From Candidatus Rokuibacteriota bacterium (GTDB taxonomy: Bacteria; Methylomirabilota; Methylomirabilia; Rokubacteriales; CSP1-6): 64,000 nt of DNA. The notes beneath the pieces are model-generated. The model saw only the letters and a list, made by a program, of their open reading frames with translations, searched no databases and was not told the origin of the DNA. Of this stretch, positions 1 to 64,000 are shown piece by piece. A program made the position numbers and the translations under genes. Position 1 is the first letter of the stretch; every line of letters begins with the position of its first letter. The stretch covers positions 1-64,000 of the forward strand of contig JAHFDN010000002.1 of the NCBI GenBank assembly GCA_023248995.1, in the 5' to 3' direction.

Positions 1-1
1 C

Positions 2-493
2 AACTCAATCGATGATATCGCTGGGGTTCTGTCCCTGGCGCCCCGAGACATCTGCACCGGAGCGCTCGTGCCACGCTCCATTTCATGCGGGATTCCGTTC
101 CTCTTCGTCGCTCTTGCGGGTCGTGAGGCGCTCGGCCGAGCCAGGTTGAATCGAGTGGTCTGGGAGACGAAATTCGCGGATAGCTGGGCCAAGGACCTAT
201 ACTTGTTCACACGTGATGCCCGAGACTCCGACGTGTCCGCGCGGATGTTCGGCCCCGGGGTTGGTATCGAGGAGGATCCTGCATCGGGTTCTGCGGTCGC
301 AGCCTTAGCCGCATTCCTCACCGCTCTCTCTTCGGTTCGGAGTGGGACCCTGAAGTGGACCGTTGAACAAGGCCGCGACCTTGGCAGACCCAGCACGCTC
401 GGCCTTGAGGCAGACGTCCGAGACGGTAACGTGATCTCCGTACGGGTCGGCGGCTCAGCTGTACCGATGACAGAGGGTTTTCTTCAGCTGTAG
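2..493 (+). CDS. PhzF family phenazine biosynthesis-like isomerase, C-terminal part (5' end outside window)
   Basis: Frame is open from base 2; the motif RMFGPGVGIEEDPASGSA is characteristic of PhzF-family C-terminal halves. Confidence 0.8.
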   Translation, partial: NSIDDIAGVLSLAPRDICTGALVPRSISCGIPFLFVALAGREALGRARLNRVVWETKFADSWAKDLYLFTRDARDSDVSARMFGPGVGIEEDPASGSAVAALAAFLTALSSVRSGTLKWTVEQGRDLGRPSTLGLEADVRDGNVISVRVGGSAVPMTEGFLQL

Positions 494-1995
494 GGAGGCG
501 AGAGCGCTTTGGCGTGGGTGGCGGCGGACTCGCCGGCGAGCCTGCCGAAGACGGCGCCGGCCATGAGGCCTGAGCCGCCCGGGTAGTTCTCGTAGAAGAG
601 CCCGCCCACCAGCTCCCCGGCCGCGTAGAGGCCCGGGATGGGCCGGTCCTCGGTGTCGAGGACCTGCGCGCCCGTGTTGATCCTGAGCCCGCCGAACGTG
701 AAGGTGATCCCGCAGGTGACGCCGTAGCCCACGTAGGGCGGCGAGTCCAGGGGCAGCGCCCAGTTGGACTTGGGCGGCGTGATTCCCTTGGTCCCTTTGC
801 CGTCGAGGATCGCCGGGTTGAACTCTCCTGGCTGGACGGCTGCGTTGAATTCCCGGACCGTGCGAACCAGCCCCTCGGGGTCGATCTCGAGCTTCTTCGC
901 CAGCTCCTCGATGGTGCCGGCCTCGGCTTTCGTGACCTCGCGAATCCGGTACTCCTCGCGGAGGATCGCCACGACCTTCTGGTCGAAGATCTGAAACGCC
1001 GCGCGCTGGGGCTGCTGCAGGATCTCCCGCCCGTATTTCGCGTAGGTGTAGCTGCGGTAGTCGGCCCCCTCGTCCACGAACCGCTCGCCGCGAAGATTCA
1101 CGACAATCCCCAGCGGGTACGAGTGCTTCTGGAAGAGGTCGCCCACCTTGCGGTCTCCGAAGGGGGGCGCGTTGAGATCCCACGCCACAGCGTGGCAGGA
1201 TGACCAGTGGCCGTAGGGCTGGGCGCCGATCTCCAGCGCCATGCGGATGCCGTCGCCGGTGTTGTGGCGGGTGCCGCGGACGCGGGCCAGCTCCCAGTCC
1301 TTCCCCAGATAGCGCGCCCGCCACTCGGGGTTGGCTTCGAAGCCCCCCGCGGCGAGCACCACCGCGCGGGCCTCGACCTCGGCGAAGCCCTCCGGCCCAC
1401 GACAGACGAGGCCGCGGATCGCGCCCTGGTCATCCACGAGGAGGCGGACGGCCTTGGTCTCGTAGCGGACCTCGACGCCCAGCTGCGTCGCCCGATCGTA
1501 GAGGGCCTGGACGAGGCCCGGCCCGCCGCCGACGGCCTCGACGCTGAGCCCGCCCCAGAAGCGGTGGCGGTCGCCGACCTTGTAGGACTGGCGCCCGAAC
1601 ATCGGGATCCACCGGATGCCGTGGCGTCGCATCCAGACCACCGTGGGACGCGACCGGCTGACGAGAGTGTCGGCGAGGTCGGGGTCGGACAGGTTCTCCG
1701 TGAGGCGCATCAGGTCGTCGTAGAAGTTCTCCTCGGTGTAGGGGGGAAGGTCCACCGACGCGGCTTCGCCGGGGGTGAGGTCGGGGATGACGTCTTTGCG
1801 GAGGTCGTCGAGGCCTCCGTGGGCGAAGCGGAAGCCGCCGGCGGTGAAGAACGAGTTGCCGCCCCGCTGGGACGCCGGCGCCTTCTCGAGGAGCAGGACG
1901 GGCACCGCTGCCTCGCGCGCGGCCAGGGCGGCGCAGAGGGCGGCGTTCCCGCCCCCCACCACGATGACGTCAGCCGACGATGTCTTCGCCGCCAT
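484..1995 (-). CDS. FAD-dependent tricarballylate dehydrogenase / fumarate reductase flavoprotein-like
   Basis: N-terminal VIVVGGGNAALCAALAARE FAD-binding motif, RGGNSFFTAGGFR, and C-terminal GGLRINTGAQVLDTEDRPIPGLYAAGELVGG. Confidence 0.85.
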   Translation of the reverse strand: MAAKTSSADVIVVGGGNAALCAALAAREAAVPVLLLEKAPASQRGGNSFFTAGGFRFAHGGLDDLRKDVIPDLTPGEAASVDLPPYTEENFYDDLMRLTENLSDPDLADTLVSRSRPTVVWMRRHGIRWIPMFGRQSYKVGDRHRFWGGLSVEAVGGGPGLVQALYDRATQLGVEVRYETKAVRLLVDDQGAIRGLVCRGPEGFAEVEARAVVLAAGGFEANPEWRARYLGKDWELARVRGTRHNTGDGIRMALEIGAQPYGHWSSCHAVAWDLNAPPFGDRKVGDLFQKHSYPLGIVVNLRGERFVDEGADYRSYTYAKYGREILQQPQRAAFQIFDQKVVAILREEYRIREVTKAEAGTIEELAKKLEIDPEGLVRTVREFNAAVQPGEFNPAILDGKGTKGITPPKSNWALPLDSPPYVGYGVTCGITFTFGGLRINTGAQVLDTEDRPIPGLYAAGELVGGLFYENYPGGSGLMAGAVFGRLAGESAATHAKALSPPYS

Positions 1996-2782
1996 CGACG
2001 CCGATGACGTTCCCCGTGATCCAGTACGTGTCCGGATGGGAGAGGACCACGATGGCTCGCGCCACGTCGGCGGGAGTCGTGAGCCGCCGGTCCGGGTTCC
2101 GCCGGAGGGCCGCGGCCTTGATCTCCTCGCTGCCGGGAATCTTCTGGAGAGCCGGCGTGTCGGTCACGCCCGCGCGGATCGAGTTGACGGTGATCTTCCG
2201 GGGCGCCAGTTCCACCGCGAGCTGGCGCACGTGGGACTCGAGCGCGGCTTTGGCGGCCGACACGGGCCCGTAGAAGGGCAGGACCCGCGTCCCTCCCGAG
2301 GACGTCATGGCGTAGATCCGGCCGCCCTCTGCCATGAGCCCGCGCGCCAGGACCTCCTGGGTCCAGTACACGAGGCTGTGGGCCATGACGTCCAGCGTCA
2401 TGTCCACCTGGGCCTGCGTGACGCTCTCCTTGATCGGGTCGGCCACGTAGGGCTTGAGCGTCCCGAACGCCAGCGAGTGGAGGAGCACCCTGAGCCGACC
2501 CAGCTCCCCGCGCCCCTCGAGGATCCGCTGCATCTCGGCGGCGACCTCCCCCCGCTTCTCGGGATCCGCCGCGTTGACGTTGTAGAAGTGGGCCTCCCGG
2601 CCCGCTCGGCGGATCTCCGCGACGATGCGCTCGACGTTGGGGAGCGTCGCCCTCCGGTCGAGATGCACGCCGACGATGTTGAGGCCGGCCCGGGCGAGGG
2701 CGAGGCTCGTGGCCTCGCCGAAACCGGAGGAGGCGCCGAGGATCAAGGCCCAGCCACTCAGCCGAATCGGGGCGTCGGTCAT
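1970..2782 (-). CDS. SDR family oxidoreductase (enoyl-ACP reductase-like)
   Basis: GASSGFGEATSLALARAG cofactor motif, YGPVSAAKAALE active-site region, C-terminal TGNVIGVDGGEDIVG. Confidence 0.8.
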   Translation of the reverse strand: MTDAPIRLSGWALILGASSGFGEATSLALARAGLNIVGVHLDRRATLPNVERIVAEIRRAGREAHFYNVNAADPEKRGEVAAEMQRILEGRGELGRLRVLLHSLAFGTLKPYVADPIKESVTQAQVDMTLDVMAHSLVYWTQEVLARGLMAEGGRIYAMTSSGGTRVLPFYGPVSAAKAALESHVRQLAVELAPRKITVNSIRAGVTDTPALQKIPGSEEIKAAALRRNPDRRLTTPADVARAIVVLSHPDTYWITGNVIGVDGGEDIVG

Positions 2783-2859
2783 CGCCTCGCCATTTTAGCC
2801 GATCTGCCGCGATGGCGAAAGGGGTGGCGCCCGCCGCGGGTGTTGACTAGAATCGGGAG

Positions 2860-3594
2860 GTGTCCATGGCCAAGAGCGCGGGCATCGTCCTGATCGGCAA
2901 CGAGATCCTCTCGGGGAAGATCCACGACGCCAATGCCGCGTACCTCTGCCGGGAGCTGCGCGCCCTGGGGGTGGAGGTCCGGAAGATGTCGGTGATCCCC
3001 GACGAGCTCGAGGCGATCCGCCAGGAGGTCGCCCAGTTCGCGGCCGCCTACGACTACGTCTTCACCTCCGGGGGCGTCGGCCCGACGCACGACGACGTGA
3101 CCATCGTAGGGGTCTCCCGGGCCATGGGGGTCGCCGTCGTGCGCGAACCGCACCTCGTGCGTCTGCTGGAGGGCTTCTATCCGAGCAACCTCAACGCCGC
3201 CCGCCTCAAGATGGCCGAGGTCCCGGAGGGTGCCGAGCTCCTGGCCGGGGACTCGCTGACCTTCCCCGTCATCGTGATCCGGAACGTGTACGTGCTGCCG
3301 GGGGTGCCGGAGATCTTCCGCCAGAAGTTCGAGGCCATTCGGGAGCGCTTCCGGGAGCAGCCGTTCCATCTCCGGAGCGTGTTCGTCCGGATCGGGGAGG
3401 GCACCCTGGCCGATTTCCTGAACGATCTGCTGACAGCGTATCCGCGCCTGCTGGTCGGCTCGTACCCGGAGTTCAGGCACCCGGACTACAAGGTCAAGGT
3501 GACGCTCGAGTGCAAGGATCCCGAGTACGTGGACCAGGCGCTCACCGCGCTGCTCAGGCGCCTTCCCAAGGACGCGGTGGTCAGGATCGAGTAA
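2860..3594 (+). CDS. Molybdopterin-binding / CinA N-terminal domain-like protein
   Basis: IVLIGNEILSGKIHDAN and FTSGGVGPTHDDVT motifs. Confidence 0.85.
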   Translation: MSMAKSAGIVLIGNEILSGKIHDANAAYLCRELRALGVEVRKMSVIPDELEAIRQEVAQFAAAYDYVFTSGGVGPTHDDVTIVGVSRAMGVAVVREPHLVRLLEGFYPSNLNAARLKMAEVPEGAELLAGDSLTFPVIVIRNVYVLPGVPEIFRQKFEAIRERFREQPFHLRSVFVRIGEGTLADFLNDLLTAYPRLLVGSYPEFRHPDYKVKVTLECKDPEYVDQALTALLRRLPKDAVVRIE

Positions 3595-3604
3595 GGAGAG
3601 GACG

Positions 3605-4300
3605 ATGGCGCTACCGGCAAGGGAGTTCGGCGAGTCGCTCATGGCGGAGGTCCGGGCGGGCCGGAGCTTCGGCGGCCACCCGCTCTGGTTCAAGATCCAG
3701 GAGGGCCGGCTGTCGCGCGGGGGATTGGCCGGGTTCACGCGGCAGTTCTTCCTGCAGGTCCTCGAGTTTCCGCGCGCGGTCTCGGCGCTGCACTCGCGCT
3801 GTCCGGACCTGGGCGAGCGGAAAAAACTCGCGGAGTCGGTCTACGAGGAAGAGACGGGGAAGCTCTCGGGCTCCAAGCCCCACCCGGAGCTCTTCCTCGA
3901 CTTCGCGGCGGGCGTCGGCCTCGGCCGGGACGAGATGCTGGGCGCCGAGCCGCTCCCTTCCACGGCGGCCTTGATCCACTGGTTCGAGTACTCCACCAAG
4001 ATCCTCCCCTTTCTCGAGGGCGTGGCGGCCATCAACCTGGCGGCCGAAGGGCAGGTGGTCGGGGCCTTCGGCCCCTTCGCCCGGGCGCTCCAGAAGCACT
4101 ACGGCCTCTCCGAGGCCGAGGTGGCGTTCTGGGACATCCACGAGCTGGCCGACGCGGAGCACTCCGACGTGGGAGATCACATCGTGGTGAAGCACGCCAC
4201 GACCGACGAGGTCCAGGCCCGGGTCCGGCGGGTGGTGAAGACCTCGCTCGGGATGTGGTGGCAGTTCTTCGAGGGCATGGACGACCGCTACGGCGCCTAG
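3605..4300 (+). CDS. TenA/PqqC-like iron-containing redox enzyme family protein
   Basis: Helical HPLW...F.RQFFLQ...E.YEEETGK...H.ELADAEHSDVGDHIV pattern typical of the PqqC/TenA-like superfamily. Ends at the TAG created by the repeat insertion. Confidence 0.7.
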   Translation: MALPAREFGESLMAEVRAGRSFGGHPLWFKIQEGRLSRGGLAGFTRQFFLQVLEFPRAVSALHSRCPDLGERKKLAESVYEEETGKLSGSKPHPELFLDFAAGVGLGRDEMLGAEPLPSTAALIHWFEYSTKILPFLEGVAAINLAAEGQVVGAFGPFARALQKHYGLSEAEVAFWDIHELADAEHSDVGDHIVVKHATTDEVQARVRRVVKTSLGMWWQFFEGMDDRYGA

Positions 4301-4431
4301 TGTTCCGTCTGGAAAGTCATGTTAACGAGAGCTGAAGGGCCAGCGGGTGGCGCAGCGAGCAGCCCTACGGTGCTCGCGGCGATAGGCCCTGCTGGCCATT
4401 CTGACAGAACGCAACTTACGGGACGGAACAC
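4300..4431. mobile_element. MITE-like element, copy 1 (132 bp, internally deleted form)
   Basis: Ends GTGTTCCGTC...GACGGAACAC form a perfect 10-bp terminal inverted repeat; left flank TA, right flank TG (decayed TA). High similarity to copies 2 and 3 outside an approximately 98-bp internal gap. Confidence 0.85.
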
Positions 4432-4491
4432 TGGCGCCTCGCTCGTGTCGCGGTACTCGGTGGCGGCGGGCCCCCAGGAGCCCGACGCGTT

Positions 4492-5172
4492 CTAACTCGA
4501 CTGCACGTAGGCGATCCCGTTGTTGATGTTCGTGTCGTACGATCCGGCCCAGGAAGGGGCGGCGGCGAGCGCCGCGACGAGGATCACGACCGCCGGGACG
4601 AAGGGGGTCCGCCTCAGCGCGCCGAACCAGGACCACCCCACGGCTGCCAGGTGAGCGAAGAAACCGGTTACGCAGGCGAAGAACACCTCACCAAAGATCA
4701 GATAGAGCCGTGGCGGCATGAGGCTCCACGGAAACGAAGCGCGTTCCCGCAGTCCGCGCTCCAGGAAGCCCGGCGCTCCGCCGCGGAACCACCAGCCGCC
4801 GATCCAGGCCGCGGCGACCACCAGCGCCACGAATACCGGCGATCGGATCGGGTTCACGTTGGCCTTCAATCTCTCTCGGAGCGGCTGGTAGGCGTCCGTG
4901 AAGAAGTACGCCGGCACCGCGAACTGCTGTCTGTTGATGCCGAAGGGAGGCGGATCGTGCCGGGCGAGGACCCGCGACGCGAGGAAGGCGCCGGCCGCCG
5001 CCCCCAGGGCGGCGAAGGGGCTCAACATGAAGGCGAAGACCGCAGCCAGGGTCGTGAAAACCATCGCGCCCACCACGAACAGCGACATCTTGTTCTTTCG
5101 GTACGCCTGAGGCGTCCACGTGGCGCCGTCACCGTCCAGATCCTCGGTCGCGAAGCGATCGCCACGTCTCAT
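4492..5172 (-). CDS. Hypothetical multi-pass membrane protein
   Basis: Several hydrophobic segments (SLFVVGAMVFTTLAAVFAFML; PAVVILVAALAAAPSWAG); intact ORF in the local minus-strand gene run. Confidence 0.6.
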   Translation of the reverse strand: MRRGDRFATEDLDGDGATWTPQAYRKNKMSLFVVGAMVFTTLAAVFAFMLSPFAALGAAAGAFLASRVLARHDPPPFGINRQQFAVPAYFFTDAYQPLRERLKANVNPIRSPVFVALVVAAAWIGGWWFRGGAPGFLERGLRERASFPWSLMPPRLYLIFGEVFFACVTGFFAHLAAVGWSWFGALRRTPFVPAVVILVAALAAAPSWAGSYDTNINNGIAYVQSS

Positions 5173-5188
5173 CGCGACCTCCCCGCGA

Positions 5189-5611
5189 TCAACGGCGCTG
5201 ATCGGACATCTTGACCGAAAGCTCCCGGAGGCGCTCGAGCGTGCGCGGGCTCAGCATCGCCGCGAAGGCCGCCGGATCGGCCTTGCCCCGCTCGAGCGCC
5301 TCGCTCATCTTCTTCACGTCGCCGCCCGAGTTCTGCGTGAGCTCGGTCATGATCTCCGCGGCGAGCCCGTAAAACTCCTGCACGAGCTGCTCGGAGCCGG
5401 CCATGGACCGGATCTGCTGATCAATCGCCCTCGCCTGAGGATCCTTGGCGATCGCCGGGTTTCTGAGTGCCGGCTCCTGTAAGAGCCTGAGGGCCTGGGC
5501 CAGGGCCTCCGCCGATGCCTGATCGAGCCCCTGCGCCAGGACGGGATTCGCAGCGAGGAGGAGGAGGGCCAGCGAGATGCTCACGACCCGCGGATTCTTC
5601 AACGCAATCAT
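5189..5611 (-). CDS. Hypothetical exported protein
   Basis: Signal-peptide-like N-terminus SISLALLLLAANPVLAQG; overlaps the neighbouring gene by 4 bp. Confidence 0.6.
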   Translation of the reverse strand: MIALKNPRVVSISLALLLLAANPVLAQGLDQASAEALAQALRLLQEPALRNPAIAKDPQARAIDQQIRSMAGSEQLVQEFYGLAAEIMTELTQNSGGDVKKMSEALERGKADPAAFAAMLSPRTLERLRELSVKMSDQRR

Positions 5612-6420
5612 TCTATCCGTAAAAACATTTGAGAGTTGAGGAATCTCCGCCAGGCCTCCCAGTAGTCGTTCCCGCCCACGAGGTAGGTGTCGTTATGGTG
5701 GGCACCGGCGATGGTGTAGAATGCCTTCGGCCCGGCGGCCGCCTCGTACACACGGCGCCCGTGTTCGTAGGGCACGACCTCGTCGGCGTCGCCGTGGAGG
5801 ACGAGGAGGGCGGTCCGGACCCGGCCGACCTTCTCGAGCGAGTCGAAGCGGGTCCTGAACAGGGCTCCGATCCCGGGCACCGTCCGGTTGGCCATGGCCC
5901 GGACCGACAGAAACGGCGATTCCAGAATCAGGCCGGGCGGCGGGTGGGTGAGCGCCAGCTCGAGCGCCACCGCGGCCCCGAGCGATCGGCCGAAGTAGAC
6001 GATCTGCTCGGCGGGGATGCCCAGGTCCTGGACCAGCGCCTGGCGCGCCGCCCGCGCGTCCTGGTAGAGGCCCGCCTCCGTCGGGCTGCCCTCGCTCAGC
6101 CCGTAGCCCCGGTAGTCGAAGATGAAGACGCCGATGCCGAGGCGGGCGTGGATGTCCTGGATGTTGTCCAGCCGGTGACTGATGTTGCCGGCGTTGCCGT
6201 GACACCAGAGGAGCGTGGTGGGCCGGGCTCCCGGGACGAGCCAGCCGTGGAGGCGGACGCCGTCCTCGGCCTGGAACCAGACGTCGCGGTACGCGAGACG
6301 GAGGCTCGCCGGTGTCCCGCCGAGCTCGCGGCTCGGGACGTAGATCAGCGCCCGCTCGACCGCGTCCCGGCATCCCACGGCGATCAGCAGGACCGCGAGG
6401 ACAATGAGCGCGAGCTTCAT
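5608..6420 (-). CDS. Alpha/beta hydrolase (BEM46/ABHD-like)
   Basis: LWCHGNAGNISHRL, GYGLSEGSPTEAG, YFGRSLGAAVALELA nucleophile elbow, HGDADEVVP, and a late GAHHNDT His. Confidence 0.9.
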   Translation of the reverse strand: MKLALIVLAVLLIAVGCRDAVERALIYVPSRELGGTPASLRLAYRDVWFQAEDGVRLHGWLVPGARPTTLLWCHGNAGNISHRLDNIQDIHARLGIGVFIFDYRGYGLSEGSPTEAGLYQDARAARQALVQDLGIPAEQIVYFGRSLGAAVALELALTHPPPGLILESPFLSVRAMANRTVPGIGALFRTRFDSLEKVGRVRTALLVLHGDADEVVPYEHGRRVYEAAAGPKAFYTIAGAHHNDTYLVGGNDYWEAWRRFLNSQMFLRIE

Positions 6421-6456
6421 GACTCCTTATTGTAGCGCAGCGTCCCGGCACGCGAG

Positions 6457-8196
6457 ATGACCGACCCGGGCCGCGGTGTGCTCTGGGGCGTCGCGCTGGT
6501 CGCGGCGGCGCTCTTTTTCGTGGGTCTGGGTCAAGCGCCCTTCGTGGACCCGTCCGAGGGCATGCACGCCGAGATCGCGCGGGAGATGGGGCGGGTCGGC
6601 GGATGGGTGACGCCTCACTTCAACGGGATCCGATACTTCGACAAGCCTCCGCTCCTCTACTGGCTCATGGCCGCCGGCTTTTGGCTGGTGGGCCCCTCCG
6701 AGTGGGCGGCGCGCTTCTGGTCGGCCCTGGCCGCCTTCGGGACGGTGTTGCTGACGGCCCGCCTGGGGACTCTGCTGGGGTCGGCGCGCCTCGGGCTCAT
6801 CGGGGGCCTCGTGCTCGCCGCCAACCTCGAGTTCTTCCTCTTCGGTCGCTACGTGAGGCCCGACCTCCTCTTCGTCTTCCTGCTGTTGCTGGCTCTGACC
6901 GGGTTCATCCTCGCCTATCGCGGCGCCGGCCGGGCGGCACTCCTCCTCTTCTACGCAGCCCTCGGCCTCGCCGTCCTCGCCAAGGACGTGCTGGGCGCCA
7001 TCGGCTCGCTGGCGGTCATCGCGCTCTTTTTCCTTCTGACCCGCGAGCGACAGGTGCGCGCCCAGTGGGTTCCGTGGCTTGGCCTCGGCCTCTTCCTGGC
7101 GATCGCCGTGCCGTGGTATCTGGCCGTGGAGGTCCGGAACCCGGGGTTTCTCTGGTACACGATCGTGGACAATCACATCCTGAACTTCGCCCGCCAGCGC
7201 GTCTTCCCGGACGAAGACGTCTCGCTGTCGGCGCTCGAGTTCCTCGGCGTGAGCGCCATCGGGTTTTTCCCGTGGAGCCTCATCCTGCCCTGGGCCTTGG
7301 CGCGGGCGCTCCGCGGTCCGTGGCAGACGGTGGAGGCGCGGCTGTGGCTCCTCCTGGGGCTCTGGAGCGCCGCCGTCCTCGCGTTCTTCACGATTTCCCC
7401 CTTCAGGCTCCCCCACTACGCGTTGCCGGCCTTCCCGGCCATGGCGCTTCTGGTGGCCAAGCTCTGGGAGGACGTGCTCGAGGGGTCGCCGGGGAGCCCC
7501 TCGGCGCAGGCGCTCCTGACTCTCCCGACGATCGCGCTGGCCGCGCTCACGGCCATCGCCCTGGTCGCCTGGCTGGGGGAGGCGAGGCTGCCGTCGGGCA
7601 CGCTGTCGCTGGCCGACGTCTACACGCGGAGCCTCGAGGCGCGGAGACAGAGCGTGCCGTTCCCCTCCTACGCGCAGCTAAGGCCGCTCCTCGCCACGCT
7701 CGCGGTCATCTTCGGGGCCGGCACCGTGGGCCTGGCGGTGGCCGCGCAGCGGAAGCTGCCCCGCTTCGGCTTGGGCGTGCTCCTGGCCGTCATGCTCGCT
7801 TTCCTCCCGGTGGCGGCCCAGGGGCTCACGCTCTTTGCCAAGAGCCGGTCCGTGAAGGTCATGGCCGAGGTGTTGCGGGTGCGGGCGGGGGCGCGGGACC
7901 TGATCGTCCACGAGGGACCGCTCGAGAACAGCGGGGGCCTCTTGGTCTACCTGGGACGGTCCGTCAAGGTGGTGGATGGCCTCCAGTCGAGCCTGGCCTT
8001 TGGCGCCACGTTTCCGGAAGGCCGGGAGGTGTTCTGGGACCGACAGCGGCTTAAGGCGCGCTGGGCGGGGCCTGAGCGGGTGTTCCTGCTCTCGGTGCTG
8101 GAGCCGGACCAGAGCGTCGTTCAGGCGCTCGATCGGAGGCGCGGCCACCTGCTCCTTCAGAGCGGGGGGCGGTGGCTCTACTCCAACCGCCCCTAG
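6457..8196 (+). CDS. ArnT/PMT-like glycosyltransferase family 39 membrane protein
   Basis: DPSEGMHAEIAREM...FDKPPLLYWLMAAGF..WAARFWSALAAFGTVLLTARLG plus many TM segments. Confidence 0.9.
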   Translation: MTDPGRGVLWGVALVAAALFFVGLGQAPFVDPSEGMHAEIAREMGRVGGWVTPHFNGIRYFDKPPLLYWLMAAGFWLVGPSEWAARFWSALAAFGTVLLTARLGTLLGSARLGLIGGLVLAANLEFFLFGRYVRPDLLFVFLLLLALTGFILAYRGAGRAALLLFYAALGLAVLAKDVLGAIGSLAVIALFFLLTRERQVRAQWVPWLGLGLFLAIAVPWYLAVEVRNPGFLWYTIVDNHILNFARQRVFPDEDVSLSALEFLGVSAIGFFPWSLILPWALARALRGPWQTVEARLWLLLGLWSAAVLAFFTISPFRLPHYALPAFPAMALLVAKLWEDVLEGSPGSPSAQALLTLPTIALAALTAIALVAWLGEARLPSGTLSLADVYTRSLEARRQSVPFPSYAQLRPLLATLAVIFGAGTVGLAVAAQRKLPRFGLGVLLAVMLAFLPVAAQGLTLFAKSRSVKVMAEVLRVRAGARDLIVHEGPLENSGGLLVYLGRSVKVVDGLQSSLAFGATFPEGREVFWDRQRLKARWAGPERVFLLSVLEPDQSVVQALDRRRGHLLLQSGGRWLYSNRP

Positions 8197-8213
8197 CCTG
8201 CTATCCTCCTCGC

Positions 8214-9002
8214 ATGAGCCGGACGCCCAAGGTCGTGGTGGTCATGCCCGCCTACAACGCCGGGCGCACCCTCCGCCTCACCTACGAGGAGCTTCCGAAG
8301 GACTCGGTTTCGCTGGTCATCCTCGTGGACGACGGTTCCACGGACGCGACGCTCGAGATCGCCCGCGAGCTCAACGTCGAGATTTTCGTCCACAACCGCA
8401 ACTACGGCTACGGCGCGAACCAGAAGACCTGCTACACGGAGGCCCTCAGGGCCGGTGCCGACATCGTCGTGATGGTCCACCCCGACTACCAGTATGACCC
8501 GACGCTCTTGCCCCAGATCATCGAGCCGATCACGAAGGACGCGGCGGACCTGGTCCTGGGCTCGCGGCTCATGACGGGCGCCGCGGTGCGCCAGGGGATG
8601 CCCTGGTGGAAGTTTCTGGGGAACCGCGCGCTGAGCTGGCTCGAGAACCAGGTCCTCGGCCTTTCCCTTTCCGAGTTCCACACGGGGTACCGGGCCTTCC
8701 GGCGCGAGGTCCTCGAGACCGTGAACTTCCAGATGAACTCCGACGGCTTCGTTTTCGATCAGGAGATCATCGCCCAAGTCGTGGCCGCGCGATACCGGAT
8801 CGCGGAGGTCGCAGTGCCCGTGCGCTACTTTCCCGAGGCCTCCTCCGCGAGCTTCTGGGCGTCGGTGGGCTACGGTCTCCGGATTCTGCTCCTGCTCGCG
8901 CGGTTCGCGCTCCATCGCGCCGGCCTCCGGCGGTCCCGCCGCTTCGACAGCCTCCACGCCCGGTACTCCCGTCTCGGTCCCGGGGACGCGCGACCGCGGT
9001 GA
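8214..9002 (+). CDS. Glycosyltransferase family 2 (dolichyl-phosphate mannosyltransferase-like)
   Basis: KVVVVMPAYNAGRTL...ILVDDGSTDATLEIA...VMVHPDYQYDP. Start assigned to ATG 8214 rather than the longer ORF start. Confidence 0.9.
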   Translation: MSRTPKVVVVMPAYNAGRTLRLTYEELPKDSVSLVILVDDGSTDATLEIARELNVEIFVHNRNYGYGANQKTCYTEALRAGADIVVMVHPDYQYDPTLLPQIIEPITKDAADLVLGSRLMTGAAVRQGMPWWKFLGNRALSWLENQVLGLSLSEFHTGYRAFRREVLETVNFQMNSDGFVFDQEIIAQVVAARYRIAEVAVPVRYFPEASSASFWASVGYGLRILLLLARFALHRAGLRRSRRFDSLHARYSRLGPGDARPR

Positions 9003-10597
9003 TCCGCGCCCTCGACGGCCTGGCCCTCGCCCTCGGCGCGCTGGTTGTCTCCACGCTCGCCGTCGCGTGGTGGCGTCCGGAGGAGGTGTTCCTGGCGTTC
9101 CTGGCGATCGTCGGGCTCCGCGTGGTCCTCCGCCCCTATCGGATCCCTGCCTGGCGTCCCGAGCGGGTGGTCGCGGGGGGCGTGCTCGGGTACGCCGCCC
9201 TCCTGTCGTTCGTCACGGTGACCCGCCACTGGGCGTTTCAGACCCACGCCCTCGACCTCGGTCAGTACGTCCAGATCCTCTGGAGCCTCGGGCGGGATCT
9301 CCGCGGCCCGTACACGAGCCTGCCGGAGATGCACGCCTGGGGGGACCACTTCTCCCCGACGCTGTACCTCCTGGCTCCGCCCTTCGCCGTGTTCCCGAGC
9401 CCCGTCTTCCTGCTGGTGGCGCAATCGGTCTTCCTCGCCCTCGGCGCGCTGCCCGTCTACGCTCTCGCCCGCCGTCGCCTGGGGAGCGACGGGAGTGCCG
9501 CGGGTTTCGCCCTCCTCTACCTCGTGAACCCGACCCTCCACGGCGTCAACCTCCGCGACTTTCACCCGGCAGTCCTGGCGATCCCGCTCCTCCTGACCGC
9601 CGTCTACTGCCTCGAGGCCGGCCGCACGGGGTGGCTCGTGCTCACGGTGCTCCTCACCCTCGGCTGCCGGGAGGACGCGGCCCTCGGCGTGGTCGGCCTG
9701 GGCCTGTGGGCGGCCCTCGCCCGGCGCCGCCGGGTTCTCGGGCTCGCCCTCGCGGGCGGCAGCCTGGCCGTCCTCTTCTTCGACACCCAGGTGCTCATGC
9801 CCTACCTCCGTGACGGCCCGTACCCCCACCTCTGGCGGTACGCCCACCTGGGCGGGTCGCTGGGCGAGATCATCGTGAACATGCTCCTCCACCCCCTCCG
9901 CACCCTCGGCTTCATGGTCAGCGTGAAGAAACTGCTCTACCTGCTCGCCCTGCTCGCTCCGCTGGGATTCCTCCCGCTCCTGGCCCCCCTGGAGCTCCTC
10001 CCGGCGCTGCCGACCCTCGCCCACAACCTGGTGAGCCTGGACCGTGTCCTCTTCCACTACCGCTCCCAGTACAACGCCTTCGTCCTGCCGTTCCTCGTCC
10101 TCGCGGCGGTCTCGGGCTACAGGCAGCTCTCGCCGCAGGTCCGGATGATCGGCCGCCCCGTCCGGGGCCTCGCCCTGGGTCTGGCGTTCCTCATGAGTCT
10201 CGTGCTGACCTCCCGCACCCTGAACGATCTGGCGGTGGATCGCTGGTGGCTCGGCGAACGCCAGCGGGCGGCTTACCGCGTGCTCGCCCAGGTCCCGCCG
10301 GGCGCGTCCCTCTCCACCCACGAGCGGCTCCTGCCGCACGTGGCTCTGCGGCCGAAGGTTTTCGTCTTCCCCGTGGGGATCGAAAAGAGCGACTACGTTC
10401 TGATCGATGGGACGCTGTTCCCCGATCGCCACGTCCCCGAACTCCGAGTGGAGCGACAGGGCGGGGAGGTCACGCTCACGCTTCCCGGCGCGGAGGGGCT
10501 CGCGCGATTCCGCTATGACGTGGTCGGGGAGGCGGAGGGGTACTGGCTCCTGCGGCGTCAGGCGGCGAGGAAAGCGCTTAGGGCGAAGATAGGGTAG
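8999..10597 (+). CDS. DUF2079 domain-containing multi-pass membrane protein
   Basis: FQTHALDLGQYVQILWSL...MHAWGDHFSPTLYLLAP signature; GTG 8999 overlaps the upstream stop; the ORF-track start (8606) lies inside the GT2 gene. Confidence 0.8.
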   Translation: MIRALDGLALALGALVVSTLAVAWWRPEEVFLAFLAIVGLRVVLRPYRIPAWRPERVVAGGVLGYAALLSFVTVTRHWAFQTHALDLGQYVQILWSLGRDLRGPYTSLPEMHAWGDHFSPTLYLLAPPFAVFPSPVFLLVAQSVFLALGALPVYALARRRLGSDGSAAGFALLYLVNPTLHGVNLRDFHPAVLAIPLLLTAVYCLEAGRTGWLVLTVLLTLGCREDAALGVVGLGLWAALARRRRVLGLALAGGSLAVLFFDTQVLMPYLRDGPYPHLWRYAHLGGSLGEIIVNMLLHPLRTLGFMVSVKKLLYLLALLAPLGFLPLLAPLELLPALPTLAHNLVSLDRVLFHYRSQYNAFVLPFLVLAAVSGYRQLSPQVRMIGRPVRGLALGLAFLMSLVLTSRTLNDLAVDRWWLGERQRAAYRVLAQVPPGASLSTHERLLPHVALRPKVFVFPVGIEKSDYVLIDGTLFPDRHVPELRVERQGGEVTLTLPGAEGLARFRYDVVGEAEGYWLLRRQAARKALRAKIG

Positions 10598-11286
10598 AGC
10601 TTCGCGAGGGAGGCGCGGACGGGGCCGCGGAGGATCGCCAGGTCTAGGGCGGTCGGCGGCGGCGTCGTCGGAGTTCCGCGCGGGGCGACCAGGGGGAAGC
10701 CCGTCGAGCGCTGGACCTCCTCGAAGGAGAGTCCCGGGTGGACGGACTCCAGCTCGAGCCGTCGCGACCCGGGGTTGAAGGCGAGGACGGCCAGCGGCGT
10801 GACCACCTTCGCGGGGCCGCCCCGCCGGGGGACGCGGGGCGGGCTCGAGCCCGGGCTCGTTACGCAGTCCACCCGCTCGACGAAGATGCGCGGCGTGTGC
10901 TCGGTGCGGAAGAGGATCACCCGGCCGGCCAGGTAGTAGAGCATGGGGGCGCCGGCTCCGCCGGGCAGGCGGATCACGGGGTGGTCGTGCTCTCCGATCG
11001 CGATCAGGTTCAGGTTGCCGAGCTGGTCGATCTGGCCTCCCGAGTGGAAGAACAGGTCGATCTTCCCGCGCTGGGCGAAGTCGTAGAATTCCTTGGACCC
11101 GTTGCGGAACGGCCAGTAGTCCTCGTGGTTGATGATGAGCACCGTGGCCCGCGGGGCGTGGCGGCGGGCTGCGAGCAGGACGCCGGCCGCGGGAAGGGGG
11201 GAGAGGGTGCCGACGGCCACGGTCTCGCCGTCCCGCACCTCGCGGGCGATGACCGCGGCCATGAGCTCTTCCGGCGTGTAGGTCAC
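10558..11286 (-). CDS. CoA-transferase beta subunit (IpdB/glutaconate CoA-transferase-like)
   Basis: Residues ...NLNLIAIGEHDHPVIRLPGGAGAP...FVERVDCVTSPG typical of class I CoA-transferase beta subunits; paired with the alpha subunit gene. Confidence 0.8.
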   Translation of the reverse strand: MTYTPEELMAAVIAREVRDGETVAVGTLSPLPAAGVLLAARRHAPRATVLIINHEDYWPFRNGSKEFYDFAQRGKIDLFFHSGGQIDQLGNLNLIAIGEHDHPVIRLPGGAGAPMLYYLAGRVILFRTEHTPRIFVERVDCVTSPGSSPPRVPRRGGPAKVVTPLAVLAFNPGSRRLELESVHPGLSFEEVQRSTGFPLVAPRGTPTTPPPTALDLAILRGPVRASLAKLYPIFALSAFLAA

Positions 11287-11297
11287 GGCGCGGGGGA

Positions 11298-12155
11298 TCA
11301 GGGGGCGAGGGCGGCGAGTCCCGCCTCGCCGAGGTACGCCCCGTGGTCTGTCAGGTCAAAGACGTAGCGCTGGAGGTAATCCCGGAAGGAGTCGTCGCTC
11401 GCCGCGAGCCTCAGGTACTCCCGGATGTGCGCCTCGTCCAGGCCGTAGCGTCCCCGGCAGGCGGTGGGGTGCGCCCCGCCCGGGGCGTGGACCAGCGCGG
11501 TCACGTGGATGCCGGAAAGCCTCACCCCGTAGGGCGCGCGTCGCAGCGCTTCGGGAGTGACGATCTCGTCGGCGGAGGCCACGACGACGCGCGAGGCCTG
11601 GGCGAGGAGGCAGTCATCCTCCTTCTCGTCCAGGAGCAGGTTCCCCTCGGTGTCCGCCTGGAGCGCGTGGAGGAACGACACGTCGGGGGCGATCGCCGGC
11701 ACCAGGAGCACATCCTTGCCGGAGTACGGGTCCGCGATCAGTCTGAACTCCGGGCGGAGCCGCTCGTAGTCGGAGCCGACGTGCCCCGGCACCGGCAAAA
11801 ACGGCACCCCCATGGCCCCCGCCTGGAGCCCCGCCAAGAGGCCGGGTCACGTGTGGTCCCGGCACTGGAGGCGTCCCGCCTCGGCGTAGCGGCGGAAGTT
11901 GGGGGCGGACCCGTACTCGTTGAAGACGATCTGGGCGAACTCGGCGGACGCGGCGCACCCGGCGCCGATGAGCATGTCGAACTGGACGCCTCCGGTGGAG
12001 CAGGCAACGAGGTGCAAATCCCGCGCGCCGCTCCGGATGAGCTCGCGGACCAGCGCCATCGGCGCCGCCAGAAGCGGTCCGCCGCCGATCCCGACCGTCA
12101 TGCCGATCTGGGCGTAGCGGCCGACCTCGCTCAGCCTTATCAGCTTGGGAGTCAT
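11298..12155 (-). pseudogene. CoA-transferase alpha subunit (IpdA-like) interrupted by one in-frame TGA (11847-11849)
   Basis: ORFs 11847-12155 and 11298-11837 are in the same frame (858 nt = 286 codons) and together give a full-length alpha subunit: MTPKLIRLSEVGRYAQIGMTVGIGGG...AGRLQCRDHT*PGLLAGLQAGAMGVPFLPV. Typed pseudogene pending resolution of the TGA. Confidence 0.7.
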
Positions 12156-12191
12156 GGGCGATCTGATTGTTCCCTTCCCGGGACGGGCAAG

Positions 12192-12623
12192 TCAAGGTTC
12201 CGCCGCCTCGCCCTCGGGCGAGGTGTCGGGGGCGAACACGTGCGAGGCGTGATGGTGCATCATGAGCCAGGCAGGGCCCTCGCGTTCGAAGATGTTCGTG
12301 GCGAGCACCGAGGTCACCGAGATGTTCCCGCGCACCTGGGAGAGGATGTTCTCGGTGCAGGTCGCCCACGCGATGTTGCCCTCTACGTGCACCGAGACGT
12401 CGGCGAGGCTGAAGCGGATCTCCACCGTGTTCTTGAAAATGGTCTCCCAGGAAGCCCGCACCGCCTCCCACCCGACCAGAAGCCCCCAGCCGGGGTGGAT
12501 GCACTTGACGTGCTCGCCCTTGGCCCACACCGTCTCCATGTCCTGGAGATCCAGCGCCTCGAACGCGCGGTAGAAGCGCGCGTTCGCTTCTTCGACCTCG
12601 GCGATCTCGTCGTCGGGAGTCAC
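12192..12623 (-). CDS. SnoaL/NTF2-like nuclear transport factor 2 family protein
   Basis: VEEANARFYRAFEALDLQDMETVWAKGEHVKCIHPGWGLLVGWEAVRASW is a SnoaL_3-like pattern; start moved to GTG 12623, overlapping the Rieske gene stop. Confidence 0.85.
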   Translation of the reverse strand: MTPDDEIAEVEEANARFYRAFEALDLQDMETVWAKGEHVKCIHPGWGLLVGWEAVRASWETIFKNTVEIRFSLADVSVHVEGNIAWATCTENILSQVRGNISVTSVLATNIFEREGPAWLMMHHHASHVFAPDTSPEGEAAEP

Positions 12624-12985
12624 GGCTCCGCCCGCGGACACGAGACGAGGAGGGTGTCGCCCTGCCGCACGACGGCGAGCGGCGTGAGCGAGGCGCCCGG
12701 GCATGGGCCGGCGATGCAGAGGCCCGTGTCGGGCAGGTAGACCGCGCCGTGAGTGGCGCAGATCAGGTGCCCGCCGTCCTCGGTGAAGAACTCGTTCGGC
12801 CACCAATCCAGCGTGGTCCCCGCGTGGGGGCAGCGGTTGACGTAGGCGTAGAAGCCGCCGTCGTGGTTCACCAGGAAACCCTCCACGGCCCGGTCGGCGC
12901 AGCGCAGGGTGAACTTGGCGGACTGGCCCGGGGCGAGCGATGACGCCGGGCAGCTCCAGCTGGTCGGAGACGCGGGTTCCTCCAC
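12620..12985 (-). CDS. Rieske [2Fe-2S] domain protein
   Basis: CPHAGTTLDW...ICATHGAVYLPDTGLCIAGPCPG contains CxH and CxxH ligand motifs. Confidence 0.85.
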   Translation of the reverse strand: MEEPASPTSWSCPASSLAPGQSAKFTLRCADRAVEGFLVNHDGGFYAYVNRCPHAGTTLDWWPNEFFTEDGGHLICATHGAVYLPDTGLCIAGPCPGASLTPLAVVRQGDTLLVSCPRAEP

Positions 12986-13029
12986 CGGGCCCCTCCCTCG
13001 GGTAGAGGGGATGATATCATGGGGCGGTC

Positions 13030-13965
13030 ATGCTCGCCGTTGAGGTCCGCGATCTCTCCAAGACATTCCGGAGCGGGTGGTTTCCGCGTCGGCTGACGCG
13101 AGCCCTCCGCGGCGTCAGCCTGGCCATCCCCCGCGGGGCGATCTGGGGCCTGCTCGGGCCCAACGGCGCGGGGAAGACGACGCTCCTGTCCATCCTCGCG
13201 ACCCTGCTCCTCCCCGATGCGGGGCGGGTGACCGTGCTGGGCCACGACGTGGTCCGCGAGGCGGGGGCCGTCCGGTCGCGCCTCAACATGGCCAGCGGCA
13301 ACTCGAACTTCATCTGGAGTCTCCGGCCCCCGGAGATCCTCGCCTTCTACGCGCGCCTGTACGGGCTCTACGGGCGGGCGCTCGCCCGGAAGGTGGACGA
13401 TCTCCTCGCGCTGGCCGAGCTCGAGCCGCACCGGAAGGTCCCCTACCACGAGCTCTCCACGGGCCTCAAGCAGCGTCTGGCGCTGGCCAAGTCGCTGGTG
13501 AACGATCCCGAGCTCCTGTTCCTCGACGAGCCGACGCTCGGCCTCGATCCCGATGTCTCCATGCGGATGCGCGCTCAGATCAAAGCGCTCAGGGAGGAAC
13601 GTGGCACGACGATCCTCTTGACCACCCACTACATGCGCGAGGCCGAGGAGCTGTGCGACGAGATCGCCTTCATCAAGAGCGGGCAGATCCCGGCGCGCGG
13701 CACCGCGGATGCCCTGAAGCGGCAGATCGGGATCGGCGACGTCATCGCGCTCAGGCTGGACCCCCCGTCCTGCAATCGCCTGGCGGATCTGCCCGGCGTC
13801 CTCGAGTGCACGAGCCAGGATGGGCGGATGGAGTGCATCGTGGACTCGGCCGACAAGCGGCTGCCGGAGATCCTGCGCTGGCTCCACGAGCAGGGCGTCG
13901 TCGTCCGGGACGTGGACGTCCACGAGCCCGACCTGGAGGAGGTCTTCGTTGAACTGGCGAAGTGA
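13030..13965 (+). CDS. ABC transporter ATP-binding protein
   Basis: Walker A GPNGAGKTT, signature LSTGLKQRLALAKSL, Walker B LLFLDEPTLGLD. Confidence 0.95.
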   Translation: MLAVEVRDLSKTFRSGWFPRRLTRALRGVSLAIPRGAIWGLLGPNGAGKTTLLSILATLLLPDAGRVTVLGHDVVREAGAVRSRLNMASGNSNFIWSLRPPEILAFYARLYGLYGRALARKVDDLLALAELEPHRKVPYHELSTGLKQRLALAKSLVNDPELLFLDEPTLGLDPDVSMRMRAQIKALREERGTTILLTTHYMREAEELCDEIAFIKSGQIPARGTADALKRQIGIGDVIALRLDPPSCNRLADLPGVLECTSQDGRMECIVDSADKRLPEILRWLHEQGVVVRDVDVHEPDLEEVFVELAK

Positions 13966-14743
13966 GGCGGGGCGGATCTACGCCTTCGCCAACCGGAACG
14001 TGCTGATGGCCGGCCGGAACGTCTTCTTCGTCTTCGAGCTGGTGTTCTGGCCTTCGGTCGGCGTGCTCTCCATCGGGCTCATGACGCGCTTCTTGGCGCT
14101 CGACCCCGAGATGACGGCGTTCCTGCTCGTGGGCACCATGGCGCTGTCCACCGTGCAGGTCTGTCAGCTCGACGTGTCCTACGCCGTACTCTTCGATGTC
14201 TGGTCGAAGTCCGTCAAGCACCAGTTTCTGGCGCCCGTGGGCATCCGCCACCTGGCCCTCGGATCGTGGCTGGTCGGGATCGCCCGCGGGCTGACCGTGT
14301 TCGCCCTCCAGGCGGGGCTCTCCCGGTGGGCGTTCGGCTTCGATTTCTTTCACGCAGGGGCGCCGGCGCTGGCGGCCTTCCTTCTGGGGTGTTTCCTGAC
14401 CTCGCTGATCGTGGGGCTCCTGGTCTCCGCCCTCGTCGTGCTCTTCGGCACCCGCGCCGAGGTCTCGGCGTGGGCGACCGTCAATCTCGTGATGGTCTTC
14501 TGCGGCATCTACTACCCGGTCTCCATCCTGCCGCCATCGGTGGCCGTCCTGGCAAGTCTCTTTCCCCTGACCTATGTCCTGGACGCCTTCCGCGCGCACT
14601 TCGGGTTCGCTTCTGCATTCCCCCATCCGCTCCTGACGGGGTTTGTCCTGTCCGCCGTCTATCTCGGGCTCGCCCGGTGGGCGCTGGCCCGCGCCGTCAT
14701 CCGCTGCCGGCGCACCGGCGCCCTCCTGAAGATGTCGGAGTAG
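13949..14743 (+). CDS. ABC-2 type transporter permease
   Basis: Multi-TM protein overlapping and following the ATPase gene; TTG start 13949 gives MNWRSEAGRIYAFANRNVLMAGRN. Confidence 0.8.
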   Translation: MNWRSEAGRIYAFANRNVLMAGRNVFFVFELVFWPSVGVLSIGLMTRFLALDPEMTAFLLVGTMALSTVQVCQLDVSYAVLFDVWSKSVKHQFLAPVGIRHLALGSWLVGIARGLTVFALQAGLSRWAFGFDFFHAGAPALAAFLLGCFLTSLIVGLLVSALVVLFGTRAEVSAWATVNLVMVFCGIYYPVSILPPSVAVLASLFPLTYVLDAFRAHFGFASAFPHPLLTGFVLSAVYLGLARWALARAVIRCRRTGALLKMSE

Positions 14744-15349
14744 ATGCGGAGCCCGTGGCATCGCGAGTACCTCCGGACGCCCGGAGCCTACATCTGGGGC
14801 ACCGATCCCTCGTCGTTCGCCAGGGAGGTCAGCGCGCTCCTGGCGCCGCCGGCCCGTGTGCTCGACCTCGGATGCGGCGAGGGGCGCGATAGCGTGTTTT
14901 TCGCCGCCGCGGGATTCCAGGTGACCGGGGTGGACGCCTCCGCGGCGGGGCTCCTGAAGGCGAAGCGGCTCGCGCGCGAGCGCGGGGTCCGGGTCCGCTG
15001 GCTCGGGGGCAACATGGCCCGCGTTCCCGTAGGTGGTCCCTACAAGCTCGTCTACTCCTGCGGGGCCATCCATTATGTGCCCCGCCGCGAGCGGGCGCGG
15101 CTTCTCCCCCGCCTCAAGGCGTTGACCTCTCCCGGCGGATATCACGCCCATCTTGTTTTCACCGACCAGGCCGTCTACGTGGAGAAGGGGGAGGTCATCG
15201 ACTATTACGCCCCCGGGGAGCTCGGGCGCGCCTACGCCGACTGGACGATCCTCCGGTCGGAGGAGCGCATGATTGACTGCGCCCAGGACGGCACCCCACA
15301 CCAGCACAGCGCGGAACAGCTCATAGCGCAGGCCGCCGGCTCCGGGTAG
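14744..15349 (+). CDS. SAM-dependent methyltransferase (TehB/Methyltransf_11-like)
   Basis: VLDLGCGEGRDSVFFAAAGFQVTGVDAS motif I. Confidence 0.9.
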   Translation: MRSPWHREYLRTPGAYIWGTDPSSFAREVSALLAPPARVLDLGCGEGRDSVFFAAAGFQVTGVDASAAGLLKAKRLARERGVRVRWLGGNMARVPVGGPYKLVYSCGAIHYVPRRERARLLPRLKALTSPGGYHAHLVFTDQAVYVEKGEVIDYYAPGELGRAYADWTILRSEERMIDCAQDGTPHQHSAEQLIAQAAGSG

Positions 15350-15373
15350 AGTCTCCTCACGGGGTCACCGCCA

Positions 15374-16144
15374 GTGGAAGGAACCCTCTCGGTCATCGTC
15401 CTGGGATTCCTCCTCGGGGTCCAGCACGCCACCGACCCGGATCACGTGGTGGCGGTCGCGACCATCGTGAGCCGACGCTCCGGCTTCCTCTCGGGCGCCT
15501 TGATCGGGGCTCTGTGGGGCGTGGGTCACACGATGACGGTCGCGGTGGTCGGCGGGGGGATCATCCTGCTGAACCTGACGATCACCCCGAGGATGGGGCT
15601 CTCACTGGAGCTGGCCGTGGCGGTGATGCTGGTTCTGCTGGGCTCCCTGCGGCTGGCCCGGACCTGGAGCGGCCGGGATCACGTCCATCCCGAGCACCTG
15701 CGCTCCCCCCACGATCATTCCCGAGGCCCGGCGTTCCACAGCCACGCGCACACGCACGGCGGGCTGACGCACACCCACCCGCACCTGCACCCCTCGCGGC
15801 GACTCCTCGAAGCCCTCCGAGCCGTCGGCGGGCGGCAGGGGCTGAGCTCGGTGGGAGTCGGGCTGGTTCACGGCCTGGCGGGAAGCGCCGCCGTGGCGTT
15901 GCTTGTGCTCGGCACGATCAAAGACCCGTACTGGGCGCTGGCTTACCTCCTGGTCTTCGGGGCGGGCACGACCCTCGGCATGATGGCGATCACGGCGGCG
16001 ATGATGCTTCCCTTCAAGCTGACTAGGAGGCGGTTTTTCGGGTTGAACCGGACGCTCGCCGTGGGGACGGGTGCCGTCAGCCTTGGCTTCGGGCTTTTTC
16101 TGATCTACCAGATCGGCTTTGTCGCAGGCGTGCTTAGCAGCTAA
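15374..16144 (+). CDS. Nickel/cobalt transporter-like (UreH/NicO-type) membrane protein with His-rich loop
   Basis: GVQHATDPDHVVAVATI and a cytoplasmic-loop-like HDHSRGPAFHSHAHTHGGLTHTHPHLHPS stretch. Confidence 0.8.
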   Translation: MEGTLSVIVLGFLLGVQHATDPDHVVAVATIVSRRSGFLSGALIGALWGVGHTMTVAVVGGGIILLNLTITPRMGLSLELAVAVMLVLLGSLRLARTWSGRDHVHPEHLRSPHDHSRGPAFHSHAHTHGGLTHTHPHLHPSRRLLEALRAVGGRQGLSSVGVGLVHGLAGSAAVALLVLGTIKDPYWALAYLLVFGAGTTLGMMAITAAMMLPFKLTRRRFFGLNRTLAVGTGAVSLGFGLFLIYQIGFVAGVLSS

Positions 16145-17067
16145 CAGCTCAGGAACTTCATGACGCTCCGGGCGATCCCCTCCGGATCCAGCCCGTGCTT
16201 GGCGTAGAGCCCCTTGGGATCCCCGGACTCGCCGAAGCCCTGGACGCCCAGGCGCTTGACCGGCGTCGGGTGGACCTCCGCCAGGAGCTCGGAGACCGCC
16301 CCGCCCAGGCCTCCCCAGATCGAGTGATCTTCCACCGTCATGACGCGCCCGGTTCGGCTGGCTGATCGGACGAGCAACTCCTCGTCCAGCGGCTTGATGC
16401 AGGCGACGTTGATGACCTCGGCCTTGACCCCTTCGCCCTCCAGCTTTTCCGCCGCCTTGAGGCAGTTGAAGACCGGGCCGCCGCTGGCCAGGATCGTCAC
16501 GTCGCTGCCGGGCCGGAGCACCACGGCCTTGCCGAACTGGAAGCGATAGTCGGGCGGGGAGACGGGCTCCAGGTTCTGGCGGGTCAGGCGGAGGTAGAGA
16601 GGGCCCTGGTGTTCGACGGCGTAGGCGATGGCCTGCTTGGTTTCGGTCTCGTCGGCCGGCTGGATGATCGGCACGTTCGGCAACGCGCGGAGGCAGGCGA
16701 TGTCCTCGAGCCCCATCTGGCTGTAGCCGTCCTCCCCGATGGCGATGCCCGCGTGGGTGCCGACGATCTTGACGTTGGCGCGCGTGTAGGCCACCGACAT
16801 GCGGATCGTCTCGAAGCGCCCCGCGACGAAGCACGCGAAGGAGCAGACGAAGGGGATCTTCCCGGCCAGCGCGAGCCCGGCGCCGATCCCGATCATGTTG
16901 GACTCGGCGATCCCCACGTTGAAGGCGCGGCCCGGGTAGGCCTTGGCGAAGGCCGCCGTCATGGTGGACTTGGAGAGGTCCGCGTCCACGGTGACGATCC
17001 GGGGATCCTGCGCCCCCAGCTCGAGGAGCGCCTCGCCGAACGCCGCGCGGGATGCCTTGGCCGGCAT
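16141..17067 (-). CDS. Transketolase, C-terminal subunit
   Basis: DADLSKSTMTAAFAKAYPGRAFNVGIAESNMIGIGAGLALAGKIPFVCSFA; start re-assigned to ATG 17067. Confidence 0.9.
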   Translation of the reverse strand: MPAKASRAAFGEALLELGAQDPRIVTVDADLSKSTMTAAFAKAYPGRAFNVGIAESNMIGIGAGLALAGKIPFVCSFACFVAGRFETIRMSVAYTRANVKIVGTHAGIAIGEDGYSQMGLEDIACLRALPNVPIIQPADETETKQAIAYAVEHQGPLYLRLTRQNLEPVSPPDYRFQFGKAVVLRPGSDVTILASGGPVFNCLKAAEKLEGEGVKAEVINVACIKPLDEELLVRSASRTGRVMTVEDHSIWGGLGGAVSELLAEVHPTPVKRLGVQGFGESGDPKGLYAKHGLDPEGIARSVMKFLSC

Positions 17068-17078
17068 GTGTGGTCTCC

Positions 17079-18002
17079 TTATTTCTTCTCCAGCGCTCCG
17101 AGCTCCCTGACGATGGCGGCGGTCTCGGGATGCCGGTCGAGGTAGCCGGCCCAATCGCCCTCGGCGACGCCCAGGATCTCCCGGATGGCCCGGATCCCCT
17201 CCTGGGGTTTCGGCGCCTTGCCGTGCCACTCGGGGTTGTTCTCCATGAAGGAGACCGACTTGCCCTTGACGGTGTGGGCCACGATGAAGGTGGGGCGCCC
17301 CTTGATCGCCTCGGCCTGGTCCAGGGCCTTCGTGATCTGGGTCAGATCGTGCCCGTCGATCTCGATCACCGCCCAGCCGAACGCCTTCCATTTCTCCACC
17401 ACCGGCTCGAGGTCCAGTACCTTCTTGACGAAGTCGTCGAGCTGGATCCCGTTGTAGTCGAGGAAGACGCAGAGGTTGTCGAGCGGGTGGTCGGGCTGCC
17501 CGAGCTTGGGCGCCTCCATCGCGGCCTCCCAGACCTGCCCTTCCTGGCTCTCGCCGTCGCCGATAACGCAGTACACCCGGGAGGGGCGCCGGTCGAGCCG
17601 GAGTCCGAGCGCGATCCCCATGGCCATCGAGAGCCCCTGGCCGAGTGAGCCGGTCGCCGCTTCGATCCCGGGCAGCATGACCCGGTCGGGATGCCCCTGG
17701 AGCGGGCTCCCGAGCTTGCGCAGCGTGATCAGGAGGCTTTCGGGGAAGTAGCCGACCTTCGCCATGAGCGCGTAGAGGGCCGGGACGCAATGCCCCTTGG
17801 AGAGGATGAACCGGTCGCGGTCGGGCCAGTCCGGGCGCTTGGGATCGTAGCGCATGCGCGCCCCGAAGAGCACGGTCAGGATGTCGATGACCGAGAGTGA
17901 GCCGCCCGGGTGGCCGGAGCCCGCGTGGGTCAGCATCCGGATGATCTGGACACGACAGTCCCGGGCGACGGATTGTAGCCGCGCGAGATCGGCGCTGGGC
18001 AT
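17079..18002 (-). CDS. Transketolase, N-terminal subunit (TPP-binding)
   Basis: AGSGHPGGSLSVIDILTVLF...LSKGHCVPALYA...GDGESQEGQVWEAAM (TPP motif). Confidence 0.9.
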   Translation of the reverse strand: MPSADLARLQSVARDCRVQIIRMLTHAGSGHPGGSLSVIDILTVLFGARMRYDPKRPDWPDRDRFILSKGHCVPALYALMAKVGYFPESLLITLRKLGSPLQGHPDRVMLPGIEAATGSLGQGLSMAMGIALGLRLDRRPSRVYCVIGDGESQEGQVWEAAMEAPKLGQPDHPLDNLCVFLDYNGIQLDDFVKKVLDLEPVVEKWKAFGWAVIEIDGHDLTQITKALDQAEAIKGRPTFIVAHTVKGKSVSFMENNPEWHGKAPKPQEGIRAIREILGVAEGDWAGYLDRHPETAAIVRELGALEKK

Positions 18003-19561
18003 CAGGTGAGGTCCTCCATGAACCCGGCGATTTCGTCCACGTGCACGCCCGTGACGGCGATCTCGGGGGCGTACACGACCTCGTCGGCGGCCCAGACCAG
18101 CGTGCCCTTGACGTCCTTGGTGATGCCGACGATGTGGGTGAGCACGCGCGTGACGCTGTCGTTGATCCGGATCGTGTTGGCCTTGATCGGCTCCGCGAGC
18201 CGACCGTCCCTGATGATAAACGAGTCGGCGACGACGGTGCAAGTGAAGTCGCCCGCGCGGAGGCCGTTGATCGGGTACGTGTACCAGATGCGCCCGACGT
18301 AGAGGCCGTTCCTGACCCGCCCGATCAGCTCGTCGAGCGAGACCGACTCGGCCCCTTCGACGACGACGTTTGAAGCCGATACCCCCGGCTGGCAATCGAA
18401 CTGGCGGCCGCCGCCGGCGCCGAAACGGAACCCGTTCCGGGGCGCGAGGGCGCCGCGGGCGGCGTCCGCGTCCACCCCGAGCTTCTCGGTGAGTTTCCGG
18501 TCGCGGAGGAGCCGCTGCGTCTCGTACCAGTTCGAGAGGCACCCGACGAGGCGGCCGTTCTTGATGAGGTCGGTGCGGCCGGTCGGGAGGCCCTCGCACG
18601 TGATTCCTTTGGAGCCCATGAGCCCGGGCATCGCCCCGTGGTCGTAGATGCTGAACATGGGCGAGGCCACCGGCCTGCCCAGTTTGCCCAGAAAGGGCGT
18701 GCTGGAGGTGTAAAAGGAGCTCGCCGTGCACGCGGGGAGGACGAGGTTGTTCAGCAGGTCGGCGACGGGCTGACGGCCGAAGATCACCGTGTAGTCGCCG
18801 GAGCGGACCCGCTGGCCGCCGATGGCGCGGATCGCGTTGACGGCGGCGTCCACTCCCGCCTCGTCGGTGAAGTGGTCCAGGCGCGTGCCGGTGGACCAGC
18901 CCGAGCCTTTCGCGTCCTCCGACTCCACCATGGCGGTGAGGAAGCTCATGACCAGCGTGGACTCGTCGGTCTGGACCGTCGGCATGTGGGTGGAGACGAC
19001 GGCGACGCGCTCCTGCAGGATGGTCACGTCCCCGCCCAGGATGAGCCCGAGGGTCTTGACGGCCGCCTCGCTCCCCGCCAGCTCCGCCAGCCGGGAGGAG
19101 GCCACGAAGGTGCGGAGCGTTCCGCTCACGACTTTCCACCCGGCCTCGACCAGGGCCTCGTCGGGCACCCGGAGAAGCTTTGGATCGTGGTAGTCGCCGA
19201 GCGTGCGCGGCTCTCCGGTGGGGCGGGGGAGGGAGTGGAACTCAGGATCGTGAACGGCGCCCTGCCGGGCCTTGTCGAGCGCGCGCCGGGCGCCCTCGAG
19301 GGTCAAGTCGCTCGGCTCGCTGCCGAACCCGATCTTCCGCCCTTCCGGCGTCGCGAAGACCGCCTGGATGCCGATCCCGTACGACTCGGTGGACTTGGGC
19401 TCCTCGACGCCGTTGCAGGGGATGTGCGAGGTGTAGTTGATCCGGGTCAGCAGCGAGCCGTTGGCGGCCGCGAAGACCTCGGCTTCCTGAATCTCCGGCT
19501 GCGCCTTCAGGAACTCGAGCGCCTGTCCCGCCGCCTTCGCCAGCTCCGAGGTCGTGGGCAT
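18002..19561 (-). CDS. TldD/PmbA family protein (PmbA-like)
   Basis: Pairs with TldD; C-terminal GDFTCTVVADSFIIRDGRLAEPIKANTIRIND typical of PmbA/TldD; start re-assigned to ATG 19561. Confidence 0.85.
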   Translation of the reverse strand: MPTTSELAKAAGQALEFLKAQPEIQEAEVFAAANGSLLTRINYTSHIPCNGVEEPKSTESYGIGIQAVFATPEGRKIGFGSEPSDLTLEGARRALDKARQGAVHDPEFHSLPRPTGEPRTLGDYHDPKLLRVPDEALVEAGWKVVSGTLRTFVASSRLAELAGSEAAVKTLGLILGGDVTILQERVAVVSTHMPTVQTDESTLVMSFLTAMVESEDAKGSGWSTGTRLDHFTDEAGVDAAVNAIRAIGGQRVRSGDYTVIFGRQPVADLLNNLVLPACTASSFYTSSTPFLGKLGRPVASPMFSIYDHGAMPGLMGSKGITCEGLPTGRTDLIKNGRLVGCLSNWYETQRLLRDRKLTEKLGVDADAARGALAPRNGFRFGAGGGRQFDCQPGVSASNVVVEGAESVSLDELIGRVRNGLYVGRIWYTYPINGLRAGDFTCTVVADSFIIRDGRLAEPIKANTIRINDSVTRVLTHIVGITKDVKGTLVWAADEVVYAPEIAVTGVHVDEIAGFMEDLT

Positions 19562-19566
19562 CGCCC

Positions 19567-21150
19567 CTAGTCCATCGCTCCGACGACCGGGCCCGTGAGC
19601 CGCGCGCGGCTCCGCATGGTCGGGCCGCCGTTGCCGAGCTTCTTCGTCTGCATGGGTTGCCCCTTGCCGCAGTTGGGGATCGGGTAGATCCGGAAGTCCG
19701 TTCCCACCGCGTCCACCTTCATCAGATAGTCCTTGGTGTCGGCCATGATGCCGCCGTCCCGGTAGAGCCGGCCCAGCCGGCCGTGTTCGATCTCGTACAC
19801 CTTGCGGGCCGAGATGCGGAAGTTCTCGCGGCTCTCGGCGATGGAGGGGATCCGGTGTCCCACGAGGTAATAGCCGTGGTCCACCTCGCCGATGATGTCC
19901 TCGGGAGCGCGGTCGCCCTTGTCGAAGACCGTCGTGGACATCCGGATGAGCGGGACCAGGGAGGCGTCGGTGGCCTTCCAGTGGCCGTTGGGATCGCCCC
20001 CGAAGATCGCGGCGGTCTGCCGGCTGTTCATGAAGCCCCGGAAGATCCCCCGCTCGATGTGGACGACGCGCTTGGCCGGCGTCCCCTCGTGGTCGTACGT
20101 GTAGTGGCCGTAGCCCGGCAGCGACGGATCCGAGTACGCGGTGACGAGCGGCGAGGCGACCTGCTTGCCGACCTGGTGCTTGTCCAGGCTCCGGAGGAGC
20201 CACGAGCGCCCGGCGTAGGCCGTCTCCATCTTCAGCACGCGGTCGAGCTCCACGGGGTGGCCGATGATCTCGTGGGAGACGAGCGTGTTGTAGTGGGGGT
20301 CCGTGACGACCACCACCTCCCGGTCGGAGGAGGGGAGCGCCGGGGCCCCGGCGAGCTCGACCGCCTCGTTGGTGAGGTTGAGCGAGAACTGGACGAACGG
20401 CGGGAAGTGCACGAGGGGCTCGTCCACCCCGCGCTCGAGGACCTCCCATCCGCGCTGGTGGCCCAGGACGTCGTAGAGCTCCTGGCTGGTCCCGCCGCTC
20501 TCGGCGACGACGTAGCACATGCCCTGGGTCAGCGCAAAGGCCTGGTCGATCAGCGCCCCCTCGGAAGAGGCGAAGAGCTCGCGGGCGAGCTGGGTCATGG
20601 TGGAGATGAAGTTGTACTTGAGCTGGCCGTGGACGCCGGCCACCTGCCGGGAGACGTCGGTCGTGTACCTGACCATCTTGCCGAGGTCCATCGTCCGCGG
20701 ATCGATCTCGTACTCGGCGGGCACCACCTCCTGCCGGACGTGGATCAGCTGAAGGCGGGTGTCGGTCAGGGAGTCCCCCAGGCTCCCGAACTTCTCGCGT
20801 GCGGTGGCCTTCCATTCGCCGTTGGCCATCGCCCGCCGGTAAGCACTGTGGAGGCCTTCCTTGAGGATCTTCTCGAGCTGCTCCAGGTCGGCCGCGCCGA
20901 GGGAGCGGCCGAAGTAGCCGGGGGCCAGCGTCCGCTCGCCGGCGAGGACCCGGATGCCGAAGCCGAAGCCGTAGTCCTCGCCCGAGAATTTGCTCGCCCC
21001 GTTCTCGGCTGCGGCCGCTTTTCCTTCCGTCACCTCGATCCGGACGTCGGCGTACTGAAGGTGGGCCAGGCTCCGCGCGTAGGTCGTGGCCAGGTCGTGG
21101 ACCATCTCCTTGATGCGGTCAACCTGGTCTACCGTGATCTTCTTAGCCAT
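19567..21150 (-). CDS. tldD: TldD family metallopeptidase
   Basis: HEIIGHPVELDR (HExxxH metal motif) and YDHEGTPAKRVVHIERGIFRGFMNSRQTA. Confidence 0.9.
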   Translation of the reverse strand: MAKKITVDQVDRIKEMVHDLATTYARSLAHLQYADVRIEVTEGKAAAAENGASKFSGEDYGFGFGIRVLAGERTLAPGYFGRSLGAADLEQLEKILKEGLHSAYRRAMANGEWKATAREKFGSLGDSLTDTRLQLIHVRQEVVPAEYEIDPRTMDLGKMVRYTTDVSRQVAGVHGQLKYNFISTMTQLARELFASSEGALIDQAFALTQGMCYVVAESGGTSQELYDVLGHQRGWEVLERGVDEPLVHFPPFVQFSLNLTNEAVELAGAPALPSSDREVVVVTDPHYNTLVSHEIIGHPVELDRVLKMETAYAGRSWLLRSLDKHQVGKQVASPLVTAYSDPSLPGYGHYTYDHEGTPAKRVVHIERGIFRGFMNSRQTAAIFGGDPNGHWKATDASLVPLIRMSTTVFDKGDRAPEDIIGEVDHGYYLVGHRIPSIAESRENFRISARKVYEIEHGRLGRLYRDGGIMADTKDYLMKVDAVGTDFRIYPIPNCGKGQPMQTKKLGNGGPTMRSRARLTGPVVGAMD

Positions 21151-22351
21151 AGAGGCTCCCGAACGGCTCGACGAGGACGGTGTCGCCCGGCTTCACGTCG
21201 CCTCGCTCCTCCTCGATGATGATGAGGCAGTTCGCCGCGACCATCGACGCGAGGATGCCGGAGCCCTGAGGGCCGGTGGTCCGGACTTCCCAGCCCCCGG
21301 GACCCAGGGTCAGGATTCCCCGCTTGAACTCGCGGCGTCCCGACTTCTTTCTGAGCGGCTCCGTCGCCACCGCGGGGAACCGGACCGGGAAGACCTGGCA
21401 CCGTCCGGCGAGCTTCCAGAGCGCCGGGCGGACGAACAGGAGGAACGTCAGGATGGAGGCCACGGGATTCCCCGGCAGCCCGAAGAAGAGCGCGTCGCCG
21501 ATCCGGCCCACGGCCAGGGGGCGCCCCGGCTGCATGGCGACCTGCCAGAAGGTGATACCGCCGATCTCGCCGAGCACATCCTTCACGAGGTCGTAGGCGC
21601 CCACCGACACGCCGCCCGACGTCAGCACGATCTCGGCCGCTCGGCTCGCCTCGAGGAGCCCCGCCCTGAGCCGCCCCCTCTCGTCGGGGACGATACCGAA
21701 ATCCGTCGCGCTCCCTCCCGCCTCCTCCACGAGGCCGCCCAGCGCAAACCGGTTCGAGTCGTAGATCTGACCGGGGCCGCGCGGCTGCCCGGGCTCGGCC
21801 ACCTCGTCGCCGGTGGAAAGGATCGCGACCCGCACCTTCTGCCGCACGAGGACCTGCGGCAGGCCGAGCGACGCGGCCAGGCCGAGCTCCTGGGGACGGA
21901 GGACCGCGCCGGACCGGATCACGACCGTTCCGGCCCGGACGTCCTCCCCGCGCAGGCGGACGTTGGCGCCCTTGGCGATGGTCGGGATCTTCACCCGGTC
22001 GCCCGATCGCTCCACCAGTTCCTGGGGGACCACGGTGTCCGTGCCCGCCGGCATCGGCGCTCCCGTCATGATGCGCACCGCCTGCCCCGGCTTGACGACA
22101 CCGCCCAGGACCGAGCCCGCAGGAAGATCGGCAATGACCTCCAGGGTGGCGCTGCCGAGGCCGGGGATGTCCGCGCCCGCGAGGGCGTAGCCGTCTACGG
22201 CCGAGTTATCGGCGGGTGGCACGTCGAACGGCGCTCGGAGGTCGTCGGCCAAGACCCGGCCCAGCGCGCGGCCGACGGGGATGAGCTCCGGCGAGGTGAC
22301 CCTGGTGACCTGGGCCAGGATGTGGGCTTGCCCCTCCCCGACCGAGATCAT
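21143..22351 (-). CDS. moeA: Molybdopterin molybdenumtransferase
   Basis: PPADNSAVDGYAL, RIMTGAPMPAGTDTVV, STGDEV, TSGGVSVGAYD, GLPGNPVASILTF. Confidence 0.95.
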   Translation of the reverse strand: MISVGEGQAHILAQVTRVTSPELIPVGRALGRVLADDLRAPFDVPPADNSAVDGYALAGADIPGLGSATLEVIADLPAGSVLGGVVKPGQAVRIMTGAPMPAGTDTVVPQELVERSGDRVKIPTIAKGANVRLRGEDVRAGTVVIRSGAVLRPQELGLAASLGLPQVLVRQKVRVAILSTGDEVAEPGQPRGPGQIYDSNRFALGGLVEEAGGSATDFGIVPDERGRLRAGLLEASRAAEIVLTSGGVSVGAYDLVKDVLGEIGGITFWQVAMQPGRPLAVGRIGDALFFGLPGNPVASILTFLLFVRPALWKLAGRCQVFPVRFPAVATEPLRKKSGRREFKRGILTLGPGGWEVRTTGPQGSGILASMVAANCLIIIEEERGDVKPGDTVLVEPFGSLYG

Positions 22352-22419
22352 GGCTTCATTATACCGCAGCGCAATTTGGGCCGCGCGAACGTGCTTGCTA
22401 TAGTGAGAGCCAACTGGCC

Positions 22420-23487
22420 ATGGCTGAGGCTTGTCCCAAGTGCGGGTACGCAGACGTCCAGGGCGAGGAGTGCCCCCGCTGCCGCGTCATCGTTTCCAAG
22501 TACCGGGCCTACCTCCAGCGACTCGGCCAGAAGCCCGAGTCGCTCGTCCAACCGACCGGGCCGGGAGCGCCACCGCGGGCGCCGGCAGATGCGACCTGGC
22601 CCGAAGGAAGCCCCGCGGGCTTCTGGATCCGCGCGGCGGCGGTGATGGTGGATTCCCTCGTCCTGCAGGCGGTGTTTCTGCCTTTCCAGCTTTTCATCGT
22701 GTATCCCACGCTCTTGGCCGGCGGCTTTCGCCGGCCGCCCGCCTCGGCCCGCATGCTGGCGGTGAACGCGGGGTACTATCTGGTGACGTTCTTCGTTTAC
22801 GCCGGATACTCCGTGTGGATGCACGGTAGGTGGGGCCGAACGCTGGGCAAGGTGGCGACGGGGGTCAAGGTGGTCAAGGTGAGCGGCGAGCCGATCGGCT
22901 ACGGGCGCGCGTTCGGCCGGTGGCTCGGCACGCTCCTCGACTTTCTCACGCTCGGCATTGGCTATCTTCTGGCCGGGATCCGCTCCGACAAGCGCGCCCT
23001 TCACGACCTCGTGGCCGGGACGCGGGTGATCAAGATCGGACGTCCCTGGCTCCGGGGCAAGGCCTCGGGCTTCTGGATGCGGTACGCGGCGCTGGCGATC
23101 GACTGGCAAGTCCTCGGTCTTCCGGTCGCTCTGGTGGGGGTTCTTGCGGCGCTGGCGATTCCCGCGATGGGCGCGCGGCGCGCCTCGACCCCGGCGGTCG
23201 CCGCGGTGGTCCTGACGCTTTTTCTGTTTGTCGTTCTCGCCGTGGTCGCCTACAGCATCTGGATGCACGGCAAGTGGGGGCAGACCCTGGGCAAGATGGC
23301 CCTCGGGATGAAGGTGATCAAAATGGACGGCAGCCCGCTTGGATACGGCGGCGCCTTCCTCCGCTGGTTCGGCAGCGTGCTGTCGGCTCTGGTCTTCATG
23401 ATCGGCTACATCATGGCCGGCGTCAGGTCCGACAAGCGCGCGCTGCACGATCTCATTGCCGGGAGCCGGGTCACCTACATCCGCTGA
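22420..23487 (+). CDS. RDD family protein with two tandem RDD domains and an N-terminal zinc ribbon
   Basis: CPKCGYADVQGEECPRCR N-terminus, then repeated GFWIRAAAVMVD...WMHGRWGRTLGKVATGVKVV...SDKRALHDLVAG and GFWMRYAALAID...WMHGKWGQTLGKMALGMKVI...SDKRALHDLIAG. Confidence 0.85.
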   Translation: MAEACPKCGYADVQGEECPRCRVIVSKYRAYLQRLGQKPESLVQPTGPGAPPRAPADATWPEGSPAGFWIRAAAVMVDSLVLQAVFLPFQLFIVYPTLLAGGFRRPPASARMLAVNAGYYLVTFFVYAGYSVWMHGRWGRTLGKVATGVKVVKVSGEPIGYGRAFGRWLGTLLDFLTLGIGYLLAGIRSDKRALHDLVAGTRVIKIGRPWLRGKASGFWMRYAALAIDWQVLGLPVALVGVLAALAIPAMGARRASTPAVAAVVLTLFLFVVLAVVAYSIWMHGKWGQTLGKMALGMKVIKMDGSPLGYGGAFLRWFGSVLSALVFMIGYIMAGVRSDKRALHDLIAGSRVTYIR

Positions 23488-23514
23488 TCGCTGCCCCATG
23501 CTATACTCCCGACG

Positions 23515-24129
23515 GTGGCCCTGCCGCTTCCGTTGAGAAACCGCCTGGCCGAGCTGATCCTGAAATCGCTCTACGACCCCGAGGCTCGAAGCGCGCTCGG
23601 GGCGCTCGTGGACTTCTGCGCCGACCCCGGCCGCTCCTCGGCCCCGGCATCCTCGGAGTTTGCCGTCGCTCTCCGAGCCGAATATCGTCGTTTCCGGGAC
23701 GAGTGCTGCGAGCGGGCGGTCCGGGCGTGGCGGGTCCTGCGCCAGCGCCCGCTCGGGAAGCCGGGGCCCGACGTGGGGGAGGTCCTGGGCCAGGCGGCGG
23801 ACCTCTTTGACGCTCACCTGTTCTTCGAAGTGCACGAACTCCTGGAGCCATACTGGGTCCGGGCGGCCGGCGCCACGCGCGAGGCGCTCCAGGGGCTCAT
23901 CCAGATCGCGGTGGGATTCCAGCACCTGGCCAACGCCAACGTCGAGGGAGCCCGCATGCTGCTCGAGGAGGGCCGGGCGAAGGTCGCCGACAAGCATCTG
24001 GAAGGGCTCGATCTGGTCGCCTTCGGCGGCGCCGTCGGCCGATCCCTCGCGGCCGTCGTCGCCCTGGGCCAGGGGGCCGCCCGAGCCTTCGACTGGGCCC
24101 GCGTGCCGCCCTTTCCCCGCCGAGGCTGA
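23515..24129 (+). CDS. DUF309 domain-containing protein
   Basis: LFDAHLFFEVHELLEPYWVRAAGATREALQGLIQIAVGFQHLANANVEGARMLLEEG pattern. Confidence 0.85.
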   Translation: MALPLPLRNRLAELILKSLYDPEARSALGALVDFCADPGRSSAPASSEFAVALRAEYRRFRDECCERAVRAWRVLRQRPLGKPGPDVGEVLGQAADLFDAHLFFEVHELLEPYWVRAAGATREALQGLIQIAVGFQHLANANVEGARMLLEEGRAKVADKHLEGLDLVAFGGAVGRSLAAVVALGQGAARAFDWARVPPFPRRG

Positions 24130-24130
24130 G

Positions 24131-25096
24131 ATGGGCCGTGTCCGCCTCCTCACCGAATCCGACGTCACCCGTCTCCTGCCGATGTCGCTGGCGCTCGAGG
24201 CGGTCGAGTCGGTCTTCCGCTGGCAGGCGGCCGGCAGGACGGTCAATCGTCCACGAGTGCGGCTCCGCGCTCCCGGGGGACTCCTCCAGGTCATGCCGGC
24301 GTCGGTGCCCGAGGCGGGAGCCATGGGGCTCAAGGCCTACACGGTGGTCAAAGGGCGCGCGCGCTTCGTCGTGCTCCTCTTCGGCACGGAGACCGGAGAG
24401 ATCCTCGGCATCCTGGAGGCGGACCGCCTGGGTCAGGTGCGCACCGGGGCGGCCAGCGGCGTCGCGACGAAATACCTGGCGCGGGCCGATGCCGACGTGA
24501 TCGGCTGCTACGGCACCGGCCATCAGGCCGAGACCCAGCTGGAGGCGATCTGCCTCGTGCGGAAGGTTCGCCGGATCCAGGTCTACGGTCGCGACCCGGA
24601 GCGCCGCCGGCGCTTCGCCAAAGCAACCGAGGAGCGCCTCCACGTGCCCGTCGTGGCCGTCGAGCGTCCCGAGGACGCCGCGCGCGACGCCCTGATCGTC
24701 GTGACGATCACCAGCTCGAAGACGCCGGTCCTGAGCGGGGCCTGGCTCGAGCCGGGCACCCACATCAACGCCGCCGGGTCCAACGCCCTCGACCGGGCCG
24801 AGCTGGACGTGGAGGCCTTCCGGCGGGCCGCCCTGGTCGTGGCCGATTCCCGGGAGCAGGCGCAGATGGAGTGCGGGGACCTCGTGGAGCCGGTGCGGCA
24901 GGGGGTGATCGCGTGGGATCAGGTCGGCGAGCTGGGTGAGGTGATCGTGGGGACGCGCCCCGGGCGTGAGTCGCCCGAGGCCATCACGCTCTTCGAGTCC
25001 CAGGGCGTCGCGATGGAGGACGTGGCCCTGGGCGCCCGGCTCTTGGAGATCGCGCGCGCCCAGTCGGTCGGGCGCGAGATCGAGTTCGGGGCCTGA
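24131..25096 (+). CDS. Ornithine cyclodeaminase / mu-crystallin family protein
   Basis: LLTESDVTRLLPM...GLKAYTVVKG...RTGAASGVATKYLARADADVIGCYGTGHQAETQLEA; start re-assigned to ATG 24131. Confidence 0.9.
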   Translation: MGRVRLLTESDVTRLLPMSLALEAVESVFRWQAAGRTVNRPRVRLRAPGGLLQVMPASVPEAGAMGLKAYTVVKGRARFVVLLFGTETGEILGILEADRLGQVRTGAASGVATKYLARADADVIGCYGTGHQAETQLEAICLVRKVRRIQVYGRDPERRRRFAKATEERLHVPVVAVERPEDAARDALIVVTITSSKTPVLSGAWLEPGTHINAAGSNALDRAELDVEAFRRAALVVADSREQAQMECGDLVEPVRQGVIAWDQVGELGEVIVGTRPGRESPEAITLFESQGVAMEDVALGARLLEIARAQSVGREIEFGA

Positions 25097-25097
25097 G

Positions 25098-25643
25098 GTG
25101 GGGAGGCTCTATCTCCTCACGGACGGGGCCGAAATCTCGCGCCGGCGGAAGCTCCTCGCGTCCGGCGTCCTGGTGGAGTCGTGGGGCGATCTCTACGACC
25201 AGGACCGCTTCTGGATGGGAGAGGAGGCGAAGGCGCATCTCGACGGCGTGGGACCGCCACTTCCGCCCCGGCTCGCGCTGGACGCGGAGGCCGTGTCGGT
25301 CTACTACGGGCCCCGGCTCGCGGACGTGGAGTCGCTGCCGAGCGAGGAGTCGCTGAAGAGCCGGGTCCTCTCCGCCCACGGGATCGGGGTGGTCTGGATC
25401 ACGTACGATCAGTTCGGCGAGCGGACGAAGTACGAGCCGGCCTCGCCGGCGGACCCCGTCTTCTATCTCCGGCGCCCCGGCGGCCGGGCCGCCCACATCT
25501 GGCGACTGTTCAGGGCCAAGAACGAGGCGGTCGTGTACATGGGGGAATACTACGGCAAGGACTCCGAAGCCCGGGACTGGGCCCAGTCCCTCCCGGTGGA
25601 GCGCTTTGAGGAGATGCTGGAACGCTATGGACAGAACGCGTAG
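25098..25643 (+). CDS. Hypothetical protein
   Basis: Intact co-directional ORF with GTG start 2 nt after upstream stop; no family recognised. Confidence 0.6.
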   Translation: MGRLYLLTDGAEISRRRKLLASGVLVESWGDLYDQDRFWMGEEAKAHLDGVGPPLPPRLALDAEAVSVYYGPRLADVESLPSEESLKSRVLSAHGIGVVWITYDQFGERTKYEPASPADPVFYLRRPGGRAAHIWRLFRAKNEAVVYMGEYYGKDSEARDWAQSLPVERFEEMLERYGQNA

Positions 25644-26619
25644 CTGGCTCTTGGTGAGCGCATGGGTATTGATGGTCGCTTCCGCGGAGGCCGGCGGGTC
25701 CTTCTACGGGGTGGAGCCCGGCGCGCGGGCCCAGATCGAGGGGAAGATCAGCGAGTGGGCCGTGCCGACGCCGCGGTTCGCGCGGGACCCCGCGCCCGCT
25801 CCGGACGGGAGCGTCTGGATCACGGTGATGTCCGCCGACAAGCTGGCCCGGTTCGACCCGGCGACGAGGCAGTTCAAGGAATACGGCCTGCCCGACGGCA
25901 CGCGCCCCCACGGGCTCTTCGTGGACTCGGCCGGTCTGGTCTGGTACACGGGCAACGGCAACGGGAAGATGGGGCGGCTCGATCCCGCCACGGGCCGGGT
26001 CAGCGAATACCCGGCGCCCTCCGGCGGGGATCCCCACACCCTCATCCAGGACGGGCAGGGGATCATCTGGTTCACCGTGATGTCGGGCGACCGGATCGGG
26101 CGCCTCGATCCGAGGACCGGGCAAATCACCGAGTACCCGGTCTCGGGCCGCCCGTACGGGATGACGCTCGACCGGCAGGGGAACGTTTGGTTCTGCGAGT
26201 TCGGCGGCAACAAACTGGGCCGGCTCGACCCGAAGAGCGGGAAGATCACGGAGGTGGCGATGCCCCGCGGCTCGGCGCCGCGCCGGATGGCGACGGCCCC
26301 TGACGGGACGATCTGGGTCACGCTCTACGGAAGCGGGAAGCTTCTCCGCCTGGATCCCGCGACGCTGGAGAGGAAAGAGTACGGCCTTCCGGCAGGCCCC
26401 GGGGCGGCCCCCTACGCCGTCACCGTGGACGGGGCCGGCGGGGTCTGGGTCAACGAGTTCTCCGCCGACACGATCGTGAGGCTGGACCCTCGAACCGAAA
26501 AGTTCCGTGTCTTCAAGATCCCCTCGCCGCACGCGGGCGTGAGGAAGATGATGGTGGACGCCCAAGGGCGGCTCTGGTACATGGGGAGCGGGAGCGGGAA
26601 GCTCGGGGTGATCGAGTGA
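25627..26619 (+). CDS. Exported virginiamycin B lyase-like (Vgb) beta-propeller protein
   Basis: Repeated pattern GRLDPATGRVSEYPAPSGGDPHTLIQDGQGIIWFT; signal-peptide-like N-terminus. Confidence 0.85.
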   Translation: MDRTRSWLLVSAWVLMVASAEAGGSFYGVEPGARAQIEGKISEWAVPTPRFARDPAPAPDGSVWITVMSADKLARFDPATRQFKEYGLPDGTRPHGLFVDSAGLVWYTGNGNGKMGRLDPATGRVSEYPAPSGGDPHTLIQDGQGIIWFTVMSGDRIGRLDPRTGQITEYPVSGRPYGMTLDRQGNVWFCEFGGNKLGRLDPKSGKITEVAMPRGSAPRRMATAPDGTIWVTLYGSGKLLRLDPATLERKEYGLPAGPGAAPYAVTVDGAGGVWVNEFSADTIVRLDPRTEKFRVFKIPSPHAGVRKMMVDAQGRLWYMGSGSGKLGVIE

Positions 26620-26709
26620 CGCCGGGCCGCGGCGGCCGGTCGACATGAAGACCATGACGGAGTTCCTGGAAAGATCGTGAAACAAAGAACATTCTTTCCA
26701 AGAAAATCT

Positions 26710-26739
26710 TGACAGGGTGGCGCGCCGGGAAGTAGGGTT
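26710..26739 (+). promoter_or_regulatory. Predicted sigma70-type promoter TTGACA-N18-TAGGGT
   Basis: TTGACA at 26710-26715 and TAGGGT at 26734-26739, directly upstream of two hairpins and an RRM gene. Confidence 0.5.
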
Positions 26740-26748
26740 AGGCAACGC

Positions 26749-26819
26749 GCAAAGGGTTCGGGCCTTTGCGGCATTCTGGAGAGTGCCCTCAAAGATCGCG
26801 ACTCTTTGAGGGCTTTATT
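26749..26819 (+). promoter_or_regulatory. Structured leader or small RNA: hairpin plus terminator-like hairpin upstream of RRM gene
   Basis: 8-bp stem CGCAAAGG/CCTTTGCG (26749-26756/26763-26770), then perfect 11-bp stem GCCCTCAAAGA/TCTTTGAGGGC (26785-26795/26803-26813) followed by TTTATT. Confidence 0.6.
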
Positions 26820-26904
26820 GCATCAGGGGGTGACCCCCCCCATCGCCGCCTGTGAGCCGAGGCGGAGTTTCGGACTCGGTCCTGTTCGCGGCACGGAGGA
26901 TGTG

Positions 26905-27237
26905 ATGCCCGCAAAGTTGTTTGTCGGAAACCTCTCCTTCCAGGCCACGGAAGAGGATCTCCGCGAGCTCTTCCAGCAGGCGGGAACCGTGGAGTCGGTG
27001 AGGATCGTGACCGACCAGTTCACGGGGCGGCCGAGAGGCTTCGGCTTCGTGGAGATGTCCACGAAGGAGGAAGCGACGAAAGCGATCGAGATGCTGAACG
27101 GTCGCCTGTTCCGTGACCGCAATCTGGTGGTGGACGAAGCGCGTCCCCAGCCCCAGCGGGGCACCGGCGGCCCGCGGGGTGACCGGGGGGGTGGTCCCCG
27201 CGGGGGCGGCGGCGGCGGGGGCGGCTGGCGGCGATAG
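26905..27237 (+). CDS. RRM-type RNA-binding protein with Gly/Arg-rich tail
   Basis: KLFVGNLSF (RNP2) and RGFGFVEM (RNP1); C-terminal GGPRGDRGGGPRGGGGGGGGWRR; ATG 26905. Confidence 0.95.
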   Translation: MPAKLFVGNLSFQATEEDLRELFQQAGTVESVRIVTDQFTGRPRGFGFVEMSTKEEATKAIEMLNGRLFRDRNLVVDEARPQPQRGTGGPRGDRGGGPRGGGGGGGGWRR

Positions 27238-27246
27238 GCTAGAACG

Positions 27247-27278
27247 CCCGGAGAGGAGCACCCCTCTCCGGGTTTTTT
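27247..27278 (+). terminator. Rho-independent terminator
   Basis: Perfect 10-bp stem CCCGGAGAGG/CCTCTCCGGG with a 6-nt loop followed by T6, immediately 3' of the RRM gene. Confidence 0.9.
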
Positions 27279-27315
27279 CTTGTTGACAAATACTAAACAG
27301 GAGTTGATATTTCTT

Positions 27316-28314
27316 ATGGAACCCACGATGGACCGCGCCTGGGGGGGCCCCGCGTTCGACTATCTGCCCGTCCCGACGGAACGGCGGGGGCAAATCCTCC
27401 ACCCATTTGCGATTCCCTGCATGCAGGGGGTCCTCGCCCTCAACGTGACCCGGGGCTGCGCCCACGCCTGCGTGTACTGCTATGCCCGGGCCTACTCGGG
27501 AGCCCCGCCGCGGGGCCAGCTCATGGTTTACGAAAATCTTCCCGCGCGCCTCGAGGCGGAGCTGGCCCGGATGCGCCGGCTCCCGCGTGCCGTGAGTCTC
27601 TGTACGGCCACCGATCCCTTTCAGCCCTTTGCTTCGCTTCTGGCCGTGACCTGGCAGGCGGCCGAGCTCCTCCTCCGACGGGACATCACGGTCACGTTCC
27701 TGACAAAGGGATTCATCCCCGACGAGTTCGTCTCCCTCTTCGCGCGGTTCCCGGATCTCGTGCGGGCCCGCATCGGCCTGCTCTCCCTCGACCCCCGGTA
27801 CCACCGGACCTTCGAACCCGGCGCGGCCCCACCCGACGTCAGGCTGGAGAACCTCCGGCGCCTTCGCGCGGCCGGCATCCGTGCCGGGGTCCGCCACGAT
27901 CCGGTGATTCCGGGGGTGACCGACCGCACGGAGGATCTCGACCGCCTCTTCAGGGCGCTCGGGGAAGCGGGGATCACGAGCGTGGATGTGGGGCACCTCT
28001 ACATCCGGCCGGGCATCGCCCAGCTCCTGAAGGACGAGCTGCCGCCCGAGGTGTCGCGCCCGCTCCTCCGCCAGTTTAGGAGCGGGCCGGTCGAGGAAGT
28101 GGCGGCGTCGGCCCACACTCAGCTCCTTCCCCCCGAGCTCCGAGTGCGGAGTTTCTTCAAGGTGACCCGGGCCGCGCGGGAGCACGGGATCGTCCCCATC
28201 CTTTGCCGCTGCAAGAATCCCGATATCCGATCCGACCGCTGCCAGGGCTCCCGGGACCTGGCCTATCCGCCGCCCGCCCGCCGCGCCCGGCAGCTCGCCC
28301 TCGCCCTGGGCTGA
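27316..28314 (+). CDS. Radical SAM protein (SPL/Rv2578c-like)
   Basis: NVTRGCAHACVYCYARAYSG cysteine motif and SLCTATDPFQP; ATG 27316 with AGGAG upstream preferred over the TTG at 27280. Confidence 0.85.
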   Translation: MEPTMDRAWGGPAFDYLPVPTERRGQILHPFAIPCMQGVLALNVTRGCAHACVYCYARAYSGAPPRGQLMVYENLPARLEAELARMRRLPRAVSLCTATDPFQPFASLLAVTWQAAELLLRRDITVTFLTKGFIPDEFVSLFARFPDLVRARIGLLSLDPRYHRTFEPGAAPPDVRLENLRRLRAAGIRAGVRHDPVIPGVTDRTEDLDRLFRALGEAGITSVDVGHLYIRPGIAQLLKDELPPEVSRPLLRQFRSGPVEEVAASAHTQLLPPELRVRSFFKVTRAAREHGIVPILCRCKNPDIRSDRCQGSRDLAYPPPARRARQLALALG

Positions 28315-28333
28315 GCCGCTTTTTTCCGGCTGG

Positions 28334-28375
28334 TTGACAGAACGATCGTTCGTCCTTCATAATACGAACGATCGT
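28334..28375 (+). promoter_or_regulatory. TetR promoter with embedded perfect inverted-repeat operator
   Basis: TTGACA (28334-28339)-N18-CATAAT (28358-28363); ACGATCGTTCGT (28342-28353) and its exact reverse complement ACGAACGATCGT (28364-28375) overlap the spacer and start region. Confidence 0.75.
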
Positions 28376-29087
28376 GCGACATTCTTCCACCAGACCCGTT
28401 GCCGGGGCGCGCCGCTTCCGGCGCTTCACCGTTCACGGCGAGCAGACACGCCAGGAGATCCTGGAGGTCGCTGTGAACCTCGGCTCGGCTGAAGGCCTCG
28501 AAGGTCTGACCATCGGTCGCCTCGCCCGGGAACTCCAGATGAGCAAAAGCGGGCTGTTCGCCCACTTCGGCTCGAAGGAAGAACTCCAGCTTGCCGCCGT
28601 CGATGTCGCGCGAGCGATCTTCGTGGACAAAGTGATGGAGCGGGCGCTCGCCGCCCCGCCGGGCATCGCCCGCCTTCGGGCGATGCTCGAGGCGTGGGTC
28701 GCCTACGTGGAGCGGAGCGTCTTCAAGGGGGGCTGCTTCTTCGCCGCGGCGTCGGCCGAGTGCGACGGTCGCCCCGGTCGGGTGCGCGATCAGGTGGCGA
28801 GGCTGACCCGGTCGTGGCTCGATGCGCTCGAGGCGGAGATCCGCCAGGCCCGCTCACTGTTGCAACTGCGTTCGCGGACCAACCCCGAGCAGCTGGCGTT
28901 CGAGGTGCACGCCCTCGTCCAGGAGGCCAACTGGGCCTACCAGTTGCTGCGCGAAAAGCGCGTCTTCGAGCGGGCGAGGGAAGGGATTCGGCATCGCCTC
29001 GAGCGCGCCGCGACGCGCAGAGGGCTCCGGCAGCTGCGGGATCGGCGGGCGGCTTCAAGGACGACGAGGAACGCGAGGGGCAGGTAA
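28374..29087 (+). CDS. TetR/AcrR family transcriptional regulator
   Basis: TRQEILEVAVNLGSAEGLEGLTIGRLARELQMSKSGLFAHFGSKEELQLA helix-turn-helix. Confidence 0.9.
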   Translation: MRHSSTRPVAGARRFRRFTVHGEQTRQEILEVAVNLGSAEGLEGLTIGRLARELQMSKSGLFAHFGSKEELQLAAVDVARAIFVDKVMERALAAPPGIARLRAMLEAWVAYVERSVFKGGCFFAAASAECDGRPGRVRDQVARLTRSWLDALEAEIRQARSLLQLRSRTNPEQLAFEVHALVQEANWAYQLLREKRVFERAREGIRHRLERAATRRGLRQLRDRRAASRTTRNARGR

Positions 29088-29109
29088 CCGAAAAGGGGGA
29101 TGCCACACC

Positions 29110-29520
29110 ATGAGCGCTCACCGCACCGCGTCCAGTCTTCTCCGGCGTGCCCTCCAGGCCAACGGCGCCTTCTCGGCGCTGTCCGGCGTCGTCCTCATCG
29201 TGGCCGCCGAGCCGTTGTCGGCGGTCCTCGGCCTCGGGATGCCGGCCATCCTGATCGGGATAGGCGCAGGCCTCTTGGTCTACGCCGCCGTCCTGTTTCG
29301 TAATGCCCTGGGCGCGACGATCAACGAGGCAGAGGCCCTCCTGGCGGTGATCCTGGACGCGGCCTGGGTCGCGGGAAGCCTGGTCCTGATCCTGGCCGGT
29401 CGCTTGAGCGTCGTCGGCAACTGGATGGTTGCCATCATCGCCGACATCGTCTTGCTCTTCGCGGTTCTTCAGTTCTACGCCCTCCGCAGGATCCGAAAGG
29501 GGCGGGCCGCTTCCGCGTAG
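29110..29520 (+). CDS. Small integral membrane protein
   Basis: Four hydrophobic segments; ATG 29110 chosen; follows tetR directly. Confidence 0.65.
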   Translation: MSAHRTASSLLRRALQANGAFSALSGVVLIVAAEPLSAVLGLGMPAILIGIGAGLLVYAAVLFRNALGATINEAEALLAVILDAAWVAGSLVLILAGRLSVVGNWMVAIIADIVLLFAVLQFYALRRIRKGRAASA

Positions 29521-29565
29521 GCCGCTTCACGTCTGGGCGCGCCGGTGAGCAGCGCGACCCGTCCC

Positions 29566-31857
29566 TCACTCCTCGTTGAGCGCCAGCTGGGCGGGGCTTG
29601 GCTCCTCCGCCTCCTCTTCGACGGGAACAAGCCTGTCCTGTTGGATCAGCGGCCGGAAACGCTCCCACAGCTCCCTGAGCTTCGCCTGGTAATACTCGAC
29701 GTTCTCGTCCGGCGCGGTCGGGTCCCACCGGGTGGTCAGCTTGGCAACCTCGTTGACTTTCACCTTGAGCCCCTGGCCGGTGACGTAGTAGGAGACCTGA
29801 TCTCCCGGCTGATACGGCCGCTCGGATTGCATCGCCAATTCGTACGGGGCCGAGGGATTCCGCTTCCCGGTCCGGACCTTCTCGCGGTAGGTCTCCAGCG
29901 AGTCCTGGAGCGTCTCGGTTTTCATGAACTGCTTGACCGGGATCCGGTGGGCGGCGAAGTCGTCGAGGTAGCGCTCGACGAGCGTGGGGATCTCGGCCCG
30001 CCGGCCGCTCAAGAGCAGCCGGAACATCTCCTCCATCCACCTCCGCTGGAAGAGCTCGAGGCCGCGCGAGCGGAGGCCCGAGCCTTTGATCGTGAGCCGC
30101 CCGGCGCCGTCGAGGAGCACGTAGTTCTTCATCTTGTAGCTGAACATCGCGGGGTAGCGCCCGTCCAGCTCCAGACTGATCCCCGGCACGAGCCCCCGGG
30201 AGATCTCCGCCACGAGCGCTTCTTCTTGCGACGGGTCTCGCACGGCGGGGGGAGCCACGAAGTAGATCCCGTCGGTATCAATCTCGATGACCGTGGCGTC
30301 GCGGGCCCTGAGGGTGTCCACGATCTGCCGGATCAGCCGCCGCCCCTCGGCGGTGACCCGGTTGGCGGCGTCGAAGTCGTTCCAGTGGCCCATTGAGAAC
30401 CCGAGATACCCGTAAAAGGAATTGATCAGGATCTTGAACGTCTGCTGAAGAGCGCCGGCGTAGGCCCGCTCCTCCGCCGTGGGCGCCTCGCGCGCGAGCA
30501 CCTTCGCCTGGAGCCTGAACTCTCTCAGGTCTCGGAGCAGGAGGGGAAGAATCCCCAAAGCGTCCTTCGAGGGGAAGATATTGAAGGTGAGCATGAGGGA
30601 CGGATAGAGGGACGCCACGTCCACGTGAAGGACGCGGTGGGCAACGCCTTGCTGGAACACCGCCGTGTAGCCGCCGGCCACGGGGGAGCCGGCCGAGGGC
30701 GCGGGCACGGCGCGGCGGCGGTGGAGGTGCTCCCTCAGGACGAGCGCGTCAATCTTGGTGGCGTTGCCCTTGAGAATCACGCTCTGGTAGTCAAACGGGA
30801 ACATCTGGGCCTGGACGAAGTAGGATTGCGAGAGGACCCGCCCAACGCCGAGGGTCTCCCGGACGTCGTCAAGCGCGTAGGCCATGAGGCGCTCGGGGTC
30901 CTCCCGGAAGACCCGCGGGATGTCGTGGGCCGGGAGGTAGGTCCTGTCGGGGGGGGCCAACCCAAAATGCCGAGCCACTTCTTTCAAGCCGTAGGACGGC
31001 AGGTCCCGGGCGCCGACGTCGTAGTGCTGGACGAGGATCCACGTGTCCACGATGTGGCGGCCGGCGATCTGGTAGCGGCGATAGCTGATGGCACGCTCCG
31101 CCACCTGCATGCGGGACGGATGGCCCCGGAGCGGGGAGCCGTCCCGCCCCCACAAGAGCTCGATGCCGAGCCGTCTGGCCCGCGCCTCCATGTACTCGAG
31201 GTCGAAGCGGAAGATGTTGTGACCCTCGATGACGTCGGGGTCGCGCTCGCGGATCAGCCGGGAGCACTCCTCCAGCATCTCGGGCTCGGAGCAGGCGGCC
31301 CCCGAGATCACGTGCTCCCACCCGGTGGAGTCGGCGAGCGCGATCGCGATGATCCGATCCGAGGCGCGCGCGGCGTGAGGGAACTCAAAGCCCTCGGCCG
31401 TCAGGACCTCGATGTCGAGCGCCAGCCGGCGGAGATCGGAGAACGCCAGGCCCAGGAAGGAGGTCTTGCCCGTGAGCAGGAGGAACTGGAGGACGGCATC
31501 GTTGAAGAAGCGATAGGGCGCCTCAGGAGCCGTCGAGCCCCTGCCCGAGGCTTTCTGGCAGTGGTCCCTCGCCTTGGCCGCGGTCGCCCAGGACGGGAAT
31601 CTCGCCAGCCACCGGTACGCTCCCGGGCCTTCGAGCGGGGCGACCTCGGCCTCGCCCTTCCAGTTCTGGAGCAGGTCCGGGTCGGCCAGGAGGAGGAACG
31701 GCGCGAAAGGCTCGGCGCGCGAGACCAGGCGACCCCCCTCGCGCTGGAACACCCGGATCTTGTCCCCCTCTTCGAGCTCGAACGCGACGAGGCCGACGGT
31801 CTGGTCGTGGCCGAAGAGGAGGGCGTTTTCCTGAAACGGAAGGGCGGGCAAGCCCAC
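29566..31857 (-). CDS. Family B DNA polymerase (Pol II-like, divergent bacterial type)
   Basis: Exo motifs LDIEVL, GHNIFRFDLEYM, YALDDV; Pol motifs DVASLYPSLM, KILINSFYGYLG, IEIDTDGIYF. Confidence 0.9.
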   Translation of the reverse strand: MGLPALPFQENALLFGHDQTVGLVAFELEEGDKIRVFQREGGRLVSRAEPFAPFLLLADPDLLQNWKGEAEVAPLEGPGAYRWLARFPSWATAAKARDHCQKASGRGSTAPEAPYRFFNDAVLQFLLLTGKTSFLGLAFSDLRRLALDIEVLTAEGFEFPHAARASDRIIAIALADSTGWEHVISGAACSEPEMLEECSRLIRERDPDVIEGHNIFRFDLEYMEARARRLGIELLWGRDGSPLRGHPSRMQVAERAISYRRYQIAGRHIVDTWILVQHYDVGARDLPSYGLKEVARHFGLAPPDRTYLPAHDIPRVFREDPERLMAYALDDVRETLGVGRVLSQSYFVQAQMFPFDYQSVILKGNATKIDALVLREHLHRRRAVPAPSAGSPVAGGYTAVFQQGVAHRVLHVDVASLYPSLMLTFNIFPSKDALGILPLLLRDLREFRLQAKVLAREAPTAEERAYAGALQQTFKILINSFYGYLGFSMGHWNDFDAANRVTAEGRRLIRQIVDTLRARDATVIEIDTDGIYFVAPPAVRDPSQEEALVAEISRGLVPGISLELDGRYPAMFSYKMKNYVLLDGAGRLTIKGSGLRSRGLELFQRRWMEEMFRLLLSGRRAEIPTLVERYLDDFAAHRIPVKQFMKTETLQDSLETYREKVRTGKRNPSAPYELAMQSERPYQPGDQVSYYVTGQGLKVKVNEVAKLTTRWDPTAPDENVEYYQAKLRELWERFRPLIQQDRLVPVEEEAEEPSPAQLALNEE

Positions 31858-31859
31858 TA

Positions 31860-32089
31860 GTGTTCTGTCTGTAAAGTCATATGAACGAGAGCTGAAGGGC
31901 CAGCGGGTGGCGCAGCGAGCGGGGGGCCCCGCGGCGCGGAGCGGACCGCCTCTGGGCTGCCGGCGTTCGGCATGAGCAGATACGGCGGAGACAAGGCGCC
32001 GGCCACGCGGGAGCGACCACCGCGGGGCTGCTCGCGGCGACAGGCCCTGCTGGCCATCCTAACGGAACGCGACATACCGGGCGGAACAC
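31860..32089. mobile_element. MITE-like element, copy 2 (230 bp)
   Basis: TA flanks at 31858-31859 and 32090-32091; ends GTGTTCTGTC...GGCGGAACAC; highly similar to copy 3 over its full length. Confidence 0.9.
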
Positions 32090-32574
32090 TAGTTCAGCAT
32101 GCCCAGGAGCCGGTGGAGCTCCTTGCGCGCGAGCACGTACCCCGGCTCCAACGTGAGCGCCGCCTTGATCTCGCCGATCGCTTCCTGGATCTTGCCCTGC
32201 TTGACGTACACGCGGCTCAAGTTGAAGTGGGGGTAGTGCCGCGGCTCGTAGCGCTTGGCGGTCATGGCCTTCCCGAACCACGGAATCGCTTCCTCGTGAC
32301 GCCCGAGCTCGATGAGGTACGCGCCGATGTCGTTATAGGGGTTGCCGAAGGTGGGGTCCACCTCGATCGCCCGCTTGCATTCGACGATGGCCGTCTCGTA
32401 CTCGCCCTTGAAGCTCCAGGCCCAGCCGCGGAAGGTGTGCGCCTCGGCGGTCGGCATGATCTCGATGGACCGGGAGTAGTACTCGATGGCGGCGTCGAGG
32501 TCCCCGTTCGTCTGGGCCTCGTACCCCTTCTGGAAGTAGCGCTGGGCCTGCTCGGCCGTACTCTCTTCGTCCAC
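32089..32574 (-). CDS. Tetratricopeptide repeat protein
   Basis: Repeated TPR pattern: YFQKGYEAQTNGDLDAAIEYYSRSIEIMP / AHTFRGWAWSFKGEYETAIVECKRAIEVDP. Stop TAG coincides with the MITE end. Confidence 0.9.
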   Translation of the reverse strand: MDEESTAEQAQRYFQKGYEAQTNGDLDAAIEYYSRSIEIMPTAEAHTFRGWAWSFKGEYETAIVECKRAIEVDPTFGNPYNDIGAYLIELGRHEEAIPWFGKAMTAKRYEPRHYPHFNLSRVYVKQGKIQEAIGEIKAALTLEPGYVLARKELHRLLGMLN

Positions 32575-32580
32575 GCTCGC

Positions 32581-32794
32581 CTACTCGCTCGACGCGGCCT
32601 CGAGCGTCCTCCGGTACAGGCTCTCGGACACCAGGCCCACGAGCCGGCGCCCGCCGTTGACGACGACGGTGGGGACCGCCCTCACGCCGTCTCGGGTGAC
32701 CGCCTCTTCGTAATCCCGGAGCACCCACGGCCGCCGGGTAACACCAGGGTCACAGGTAGTCCGCGTATTCGATGATTCTGAGGGACCGACTCAT
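32581..32794 (-). pseudogene. DsbA/FrnE-like thiol oxidoreductase remnant (TGA at active-site Cys, internal deletion, frameshift)
   Basis: Minus strand reads MSRSLRIIEYADYL*PWCY (DsbA-like active site with TGA for the first Cys), then in the +1 frame RPWVLRDYEEAVTRDGVRAVPTVVVNGGRRLVGLVSESLYRRTLEAASSE*; 214 nt is not divisible by 3. Confidence 0.65.
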
Positions 32795-32886
32795 CGCCGC
32801 GCCTTCGCTGGGATTGTACTCCGTGGCGGGGTGGGGGTCAACGAAGGGCCGCTTGCGGGACCCCGGGGTTCGGGTATGCTTATCGG

Positions 32887-33057
32887 GTGCGCCTCAAACA
32901 GATCGCGGGGCTTCGTCCGGCGACGGTCCTCGGGGGCTCTCCCGGGGTTGTGACGCTTCCCAACGTGACCCCGGGCGCGGCGGTGACGATGACGGGACGG
33001 CTCGACCGGCTCGAGGGGGCCGGGCCGTGTCCAGCGATGGTGCTCCTCCACGGGTGA
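32887..33057 (+). pseudogene. Dienelactone hydrolase-like N-terminal remnant
   Basis: VRLKQIAGLRPATVLGGSPGVVTLPNVTPGAAVTMTGRLDRLEGAGPCPAMVLLHG* resembles a DLH N-terminus stopping right after the VLLHG strand. Confidence 0.45.
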
Positions 33058-33060
33058 GAC

Positions 33061-33975
33061 ATGACGGTGGACGCGTCCATCGAGCTCGTCAAACATCTGC
33101 GCTCCACGGTGGTGCACATTCACGCGAAGGTGTCCGCCGAGCATCCCTCCGTCCGGATTCTCGGAGAGGAGCGGATGGGCTCGGGCGCCGTCGTGGACGC
33201 CGCCGGGTTCATCCTGACCGTCAACTACGTGGTCATGGGGGCGGAGACCATCTACGTCTCGTTTCCCGAGGGGCGGCGGATCAAGGCCGAGATCGTGGCG
33301 CAGGACTTCGACGTGGGGCTGGCCCTGCTGAAGGTGAAGCGGCAGGGTCTTCCCGCCGCTCCGGCGGGCTCGTCCGAGGAAGTGGATCGGGGTTCGCCGG
33401 TCTTCGTGCTGGCCTCGACGGGCACCCAGGAGCGGCGGGTCGCCGACGGGGTGGTCACTTACGCGGGGGAGTTCGAAGCGCACTGGGAGTACATGCTGGA
33501 GCGCGGTATCATTTCGAGCGCCTTCAACCCCGGGTTCGGCGGCGGGCCGCTCTTCTCCCTGACAGGCCGCATGCTCGGCGTCGTCTCGCTGAACCTGAAC
33601 CAGGTCGCGCGGAATTCCCTGGCTATTCCGCTGGAGCGTTACCGCGAGCACGAGGGGGAGCTCCTCCGGCACGGGCGGGTGCTGAGCCGCCCGCCGCGGG
33701 CGTGGATCGGGGTGTTCGCCTATCCCCTGGAGGAGGGCGTGGTGGTGGGCGGGCTGGTTCCCCGGGGGCCGGCCGAGCGATCGGGCCTCCACGAGGGCGA
33801 TCTCATCATGTCGGTGGATGCCGAGGAGGTGGCCACCCGAAAGGCGCTCTACCTCTCTCTCTGGCGTCACGCCCCGGGGGAGAAAATCCGGCTCGAGGTC
33901 ATGCGCGATGAGGAGCTCAGGCGCGTGGAGGTCCTGAGCGGAGACCGCGCCGACTTCTACAAGCAGCGGCTGTGA
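33061..33975 (+). CDS. HtrA/S1C-like PDZ protein, predicted catalytically inactive
   Basis: GSGAVVDAAGFILTVNYVVMGA..., DVGLALLKV, PGFGGGPLFS, and a PDZ domain VVVGGLVPRGPAERSGLHEGDLIMSVDAEEV. Confidence 0.8.
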   Translation: MTVDASIELVKHLRSTVVHIHAKVSAEHPSVRILGEERMGSGAVVDAAGFILTVNYVVMGAETIYVSFPEGRRIKAEIVAQDFDVGLALLKVKRQGLPAAPAGSSEEVDRGSPVFVLASTGTQERRVADGVVTYAGEFEAHWEYMLERGIISSAFNPGFGGGPLFSLTGRMLGVVSLNLNQVARNSLAIPLERYREHEGELLRHGRVLSRPPRAWIGVFAYPLEEGVVVGGLVPRGPAERSGLHEGDLIMSVDAEEVATRKALYLSLWRHAPGEKIRLEVMRDEELRRVEVLSGDRADFYKQRL

Positions 33976-33987
33976 GGAGGCGAGGCT

Positions 33988-34779
33988 ATGGATCTGGGCT
34001 TGAAGGGCAAGACGGCGGTCGTGGCGGCGGCGAGCAAGGGCCTGGGGAGGGCCTGCGCCCAGGGCCTGGCCGCCGAGGGGGCTCGCGTGACCATGTGCGC
34101 CCGGTCGGAGGCCGACCTGCTCCTAGCCGCCGGGGAGGTCCGCGACAAGACCAACGCCGAGGTGCTCGCGATCCCCGCCGACGTGACGCGCCTCGCCGAT
34201 ATCGAGCGGCTGGTGGCGAAGACGGTCGAGGCCTTCGGCGGGGTGGACATCCTCGTGGCGAACGCCGGCGGTCCGCCGGCCGGCCGCTTCGACCAGATGT
34301 CGGATGCCGAGTGGCAGGCGGCCTTCGAGCTGACCCTGCTGTCCACGGTTCGGCTGATCCGCGAGGTGCTTCCCTACATGCGGAAGAACCGGTGGGGACG
34401 CATCCTCAGCATCCAGTCGAGCTCGGTCAAGCAGCCCATTGACGGGTTGATCCTCTCCAACGGCATCCGCCCGGGCGTGGCCGGGATGTCCAAGACCCTC
34501 GCGGCGGAACTCGGCAAGGACAACATCCTGATCAACACCGTCTGTCCGGGCCGGATCCTCACGGATCGTCTCCGCTCCAACTTGGTCAGGCGCGCGCGGG
34601 AGGCGGGTAAATCGGTCGAGGAGTACCTGCCGACGGCGGCCGCCGAGATCCCCCTGGGCCGCATCGGGAGCTCCGAGGAGTTCGCCAACGTCGTGGTCTT
34701 CCTGGCCTCCGAGCGCGCCTCGTACGTGACCGGCGCCACCATCCAGGTGGACGGCGGGCTGGTGCGGGGCCTCTTCTAG
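33988..34779 (+). CDS. SDR family oxidoreductase (FabG-like)
   Basis: GKTAVVAAASKGLGRACAQGLAAEGARV, NAGGPPAG, C-terminal TGATIQVDGGLVRGLF. Confidence 0.85.
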   Translation: MDLGLKGKTAVVAAASKGLGRACAQGLAAEGARVTMCARSEADLLLAAGEVRDKTNAEVLAIPADVTRLADIERLVAKTVEAFGGVDILVANAGGPPAGRFDQMSDAEWQAAFELTLLSTVRLIREVLPYMRKNRWGRILSIQSSSVKQPIDGLILSNGIRPGVAGMSKTLAAELGKDNILINTVCPGRILTDRLRSNLVRRAREAGKSVEEYLPTAAAEIPLGRIGSSEEFANVVVFLASERASYVTGATIQVDGGLVRGLF

Positions 34780-34787
34780 GGACGCGA

Positions 34788-35597
34788 GTGGTCAGGGGAT
34801 TCCGGAAGTCGTTCTCGGGGTTCTTCGCCCACCAGGGGTTCTTCCTGGCCGCCGGGCTCTCCTTCTACGTGCTCATGTGCCTGATCCCGTTCCTCTTCCT
34901 GATCGTCTCGCTGGCGGGGTTCATCCTTTCCAGCGAGACCGCGACCCGCCAGGTCATCGCCCAGCTCACGCCCGTCGTCCCCGTCTACCAGCACGAGATC
35001 ACACGGGCCCTCCTGCGGATCGTCGCCACGCGGACGCTGTCGGGGATCCTCGGGACGGTGATCCTCGTCGTGTTCACCACCCAGCTGTTCGCCGCCACGC
35101 GCCTCGTGCTCGACCGCATCCTCGGGGTCAAGCGCGGGCGCGGCTACCTGCGAGGGATGCTCTTCGACACGCTGTGGATCTTCCTGATCGGCATCCTGTT
35201 CTTTGCGTCCATCGGGGTGACCGACCTGTTCGCCTGGTTCAAGGTGTTCGTCTTCCGTCCCGCCAGGATGCCGCCCGAGTGGATCCAGTACATGAGCATC
35301 GCCCTCGGCATCGGCTTGGCCACGACGATGTTTTACCTTCTCTACCGGCATTTGCCGAACCGGCCAGTACCCCCCGGGGCCGCCCTGGCGGGGGCGCTCC
35401 TCGCCAGCGTCCTCTGGGAGGCAGCCAAGCAATTGCTCCGCCTCTACATCGTGACGGTGGGCGTCTACGACCAGATCTACGGGCCCCTCGGCGTCCTCGT
35501 CGCTTTCGTCATGTTCGTGTACTACTCGGCGATCGTCTTCATCCTCGGCGCCGAGTACGTCGGCGCCCTCGAGCGCGGGCGCTTCGCCGGCAGATGA
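34788..35597 (+). CDS. YihY/BrkB family inner membrane protein
   Basis: AAGLSFYVLMCLIPFLFLIVSLAGFIL and YDQIYGPLGVLVAFVMFVYYSAIVFILGAEY. Confidence 0.9.
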   Translation: MVRGFRKSFSGFFAHQGFFLAAGLSFYVLMCLIPFLFLIVSLAGFILSSETATRQVIAQLTPVVPVYQHEITRALLRIVATRTLSGILGTVILVVFTTQLFAATRLVLDRILGVKRGRGYLRGMLFDTLWIFLIGILFFASIGVTDLFAWFKVFVFRPARMPPEWIQYMSIALGIGLATTMFYLLYRHLPNRPVPPGAALAGALLASVLWEAAKQLLRLYIVTVGVYDQIYGPLGVLVAFVMFVYYSAIVFILGAEYVGALERGRFAGR

Positions 35598-35664
35598 TCC
35601 CGGGCGCGGGGAGCCTCTGCCGGGATGACGCGGATCATCCCGGTATGGTATTGTTCGGCCCGGT

Positions 35665-36873
35665 ATGAACGCCGCGTCGAAGGACCGGCCTCTTCCGCTC
35701 GGCGGCTACCGGGTCCTCGAGCTGGCCCACCTCATCGCCGGTCCGGTCTGCAGCATGTGCCTGGCGGACCTGGGGGCGGACGTCATCAAGGTGGAGGAGC
35801 CGGGCGTAGGCGACCTCGCGCGCTCCGTGTACCACGTCTCGCTCAACGGGGAGGGGCCTCTCTACCTCACCGCCAACCGCAACAAGCGCGGCATCACGCT
35901 GGACCTCTCCACGCGGGAGGGGCGCCAGGTCTTCTACCGTCTCGTGGAGCGAGCTGACATTGTCATCGAGGGCTATCGCGGCGGCGTGGCCGAGCGGCTC
36001 GAGGTGGACTATCCGCGGCTCGCGCGGCTGAATCCTCGGCTCATCTACTGCTCGCTGTCCGCGTTCGGCCCGGCGGGACCCTGGCGGGAGAAGCCGGGGC
36101 TCGACGCCCTGGTGCAGGCGCTGAGCGGCCTCATGGCGATCACGGGAGAGGCCGACCGCGGGCCGGCGCTCTGTGGCGCCCCCCTCGTGGACACGATCGG
36201 GTCGCTCCTGGCGGTCGGAGGGATTCTGACCGCGTTGCTCCACCGGGAGAAGACCGGAGAAGGGCAGAAGGTGGACGTCGCGCTCCTGGACGGCGCGCTC
36301 CTCGCCAGCGCCGCGCGGCTGTCGGTCTTCCACGCGACGGGCGAAGACGTGCCCCGCCTGGGCAACGCCCATCCGGAGCTCGTGCCCTACCAGGCCTTCC
36401 GGGCGCGGGATGGGTGGATCTTCGTGGCGGTGAGAAGCGAGAAGCTCTGGCGGGCGTTCTGCCAGGCGATCGGCAGAGCGGAGCTCGCCGACGACCCGCG
36501 GTTCGCCACCAACGGAGAGCGGCTCGCCCGCCGGAAGGAGCTGGTGGCTCTTCTGGAAGGCGTGTTCCCCGCGCGGAGCGTCAAGGACTGGATGGAGATC
36601 TTCGAGGCTTCCGACGTCCTCTGCGCGCCGGTCAACACGTTCTCCGACGTGGTGAAGGACCCGCAGGTGCTGGCGAGCGGGATGATCGTCGAGCAGGATC
36701 ATCCGAAGGCCGGACGGTTCAAGACGATCGGGATTCCGGTGAGGCTCGAGAAGAGTCCCGGTCGGATCTTCACGCCGTCCCCGACCCTGGGCCAGCACAC
36801 CGAGGAGGTCCTCCGGGAGGCCGGCTACGGGGATGCCGAGATCCGGAGCTTCCGCGAGCGTCGCGTGATCTAG
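35665..36873 (+). CDS. CaiB/BaiF family CoA-transferase
   Basis: GYRVLELAHLIAGPVCSMCLADLGADVIKVEEPGVGD; NRNKRGITLDL. Confidence 0.95.
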   Translation: MNAASKDRPLPLGGYRVLELAHLIAGPVCSMCLADLGADVIKVEEPGVGDLARSVYHVSLNGEGPLYLTANRNKRGITLDLSTREGRQVFYRLVERADIVIEGYRGGVAERLEVDYPRLARLNPRLIYCSLSAFGPAGPWREKPGLDALVQALSGLMAITGEADRGPALCGAPLVDTIGSLLAVGGILTALLHREKTGEGQKVDVALLDGALLASAARLSVFHATGEDVPRLGNAHPELVPYQAFRARDGWIFVAVRSEKLWRAFCQAIGRAELADDPRFATNGERLARRKELVALLEGVFPARSVKDWMEIFEASDVLCAPVNTFSDVVKDPQVLASGMIVEQDHPKAGRFKTIGIPVRLEKSPGRIFTPSPTLGQHTEEVLREAGYGDAEIRSFRERRVI

Positions 36874-36894
36874 CCGGGAAGGAGCCCAGCGGCG

Positions 36895-37806
36895 ATGATG
36901 CTCAAGGACAGGGTGGTGGTGGTGACCGGGGCCGGCGGGGGGATCGGTCGCGAGATCGCGCTGCTCATGGCGCGCCAGGGCGCCAAGGTGGTCGTCAACG
37001 ACTACGGCGTGAACGTGGACGGCAGCGGAACTTCGCGAACGCCGGCGGACGAAGTGGTGCGGGAGATCAAAGCCCAGGGAGGCCAGGCCGCAGCCAACTA
37101 CGACTCCGTCACCACGATGGCGGGCGGCCAGAGCATCATCCAGACCGCCGTCACCCAGTTCGGTCGCGTGGACATCGTCGTGAACAACGCCGGGGTCCTG
37201 CGGGACCGGATGATCTTCAACATGACCGAAGAGGAGTGGGACGCCGTCCTCGACACCCACCTGAAGGGGACGTTCGCCGTGACCCGCGCCGCCACCCCGC
37301 TCCTGCGCGAGCAGAAATGGGGGCGCTTCATCAACATGACCTCCACCTCCGGGCTCGTGGGGAACGTGGGGCAGGCGAATTACGCCGCCGCGAAACTGGG
37401 GATCGTCGGGCTGACGAGGGTCGTCGCGCTGGACATGGCGCGGTACAACGTCACCGCCAACTGCATTTCACCCTTCGCCTGGACCCGGATGATCGGGACG
37501 ATCCCCACCGAGACCGAAGCCCAGAAGGCGCGCGTCGAGAAGCTCAAGAAGCTCTCGCCGGCGCACATCGCCCCGCTGGCGGTCTTCCTCGCCACGGAGG
37601 AGGCCAAGGACATCTCGGGCCAGGTCTTCGGCGTGCGGGGCCAGGAGATCATGCTCTTCAACCAGATGCGCCCGATCCGCACGATCCATGACGGGGGAGG
37701 GTGGACGCCCGAGCGGCTCGCGCAGGTCTTCACGGGCACGCTCCAGCATCACCTGGTCCCGCTGGAAACCTCGGGTCAGTATTTCAACTACGATCCTCTC
37801 GTCTGA
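36895..37806 (+). CDS. SDR family oxidoreductase (MFE-type 3-hydroxyacyl-CoA dehydrogenase-like)
   Basis: LKDRVVVVTGAGGGIGREIALLMARQGAKVVVNDYG; NYAAAKLGIVGLTR. Confidence 0.9.
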   Translation: MMLKDRVVVVTGAGGGIGREIALLMARQGAKVVVNDYGVNVDGSGTSRTPADEVVREIKAQGGQAAANYDSVTTMAGGQSIIQTAVTQFGRVDIVVNNAGVLRDRMIFNMTEEEWDAVLDTHLKGTFAVTRAATPLLREQKWGRFINMTSTSGLVGNVGQANYAAAKLGIVGLTRVVALDMARYNVTANCISPFAWTRMIGTIPTETEAQKARVEKLKKLSPAHIAPLAVFLATEEAKDISGQVFGVRGQEIMLFNQMRPIRTIHDGGGWTPERLAQVFTGTLQHHLVPLETSGQYFNYDPLV

Positions 37807-39166
37807 CCCCAAGGGCCGCCTCGCCCGCCTCGCGGCGCTGGCGGTCGGGCTCTGCCTTGTCGTCCTCCCCGCCGTCGCCGGCTCGCCCCTCCTGGTCACG
37901 GTGGGGGAGGTGACCGACACGAGCGCCGTCGTCTGGGCGCGCGGCTTTCGGGAAGAGCCGCTCACGGTGGAGTACACTCCCTCGACGCGAGGCGCCCGGG
38001 CCGTCGCCTCCGTGGTCTTGAGCCGTCAGGCCGATCTGACCGGGAAGGTGTTGCTGCGGGGCCTCTCGCCGGCCACCCGCTACGCGTACCGGGTCCAGCA
38101 CGGCGGGGAGACGGTCGAGGGGAGCTTCGTCACGGCGCCGGCCTCGGCCGAGGGGCGCCCCGTGGGGTTTGTCTGGAGCGGCGACCTCGGCGGGGGCCGG
38201 CTCTGCCGGCACATCGAGAACGGCTACCCGATCTTCGGGCCCATGGCCCGGCTCAAGCCCGACTTCTTTCTGTTCGTCGGTGACACGATCTACGCCGACC
38301 TCCGCTGCGGCGGCCCCGAATGGGTTCCGGGGTACGACTTCGTCGCCGGGACGCTCGACGAGTTCAGGGACAAGCACCGCTACAACCGCGGCGACCCGGG
38401 AGTCCAGGACTTCTTCCGCGCGACCGCCGTGTACGCGATCTGGGACGACCACGAGGTCAAGAACGATTTTTCGGGGCCGAGCGAGCCGCTGATGCCGGTG
38501 GGACGCCAGGCCTTCATCGAGTACTGGCCGATCCGGCCCCCGCCCGAGGACCCGACCCGCCTCTACCGCCAGTTTCGCTGGGGGAAGCTGCTGGAGATCT
38601 TCATCCTCGACACGCGCCAGTACCGGAGTCCCAACCGGGCTCTCGACGGGCCGGAGAAGACGATGCTGGGGCCGGCTCAGCGCCGGTGGCTCATCGACGG
38701 GGTCTCGGCCTCCACCGCGACCTGGAAAGCCGTCGTCTCGAGCGTGCCGCTCTCGGTTCCCAGCGGCCGGAGCGACGCCCACGACTCCTGGTCGAACGCT
38801 GACCGGCTCGGCTTCCCGGAGGAGAACGGCACGGGCTTTGCCCTGGAGCGCGACCTGATCCTCGGGGCGCTCCGCGATCGGAAAGTGAAGAACCTCTTCT
38901 GGCTCACGGCCGACGTGCACCACGCCGAGGTGATCCGTCACCGTCCCGGGCCCGACTTTGCGGTGTACGAGTTCATCGCCGGGCCGCTCGCCGCGACGCG
39001 CGGGCGCCCCAGGCCGCTGGACATGGGGCTCAACCCCTTCTCGCTCTACGGCCTCGGAGACATTGATAACTTCGGCGAGGTGCGGGTGGATCAGCAGGGA
39101 CTCACGGTCCGGATCGTGGACGTGACGGGCAAGGTGCGCTTCTCGCGCACGATCGGGCCCGAGTAG
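37688..39166 (+). CDS. PhoD-like alkaline phosphatase / phosphodiesterase
   Basis: FVGDTIYAD, WDDHEVKNDF, LDTRQYRSPN, TADVHHAEV. Start uncertain: the only ATG forces 119-bp overlap with the upstream gene. Confidence 0.85.
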   Translation: MTGEGGRPSGSRRSSRARSSITWSRWKPRVSISTTILSSDPKGRLARLAALAVGLCLVVLPAVAGSPLLVTVGEVTDTSAVVWARGFREEPLTVEYTPSTRGARAVASVVLSRQADLTGKVLLRGLSPATRYAYRVQHGGETVEGSFVTAPASAEGRPVGFVWSGDLGGGRLCRHIENGYPIFGPMARLKPDFFLFVGDTIYADLRCGGPEWVPGYDFVAGTLDEFRDKHRYNRGDPGVQDFFRATAVYAIWDDHEVKNDFSGPSEPLMPVGRQAFIEYWPIRPPPEDPTRLYRQFRWGKLLEIFILDTRQYRSPNRALDGPEKTMLGPAQRRWLIDGVSASTATWKAVVSSVPLSVPSGRSDAHDSWSNADRLGFPEENGTGFALERDLILGALRDRKVKNLFWLTADVHHAEVIRHRPGPDFAVYEFIAGPLAATRGRPRPLDMGLNPFSLYGLGDIDNFGEVRVDQQGLTVRIVDVTGKVRFSRTIGPE

Positions 39167-41075
39167 CCGCGCTCAGGGCGGCGGTGCCGCCCCAGACGAT
39201 GAGCCCGAGGCCGCTCAGGACAATTCCCAGCCACTCCCAGAGGCCCTCACCGTACACGAGGTCCACCTGCCCTGTCCGCCCGGGGGGAAGCTTCACCTCC
39301 AGCATCCCGAGAGCGTCGGCTCTGACTGCGAGAGGCTCGCTCGGCGTCACGGCGCCCCAGAGCGGATAGTAGGCGATCCCCGCCGGCGCCCACCCGTCGT
39401 GGCCCTCTCCGAGCGTGGCCCGCCAGCGCCGGCGTGAGACGGCTTCGGGCATCCGCCGTCCCTCCCGGGCGGCGTAAATCAGGAAGGGCCCGATCTGGTC
39501 CGGCGGGTGGAAGAGCGGGTTCGCCTCCACGAAGGGAAGGCGGCCCCGGTCCTCTTCGAGGGCGACCACGGTGGAGATTCTGAGGCGGGAGGCGAGCGGG
39601 TCGAACGCCTCCGGGGTCAGGGCTTCGAGCGGCTTGCCGAAGAGCGTGTCGCCGTCGAGGCGTTCCACCAGGTGCCTGATCGGGCGATGTTCCGCCGAGC
39701 CCCGGTAGATGAGCCCGGCGACGGGCGAGGGGTGGGTAAAGGTGCCGTTGATGATCTCCCGCCCCGCGAGGATGGGCGTCAGCGCCGTGATGTGGGTATG
39801 GGGGCGCCACCACTCGTGGCCGAAGGCCAGCGGGACTGCCGAGCGGACAAAGAGGATGCGTCCCGGCGGGGCCGCGCGGAGCCGGGGCCAGAGTTGCTCG
39901 AGCCTGAGACCTCGTGCCGTCTCGGCGAGCCTGGGCCACGCCTGGGCCCTCGGCCAGAGGGAGAGTGTCGGCTCGCCGCTGCCGAGAGCGCCCTGGCCCA
40001 GCACGGCGATCGTGATCAGGAGGACGCCCGACGGGAGCGGGCGGAGGAGGGCGGTGGCCATTCCGGCTCCGAGAACCAAGGCGAGCAGCACGCTGTCGAG
40101 CAGCCGATCCGCGGGGAGCCAGTGAAAGCCGAGCCGCTCGACGACCAGGCTATCGAGCATGAGGATCGCCAGGAGGGCCGGCGTCCAGGCCAGCAGGGCC
40201 AGGGCCGGGGGACCGAGAGTCGCCGTCCGAGCCGCCGCCACCCAGCCCATCACGTAGGCGGCGACGAGGAACAGGAGCAGCGGTCGGCCCAGGACGTCGC
40301 TCCCGAGGCCGGCGAACGTGAACTCTCCCCAGGCCAGCGGCAGGGCGAAGTGCAAATGGGCCAGAAGAGGAAGCGCCCAGACGCCCGTCAGGGCCAGGCC
40401 GACGACGAGTACCCACACGGCCTGGCCCAGCCGGCGTTGTCGTGAGCCTTCGCCAAAGACTCCGGCTAAGAGCACGAGGGCGACGGCGGCCGGAGCATGG
40501 GCCGGATGGGTCACGACGACCGCGGCGAGGAGGGGCGCTGCCCAGAGCGGCCACCGCCTCGTCTGCTCCTGCCACCCGACGAGCGAGAGCGCCAGGAGCG
40601 GGAGCAATCCCCAACCGAGCCGGGCTGCGATCAGTCCCCACCGCAGGCCCTCCTCGACCCCGCTCCGCATCCCCCCTGAGAGCGTCAGGGCGACGAGGGC
40701 CGTGGGGAGCGCGAGCCACGGGTTCGGCAAGAGCCGCGCCAGAAGCCAGAAGGTGGCGACCCCGGGGAGGAAGTAGATGATCCAGAGGAGTACCCGATAG
40801 ACCGCGACCGGCGAGAGAGCCCCGAACGCCCCGTAGTAGATGATGGCGCCGAGGTAGACGTAGCCCGGCGGGTAGAACTGGAGCTCGGGGTAGCCACCCC
40901 ACCAGCCGGCGTTCCACTCCCAGGGAAGGAGGCCGTGGGCGAGGCCGTGCCACAGGCGGTAGAACTGGCCGGGGTGGTCGTCGAACACGGGAAGACCGCC
41001 CCCGAGTGCCGCCAGGGCGAAGGCCAGCCCGAAGCCGACGAGCAGGACAAACGGAGGCAACGCCGTCCGGGTCAC
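39102..41075 (-). CDS. Large multi-pass membrane protein (6-pyruvoyl-tetrahydropterin synthase-related / glycosyltransferase-like)
   Basis: DDHPGQFYRLWHGLAHGLLPWEWNAGWWGGYPELQFYPPGYVYLGA and many TM segments. Confidence 0.7.
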   Translation of the reverse strand: MTRTALPPFVLLVGFGLAFALAALGGGLPVFDDHPGQFYRLWHGLAHGLLPWEWNAGWWGGYPELQFYPPGYVYLGAIIYYGAFGALSPVAVYRVLLWIIYFLPGVATFWLLARLLPNPWLALPTALVALTLSGGMRSGVEEGLRWGLIAARLGWGLLPLLALSLVGWQEQTRRWPLWAAPLLAAVVVTHPAHAPAAVALVLLAGVFGEGSRQRRLGQAVWVLVVGLALTGVWALPLLAHLHFALPLAWGEFTFAGLGSDVLGRPLLLFLVAAYVMGWVAAARTATLGPPALALLAWTPALLAILMLDSLVVERLGFHWLPADRLLDSVLLALVLGAGMATALLRPLPSGVLLITIAVLGQGALGSGEPTLSLWPRAQAWPRLAETARGLRLEQLWPRLRAAPPGRILFVRSAVPLAFGHEWWRPHTHITALTPILAGREIINGTFTHPSPVAGLIYRGSAEHRPIRHLVERLDGDTLFGKPLEALTPEAFDPLASRLRISTVVALEEDRGRLPFVEANPLFHPPDQIGPFLIYAAREGRRMPEAVSRRRWRATLGEGHDGWAPAGIAYYPLWGAVTPSEPLAVRADALGMLEVKLPPGRTGQVDLVYGEGLWEWLGIVLSGLGLIVWGGTAALSAATRARSCARSAPCPSRPRSGP

Positions 41076-41101
41076 GGGTCCTGATCATACTTCATTCCCG
41101 A

Positions 41102-41130
41102 TTGACATTTTTCAAAAACGCGTGTTAAGT
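41102..41130 (+). promoter_or_regulatory. Predicted sigma70 promoter of the thrC operon (TTGACA-N17-TTAAGT)
   Basis: TTGACA 41102-41107, TTAAGT 41125-41130, in a locally AT-rich patch. Confidence 0.65.
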
Positions 41131-41150
41131 AGTGAAAATTGCTTGTCGGG

Positions 41151-41213
41151 TCGTGATCGGGGAGGACGGTTGCCCCGATCGTGGAAATCAACCGGGGCTC
41201 AAATCCCCAACCG
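41151..41213 (+). promoter_or_regulatory. Structured 5' leader of thrC operon (hairpin with pseudoknot potential; riboswitch candidate)
   Basis: 12-bp stem 41151-41162/41173-41184; loop CGGTTG (41167-41172) is complementary to CAACCG at 41189-41194 and again at 41208-41213, just before the GGAG Shine-Dalgarno sequence. Confidence 0.5.
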
Positions 41214-41225
41214 ATGGAGCGGTGA

Positions 41226-42473
41226 ATGGTGAAGCTCAAAGGACTGAAGTGCCGTGAGTGCGGGCGCAAGTACCCGTCGTCGCCCGCCCACATCTGTGAG
41301 TTCTGTTTCGGTCCCCTCGAGGTGGATTACGACTACGAGGCCTTGAGGGGGGTCATCACCCGCGCTTCGATCGCCGCCGGCCCCCCCAGCATCTGGCGCT
41401 ACAAGGATCTCCTGCCGATCGAGGGTGACGTGGCGGTCGGCCATCACGTCGGCTTCACGCCGTTGATCCGCTCGCAGAACCTGGCCGAGGAGCTTGGGGT
41501 CACGGAGCTCTACATCAAGAACGACTCCGTGTGCCACCCCACGTGGTCCTTCAAGGACCGGGTGGTGTCGGTGGCCGTCACCAAGGCGAAGGAGTTCGGC
41601 TTCGACACGGTGGCCTGCGCCTCCACCGGGAACCTGGCAAACTCGGTCGCCGCCCACGCCGCCGAGGCCAGGCTCAAGAGCTACATCTTCATCCCAGCGG
41701 ACCTGGAGCAGGGGAAAGTCCTCGGGACGCTCGTCTATCATCCCACCCTGGTGGCGGTGGAGGGGACCTACGACGAGGTCAACCGCCTCTGCTCGGAGGT
41801 GTCGGACAAGTACCGCTGGGCCTTCGTCAACATCAACATCCGGCCCTACTACGCGGAGGGGTCGAAGACGTACGGGTACGAGATCCTCGAGCAGCTGGGC
41901 TGGCGGGCGCCGGGGCACATCGTGGTCCCGTGCGCCGGCGGGTCGCTGATCACGAAGATCTGGAAGGCGATCAGGGAGTGCACGGCCCTGGGTCTCTTGG
42001 AGCGGGCGGCCACGAAGATGCACGCCGCCCAGGCCCTGGGGTGCGGGCCGATCGTGACCATGGTGAAGAACGACACCGACGTGCTGACGCCGGTTCGGCC
42101 CAACACCATCGCCAAGTCGCTCGCGATCGGCAATCCGGCGGACGGTTACTACGCCTACCGGTCCGTGAAGGACTCGGGCGGCTACGGCGAGCACGCCACC
42201 GACGAGGAGATCGTCGAGGGCATGCTGCTCCTGGCCCGCGCCGAGGGCATCTTCACCGAGACCGCGGGGGGCGTCACCGTGGCGGTGACCAAGAAGCTCA
42301 TCGAGGCCGGGGTGATTCCCCGGGACGAATCCGTGGTGATCTGCATCACCGGCAACGGGCTCAAGACCCCCGACGTGCTGCTGGAGCGGCTCGAGACCCA
42401 CGTGAAGATCCGTCCGTCGCTCTCGGCCTTCGACCGGGCGCTGGCGGAGCTGAAGTCCCAGTCCACGCAATAA
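41226..42473 (+). CDS. thrC: Threonine synthase
   Basis: CRECGRKYPSSPAHICEFCFGPLEV N-terminal ribbon; PLP region CHPTWSFKDRVVSVAVTKAKEFG; ACASTGNLANSVAAHAA. Confidence 0.95.
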   Translation: MVKLKGLKCRECGRKYPSSPAHICEFCFGPLEVDYDYEALRGVITRASIAAGPPSIWRYKDLLPIEGDVAVGHHVGFTPLIRSQNLAEELGVTELYIKNDSVCHPTWSFKDRVVSVAVTKAKEFGFDTVACASTGNLANSVAAHAAEARLKSYIFIPADLEQGKVLGTLVYHPTLVAVEGTYDEVNRLCSEVSDKYRWAFVNINIRPYYAEGSKTYGYEILEQLGWRAPGHIVVPCAGGSLITKIWKAIRECTALGLLERAATKMHAAQALGCGPIVTMVKNDTDVLTPVRPNTIAKSLAIGNPADGYYAYRSVKDSGGYGEHATDEEIVEGMLLLARAEGIFTETAGGVTVAVTKKLIEAGVIPRDESVVICITGNGLKTPDVLLERLETHVKIRPSLSAFDRALAELKSQSTQ

Positions 42474-42485
42474 GGAGAACGAACG

Positions 42486-42761
42486 ATGCCGGTACTGGTC
42501 CGCATCCCCACTCCCCTGAGGGCGGTGACGAAGGGCGCGGGAGAGGTGCAGGCGAAGGGCGAGACCGTGGCGCTCCTGCTCGACGACCTCGAGCGCCAGT
42601 ATCCGGGCCTCCGGGAGCGGCTCGTCGAGCAGAGCGGCGAGGTCCGGCGGTTCATCAACATCTACGTCAACGAAGAGGATATTCGCTTCCTCCAGGGGAA
42701 TAAGACGGCGTTGAAGGAGGGCGACCAAGTCTCCATCGTCCCGGCGATCGCCGGCGGCTGA
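42486..42761 (+). CDS. MoaD/ThiS family sulfur-carrier-like protein
   Basis: Ubiquitin-like fold size, ends ...GDQVSIVPAIAGG (C-terminal Gly-Gly). Confidence 0.9.
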   Translation: MPVLVRIPTPLRAVTKGAGEVQAKGETVALLLDDLERQYPGLRERLVEQSGEVRRFINIYVNEEDIRFLQGNKTALKEGDQVSIVPAIAGG

Positions 42762-42776
42762 TCGCTGGCGCCTCGC

Positions 42777-43019
42777 ATGACCCGCGTCCGCGTCCGGCTC
42801 ACCTTTCCCCCCGAGCGGATCCAGGAACCCGTCATCTATCATCTGGTGAAGGACTTCGACATCATCACCAACATCCGCCGGGCCGACGTCAAGGCCGATC
42901 ACGGTTGGGTGATCCTGGAGCTCGAGGGGAAAGAGGACAATCTGGACCGCGGGATCGCCTGGCTCAAGGAGAAGGGCGTGAAGGTGGACCCGGTGGAGCG
43001 GGACGTCATCGTCCCCTAG
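42777..43019 (+). CDS. NIL domain-containing protein
   Basis: VRLTFPPERIQEPVIYHLVKDFDIITNIRRADVKADHGWVILELEGKEDNLDRGIAWLKEKGVKVDPV. Confidence 0.9.
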   Translation: MTRVRVRLTFPPERIQEPVIYHLVKDFDIITNIRRADVKADHGWVILELEGKEDNLDRGIAWLKEKGVKVDPVERDVIVP

Positions 43020-43248
43020 TGTCCTCTCTGGAAAGTCATGTGAACGAGAGCTGAAGGGCCAGCGGGTGGCGCAGCGAGCGGGGGGCCCCGCGGCGCGGAG
43101 CGGACCGCCTCTGGGCTGCCGGCTTTCGGCATGAGCAGATACGGCCCAGACAAGACGCCGGCCACGCGGGAGCGAGCACCGTGGGGCTGCTCGCGGCGAC
43201 AGGCCCTGCTGGCCATCCTAACAGAACGCGACTTACAGGACGGAACAC
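43019..43248. mobile_element. MITE-like element, copy 3 (230 bp)
   Basis: TA flanks at 43017-43018 and 43249-43250; ends GTGTCCTCTC...GACGGAACAC; same length as and highly similar to copy 2. Confidence 0.9.
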
Positions 43249-43258
43249 TAGGCGCCTC

Positions 43259-43714
43259 ATGAGAAGACTTCCGCTGCTCGGCGTCGCCGCCGTGCTGGCC
43301 GGGGCGTGCGCCGCCGCCTCCGCGCCTCACATTCTCCGCTACCCCCAGTTCAGCTACCCGCCGACCGAGCCGAGGGCGGTGGTCATCTACACGAGTCCCC
43401 CGTCGGCCGAGTACGAGGTGATCGGCGAGGTGCGGGCGCGGGTCTCCGCCGACGTCCCGATGGACCGGCTGGAGGCCTCCTTGAAAGAGGAAGCGGCGGC
43501 GATCGGCGCCAACGGCGTGGTGATCGTGGTCCGGGAGCGGGTGACGGAGCAGAAGATCCAGCGGCCGGTGGCGAGCCCGCAGCAGCCCGTTGGGACCACC
43601 GGGGGCGTCGGCGGCGTCACGACCCTGCCGACCCAGGCCGGTCGGACGGAGGAGATCACCATCCGGGTGCGCGAAAAGGAAGTCACGGGGGTGGTTATCC
43701 GCTTCAAGAAGTAG
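43259..43714 (+). CDS. Putative lipoprotein
   Basis: N-terminus MRRLPLLGVAAVLAGAC has a lipobox-like LAGAC; ATG 43259 directly after MITE copy 3. Confidence 0.75.
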   Translation: MRRLPLLGVAAVLAGACAAASAPHILRYPQFSYPPTEPRAVVIYTSPPSAEYEVIGEVRARVSADVPMDRLEASLKEEAAAIGANGVVIVVRERVTEQKIQRPVASPQQPVGTTGGVGGVTTLPTQAGRTEEITIRVREKEVTGVVIRFKK

Positions 43715-43720
43715 GACGGG

Positions 43721-44887
43721 ATGATCTCAAAGCGCGTCCAGGGCTTCACCGAATCGGTGATCCGGGAGATGACCCGCGTCAACAACGAGTATGGGGGCGT
43801 CAACCTGGCCCAGGGGATGCCCAACTTCCCCCCGCCGAAGGAGCTCCTCGACGCCGCCCACCGCGCCATTGACGGCGACTTCCACCAGTACGCGATCACC
43901 TGGGGAACGCCCGGCCTCCGGCAGGCGATCGCGGACAAGTACATGAGGTTTTACGGCGTGGAGCTGGACCCGGACCGCCACGTCACCGTCTGCTGCGGCT
44001 CCACCGAGACCATGCTCTCGACCCTCCTGGCCGTGCTGAACCCCGGCGACGAGGTGATCATCTTCGAGCCGTTCTACGAAAACTACGGGCCCGGGTGCAT
44101 CATCTCGGGCGCCGAGCCGGTGTTCGTCCCGCTCGAGCCGCCCGACTTCTCCTTCGACCCCGACCGCCTGGCCAAGGCCGTTGGCCCGCGCACGCGGGCG
44201 ATCATCTTCAACAGCCCCAATAACCCGACGGGAAAGGTCTTCACCCGCCAGGAGCTCGAGCTCATCGCCGACCTGTGTCTCCGATACGACCTCCTGGCCA
44301 TCACCGACGAGATCTACGAGCACATCATCTATGATGGGCGCGTCCACACCCCCATCGCCACGCTCCCCGGCATGGCCGACCGGACGATCACGATCTCGGG
44401 CATCTCCAAGTCCTACTCGGTCACCGGCTGGCGGGTCGGCTACGCCGTGGCGTCGCCAGAGATCTCGCTCGGTATCCGGCGGGCCCACGATTTCGTCACC
44501 GTGGGCGCCCCCCATCCGCTCCAGGAGGCCGCCGTGACAGCGCTGAGCCTGCCGGATTCCTATTACGTCTGGCTGCGCGAGATGTACCAGGCCAAGCGGG
44601 ATCTCCTCCAGGGACTCGTCGAGGCCGCCGGCTTCGTCGCCTACAAGCCCGCCGGCGCCTACTACATCCTGACCGACGTCGCCCACTTCCTCCGGCGCTT
44701 CGGCTTTCCGGACGACACCGCCTTCGCCATGTATCTGGTGAAGGAGATCGGCGTCACCACGGTGCCGGGCTCCTCCTTCTACGCTCATCCTGAGCTCGGG
44801 AAGACCAAGATCCGCTTCTGCTTTCCGAAGACGGACGAGATGCTCGAAGAGGCCGGCCGCCGCCTAGAGAAGCTCGCGCGCGCGTGA
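43721..44887 (+). CDS. PLP-dependent aminotransferase, class I/II
   Basis: VNLAQGMPNFPPPKEL, FNSPNNPTGKVFT, SGISKSYSVTGWRVGYA. Confidence 0.95.
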   Translation: MISKRVQGFTESVIREMTRVNNEYGGVNLAQGMPNFPPPKELLDAAHRAIDGDFHQYAITWGTPGLRQAIADKYMRFYGVELDPDRHVTVCCGSTETMLSTLLAVLNPGDEVIIFEPFYENYGPGCIISGAEPVFVPLEPPDFSFDPDRLAKAVGPRTRAIIFNSPNNPTGKVFTRQELELIADLCLRYDLLAITDEIYEHIIYDGRVHTPIATLPGMADRTITISGISKSYSVTGWRVGYAVASPEISLGIRRAHDFVTVGAPHPLQEAAVTALSLPDSYYVWLREMYQAKRDLLQGLVEAAGFVAYKPAGAYYILTDVAHFLRRFGFPDDTAFAMYLVKEIGVTTVPGSSFYAHPELGKTKIRFCFPKTDEMLEEAGRRLEKLARA

Positions 44888-46185
44888 CGCTCCGGGAGGC
44901 GGGGCTCCAGATTCTCGGGGCGGCCATCAAGGCCGGAGAGGTCGGTCCGCTCGTCCGGCGCGCCCTCGACTCGGTGGACCTCTCCAAGCCGCGCCGGATC
45001 CTGGTGGTCGGGGCGGGGAAGGCCTCCGGCGCCATGGCCCACGCCCTCGAGGAGCGCCTCGGCGACAGGATCTCGGGCGGCCTCGTGGTGGTCAAGGACG
45101 GCTACCCGGCTTCCACGCGGAAGATCAAGGTCGTCGAGGCCGGCCATCCGGTTCCCGACGAGCGCGGCCTCCGGGCCGCCAACGAGATTCTCGCTCTCGT
45201 CCGCTCCGCCCGCGCGGAGGATCTCGTGATCGTGCTGGTCTCGGGAGGCGGGTCGGCGCTCACCCCGTGCCCGGCCCCGCCGATCACGCTCGAAGACAAG
45301 CAGACCCTGACCCGCCTCCTGCTGGCGGCCGGGGCGAACATCAACGAGCTGAACGCGGTCCGGAAGCACTGCTCCCTCATGAAGGGCGGCCGGCTGGCTC
45401 AGGCCGCGAGCCCGGCCCCTGTCCTGGCTCTCATCCTCTCGGACGTGATCGGCGACCCGCTGGACGTGATCGCCTCGGGTCCCACCGCTCCGGATCAGGC
45501 CACGTTCGGGGAGGCCCTGGCCATCCTGGACCGCTTCCGCCTCCGGGACAAAGTCCCGGCGCGCGTCCTGGAACAGCTGGAGCGGGGGGTGAAGGGAGAG
45601 GTGCCCGAGACTCCCAAGGCCGGGGACCCCCTCTTTCGGCGGGTGGACAATCGGATCCTCGGAAACAACGGCCTCGTCGTCGAAGCCGCCGTCGAGAGCG
45701 CCCGGGCCCTCGGCTTTCATGCCCATCTCTTGACCAGGTCGCTTCAGGGCGAGGCGAGGGAAGCGGCGAAGGAGATTACCGCGTTGGCCCTGACGGTCAA
45801 GACAGCGGGAAAGCCGGGGGGTCTCCCCGCGTGCCTGATCGCGGGGGGAGAGACGACCGTCACGGTGCGGGGGAGGGGACTCGGCGGGAGGTGCCAGGAG
45901 TTCGCACTGGCGGGAGCCCTGGCGCTTCAAGGGATCGAAGAGGTCGTGCTGGTGGCGGCGGGGACCGACGGGACCGACGGTCCCACCGATGCTGCCGGCG
46001 CGATCGCCGATGGAAGCACGATCGCCAGGGGGAGCGGTCGAGGCCTCGACGCCCGGGCCTCGCTGGAAGCCAATGACTCTTATCGTTTCTTCTCGGCCCT
46101 CGGGGATCTGGTCACGACCGGGCCGACCAACACGAACCTGCTGGATCTCTACCTCCTCCTCGTGGGTCGAGTGCCTTCGAGATAG
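44884..46185 (+). CDS. Glycerate 2-kinase (GckA/TtuD/MOFRL type)
   Basis: VVGAGKASGAMAHALEE, LVSGGGSALTPCPAPPI, AGTDGTDGPTDAAGAIADGST. Confidence 0.95.
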   Translation: MTLREAGLQILGAAIKAGEVGPLVRRALDSVDLSKPRRILVVGAGKASGAMAHALEERLGDRISGGLVVVKDGYPASTRKIKVVEAGHPVPDERGLRAANEILALVRSARAEDLVIVLVSGGGSALTPCPAPPITLEDKQTLTRLLLAAGANINELNAVRKHCSLMKGGRLAQAASPAPVLALILSDVIGDPLDVIASGPTAPDQATFGEALAILDRFRLRDKVPARVLEQLERGVKGEVPETPKAGDPLFRRVDNRILGNNGLVVEAAVESARALGFHAHLLTRSLQGEAREAAKEITALALTVKTAGKPGGLPACLIAGGETTVTVRGRGLGGRCQEFALAGALALQGIEEVVLVAAGTDGTDGPTDAAGAIADGSTIARGSGRGLDARASLEANDSYRFFSALGDLVTTGPTNTNLLDLYLLLVGRVPSR

Positions 46186-46299
46186 GCGAAACGCTCCGAG
46201 TCCTTGATTTCGCGAATCCGCCGCGTGAAAACCCACAGGCTTATCCACCGGGGGTGCACAGGGATTGTGGAAAACCCGCTGTGCTATCCTAGAGCGGCG

Positions 46300-47349
46300 A
46301 TGTCGCGGGTGGATTTGCTTTCACTGCTGCCTCCGGAGCTCGAGACGCTGTCTCGGCGTCTCGGGGAAGACCGCTACCGCGGCCGTCAACTTGCGGCCTG
46401 GCTCTTCAAGAAGGGCGTCTACGACCTGGAGGCCATGAGCGATCTTCCCAGGGAGTTTCGATCGCGGCTGGGTGAAGAGGCGTTCATCGGCCTTCCGGAG
46501 GTCGAACGGATCACGCCGTCCCAGGACGGGAGCCGGAAGTTCGTGCTGCGCTTGGCGGACGGAGCCCGGATCCAATCGGTCCTCATGCCCGATCGCGACC
46601 GGCTCACCCTCTGCCTTTCGACCCAGGTCGGTTGCGGGTTCGCCTGCGCGTTCTGCCTGACCGGGACGATGGGCCTGGATCGCAATCTGACGGCGGCGGA
46701 AATCGTGGGACAGCTCGCGGCGGCGCGGCTAGCGCTGCCGCCCGAGAGCCGCGTGACCCATCTGGTCTTCATGGGCATGGGGGAGCCCCTGGCCAACTAC
46801 GACGCGACGGTGAGAGCGCTCCGGCTCTTCACCCATCCGGGCGCGTTCGGCTACTCGCCCCGCCGGATCACGGTGTCCACCGTCGGTCTCGTGACCGGCA
46901 TCCAGCGGCTCGCCAAGGAAGATCTCAAGGTGAACCTGGCCATCTCGCTCCACGCCACGACCGACGACGTGCGGGGACGGCTCATGCCGGTGAACAGGAG
47001 CTGGGCCCTCGAGGATCTTCTGGCCGCCTGCCGCCGGTTCCCGCTCCCGGTGCGCCAGCGGATGACCTTCGAGTATGTGCTGCTGGACGGCGTCAACGAT
47101 TCGCCCGAGGACGCCCGGCGGCTCACCCTCCTCCTCAGGCGGGTCCGCGCCAAGGTCAACCTGATCCCGTTCAACGACTGGGAGAGGTCCGAGTTCCGCC
47201 GGCCCCCGCTCCCCCGGATCCTGGCGTTTCAGGCGATCCTCCTCGAGCAGGGGATCACCGCCACCGTCCGCTGGAGCAAGGGCGAGGACATCGGCGCCGC
47301 CTGCGGCCAGCTCAAGGAGCCCCGGCTCCCGAAGATGGCTTCGGCATGA
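46300..47349 (+). CDS. rlmN: 23S rRNA (adenine(2503)-C(2))-methyltransferase
   Basis: QVGCGFACAFCLTG radical SAM motif, VFMGMGEPLANYD, ISLHATTDDVR. Confidence 0.95.
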   Translation: MSRVDLLSLLPPELETLSRRLGEDRYRGRQLAAWLFKKGVYDLEAMSDLPREFRSRLGEEAFIGLPEVERITPSQDGSRKFVLRLADGARIQSVLMPDRDRLTLCLSTQVGCGFACAFCLTGTMGLDRNLTAAEIVGQLAAARLALPPESRVTHLVFMGMGEPLANYDATVRALRLFTHPGAFGYSPRRITVSTVGLVTGIQRLAKEDLKVNLAISLHATTDDVRGRLMPVNRSWALEDLLAACRRFPLPVRQRMTFEYVLLDGVNDSPEDARRLTLLLRRVRAKVNLIPFNDWERSEFRRPPLPRILAFQAILLEQGITATVRWSKGEDIGAACGQLKEPRLPKMASA

Positions 47350-48674
47350 CTGAGCCCCCCTCCGAGTCAAAGACCGTCGCGTTCGCGACGCTCGGCTGCA
47401 AGCTGAACCAGGTGGACACGCAGGAGGTCCAGCAACTGCTGGCCTCCCGGGGCTTTCGCCCGGTCCCCTTCGACGAGCCGGCCCAGGTGTACGTCATCAA
47501 CACCTGCACGGTCACCGCCCGGGCGGACTTTTCGGACCGTCAGATGATCCGCCGCGCGGTCGCGCGGAACCCGGATGCCCTCGTCGTCGTGACGGGCTGC
47601 TACGCTCAGACCAGTCCCGATGCCGTCGCGCAGATCCCGGGCGTGGATCTGATCGTAGGGAACCAGGAGAAGTACGACCTGGCGGCCCTGCTCGACTCGC
47701 TCACCAAGCGGGAGCGGCCTCTCGTCAGGGTGGGGGACATCCAGCGAGCGGTCGGCATCCCCGTCGCCCCTCTCACGCGCTTTTCGGGGCGGTCCCGGGC
47801 CTTCGTCAAGATTCAGGACGGCTGCCAGCACCGCTGCGCGTTCTGCATCGTCCCGTACGCGCGCGGCGGAAGCCGGAGCCGCGAGCCCGAGGTCGTCCGG
47901 GACCAGGTCACCCGGCTGGCCGAGGCGGGCTACGGGGAGGTGGTGCTGACCGGGGTGGACATGGGCCATTACGGCCGGGACCTCGTCCCGCGAAGCACCC
48001 TGGCTGCTCTTGTCCGCGGGCTTGTCGACGTTGTCGGCCTCCGGCGGCTCCGCCTCTCCTCCATTCTTCCGCCCTATTTCACGGACGAACTGATCGAGGT
48101 GATCGCCGGCTCGCCCCGGATCTGCCCACATCTGCACGTCCCTCTCCAGTCGGGGAGCGTACGCATCCTCAGGCGGATGCGAAGGCCATATACCACGCGG
48201 AGTTACCATTCGCTGGTTGAGAGGCTTTCGAGCATCATCCCTGACCTCGGGCTGGGGGCCGACGTGATCGTGGGCTTCCCGGGGGAAACCGACGCCGACT
48301 TCGAGGAGACCCGCGCGCTGATCGAAGCGCTCCCGTTCTCCTACCTCCACGTGTTCTCCTACTCGGACAGGAAAGGTACGGAGGCCGTTCGCCTTCCCGA
48401 GCACGTCCCGCCGCGGGCCATCCGGGAGCGGAGCAAGGCGCTCAGATGGATGAGCGACGCCAAGAACCTCGCCTTCCGCCGGCGGCTCGTGGGTCGACCC
48501 GAGGAGGTCCTGGTGCTCGAGACGCGCGACAGGGCCACCGGGCGCCTCGTCGGACTCACGGGAAACTATGTGGAGGTGCTGTTCCAGGGGCCCGACGAGT
48601 GGATGGGCCGGTTCCTGACGGTCGCTGTGACCGAGGCCGGTGTCGGGCGCACGCTCGGCGAGGTCGGGCCGTGA
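47346..48674 (+). CDS. mtaB: tRNA (N6-L-threonylcarbamoyladenosine(37)-C(2))-methylthiotransferase
   Basis: ATLGCKLNQVDTQ, VINTCTVTARADF, KIQDGCQHRCAFCIVPYARG; start ATG 47346. Confidence 0.95.
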   Translation: MTEPPSESKTVAFATLGCKLNQVDTQEVQQLLASRGFRPVPFDEPAQVYVINTCTVTARADFSDRQMIRRAVARNPDALVVVTGCYAQTSPDAVAQIPGVDLIVGNQEKYDLAALLDSLTKRERPLVRVGDIQRAVGIPVAPLTRFSGRSRAFVKIQDGCQHRCAFCIVPYARGGSRSREPEVVRDQVTRLAEAGYGEVVLTGVDMGHYGRDLVPRSTLAALVRGLVDVVGLRRLRLSSILPPYFTDELIEVIAGSPRICPHLHVPLQSGSVRILRRMRRPYTTRSYHSLVERLSSIIPDLGLGADVIVGFPGETDADFEETRALIEALPFSYLHVFSYSDRKGTEAVRLPEHVPPRAIRERSKALRWMSDAKNLAFRRRLVGRPEEVLVLETRDRATGRLVGLTGNYVEVLFQGPDEWMGRFLTVAVTEAGVGRTLGEVGP

Positions 48675-49567
48675 GCGACATCAAGATCGGCGTCATCGGG
48701 GGAAGCGGGCTCTACGAGCTCGATGGGATGACCCGCGTGCGCTGGACCAGGGTCCGGACGCCCTTCGGCGACCCGTCGGACGCCTACTGCGTCGGTCGCT
48801 TCGCCGATCGGACCGTCGTGTTTCTGCCGCGCCACGGGCGCGGCCACCGGCTCATGCCCTCCGAGCTCAACTTCCGCGCCAACATCTACGGCTTCAAAGC
48901 GCTGGGCGTCGAGTGGGTGATCTCGATCAGCGCCGTGGGGAGCATGCGGGAGCACCTCAGACCCCTCGATCTCGTCATCCCCGACCAGTTTTTCGACTGG
49001 ACGCGGCGCCGCCCCTCGACATTTTTCGGCGACGGGATCGTCGCCCACGTGGGGATGGCCGATCCCGTCTGCCCCGACCTGGCGGGCCGGCTGGAAGCGG
49101 CGGCCCGCGCCACCGGCGCCACCGTCCATCGCGGGGGCACGTACCTCTGCATCGAGGGCCCCCAGTTTTCGTCCAGGAGTGAGTCCCGCATCTACCGGGA
49201 GTGGGGAGTGGACGTCATCGGGATGACCAACATGCCGGAGGCCAAGCTGGCCCGGGAGGCCGAGCTGTGCTACGCCACGCTGGCGCTGGTCACCGACTAC
49301 GACGTCTGGCACGAGAGCGAGGAAGCGGTCACGGTCGAGGCGGTGATCGCCAACCTCCTGAAGAACGTCGCCACGGCCAAAGAGGTCCTCCGGCGGCTGA
49401 TCCCCGGGATCGGACCCCCGCGACGCTGTGGCTGTCCCCTGCTGCTTCGCAATGCCGTGATCACCAACCCCTCGTCGTTCCCCCCGAGGACCCGGAAGGC
49501 GCTGGACCTGTTTCTGCGGAAGTACTATCCTCAGGCGAGGAAACGAAAGGGATCCCGGCGTGGCTGA
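48671..49567 (+). CDS. mtnP: S-methyl-5'-thioadenosine phosphorylase
   Basis: IGVIGGSGLYEL, PRHGRGHRLMPSELNFRANI, YLCIEGPQFSSRSESRIYREWGVDVIGMTNMPEAKLAREAELCYATLALVTDYD; GTG 48671. Confidence 0.95.
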   Translation: MSDIKIGVIGGSGLYELDGMTRVRWTRVRTPFGDPSDAYCVGRFADRTVVFLPRHGRGHRLMPSELNFRANIYGFKALGVEWVISISAVGSMREHLRPLDLVIPDQFFDWTRRRPSTFFGDGIVAHVGMADPVCPDLAGRLEAAARATGATVHRGGTYLCIEGPQFSSRSESRIYREWGVDVIGMTNMPEAKLAREAELCYATLALVTDYDVWHESEEAVTVEAVIANLLKNVATAKEVLRRLIPGIGPPRRCGCPLLLRNAVITNPSSFPPRTRKALDLFLRKYYPQARKRKGSRRG

Positions 49568-50468
49568 CCTCCTCGTCGTCGGTTCGGTGGCGCTCGACAG
49601 CGTCACGACGCCGTTCGGGCAGGCGACCGAGGTGCTCGGCGGCTCGGCCACCTACTTCTCCTACGCCGCCAGCTTCTTCACCAACGTGCACCTCGTGGCG
49701 GTGGTAGGGGAGGATTTCCCGAAGGCGCACCTCGCGGCCCTCCGGGATCGCGGCGTGGACCTCTCGGGGCTCCGGGTCGCCCGCGGGCAGACCTTCCGGT
49801 GGGTGGGCGAGTACGGCTTCGATCTCAACGAGGCGAAGACGGTGGACACCCGGCTGAACGTCTTCGCCGACTTTCAGCCGTCGCTCTCGAGTGCCCACAG
49901 GAAGGTCCCGTTCCTCTTCCTCGCCAACATTGATCCGGAGCTCCAGCTGGAGGTGCTCCGCCAGGCGGAGCGGCCCCAGCTCGTGGCGCTGGACACGATG
50001 AACTTCTGGATCGAGGGGAAGCGGAACGCGCTGCTGGAGGTGCTGGCGGAGGTGGACGTGCTCCTGGTCAACGACGCCGAGGCGCGGCAGCTCGCGCGGC
50101 AGCCCAACCTGATCAAGGCGGCGCGCGCGATCCTCGGCCTGGGCCCGCGGACCGTGGTGGTCAAGCGCGGCGAGTACGGCGCCCTGATGGTGTCCGACGG
50201 CTCCTTCTTTTTCGTCCCGGCGTACCCGATGGAGTCGGTCCTCGATCCCACCGGAGCAGGCGACGCGTTCGCCGGCGGCTTCATGGGTTCCCTGGCCCAG
50301 CGGGAGAAGACGGACCCGGCGTCGGTGCGCCGCGCCATCGTCTTCGGCTCGGTGATGGCCTCGTTCACCGTGGAGGACTTTTCGCTGACTCGGCTCGACT
50401 CCTTGAGATCCGACGAGATCGAGCGGCGGTACTCCTCCTTCCAGGACCTCGTGCGCTTCGAGATCTGA
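49560..50468 (+). CDS. PfkB family carbohydrate/nucleoside kinase
   Basis: VVGSVALDSVTTPFG and DPTGAGDAFAGGFMG. Confidence 0.95.
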   Translation: MADLLVVGSVALDSVTTPFGQATEVLGGSATYFSYAASFFTNVHLVAVVGEDFPKAHLAALRDRGVDLSGLRVARGQTFRWVGEYGFDLNEAKTVDTRLNVFADFQPSLSSAHRKVPFLFLANIDPELQLEVLRQAERPQLVALDTMNFWIEGKRNALLEVLAEVDVLLVNDAEARQLARQPNLIKAARAILGLGPRTVVVKRGEYGALMVSDGSFFFVPAYPMESVLDPTGAGDAFAGGFMGSLAQREKTDPASVRRAIVFGSVMASFTVEDFSLTRLDSLRSDEIERRYSSFQDLVRFEI

Positions 50469-50469
50469 G

Positions 50470-51315
50470 ATGAGTCCCGCGCTCGGCCAGAAGTACGACC
50501 GCCTGCTCGGCATTGTGAGAGAGCTCGAGAGCGTGATCGTGGCGTTTTCCGGCGGGGTGGATTCGACGTTCCTGGCCCGGGCGGCCAAGGACGCGCTCGG
50601 CGACAGGGCCCTCCTCGTCACCGCCGACTCCGAGACCTATCCCGCCTCCGAGCTGGAAGAGGCCCGGGGGCTGGCGGAGCAGCTCGGGATGCGCCACCTG
50701 ATCGTCCAGACGCGAGAGCTCGAGAACCCCGACTACGCCAGCAACACGCCCAACCGCTGCTTCTTCTGCAAGGAAGAGCTGTTCACGAAGCTTCGGCCGG
50801 TGGCGGATCGCGAGGGGGTCGCCCACCTGGTCTACGGCGCCAACATGGACGACCTGGGCGATCACCGGCCGGGTATGGAAGCCGCCAGGCGTATGGGGGT
50901 GAGGGCGCCGCTGATCGAGGCCGAGCTCTGGAAGGCGGAGATCCGGGACCTCTCGCGCGAGTTCGGGCTCCCGACCTGGAACAAACCGTCGTTCGCGTGC
51001 CTCTCGTCGCGGTTTCAGTACGGGGACGCCGTCACGGCAGAGAAGCTCCGGCAGGTGGATGGGGCGGAGGCGTTCATCCGGAGCCTCGGCTTCAGACAGT
51101 TCCGCGTCCGCCATCACGATCGCCTCGCGCGGCTCGAGATCCCGCGGGAGGAAATGGCGCGGCTCTGGGAGGACGGAATCCAGGACGCCATCGTGGCCCG
51201 CTTCAGAGAGCTCGGTTATCTCTACGTCGCCGTGGACCTCCAGGGGTGGAGGAGCGGGAGCGCCAACGACGCTCTCAGGCTGCTCCAGGCTCTCCGGGCG
51301 AAAAACGAGGCCTAG
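50470..51315 (+). CDS. larE: ATP-dependent sulfur transferase LarE (nickel-pincer nucleotide biosynthesis)
   Basis: VAFSGGVDSTFLARAA PP-loop, NRCFFCKEELF, FACLSSRFQYGDAVT. Confidence 0.95.
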   Translation: MSPALGQKYDRLLGIVRELESVIVAFSGGVDSTFLARAAKDALGDRALLVTADSETYPASELEEARGLAEQLGMRHLIVQTRELENPDYASNTPNRCFFCKEELFTKLRPVADREGVAHLVYGANMDDLGDHRPGMEAARRMGVRAPLIEAELWKAEIRDLSREFGLPTWNKPSFACLSSRFQYGDAVTAEKLRQVDGAEAFIRSLGFRQFRVRHHDRLARLEIPREEMARLWEDGIQDAIVARFRELGYLYVAVDLQGWRSGSANDALRLLQALRAKNEA

Positions 51316-52074
51316 GTGGACCGCGAAAGGCTCAGGGCGCTTCTGGAGGAGGTCCGCGCGGGCCGGCTCACCCCCGAGCAGGCGCTCGTCGGGCTCCGGG
51401 ACCTCCCGTACGACGATCTCGGATTCGCCAAGGTGGACCTGCACCGGTCGCTGCGGTCGGGAGCGCCGGAAGCGGTCTTCTGCCAGGGGAAGACCCCTGA
51501 CCAGGTGGTGGCCATCCTCTCGCGGCTCGCGGTCCATCACGACAATATCCTCGCCACGCGCGCCTCGCCCGAAGTGGGGCCGGCGATCGAGGCCGCCGGC
51601 CTCCCCCACCGCGTGCATGGCGAAGCCAGGATCGTCGTCGTCAAGCCGAAGCCCGTGGAAGGGGTCGGCCTCGTCGCGGTGGTCAGCGCCGGAACATCGG
51701 ACCTGCCCGTCGCTGAGGAGGCGGCCGTCACCGCCGAGGTCCTCGGCAATCGGGTCGAGCGCGTGTACGACGTGGGCGTGGCCGGGCTCCACCGCCTCCT
51801 GCACCATCATCACGTCCTGAGCGAGGCCAACGCGATCGTCGCGGTGGCGGGGATGGAAGGGGCCCTCCCGAGCGTCATCGGGGGGCTCGTGGACCGTCCC
51901 GTCGTCGCGGTGCCCACGAGCGTCGGCTACGGCGCCGCCTTCGGAGGAATCGCGGCGCTCCTGGCCATGCTCAACTCCTGTGCGCCGGGCGTCAGCGTGG
52001 TCAACATCGACAACGGCTACGGCGCCGCCGTCCAGGCTAACCAGATCAACAAGCTGATCGCCAAGATCCGCTAG
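51316..52074 (+). CDS. larB: Nickel pincer cofactor biosynthesis protein LarB
   Basis: AIR carboxylase-like VVSAGTSDLPVAEEAAVTAEVLGNRVERVYDVGVAGLHRLL and VAVAGMEGALPSVIGGLVDRPVVAVPTSVGYGAAFGG. Confidence 0.95.
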   Translation: MDRERLRALLEEVRAGRLTPEQALVGLRDLPYDDLGFAKVDLHRSLRSGAPEAVFCQGKTPDQVVAILSRLAVHHDNILATRASPEVGPAIEAAGLPHRVHGEARIVVVKPKPVEGVGLVAVVSAGTSDLPVAEEAAVTAEVLGNRVERVYDVGVAGLHRLLHHHHVLSEANAIVAVAGMEGALPSVIGGLVDRPVVAVPTSVGYGAAFGGIAALLAMLNSCAPGVSVVNIDNGYGAAVQANQINKLIAKIR

Positions 52075-52272
52075 TGCCGTGCCGATAACCGTCGCATCCC
52101 GTCGTTCTCGCTCGTCGCCAATCCGTTCCTCTACGGGCACCGCGTCCGGCCGAAGGCCGGCGTGGTCGCTACGCTCCGGTCGGCTCCTCCCTCGGGCCTT
52201 GGGCTGCTCGGTTTTCGCCGCGGCACCGTGGATACCCGTCGGTACGTGTTCAAATCGCTCGGAGGCGCGCTG

Positions 52273-53466
52273 ATGAAAATCGCGTACTTCGACTGTCCGA
52301 GCGGGGCGAGCGGCGACATGATCCTGGGGGCCCTCGTTGACGCGGGCGTCTCCCTCGACTCGCTCGGGGCGGAACTGGCGAAGCTCCCGCTCGTGGGCTA
52401 CCGCCTGGCTGCGCGGGAGGTCACGAAAGGGGCCTTCCGCGCCACCAAGGTGGACGTGGAGGTGGACGCCCGGGCTCACGATCGCCAGCGGAGCCTGCCG
52501 GAGATCCTGAGCCTCCTCGATGGCAGTCGGCTCCCCGATCGGGTGAAGGCCGGCGCGAGGCGCATCTTCGCGCGGCTCGGCGAGGCGGAGGCCCGCGTCC
52601 ACGGAACCACCGTGGACGAAGTTCACTTCCACGACGTGGGGGCGGTGGACGCGATCGTGGACGTCACCGGCGCTGTGGCGGGGCTTCACCTCTTGGGCGT
52701 CGAGGCCGTCCACGTGTCGGCGCTCCCGCTGGGCGGCGGGATGGTGGAGGGCCCCCACGGCAAGATCCCCGTTCCCGGACCCGGCACCGCCGAGCTGCTC
52801 AAGGGCTTCCCCCTCTTCGACAACGGGGTCAGAGCCGAGCTCGTGACCCCGACGGGCGCCGCCATCCTGACGACGCTCGCCGGATCGGCCGGCTCCATGC
52901 CGCGGATGACGGTGGAGCGCGTGGGGTACGGTGCCGGGAGCATGGAGCTCCCGATTCCGAACCTTCTCCGCTGCTTCGTGGGGGAGGCGACCGCGGACCC
53001 CGAGGGCCAGGAGAGCATCGTCCAGATCGAGACGACCATTGACGACATGTCGCCCCAGCTCTACGAGCCGCTGGTGGACCGGCTCCTCGAGGCCGGCGCG
53101 CTGGACGTGTTCCTCACGCCCGTCATCATGAAGCGGAGCCGCCCCGGCGTCGTCCTCACGGCGATCGCGGAGCCTTCCCGGGTGGGGGAGCTCTCGACGA
53201 TCCTCTTCGAGGAGAGCACGACGATCGGCGTCCGGTGGACCGACTACCGGCGGACTCGGCTCGCGCGCGAGCTCGTGACCCTTCCGACGGCGTACGGGCC
53301 CGTTCAGTTCAAGCTCTCGAAGCTCCGGGGGAAGCTGGTCACGGTGACGCCCGAGTTCGCCGAGGTCAGCCTGATCGCCCGGGAGAAGGGGCTCCCGGTC
53401 CGCGAGGTCCTGGAGCAGGCCCGCGCGGACGCCCGCCGCCACCTCGAACTCTCCCCAGACTCTTGA
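52273..53466 (+). CDS. larC: Nickel insertion protein LarC (single continuous ORF)
   Basis: KIAYFDCPSGASGDMILGALVDAG and TTIDDMSPQLYEPLVDRLLEAGALDVFLTPVIMKRSRPG; ATG 52273. Confidence 0.95.
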   Translation: MKIAYFDCPSGASGDMILGALVDAGVSLDSLGAELAKLPLVGYRLAAREVTKGAFRATKVDVEVDARAHDRQRSLPEILSLLDGSRLPDRVKAGARRIFARLGEAEARVHGTTVDEVHFHDVGAVDAIVDVTGAVAGLHLLGVEAVHVSALPLGGGMVEGPHGKIPVPGPGTAELLKGFPLFDNGVRAELVTPTGAAILTTLAGSAGSMPRMTVERVGYGAGSMELPIPNLLRCFVGEATADPEGQESIVQIETTIDDMSPQLYEPLVDRLLEAGALDVFLTPVIMKRSRPGVVLTAIAEPSRVGELSTILFEESTTIGVRWTDYRRTRLARELVTLPTAYGPVQFKLSKLRGKLVTVTPEFAEVSLIAREKGLPVREVLEQARADARRHLELSPDS

Positions 53467-53547
53467 CAGCCTGGTTCCGGTCGGCTACGGTTGGCTTCGC
53501 CTCCGGGAATCCCGGCAGTATTCACCACGTGGGCGAGAGAGGAAGCC

Positions 53548-54588
53548 GTGAAGGCTCACGCGATCCAGCGTTCCGAGGCCACGGTCGGCGCGATGGCTGG
53601 GAAGGTACTCTGCCACGATGTGAGGGACAGGGGAGATAAGCTCGTCGGGAGAAAGGGCGACCGCCTCGATGCCGAGCTTGCCCAGCGACTCCTCGCGTGT
53701 GAGTGGGAGGAGCTTCACCTCCTGGAGCTGGAGCCCGGTGACCTCCATGAAGAGGAAGCCGGGGCCCGCCTTTCTCAGGCGGTGGCGGGGGACGGCATCG
53801 GGGTGAAAGGCTACGCGGGAGGCCAGTGGTCTCTCGCCGCGACGCGGCGCGGGCTCCTGGCCGTCAGGACCGAGGTGCTCTCCCGGGTGAACGCCTTGGA
53901 GGGAATTTCGGTCTTCGCCCTCTTTGACGGTCATCCCGTGCAGGCCGCGGAGGTGGTGGCCAAGGCCAAAGTCACCCCGCTGGCCATTGCCTCGACCACG
54001 ATCGCCGAGGTGGAGCGGGTGGCCGCGAAGGCGGGGGGCGTGCTCGGGGTGAGCCCGTTCACGCCTGTCACGATCGGCGCCGTCGCGCGGGCCAACCTGG
54101 AGGAAGGGCAGCGGCAGCGCTTCGAAGCCGCCCTCAAGGAAAAGATTGACTGGTTCGGATCTCGCCTCTTGCCGGTCCGTTATGCCGGTGGCACCCCCCG
54201 GTCGGTGGCCACGGAGCTCGAAGCGCTCAGGGACTCTGGCGCCCGCCTCCTGATCGTCGCCGGCGCTAGCGCCCTGGACCCACTGGACCCGGTCTTCGGG
54301 GGCCTCGCGCTCGTGGGGGCCCGCATGGAACGGCACGGGGCCCCCGCCCACCCGGGGAGTCTTCTCTGGCTTGCGCGCTGGGGGGAGCGGCCGATCGTCG
54401 GGATGCCAACGTGCGGGATGTTCTCCCAGGCGACGACCTTTGATCTCGTGCTCCCGCGGATTCTGGCTGGCCATTCCGTCGGAAACGCCGAAATCGCCGC
54501 CCTCGGACACGGGGGGCTTCTCTCCCGGGAGATGGCGTTCAGGTTTCCGCCGTATCGCGCCAGTGCCCCCCGCGGCGAGCTAGAGTAA
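53548..54588 (+). CDS. Molybdopterin-binding (MoeA-like) protein associated with AOR operon
   Basis: AITTT-like region ASTTIAEVERVAAK..., LIVAGASALDPLDPVFGGLALVGARMERHGAPAHPGSLLWLARWGERPIVGMPTCGMFSQATTFDLVLPRILAG. GTG 53548 chosen over upstream ATG 53491. Confidence 0.75.
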   Translation: MKAHAIQRSEATVGAMAGKVLCHDVRDRGDKLVGRKGDRLDAELAQRLLACEWEELHLLELEPGDLHEEEAGARLSQAVAGDGIGVKGYAGGQWSLAATRRGLLAVRTEVLSRVNALEGISVFALFDGHPVQAAEVVAKAKVTPLAIASTTIAEVERVAAKAGGVLGVSPFTPVTIGAVARANLEEGQRQRFEAALKEKIDWFGSRLLPVRYAGGTPRSVATELEALRDSGARLLIVAGASALDPLDPVFGGLALVGARMERHGAPAHPGSLLWLARWGERPIVGMPTCGMFSQATTFDLVLPRILAGHSVGNAEIAALGHGGLLSREMAFRFPPYRASAPRGELE

Positions 54589-54595
54589 CGCGGCC

Positions 54596-55087
54596 ATGGC
54601 CCATCGGATGCTCAGGATCATTCCCGAAAAGTGTACCGGCTGCATGCAGTGCGAGCTGGCGTGCTCCTTCGTCCAGACCGGGCGCTTCCAGCCCTCCCGG
54701 TCGGTGATCCGCGTGCATCTCTTCGACGAGCAGGCCTCCTACGCCCCCTACACGTGCTTCCAGTGCGGGGAGGCCTGGTGCATGACCGCGTGCCCCGTGA
54801 ACGCAATCGCCATCAACCCGGACACCGGTGCCAAGGTGGTGCTCGAGGAGACCTGCGTCGGCTGCTCCCTCTGCACGATCGCGTGCCCCTTCGGGACGAT
54901 CTTCTACAACCCCGAGACGAAGAAGGCGTTCAAGTGCAACCTCTGCGAGGGGGATCCGGCGTGCGCCCGCGCGTGCCCCACCGGCGCCATCCTCTACGAG
55001 GAGATGCCTGCCGTGGACTGGATGGCGCCCTGGTCGGCGAAGGTCCGCTCGGGCTATCTCGAAGTCGTGGGGGCGGGAGGGGCCTGA
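54596..55087 (+). CDS. 4Fe-4S ferredoxin-type electron transfer subunit (AorA-like)
   Basis: Four cysteine clusters: CTGCMQCELAC, CFQCGEAWCMTACP, CVGCSLCTIACPFG, CNLCEGDPACARACP. Confidence 0.9.
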   Translation: MAHRMLRIIPEKCTGCMQCELACSFVQTGRFQPSRSVIRVHLFDEQASYAPYTCFQCGEAWCMTACPVNAIAINPDTGAKVVLEETCVGCSLCTIACPFGTIFYNPETKKAFKCNLCEGDPACARACPTGAILYEEMPAVDWMAPWSAKVRSGYLEVVGAGGA

Positions 55088-56931
55088 TGGGCGGCTGGAC
55101 GGGACAGCTGCTGCGTGTCGATCTCGCCGCCGGTCGCGCGACAGTCGAGCCGCTCAACATGACCTGGGCGCGGGACTTCATCGGCGGCCGCGGCCTCGGC
55201 GCCCGCTATCTCTACGCCGAGACGGATCCCCGGGTGGAACCCCTCGCTGCCGAGAACAAGCTCATCTTCGCCACGGGCCCGCTGACGGGGACGAACGCCT
55301 CGTGCGGCGCCCGCTATATGGTGGTGACGAAGGGTGCTCTGACCGGCGCGATCACGACGTCCAACTCCGGCGGCCACTGGGGCCCCGAGCTGAAGTTCGC
55401 CGGCTACGACATGATCATCGTCGAGGGCCGGGCGGCGCGGCCCGTCTACCTCTGGATCTACGACGACCAGGCGGAGATCAAGGACGCCGGGCGCCTCTGG
55501 GGCAAGACCACGTGGGAGACCGAAGACGCGATCCGCGAGGAGGTGGGGGTCCCCGACGCTGTCGTCGCCTCCATCGGCCCGGCCGGAGAACGGCTCGTCC
55601 GTTTCGCTTGCATCGTCAACGACCGGCATCGCGCCGCCGGCCGCTCGGGGGTAGGGGCCGTTATGGGGTCCAAGAATCTCAAAGCCATCGCCGTGAGGGG
55701 CACCCGCGGCGTCACCGTAGCGGACCCCAGGGCGTTCCTCGAGGCCGCCTGGGCGGGCAAGGCGAGGATGGCGAAGAACCCGGTGACCGGGAGCGGCTTC
55801 GCGCGCTTCGGCACCCTCGCCACGATGGACCCGATCAACGAGGTCGGCGCCCTGCCGACCCGGAACCACCAGCACGGCCAGTTCGAAGGCGTCAAGGAGA
55901 TCGGCGCCGGCGCGCTCAAGAAGTCCGGGCGGCTTCTCACCAACAAGGCGTGCTTTGCCTGCACGATCGCGTGCGGGCGGGTCACGAGGGTGACCGGCGC
56001 GGGGGCGGCGCGCTACACGGTTCATACCTCGCGGAAGAACTGGCGGATGGCCGCCGAGGGACCCGAGTACGAAAACGCCTGGTCCCTGGGCGCCGATTGC
56101 GGCGTGAGCGATCAGGATGCGATCCTCATGGCCAACTATCTCTGCAACGAGCTGGGGATGGACCCGATCTCCATGGGTGTCACCATCGCGGCCGCCATGG
56201 AGCTCTTCGACAGGGGCGTCCTGACGGAGGCGCGGTGCGGTATTGCGCTGCGCTTCGGGTCGGGGGAAGCGCTCGTCAGGATGGTCGAGGCCACCGCTTG
56301 GCGCCGCGGGATCGGCGACGAACTGGCTGAAGGCGCCATGCGCCTGACGGCCAAGCTCGGCCACCCCGAGCTGTTCATGGGCGTCAAGGGGCAGGAGTTC
56401 CCGGCGTACGATCCGCGGGGGCTCCAGGGGATGGGGCTCGGCTACGCGACCTCCAACCGCGGGGCCTGTCACTTGCGCGCCTTCACCGCCGGCGCCGAGG
56501 TCTTCGGCAAGATGGACCGCACCGCCACCGAAGGGAAGGCCGAGCTGACGAAGAAGCTCCAGGACACCGGCGCCGGGACGTACGACGCCGCTGGCCTCTG
56601 CTCCTTCGTGGACTCGGCCGTCGGGCCGAAGGACGTGGTCCCCATGCTGGCCGCGGCGACGGGCATCGCCTACACGGTGGACGACGTCCTGAAGGCCGGC
56701 GAGCGGATCCACAACCTGGAGCGACTCTGGAACCTTCGCGCTGGCTTCACCGCCAAGGACGACACGCTCCCGCCTCGCATGCTGTCGGAGCCGCCGCCGT
56801 CGGGTCCGAGCGCCGGCATGGTGAGCCGCCTCCATGAGATGCTGCCGCGCTACTACGAGATCCGCGGCTGGGACGCGGAGGGACGTCCGACCCCCGCGAA
56901 GCTCGCCGAGCTGGGGCTCGCCACACTATGA
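55087..56931 (+). CDS. Tungsten-type aldehyde:ferredoxin oxidoreductase (AOR family)
   Basis: FIGGRGLGARYLY, GPLTGTNASCGARYMVVTKGALTGAITTSNSGGHWGPELKFAGYD, CFACTIACGRV; ATG 55087. Confidence 0.95.
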   Translation: MGGWTGQLLRVDLAAGRATVEPLNMTWARDFIGGRGLGARYLYAETDPRVEPLAAENKLIFATGPLTGTNASCGARYMVVTKGALTGAITTSNSGGHWGPELKFAGYDMIIVEGRAARPVYLWIYDDQAEIKDAGRLWGKTTWETEDAIREEVGVPDAVVASIGPAGERLVRFACIVNDRHRAAGRSGVGAVMGSKNLKAIAVRGTRGVTVADPRAFLEAAWAGKARMAKNPVTGSGFARFGTLATMDPINEVGALPTRNHQHGQFEGVKEIGAGALKKSGRLLTNKACFACTIACGRVTRVTGAGAARYTVHTSRKNWRMAAEGPEYENAWSLGADCGVSDQDAILMANYLCNELGMDPISMGVTIAAAMELFDRGVLTEARCGIALRFGSGEALVRMVEATAWRRGIGDELAEGAMRLTAKLGHPELFMGVKGQEFPAYDPRGLQGMGLGYATSNRGACHLRAFTAGAEVFGKMDRTATEGKAELTKKLQDTGAGTYDAAGLCSFVDSAVGPKDVVPMLAAATGIAYTVDDVLKAGERIHNLERLWNLRAGFTAKDDTLPPRMLSEPPPSGPSAGMVSRLHEMLPRYYEIRGWDAEGRPTPAKLAELGLATL

Positions 56932-58307
56932 AACGACACGTCGTCGTCGGGGGTGGCCCGGCGGGGATCTTCGCCGTCGAGACGATTCGCGACCTCGCCC
57001 CGCAGGATGACATCACGCTGATCTCTGACGAGCCTCCGTACTCGCGCATGGTTCTCCCGTATCTCATGGCGGGGGAGATCCCGGAGGACCAGGTCTTCAC
57101 CGGAAAGGGCCGCTACTTCGAGGCGCTCAGGGTGAAGACGGTGGTAGAGCGAGTCAGCCGGGTTGACCCGAAGCGGAAGACGCTGACCCTGGCGGATGAC
57201 ACGTCGGTCCCCTTCGACACGCTGCTGATCGCCACGGGCTCATCTCCGCTCAAGGTGGACATCCCCGGGGCGGACGGTCCCGGCGTCTCCAATCTGTGGA
57301 CGCTGGACGACGCCCGGGCCATTCTGTCGCGGATCGAGGGCAAGAAGGCCAAGGTCGTCTTCATCGGCGCCGGCTTCATCGGCTTCATCGTCCTGAACGC
57401 CCTGGCCAAGGTGCGCTCGGAGCTCGAGGTGGTGGAGGTGGAGCCTCAGATTCTTCCGCGGATGCTCGACCGCCCGAGCGCCGACCTGGCCACCCGGTGG
57501 CTCGCCCACAAGGGGATCGCGTGCCACGTCGGCGTCAGGGCCACGCGGATCGGTGATCGCGGCGGTCAGAAGGTGGTCACCCTCTCGGACGGGCGGTCAT
57601 TGACGTCGGATCTCGTGGTCATCGCCGTCGGGGTGAGGCCCAACGTGGACCTCGTGAAGGACTCCGGGATCCGGACCAACTACGGGATCCTCGTGGACAA
57701 CCACCTCCGGACGAACGCGCCCGACGTCTACGCCGCGGGCGACGTGGCCGAGGGGAGGGACCTCTCCACGGGCAAGCCGGCGGTGCACGCGATCCAGCCG
57801 ACGGCCGTCGAGCACGGGCGGGTGGCGGGAGCCAACATGGCGGGGCGCGCCGTTTCCTACGCCGGCAGCCTCAGCATGAACATTCTGGATGTGGTCGGGC
57901 TCCAGGCAACCTCCTTCGGCCTCTGGCGCGACGACGGCCGTGAGACCACCGTGGTCGAGAATGCCTCCCGCCCGCTCTACCGCAAGCTCGTCTGGGACGA
58001 AGACCGGATCGCTGGGGCCGTCTTCCTCGGCCCGGCCGACGACGTGGCGCTCCTGAACGACCTGGGGATGGTCAAGGGCTTGATCCAGACCGGGACGCCG
58101 CTCGGCGAGTGGAAGGCCTACATCCAGGGAAACCCCATGGACGTCCGGCGCGCCTACGTGGCGTCGGGGGCGGCCGTCGCGCTCCTGGGGCAGACACTGC
58201 TCGGAGCCGGTGCGGGGGAGCGTCGCTACCGATGCCGGGACGCGAGGCCCGCCTCCCAGCCGACCCCCGCTCACGGCCTTTTCGTCTCCACCAAACCGTC
58301 GGAGTGA
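56928..58307 (+). CDS. FAD/NAD(P)-dependent oxidoreductase (AorC-like)
   Basis: VVVGGGPAGIFAVETIR, KVVFIGAGFIGFIVLNAL, NAPDVYAAGDVAEG. Confidence 0.9.
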   Translation: MKRHVVVGGGPAGIFAVETIRDLAPQDDITLISDEPPYSRMVLPYLMAGEIPEDQVFTGKGRYFEALRVKTVVERVSRVDPKRKTLTLADDTSVPFDTLLIATGSSPLKVDIPGADGPGVSNLWTLDDARAILSRIEGKKAKVVFIGAGFIGFIVLNALAKVRSELEVVEVEPQILPRMLDRPSADLATRWLAHKGIACHVGVRATRIGDRGGQKVVTLSDGRSLTSDLVVIAVGVRPNVDLVKDSGIRTNYGILVDNHLRTNAPDVYAAGDVAEGRDLSTGKPAVHAIQPTAVEHGRVAGANMAGRAVSYAGSLSMNILDVVGLQATSFGLWRDDGRETTVVENASRPLYRKLVWDEDRIAGAVFLGPADDVALLNDLGMVKGLIQTGTPLGEWKAYIQGNPMDVRRAYVASGAAVALLGQTLLGAGAGERRYRCRDARPASQPTPAHGLFVSTKPSE

Positions 58308-59242
58308 GTGACCTCCAGCCGCTCGACGCGTTCCGCTCCCCGCGCTTCGGGCAGCCCGCGACGTTCATGCGCCTGCCTCACGTGCGGGAGCCCGGGCGCT
58401 TGGACGTGGCGCTCATCGGGATCCCTTACGACGGCGGCACCTCCTACCGTCCCGGCGCCCGCTTCGGCCCGCGCGCGGTCCGCGAGCAGTCGGCCCTGAT
58501 CCGACCCTGGAATCCGGTCCTCAGGGTCTCGCCGTTCGAGAAGCTGCGGATCGCCGACTACGGCGACGTGGACGTGGCGCCGATCTCCATCGAGCGGACC
58601 TTCGAAGCGGTCGAGCGCGAGATCAGGCGGTTGCTCGAGCACGGTGTGATCCCCGTTTCGGTGGGAGGCGACCACTCGGTGACGCTCCCGATCCTCCGCG
58701 CCGTAGCCCGGCGGCACGGACCGGTGGCGATCGTCCACTTCGACGCCCACCCGGATACGTGGGACGAGTACGTCGGTTCCAGGTACTTCCACGGAACCCC
58801 CTTCCGCCGGGCGGTGGAGGAGCGCCTGATCGACCCGCGTCGAACCATCCAGATCGGCATCCGGGGCCCTCTCTACGGGCCGTCGGACTTCGACTTCCAC
58901 GCCGAGCACGGCCTGGAGGCGATCCGGATCGAAGAGGTCAAAGAGCAGGGCACCCGGTGGGTGGCGGAGCGGCTCCGCCGGCTGGCCGGTGGCCCGGTCT
59001 ACTGCTCCTTCGACATTGACGCCGTGGATCCGGCGTACGCCCCGGGGACGGGGACGCCCGAGGTCGGCGGGCTCACTTCCTACGAGGCCGTGAGCCTCGT
59101 CCGGATGCTTCAGGGGCTCACCCTGGTCGGCGCCGACGTCGTGGAGGTCTCCCCGCTCTACGACGGGCCGGGGCAAGTGACGGCGCTCCTGGCCGCCAAT
59201 CTCCTCTTCGAGCTCGTGAGCCTCCTGGCCCTGGGGCGGTAG
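58304..59242 (+). CDS. Agmatinase/arginase family ureohydrolase
   Basis: VGGDHSVTLPILRA, VHFDAHPDTWDEYVGSRYFHGTPF, SFDIDAVDPAYAPGTGTPEVGGL. Confidence 0.95.
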   Translation: MSDLQPLDAFRSPRFGQPATFMRLPHVREPGRLDVALIGIPYDGGTSYRPGARFGPRAVREQSALIRPWNPVLRVSPFEKLRIADYGDVDVAPISIERTFEAVEREIRRLLEHGVIPVSVGGDHSVTLPILRAVARRHGPVAIVHFDAHPDTWDEYVGSRYFHGTPFRRAVEERLIDPRRTIQIGIRGPLYGPSDFDFHAEHGLEAIRIEEVKEQGTRWVAERLRRLAGGPVYCSFDIDAVDPAYAPGTGTPEVGGLTSYEAVSLVRMLQGLTLVGADVVEVSPLYDGPGQVTALLAANLLFELVSLLALGR

Positions 59243-59293
59243 CCCGGCCGGGCCGTTTCGGCTGTGGTATAGTCACGTCGTAGGCAGTCGCTC

Positions 59294-60586
59294 ATGAAGC
59301 GGTTACTGCTCTTGGCCCTTCCCTTGCTTCTCGTCCTCTTCGGACCGGCCCCGGCGTGGGCGGTCCAAGCGGTCTCGCTCATCCAGATTGACGGGGTCAT
59401 CAGCCCGGTCACCCTCCGCCTGATCTCGAACGCCATCGACCGCGCCCAGGCCGATCACGCCCAGGCGCTCGTCGTCCAGCTGGACACCCCCGGTGGGCTC
59501 GAGCGCTCCATGCGCTCCATCGTCCAGAAGGAGCTGAATGCCGAGATCCCCATTGTCGTGTACGTCAGCCCGACAGGCGCCCGCGCGGCCTCGGCCGGCG
59601 TGTTCATCACGATGGCGGCCCACGTGGCGGCCATGGCGCCGGCCACCAACATCGGGGCGGCCCATCCCGTGCCGGTAGGCGGTGGGCAGATGGACAAGGT
59701 GAGCGCGAAGAAGATCGAGAGCGACGCGGCGGCCTTCGCCCGCACGATCGCCACTGAGCGGGGTCGCAATGCCGACTGGGCTGAAAAAGCAGTCCGGCAG
59801 TCCATCTCCGCCACCGAGCGGGAGGCGGTGAAGCTCCGGGTCGTGGACCTCATCGCCGAGAACGTCTCCGACCTCCTGGTGAAGCTCGACGGCCGGACGG
59901 TGAAGACTGTCAAGGGGGTAGTCACGCTCCGAACCGCGGATGCCCCGGTCAAGAAAGTGGAGGTCGGCTTCCGCGACAAGTTCCTGAACGTGATCACCGA
60001 TCCCAACATCGCCTACGTCCTCATGATGATCGGGATGCTGGGGATTTTCTTCGAGCTCTCCAACCCCGGGGTGATCCTCCCCGGGGTGCTGGGCGGGATC
60101 AGCCTGATCCTGGCGTTCTTCGCCTTCCAGAGCCTGCCGATCAACTACGCGGGGCTCCTGCTGATCCTCTTCGGCGTGATTCTTCTGATCGCCGAGATCA
60201 AGGTGGTGAGCCACGGCGTGCTGACGATCGGCGGCATCGTCTCGATGATCCTGGGCTCGCTCATGCTGTTCGAAGTCCCCGAGGCCGACCTCCGAGTCTC
60301 CTGGTGGGTGATCCTGCCGACCGTCGGGGCGACCGCGGCGATCTTCGCCTTGGCGGTGACCGCCGGCGTCCGCGCGCTCTACCAGCGGTCCTCCACGGGC
60401 TACTCCGGGCTGATCGGCCAGGTGGCGGTGGCGCGCTCGCCCCTGGCCCCCGAGGGGCAGGTGTTCATCCATGGCGAGCTCTGGCGGGCCGTGGCCGAGG
60501 ACGGGGCGGTCGCCGAGGGCGAGAGCGTGAAAGTCACGGCGGTCGAGGGGTTGACCCTCAAGGTGCGGAAGGCGACCGGGGTTTAG
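59294..60586 (+). CDS. NfeD-like membrane-bound serine protease (long NfeD, ClpP-class)
   Basis: VVQLDTPGGLERSMRSIVQKELNAEIPIVVYVSPTGARAASAGVFITMAAHVAAMAPATNIGAAHPV. Confidence 0.95.
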   Translation: MKRLLLLALPLLLVLFGPAPAWAVQAVSLIQIDGVISPVTLRLISNAIDRAQADHAQALVVQLDTPGGLERSMRSIVQKELNAEIPIVVYVSPTGARAASAGVFITMAAHVAAMAPATNIGAAHPVPVGGGQMDKVSAKKIESDAAAFARTIATERGRNADWAEKAVRQSISATEREAVKLRVVDLIAENVSDLLVKLDGRTVKTVKGVVTLRTADAPVKKVEVGFRDKFLNVITDPNIAYVLMMIGMLGIFFELSNPGVILPGVLGGISLILAFFAFQSLPINYAGLLLILFGVILLIAEIKVVSHGVLTIGGIVSMILGSLMLFEVPEADLRVSWWVILPTVGATAAIFALAVTAGVRALYQRSSTGYSGLIGQVAVARSPLAPEGQVFIHGELWRAVAEDGAVAEGESVKVTAVEGLTLKVRKATGV

Positions 60587-60595
60587 GAGGGCGCT

Positions 60596-61402
60596 ATGTT
60601 CGGCTTCCAATGGCTGCTGAGCTTCATTCCCGTGGTCCTGGTGCTCCTGTTCGTCGTCGGCTCCTCGGTCCGAATCCTCCGGGAGTACGAGCGGGGGGTG
60701 ATCTTCCGCCTGGGCAAGAAAGCCCGATCCATCTTCAATCCGGGCGGCGACGGCCTGGGCCCGGGGCTTCTTCTCCTGATCCCGTTCGTGGACAAGATGG
60801 TGAAGGTGAGCCTCCGCACCGTGGCCATGGACGTTCCGCCCCAGGACGTCATCACGCGGGACAACGTCTCGATCAAGGTGAACGCCGTCATCTACTTCCG
60901 CGTGCTCGATGCGGAAAAGGCGATCATCCAGGTGGAGGACTATCTCTACGCCACCTCCCAGATCGCCCAGACGACGCTCCGGAGCGTGCTCGGCCAGCAG
61001 GAGCTGGACGATCTCCTGTCGGCCCGCGACAAGATCAACCAGCAGCTGCAGAAGATCATCGACGAGCACACCGACCCGTGGGGCGTCAAGGTCTCCACCG
61101 TGGAGGTGAAGCACATCGACCTGCCGCAGGACATGCAGCGCGCCATGGCCAAGCAGGCGGAGGCCGAGCGCGAGCGCCGCGCCAAGGTGATCAACGCCGA
61201 CGGCGAGTTCCAGGCCTCGGCGAAGCTCGCGGAGGCCGCCCAGGTGCTGTCGCGGTATCCGGTCGCCATCCAGTTGCGCTTTCTCCAGACCATGCGCGAG
61301 GTCGCCTCGGAGAGGAACACGACGACCTTCTTCCCCGTGCCCATCGACCTCGTCACGCCGTTCATCCACGGCGCTCCTCCGTCGGGATCGACCACGCCCT
61401 GA
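60596..61402 (+). CDS. SPFH/slipin family protein
   Basis: [39 protein letters not shown]; pairs with NfeD. Confidence 0.95.
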
Positions 61403-61407
61403 GCGGC

Positions 61408-62253
61408 ATGCAGATCCTCGACCACCCCGGGCGGATGCAGGACGTCGCCGATCGCCTCCGGGGCCAGGGGAAGACCATCGGCCTCGTCCCCACCATGGGC
61501 GCCCTGCACGAGGGACACCTTTCCCTCATGCATCGCTGCCGGTCGGAGAACGACACGTCCGTCATGAGCCTCTTCGTCAATCCGCTCCAGTTCGACCGGA
61601 AAGCGGACCTCGAGGTCTATCCGCGGGACCTCGAGGGGGATCTGAAGAAGGCCGAGGCGGCGGGCGTTGATCTCGTCTTCGCCCCCGCGGAACAGGCGAT
61701 GTACCCCGAGGGGTTTCAGACCTTCGTGGATGTGGCGGAGCTGTCGCGACGCTGGGAAGGGGCCTCGCGCCCGGGACACTTCAGGGGCGTGGCCACCGTC
61801 GTGACGAAGCTCTTCACCGCGGTGAAGCCCCATCGAGCCTATGTCGGCCAGAAGGACTACCAGCAGGCGCTCCTGGTCACGCGGCTGGTCCGGGATCTCA
61901 ACCTGGACGTCGAGATCGTCGTCATGCCCATCGTCCGCGAACCCGACGGCCTGGCCCTGAGCTCGCGGAACGCCAACTTGAGTTCCGCGGAACGGCGGGC
62001 GGCCCTCTGCCTCTACCGGTCCTTGACCTACGCCGAAGGGCGCGTTCGAGCGGGCGAGCGTGACGCGAAGGCGCTCCTCGACGGCGTGCGGACGATCATC
62101 GAGCGGGAGCCCCTCGCCCGCGCGGATTACATCGCGTGCTGCCATCCCGAAACCCTGGACCCCCTCGACCGGATTGAAGGGGCAGTCCTCTTCGCCCTCG
62201 CCGTGTGGATCGGCAGGACCCGGCTCATCGACAACGTCCTGGTCACGGGCTGA
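61408..62253 (+). CDS. panC: Pantoate--beta-alanine ligase
   Basis: GLVPTMGALHEGHLSLMHRC, SLFVNPLQF, GQKDYQQ, SSRNANLSSAER; ATG 61408. Confidence 0.95.
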   Translation: MQILDHPGRMQDVADRLRGQGKTIGLVPTMGALHEGHLSLMHRCRSENDTSVMSLFVNPLQFDRKADLEVYPRDLEGDLKKAEAAGVDLVFAPAEQAMYPEGFQTFVDVAELSRRWEGASRPGHFRGVATVVTKLFTAVKPHRAYVGQKDYQQALLVTRLVRDLNLDVEIVVMPIVREPDGLALSSRNANLSSAERRAALCLYRSLTYAEGRVRAGERDAKALLDGVRTIIEREPLARADYIACCHPETLDPLDRIEGAVLFALAVWIGRTRLIDNVLVTG

Positions 62254-62311
62254 ACCCGCCGCGCCGGGTGGACAAAAATCCGCTGGCCGGTGTATCGTAG
62301 GTATCTGTCGC

Positions 62312-62387
62312 GGGGGGTTAGCTCAGTTGGGAGAGCGCGGCGTTCGCAACGCCGAGGTCGAGGGTTCGAATCCCTTACCCTCCACCA
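62312..62387 (+). tRNA. tRNA-Ala (anticodon CGC), CCA encoded
   Basis: 76-nt cloverleaf: acceptor GGGGGGT/ACCCTCC including G3:U70, D-arm GCTC...GAGC, anticodon arm CGGCG-TTCGCAA-CGCCG, T-arm GAGGG-TTCGAAT-CCCTT. Confidence 0.95.
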
Positions 62388-62538
62388 TCTGACATCGCGC
62401 GCATCAAGGGGCGGGCCCTGGCCGCCCCTTCACGCTGTTCTGAGGTAGAGCCCCCGCCATTTTCTTGACGCTTTCCCCCCGGGCTCGTTATCATAGCGAA
62501 ACGGTGGTCTGTCCTCGGGCCGCGCGTGGAGGAAAGCG

Positions 62539-63102
62539 ATGACCCTCGGCGGGTGGATGTTCCTGGTCGTCCTCGCCCTCCTGGTCTGGTTTGCCATCGC
62601 GACCTACAACCGGCTGGTGGGCCTCCGCCAGCGGTCGGGAGAGGCGTGGTCGGATATTGAGGTCCAGCTGAAGCGGCGCGCGGACCTCGTCCCGAACCTC
62701 GTCGAGACGGTCAAAGGGTACGCGTCCCACGAGAGGAAGACCTTCGAGGAGGTGACCCGCTGGCGGGGCGCGGCGCTGGCGGCCGGGTCGCCGGAGGCCC
62801 GGGCGCAGGCTGAAAACCAGCTCACGCAGGCCCTCCGCAGCCTGTTCGCGGTGGCGGAGGCGTATCCGGAGCTGAAGGCCAACCAGAACTTCCAGCAGCT
62901 TCAGTCGGACCTGGCCGAGATCGAGGAGGCCGTCCAGAACGCCCGCCGGTACTACAATGCGGTCGTGCGCGACCTGAACACGGCCGTCGAGAGCTTCCCC
63001 TCGAACTTCGTGGCGACCGCTTTCCAGTTCAAGAGGCGTGAGTTCTTCGAGCTGGAGCGACCGGAGGAGCGTCAGGTTCCGCGAGTCTCCTTCGGCACGT
63101 AG
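62539..63102 (+). CDS. LemA family protein
   Basis: TYNRLVGLRQRSGEAWSDIEVQLKRRADLVPNLVETVKGYASHE. Confidence 0.95.
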   Translation: MTLGGWMFLVVLALLVWFAIATYNRLVGLRQRSGEAWSDIEVQLKRRADLVPNLVETVKGYASHERKTFEEVTRWRGAALAAGSPEARAQAENQLTQALRSLFAVAEAYPELKANQNFQQLQSDLAEIEEAVQNARRYYNAVVRDLNTAVESFPSNFVATAFQFKRREFFELERPEERQVPRVSFGT

Positions 63103-63112
63103 TCCCCGCCCC

Positions 63113-64000
63113 ATGGGCCGGTGCGCGCTCTCGGTCCTGCTGGCCCTCGTCGTGGTCGCGTCCGCGGGAGCCCAGGCGCGCTCCTTCTCGATCGAGTCGT
63201 TCGCCGCCTCCATCCAGGTCAACCCGGATGCCAGCCTGCTGGTCCGGGAGACCATCGCCTTCGCCTTCAGGGGAAGCCATCAGGGGGTTTACCGCACCAT
63301 CCCGGTCCGCTACGAGCGGCACGGATTCGGCTATGACCTCCGGGTTGAGGGCATCCAGGTCCTGGACCAGGGGGGGAGTCCGCTGACGACGGAGGTTTCC
63401 TACCCGGGCCGCGTCGTGAAGATCAAGGCGTGGGTCCCGGGTGCGCAGGACACCACGCGGGCCGTGACCATCGTCTACCGCGTGCGCCGCGGTCTCCTCA
63501 GGCTCGATGACCACGACGAACTCTACTGGAACGCCGTCGGAAGCGAGTGGGCCGCCCCGATCCGTACCGCCGAGGCGGTCGTGGGGTTGCCGGGGAGCGT
63601 CCCCATGGAGTCCGTACGCGCGCTGGCTTTTACGGGGCCGTTCGGCGCCGCGGGCAGGGACTACACGGTGGAAAAGGCGGAAAATTTCCTGATCTTCAGA
63701 GCGTCGCGACCGCTCGGGATCGGCGAGGGACTGACGGTGGTGGTGGGCTGGCCGCCCGGGCACGTCGCCTTCCCCTCGCGAGCGCGGGAGCTCGCCTGGT
63801 TTCTCCTGGATCAACGCTGGTTCGCGCTCCCCCTCGTCGTGCTCGCCGGGTGCTTCGTCGCCTGGCGCCGCTTCGGCCGTGACCCCGTGGATGCGCAGTC
63901 GGTGAAGCCCGAGTACGAGCCCCCGCCCGGACTCACGCCCGGCGAAGCCGGGACCCTCGTGGACGAGACGGTTCACCCCCGGGACGTCGTGGCGACCGTC
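63113..64000 (+). CDS. DUF2207 domain-containing membrane protein (3' end outside window; absent from ORF track)
   Basis: Translation from ATG 63113 is open to the window end: MGRCALSVLLALVVVASAGAQARSFSIESFAASIQVNPDASLLVRETIAFAFRGSHQGVYRTIPVRY...; typical LemA neighbour. Confidence 0.85.
   Translation, partial: MGRCALSVLLALVVVASAGAQARSFSIESFAASIQVNPDASLLVRETIAFAFRGSHQGVYRTIPVRYERHGFGYDLRVEGIQVLDQGGSPLTTEVSYPGRVVKIKAWVPGAQDTTRAVTIVYRVRRGLLRLDDHDELYWNAVGSEWAAPIRTAEAVVGLPGSVPMESVRALAFTGPFGAAGRDYTVEKAENFLIFRASRPLGIGEGLTVVVGWPPGHVAFPSRARELAWFLLDQRWFALPLVVLAGCFVAWRRFGRDPVDAQSVKPEYEPPPGLTPGEAGTLVDETVHPRDVVATV

Follow-up and report, generated by a model that had tools for sequence, protein, structure and literature searches.

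A conserved leader of a thrC-moaD-NIL operon as a candidate translational cis-regulatory RNA of the Rokubacteriales

Introduction

The thrC-moaD-NIL operon of a Candidatus Rokuibacteriota bacterium is preceded by a leader that, from the comparison of homologous sequences, is best read as an undescribed cis-regulatory RNA family, restricted to the Rokubacteriales and predicted to act on translation. The leader lies within a contig stretch of 64,000 nucleotides, here called the window, and 49 of the 52 Rokubacteriales genomes with this thrC paralog carry a homologous leader in front of it, once per genome. This would represent an undescribed RNA family from a largely uncultivated lineage, marking the control of an operon that probably makes homocysteine with the help of a sulfur carrier protein. 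The element is short, its boundaries are defined at the level of single bases, and its laboratory testing would be easy; a ligand, if found, would in turn give a clue to the product of the operon.

The preliminary description of this stretch had recognised no known riboswitch class in the leader, and the search of Rfam 15 (4227 families) agrees with it. The window leader has no match at either the gathering or a relaxed threshold, its best score being 16.7 bits against a gathering threshold of 56, and the homologous leaders are likewise without a match. A tRNA gene at 62312-62384 is the sole Rfam match in the whole window. The literature library searched yielded nothing on riboswitches or other regulatory RNAs of Rokubacteria.

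Layout of the leader

The elements of the leader and the genes of the operon, all on the forward strand, are as follows.

41102 to 41130, plus strand: promoter, with TTGACA (41102-41107), a 17-nt spacer and TTAAGT (41125-41130), from sequence reading
41138 to 41144, plus strand: 5' strand of helix P0, AUUGCUU, anti-Shine-Dalgarno, pairing with 41217-41223 in the minimum free energy (MFE) structure
41145 to 41149, plus strand: 5' strand of helix P1, GUCGG, with its partner at 41211-41215 (GUCGGU/ACCGAU in homologs)
41151 to 41162, plus strand: 5' strand of the long hairpin P2, the stem of the preliminary description, from covariation
41163 to 41172, plus strand: loop of P2, AGGACGGTTG, not conserved on comparison of long-stem leaders
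41173 to 41184, plus strand: 3' strand of P2, from covariation
41185 to 41193, plus strand: linker J between P2 and P3, which holds most of the first CAACCG, from comparison of homologs
41194 to 41208, plus strand: hairpin P3, GGGG-CUCAAAU-CCCC, with a T-loop-like loop, from the pattern GGGGCTCRAWTCCCC
41210 to 41215, plus strand: 3' strand of P1, ACCGAU, the same in all leaders compared, 21 short and 13 long
41216 to 41223, plus strand: Shine-Dalgarno GGAG and 3' strand of P0, GAGCGGU (41217-41223); GGAG is conserved, and predicted to be paired in most short leaders
41226 to 42473, plus strand: thrC-like PLP enzyme, first gene of the operon (TIGR00260, 280.6 bits; PF00291)
42486 to 42761, plus strand: MoaD/ThiS-like sulfur carrier (PF02597, 63.3 bits; TIGR01687)
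42777 to 43019, plus strand: stand-alone NIL domain protein (PF09383, 67 bits), with a weak match to the C-terminal domain of MetN

The promoter TTGACA-N17-TTAAGT, the 12-pair stem 41151-41162/41173-41184 with its G-U pairs, the two copies of CAACCG (41189-41194 and 41208-41213) and the small hairpin between GGGG (41194-41197) and CCCC (41205-41208) had all been described from the window itself, and each of them is present. The promoter is conserved beyond the window as well, since the strict pattern TTGAC[AT]-N17-T[TC][AT]AGT occurs at the equivalent position in 28 of 35 homologous leaders. An automatic promoter scan did not call the window promoter, because TTAAGT lacks the A at position 2. 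The transcript would start a few bases 3' of TTAAGT, and the Shine-Dalgarno GGAG (41216-41219) is followed by the thrC-like start codon ATG at 41226. In part of the family, for example in the short leaders L009 and L016, a short frame rich in cysteine codons (MSCCRCS...) begins with an ATG where transcription probably starts. Only in the genus of L006 and L007 does the interval between the promoter and P1 hold an extra GC-rich, hairpin-like stretch.

Two other types of leader were considered and rejected. An intrinsic terminator or transcription attenuator is not supported, since the window leader contains neither a terminator-like site nor a run of T 3' of P3. As for a conserved upstream ORF or leader peptide, the reading frame is not kept across the leaders, so the leader is not coding.

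Conservation and distribution

The homologous upstream regions share the promoter with its 17-nt spacer and the conserved leader. A thrC homolog of some kind is present in all 60 of the relatives first searched, and an ortholog at a strict threshold in 50 of 60 Rokubacteriales genomes; two further genomes (G062 and G078), in which this gene begins directly after the leader, raise the gene-bearing genomes to 52. Of the three exceptions among these, two have kept the promoter and lost the whole leader (L002 in G006, and L022 in G032), and the third carries a decayed copy (L048 in G010). The nearly leaderless thrC genes of L002 and L022 reflect either deletions that arose in nature or faults of the assemblies. 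The leader is absent from all eight genomes that lack the ortholog.

With a covariance model built on P1 and P3, each genome shows a single credible locus and no second one, and none appears in other families of the phylum. The P3 pattern, in turn, has 49 matches in 59 genomes, of which 48 fall at the thrC leader, and its reversed control has none in the same genomes. It also recovers the leaders of G036 and G038, from two other families of the order, to which the covariance model gives weak scores. The single extra match (L184 in G031) lies in a region with frames open throughout and is no tRNA. Neither the covariance model nor the P3 pattern points to a regulon elsewhere in the genomes, and the same element was not found at the thrC homologs of other Methylomirabilota families, Omnitrophota, Nitrospirota and others.

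Between genomes, the proximal core of the leader reaches 98% identity, whereas fourfold-degenerate sites of thrC have 57% and the promoter spacer 64%. At this one gene, the structured 5' UTR is conserved more than neutral change would allow, as would be expected of a translational cis-regulatory leader. It is this core identity, together with conservation at an orthologous gene, that sets the leader apart from chance, and not its stability: the MFE fold of the window leader is unremarkable against shuffled sequences (z = -0.07), so that stability alone is no evidence here, and the folding-energy z of the homologous leaders reaches about -2.2 at best.

Helices of the leader

P2 is the helix with direct covariation. 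In the 13 leaders with a long hairpin, 96.6% of the cells are paired, five pairs have changed on both sides and 18 cells are compensatory; the covariation score is higher than in any of 500 shuffles, and the helix collapses when its strands are slid. P2 would be a peripheral hairpin, present as an insertion in certain genera. The preliminary description had called for covariation of both the stem and a pseudoknot formed by its loop, of which the stem covaries and the pseudoknot pairing is absent from the long-stem homologs compared. According to that proposal, the loop hexamer CGGTTG would alternate between the two CAACCG partners. The complementarity is exact in the window, but this 6-nt complement is missing from all 11 of the other long-stem leaders compared (the window being the only one of 12), and shuffled loops of the same composition reach it in 6.4% of cases, which makes the alternation scarcely credible. 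The second CAACCG overlaps a conserved part of the leader, its CCG(AT) being the 3' strand of P1 that abuts the Shine-Dalgarno. Linker J is variable in the long-stem leaders and more conserved (GCAGCAAAACTC) in the short ones.

P1 (GUCGGU/ACCGAU) and P3 barely vary within the family, and covariation within it therefore cannot prove them; P1 gains support from divergent leaders. P1 terminates at the Shine-Dalgarno GGAG. In L027, from another family, the P1 strands are wholly replaced by UCUUCC/GGAGGA, so that the Shine-Dalgarno falls within P1, and the layout of P1, a linker of about 10 nt, P3 and P1 again is unchanged; a six-pair match of this kind has a chance of some percent by a hand estimate. 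In L030, a G-U pair of P1 has become A-U. Contrary to these, P1 is broken in L007 and L048, and in the window it forms only with its register shifted. The 5' strand GUCGG of the window also has an alternative partner, AUCGG at 41156-41160, within P2.

P3 follows GGGG-CUCRAWU-CCCC throughout the family, with a conserved loop. A fifth P3 pair is seen in L027 (U-A), L028 (C-G) and L037 (C-G), which in L027 and L037 leaves no gap between P1 and P3. The closest parallels to this hairpin are the acceptor/T-arm minihelix of tRNA and the T-loop motifs of riboswitches. The T-loop of tRNA has the consensus UUCRANY and is closed by a G-C pair. The P3 loop, too, has 7 nt and a G-C closing pair, fits the positions UCRANY and varies at the two positions that are variable in T-loops; its first base is C and not U, so the full T-arm consensus is not reached. 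P3 also adjoins P1 as the T-arm adjoins the acceptor in a tRNA minihelix. Detection of tRNA genes gives no call. We regard this as a resemblance, without evidence of tRNA ancestry. Alternatively, the conserved CUC could be explained by pairing with the GAG of the Shine-Dalgarno.

P0 would pair the surroundings of GGAG with the 5' end of the transcript. GGAG is conserved 5-9 nt 5' of the start codon, and its predicted pairing takes different forms, namely UGUCU/AGACG in the main clade, AUUGCUU/GAGCGGU in the window and CUC/GAG in others. The leaders' own arms pair at -5.58 kcal/mol versus -4.99 kcal/mol for permuted arms, with a fraction of 0.0013 of the permutations, weakening to 0.066 with only 12 clustered arms. 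Fold predictions place the Shine-Dalgarno largely in paired regions in most short leaders and leave it free in some, e.g., L063. A 5' hairpin of the short leaders is paired in 81% of cells and plausible by energy; its covariation does not exceed that of shuffles, and it was rejected as a covarying helix.

The operon and its probable chemistry

The operon most likely serves the synthesis of homocysteine, possibly cysteine, from a protein thiocarboxylate. This reading of the gene content draws on three observations. Firstly, in Methylomirabilis-like genomes (L069, L071 and L073), the thrC-like gene stands in clusters that also hold two NIL genes, moaD and, judging from the translations, what appear to be sulfate-assimilation genes (PAPS reductase and ATP sulfurylase); these clusters have no leader of the thrC type. 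In addition, no full-length PLP enzyme of Cys/Met metabolism (PF01053) was found in the window genome, which is about 97% complete, and the operon thus probably carries the sulfur step. Finally, Desulfovibrio and methanogens make homocysteine with the participation of NIL proteins (PMC5764234). The PF01053 enzyme is apparently also missing from G013, G014, G020, G022, G075, G076, G078, G036 and G037.

The operon shares with the protein thiocarboxylate routes to homocysteine and cysteine, and with the DUF39/NIL-ferredoxin route (PMC5764234), the presence of a sulfur carrier and a NIL domain beside a PLP enzyme. It differs from them in its thrC-like enzyme and in the stand-alone nature of its NIL protein.

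Regulatory mechanism

We consider it probable that the leader acts in cis on the translation of thrC-moaD-NIL, through an OFF fold that hides the Shine-Dalgarno. In this modelled fold, P1 (GUCGG/CCGAU in the window) would bring the transcript start to the Shine-Dalgarno, P0 (AUUGCUU/GAGCGGU) would pair with GGAG itself, and P1 would be capped by the T-loop-like hairpin P3. The opening of P0 and P1 would then free the Shine-Dalgarno. In the short leaders, a hairpin UUGCUG-UCGGUG-CAGCAA would engage the 5' strand of P1, competing with P0 and P1. A translational switch had already been suggested for this leader; the presence of a regulatory RNA absent from Rfam is well supported, whereas one loop with two partners does not stand as its mechanism, the pairing being found in the window only. 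The conserved element, its single site and the covariation of P2 stand as results, P1, P3 and P0 have support, and the translational effect, the switch and its trigger are inferred from them. The trigger would most likely come from sulfur amino-acid synthesis, as an end product or an intermediate, and would be sensed by the RNA itself, as a riboswitch, or by way of a bound protein.

In the first of these two forms, J and the P3 loop would build a pocket for methionine, homocysteine, SAM, cysteine or O-phosphohomoserine, and the ligand would stabilise the sequestering fold. A single biosynthetic operon, the conserved loop CUCRAWU and an expression platform at the Shine-Dalgarno would suit such a riboswitch, as would the sulfur and homocysteine context, the sulfur step that the operon probably carries in its own genome, and the negative search of 59 genomes of the order for SAM-I as a controller of methionine genes. 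However, conservation extends to no more than about 7-10 unpaired positions, the long leaders differ considerably in J, and there is one gene context and no regulon. The scarcity of conserved unpaired bases leads us to keep the riboswitch as a tentative reading, well short of an even chance. That it would be a new class confined to the Rokubacteriales, with a tRNA-elbow-like T-loop core sensing a sulfur amino-acid metabolite, is a rather doubtful proposal; to our knowledge, no natural riboswitch is established for such a metabolite, homocysteine or methionine itself being examples. In the second form, a product of the operon (e.g., the NIL protein) or another RNA-binding protein would recognise P1-P3 and block the ribosome. 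This would account for a rigid hairpin with an invariant loop, a single target and a weakly conserved linker, and the NIL protein resembles the regulatory C-terminal domain of MetN. Nevertheless, we know of no RNA-binding activity of NIL domains, and the NIL-containing clusters of related families lack the RNA, so an autoregulatory leader of this type appears somewhat unlikely.

Two further readings dispense with either sensor. A stable Shine-Dalgarno hairpin might simply damp translation, constitutively or depending on temperature, with no specific signal. Many leaders do fold with the Shine-Dalgarno paired, and the clean loss of the leader in L002 and L022, with the promoter kept, would indicate that it is not essential; the invariant loop and the 98% identity exceed the needs of a mere stem, and we judge damping unlikely. 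Peptide attenuation, where Cys-tRNA would be sensed through the cysteine codons of a leaderless upstream ORF (MSCCRCS...), is very improbable. The sulfur operon would fit, and in 25 of 47 distinct leaders the first ATG falls in one common frame, mostly MSCCRCS-like, but the ATG is missing from the window and 15 others, and 1-nt indels shift the frame across P3.

Comparison with known systems

PreQ1-II and SAM-II riboswitches are compact translational leaders in which a helix ends at the Shine-Dalgarno and a small hairpin lies within. The Rokubacteriales leader differs from both in having no Rfam match and no demonstrated conserved H-type pseudoknot. In its architecture, it would share with these and similar small translational riboswitches a compact 5' leader, a helix ending at the Shine-Dalgarno of a biosynthetic operon, and a small hairpin embedded in it.
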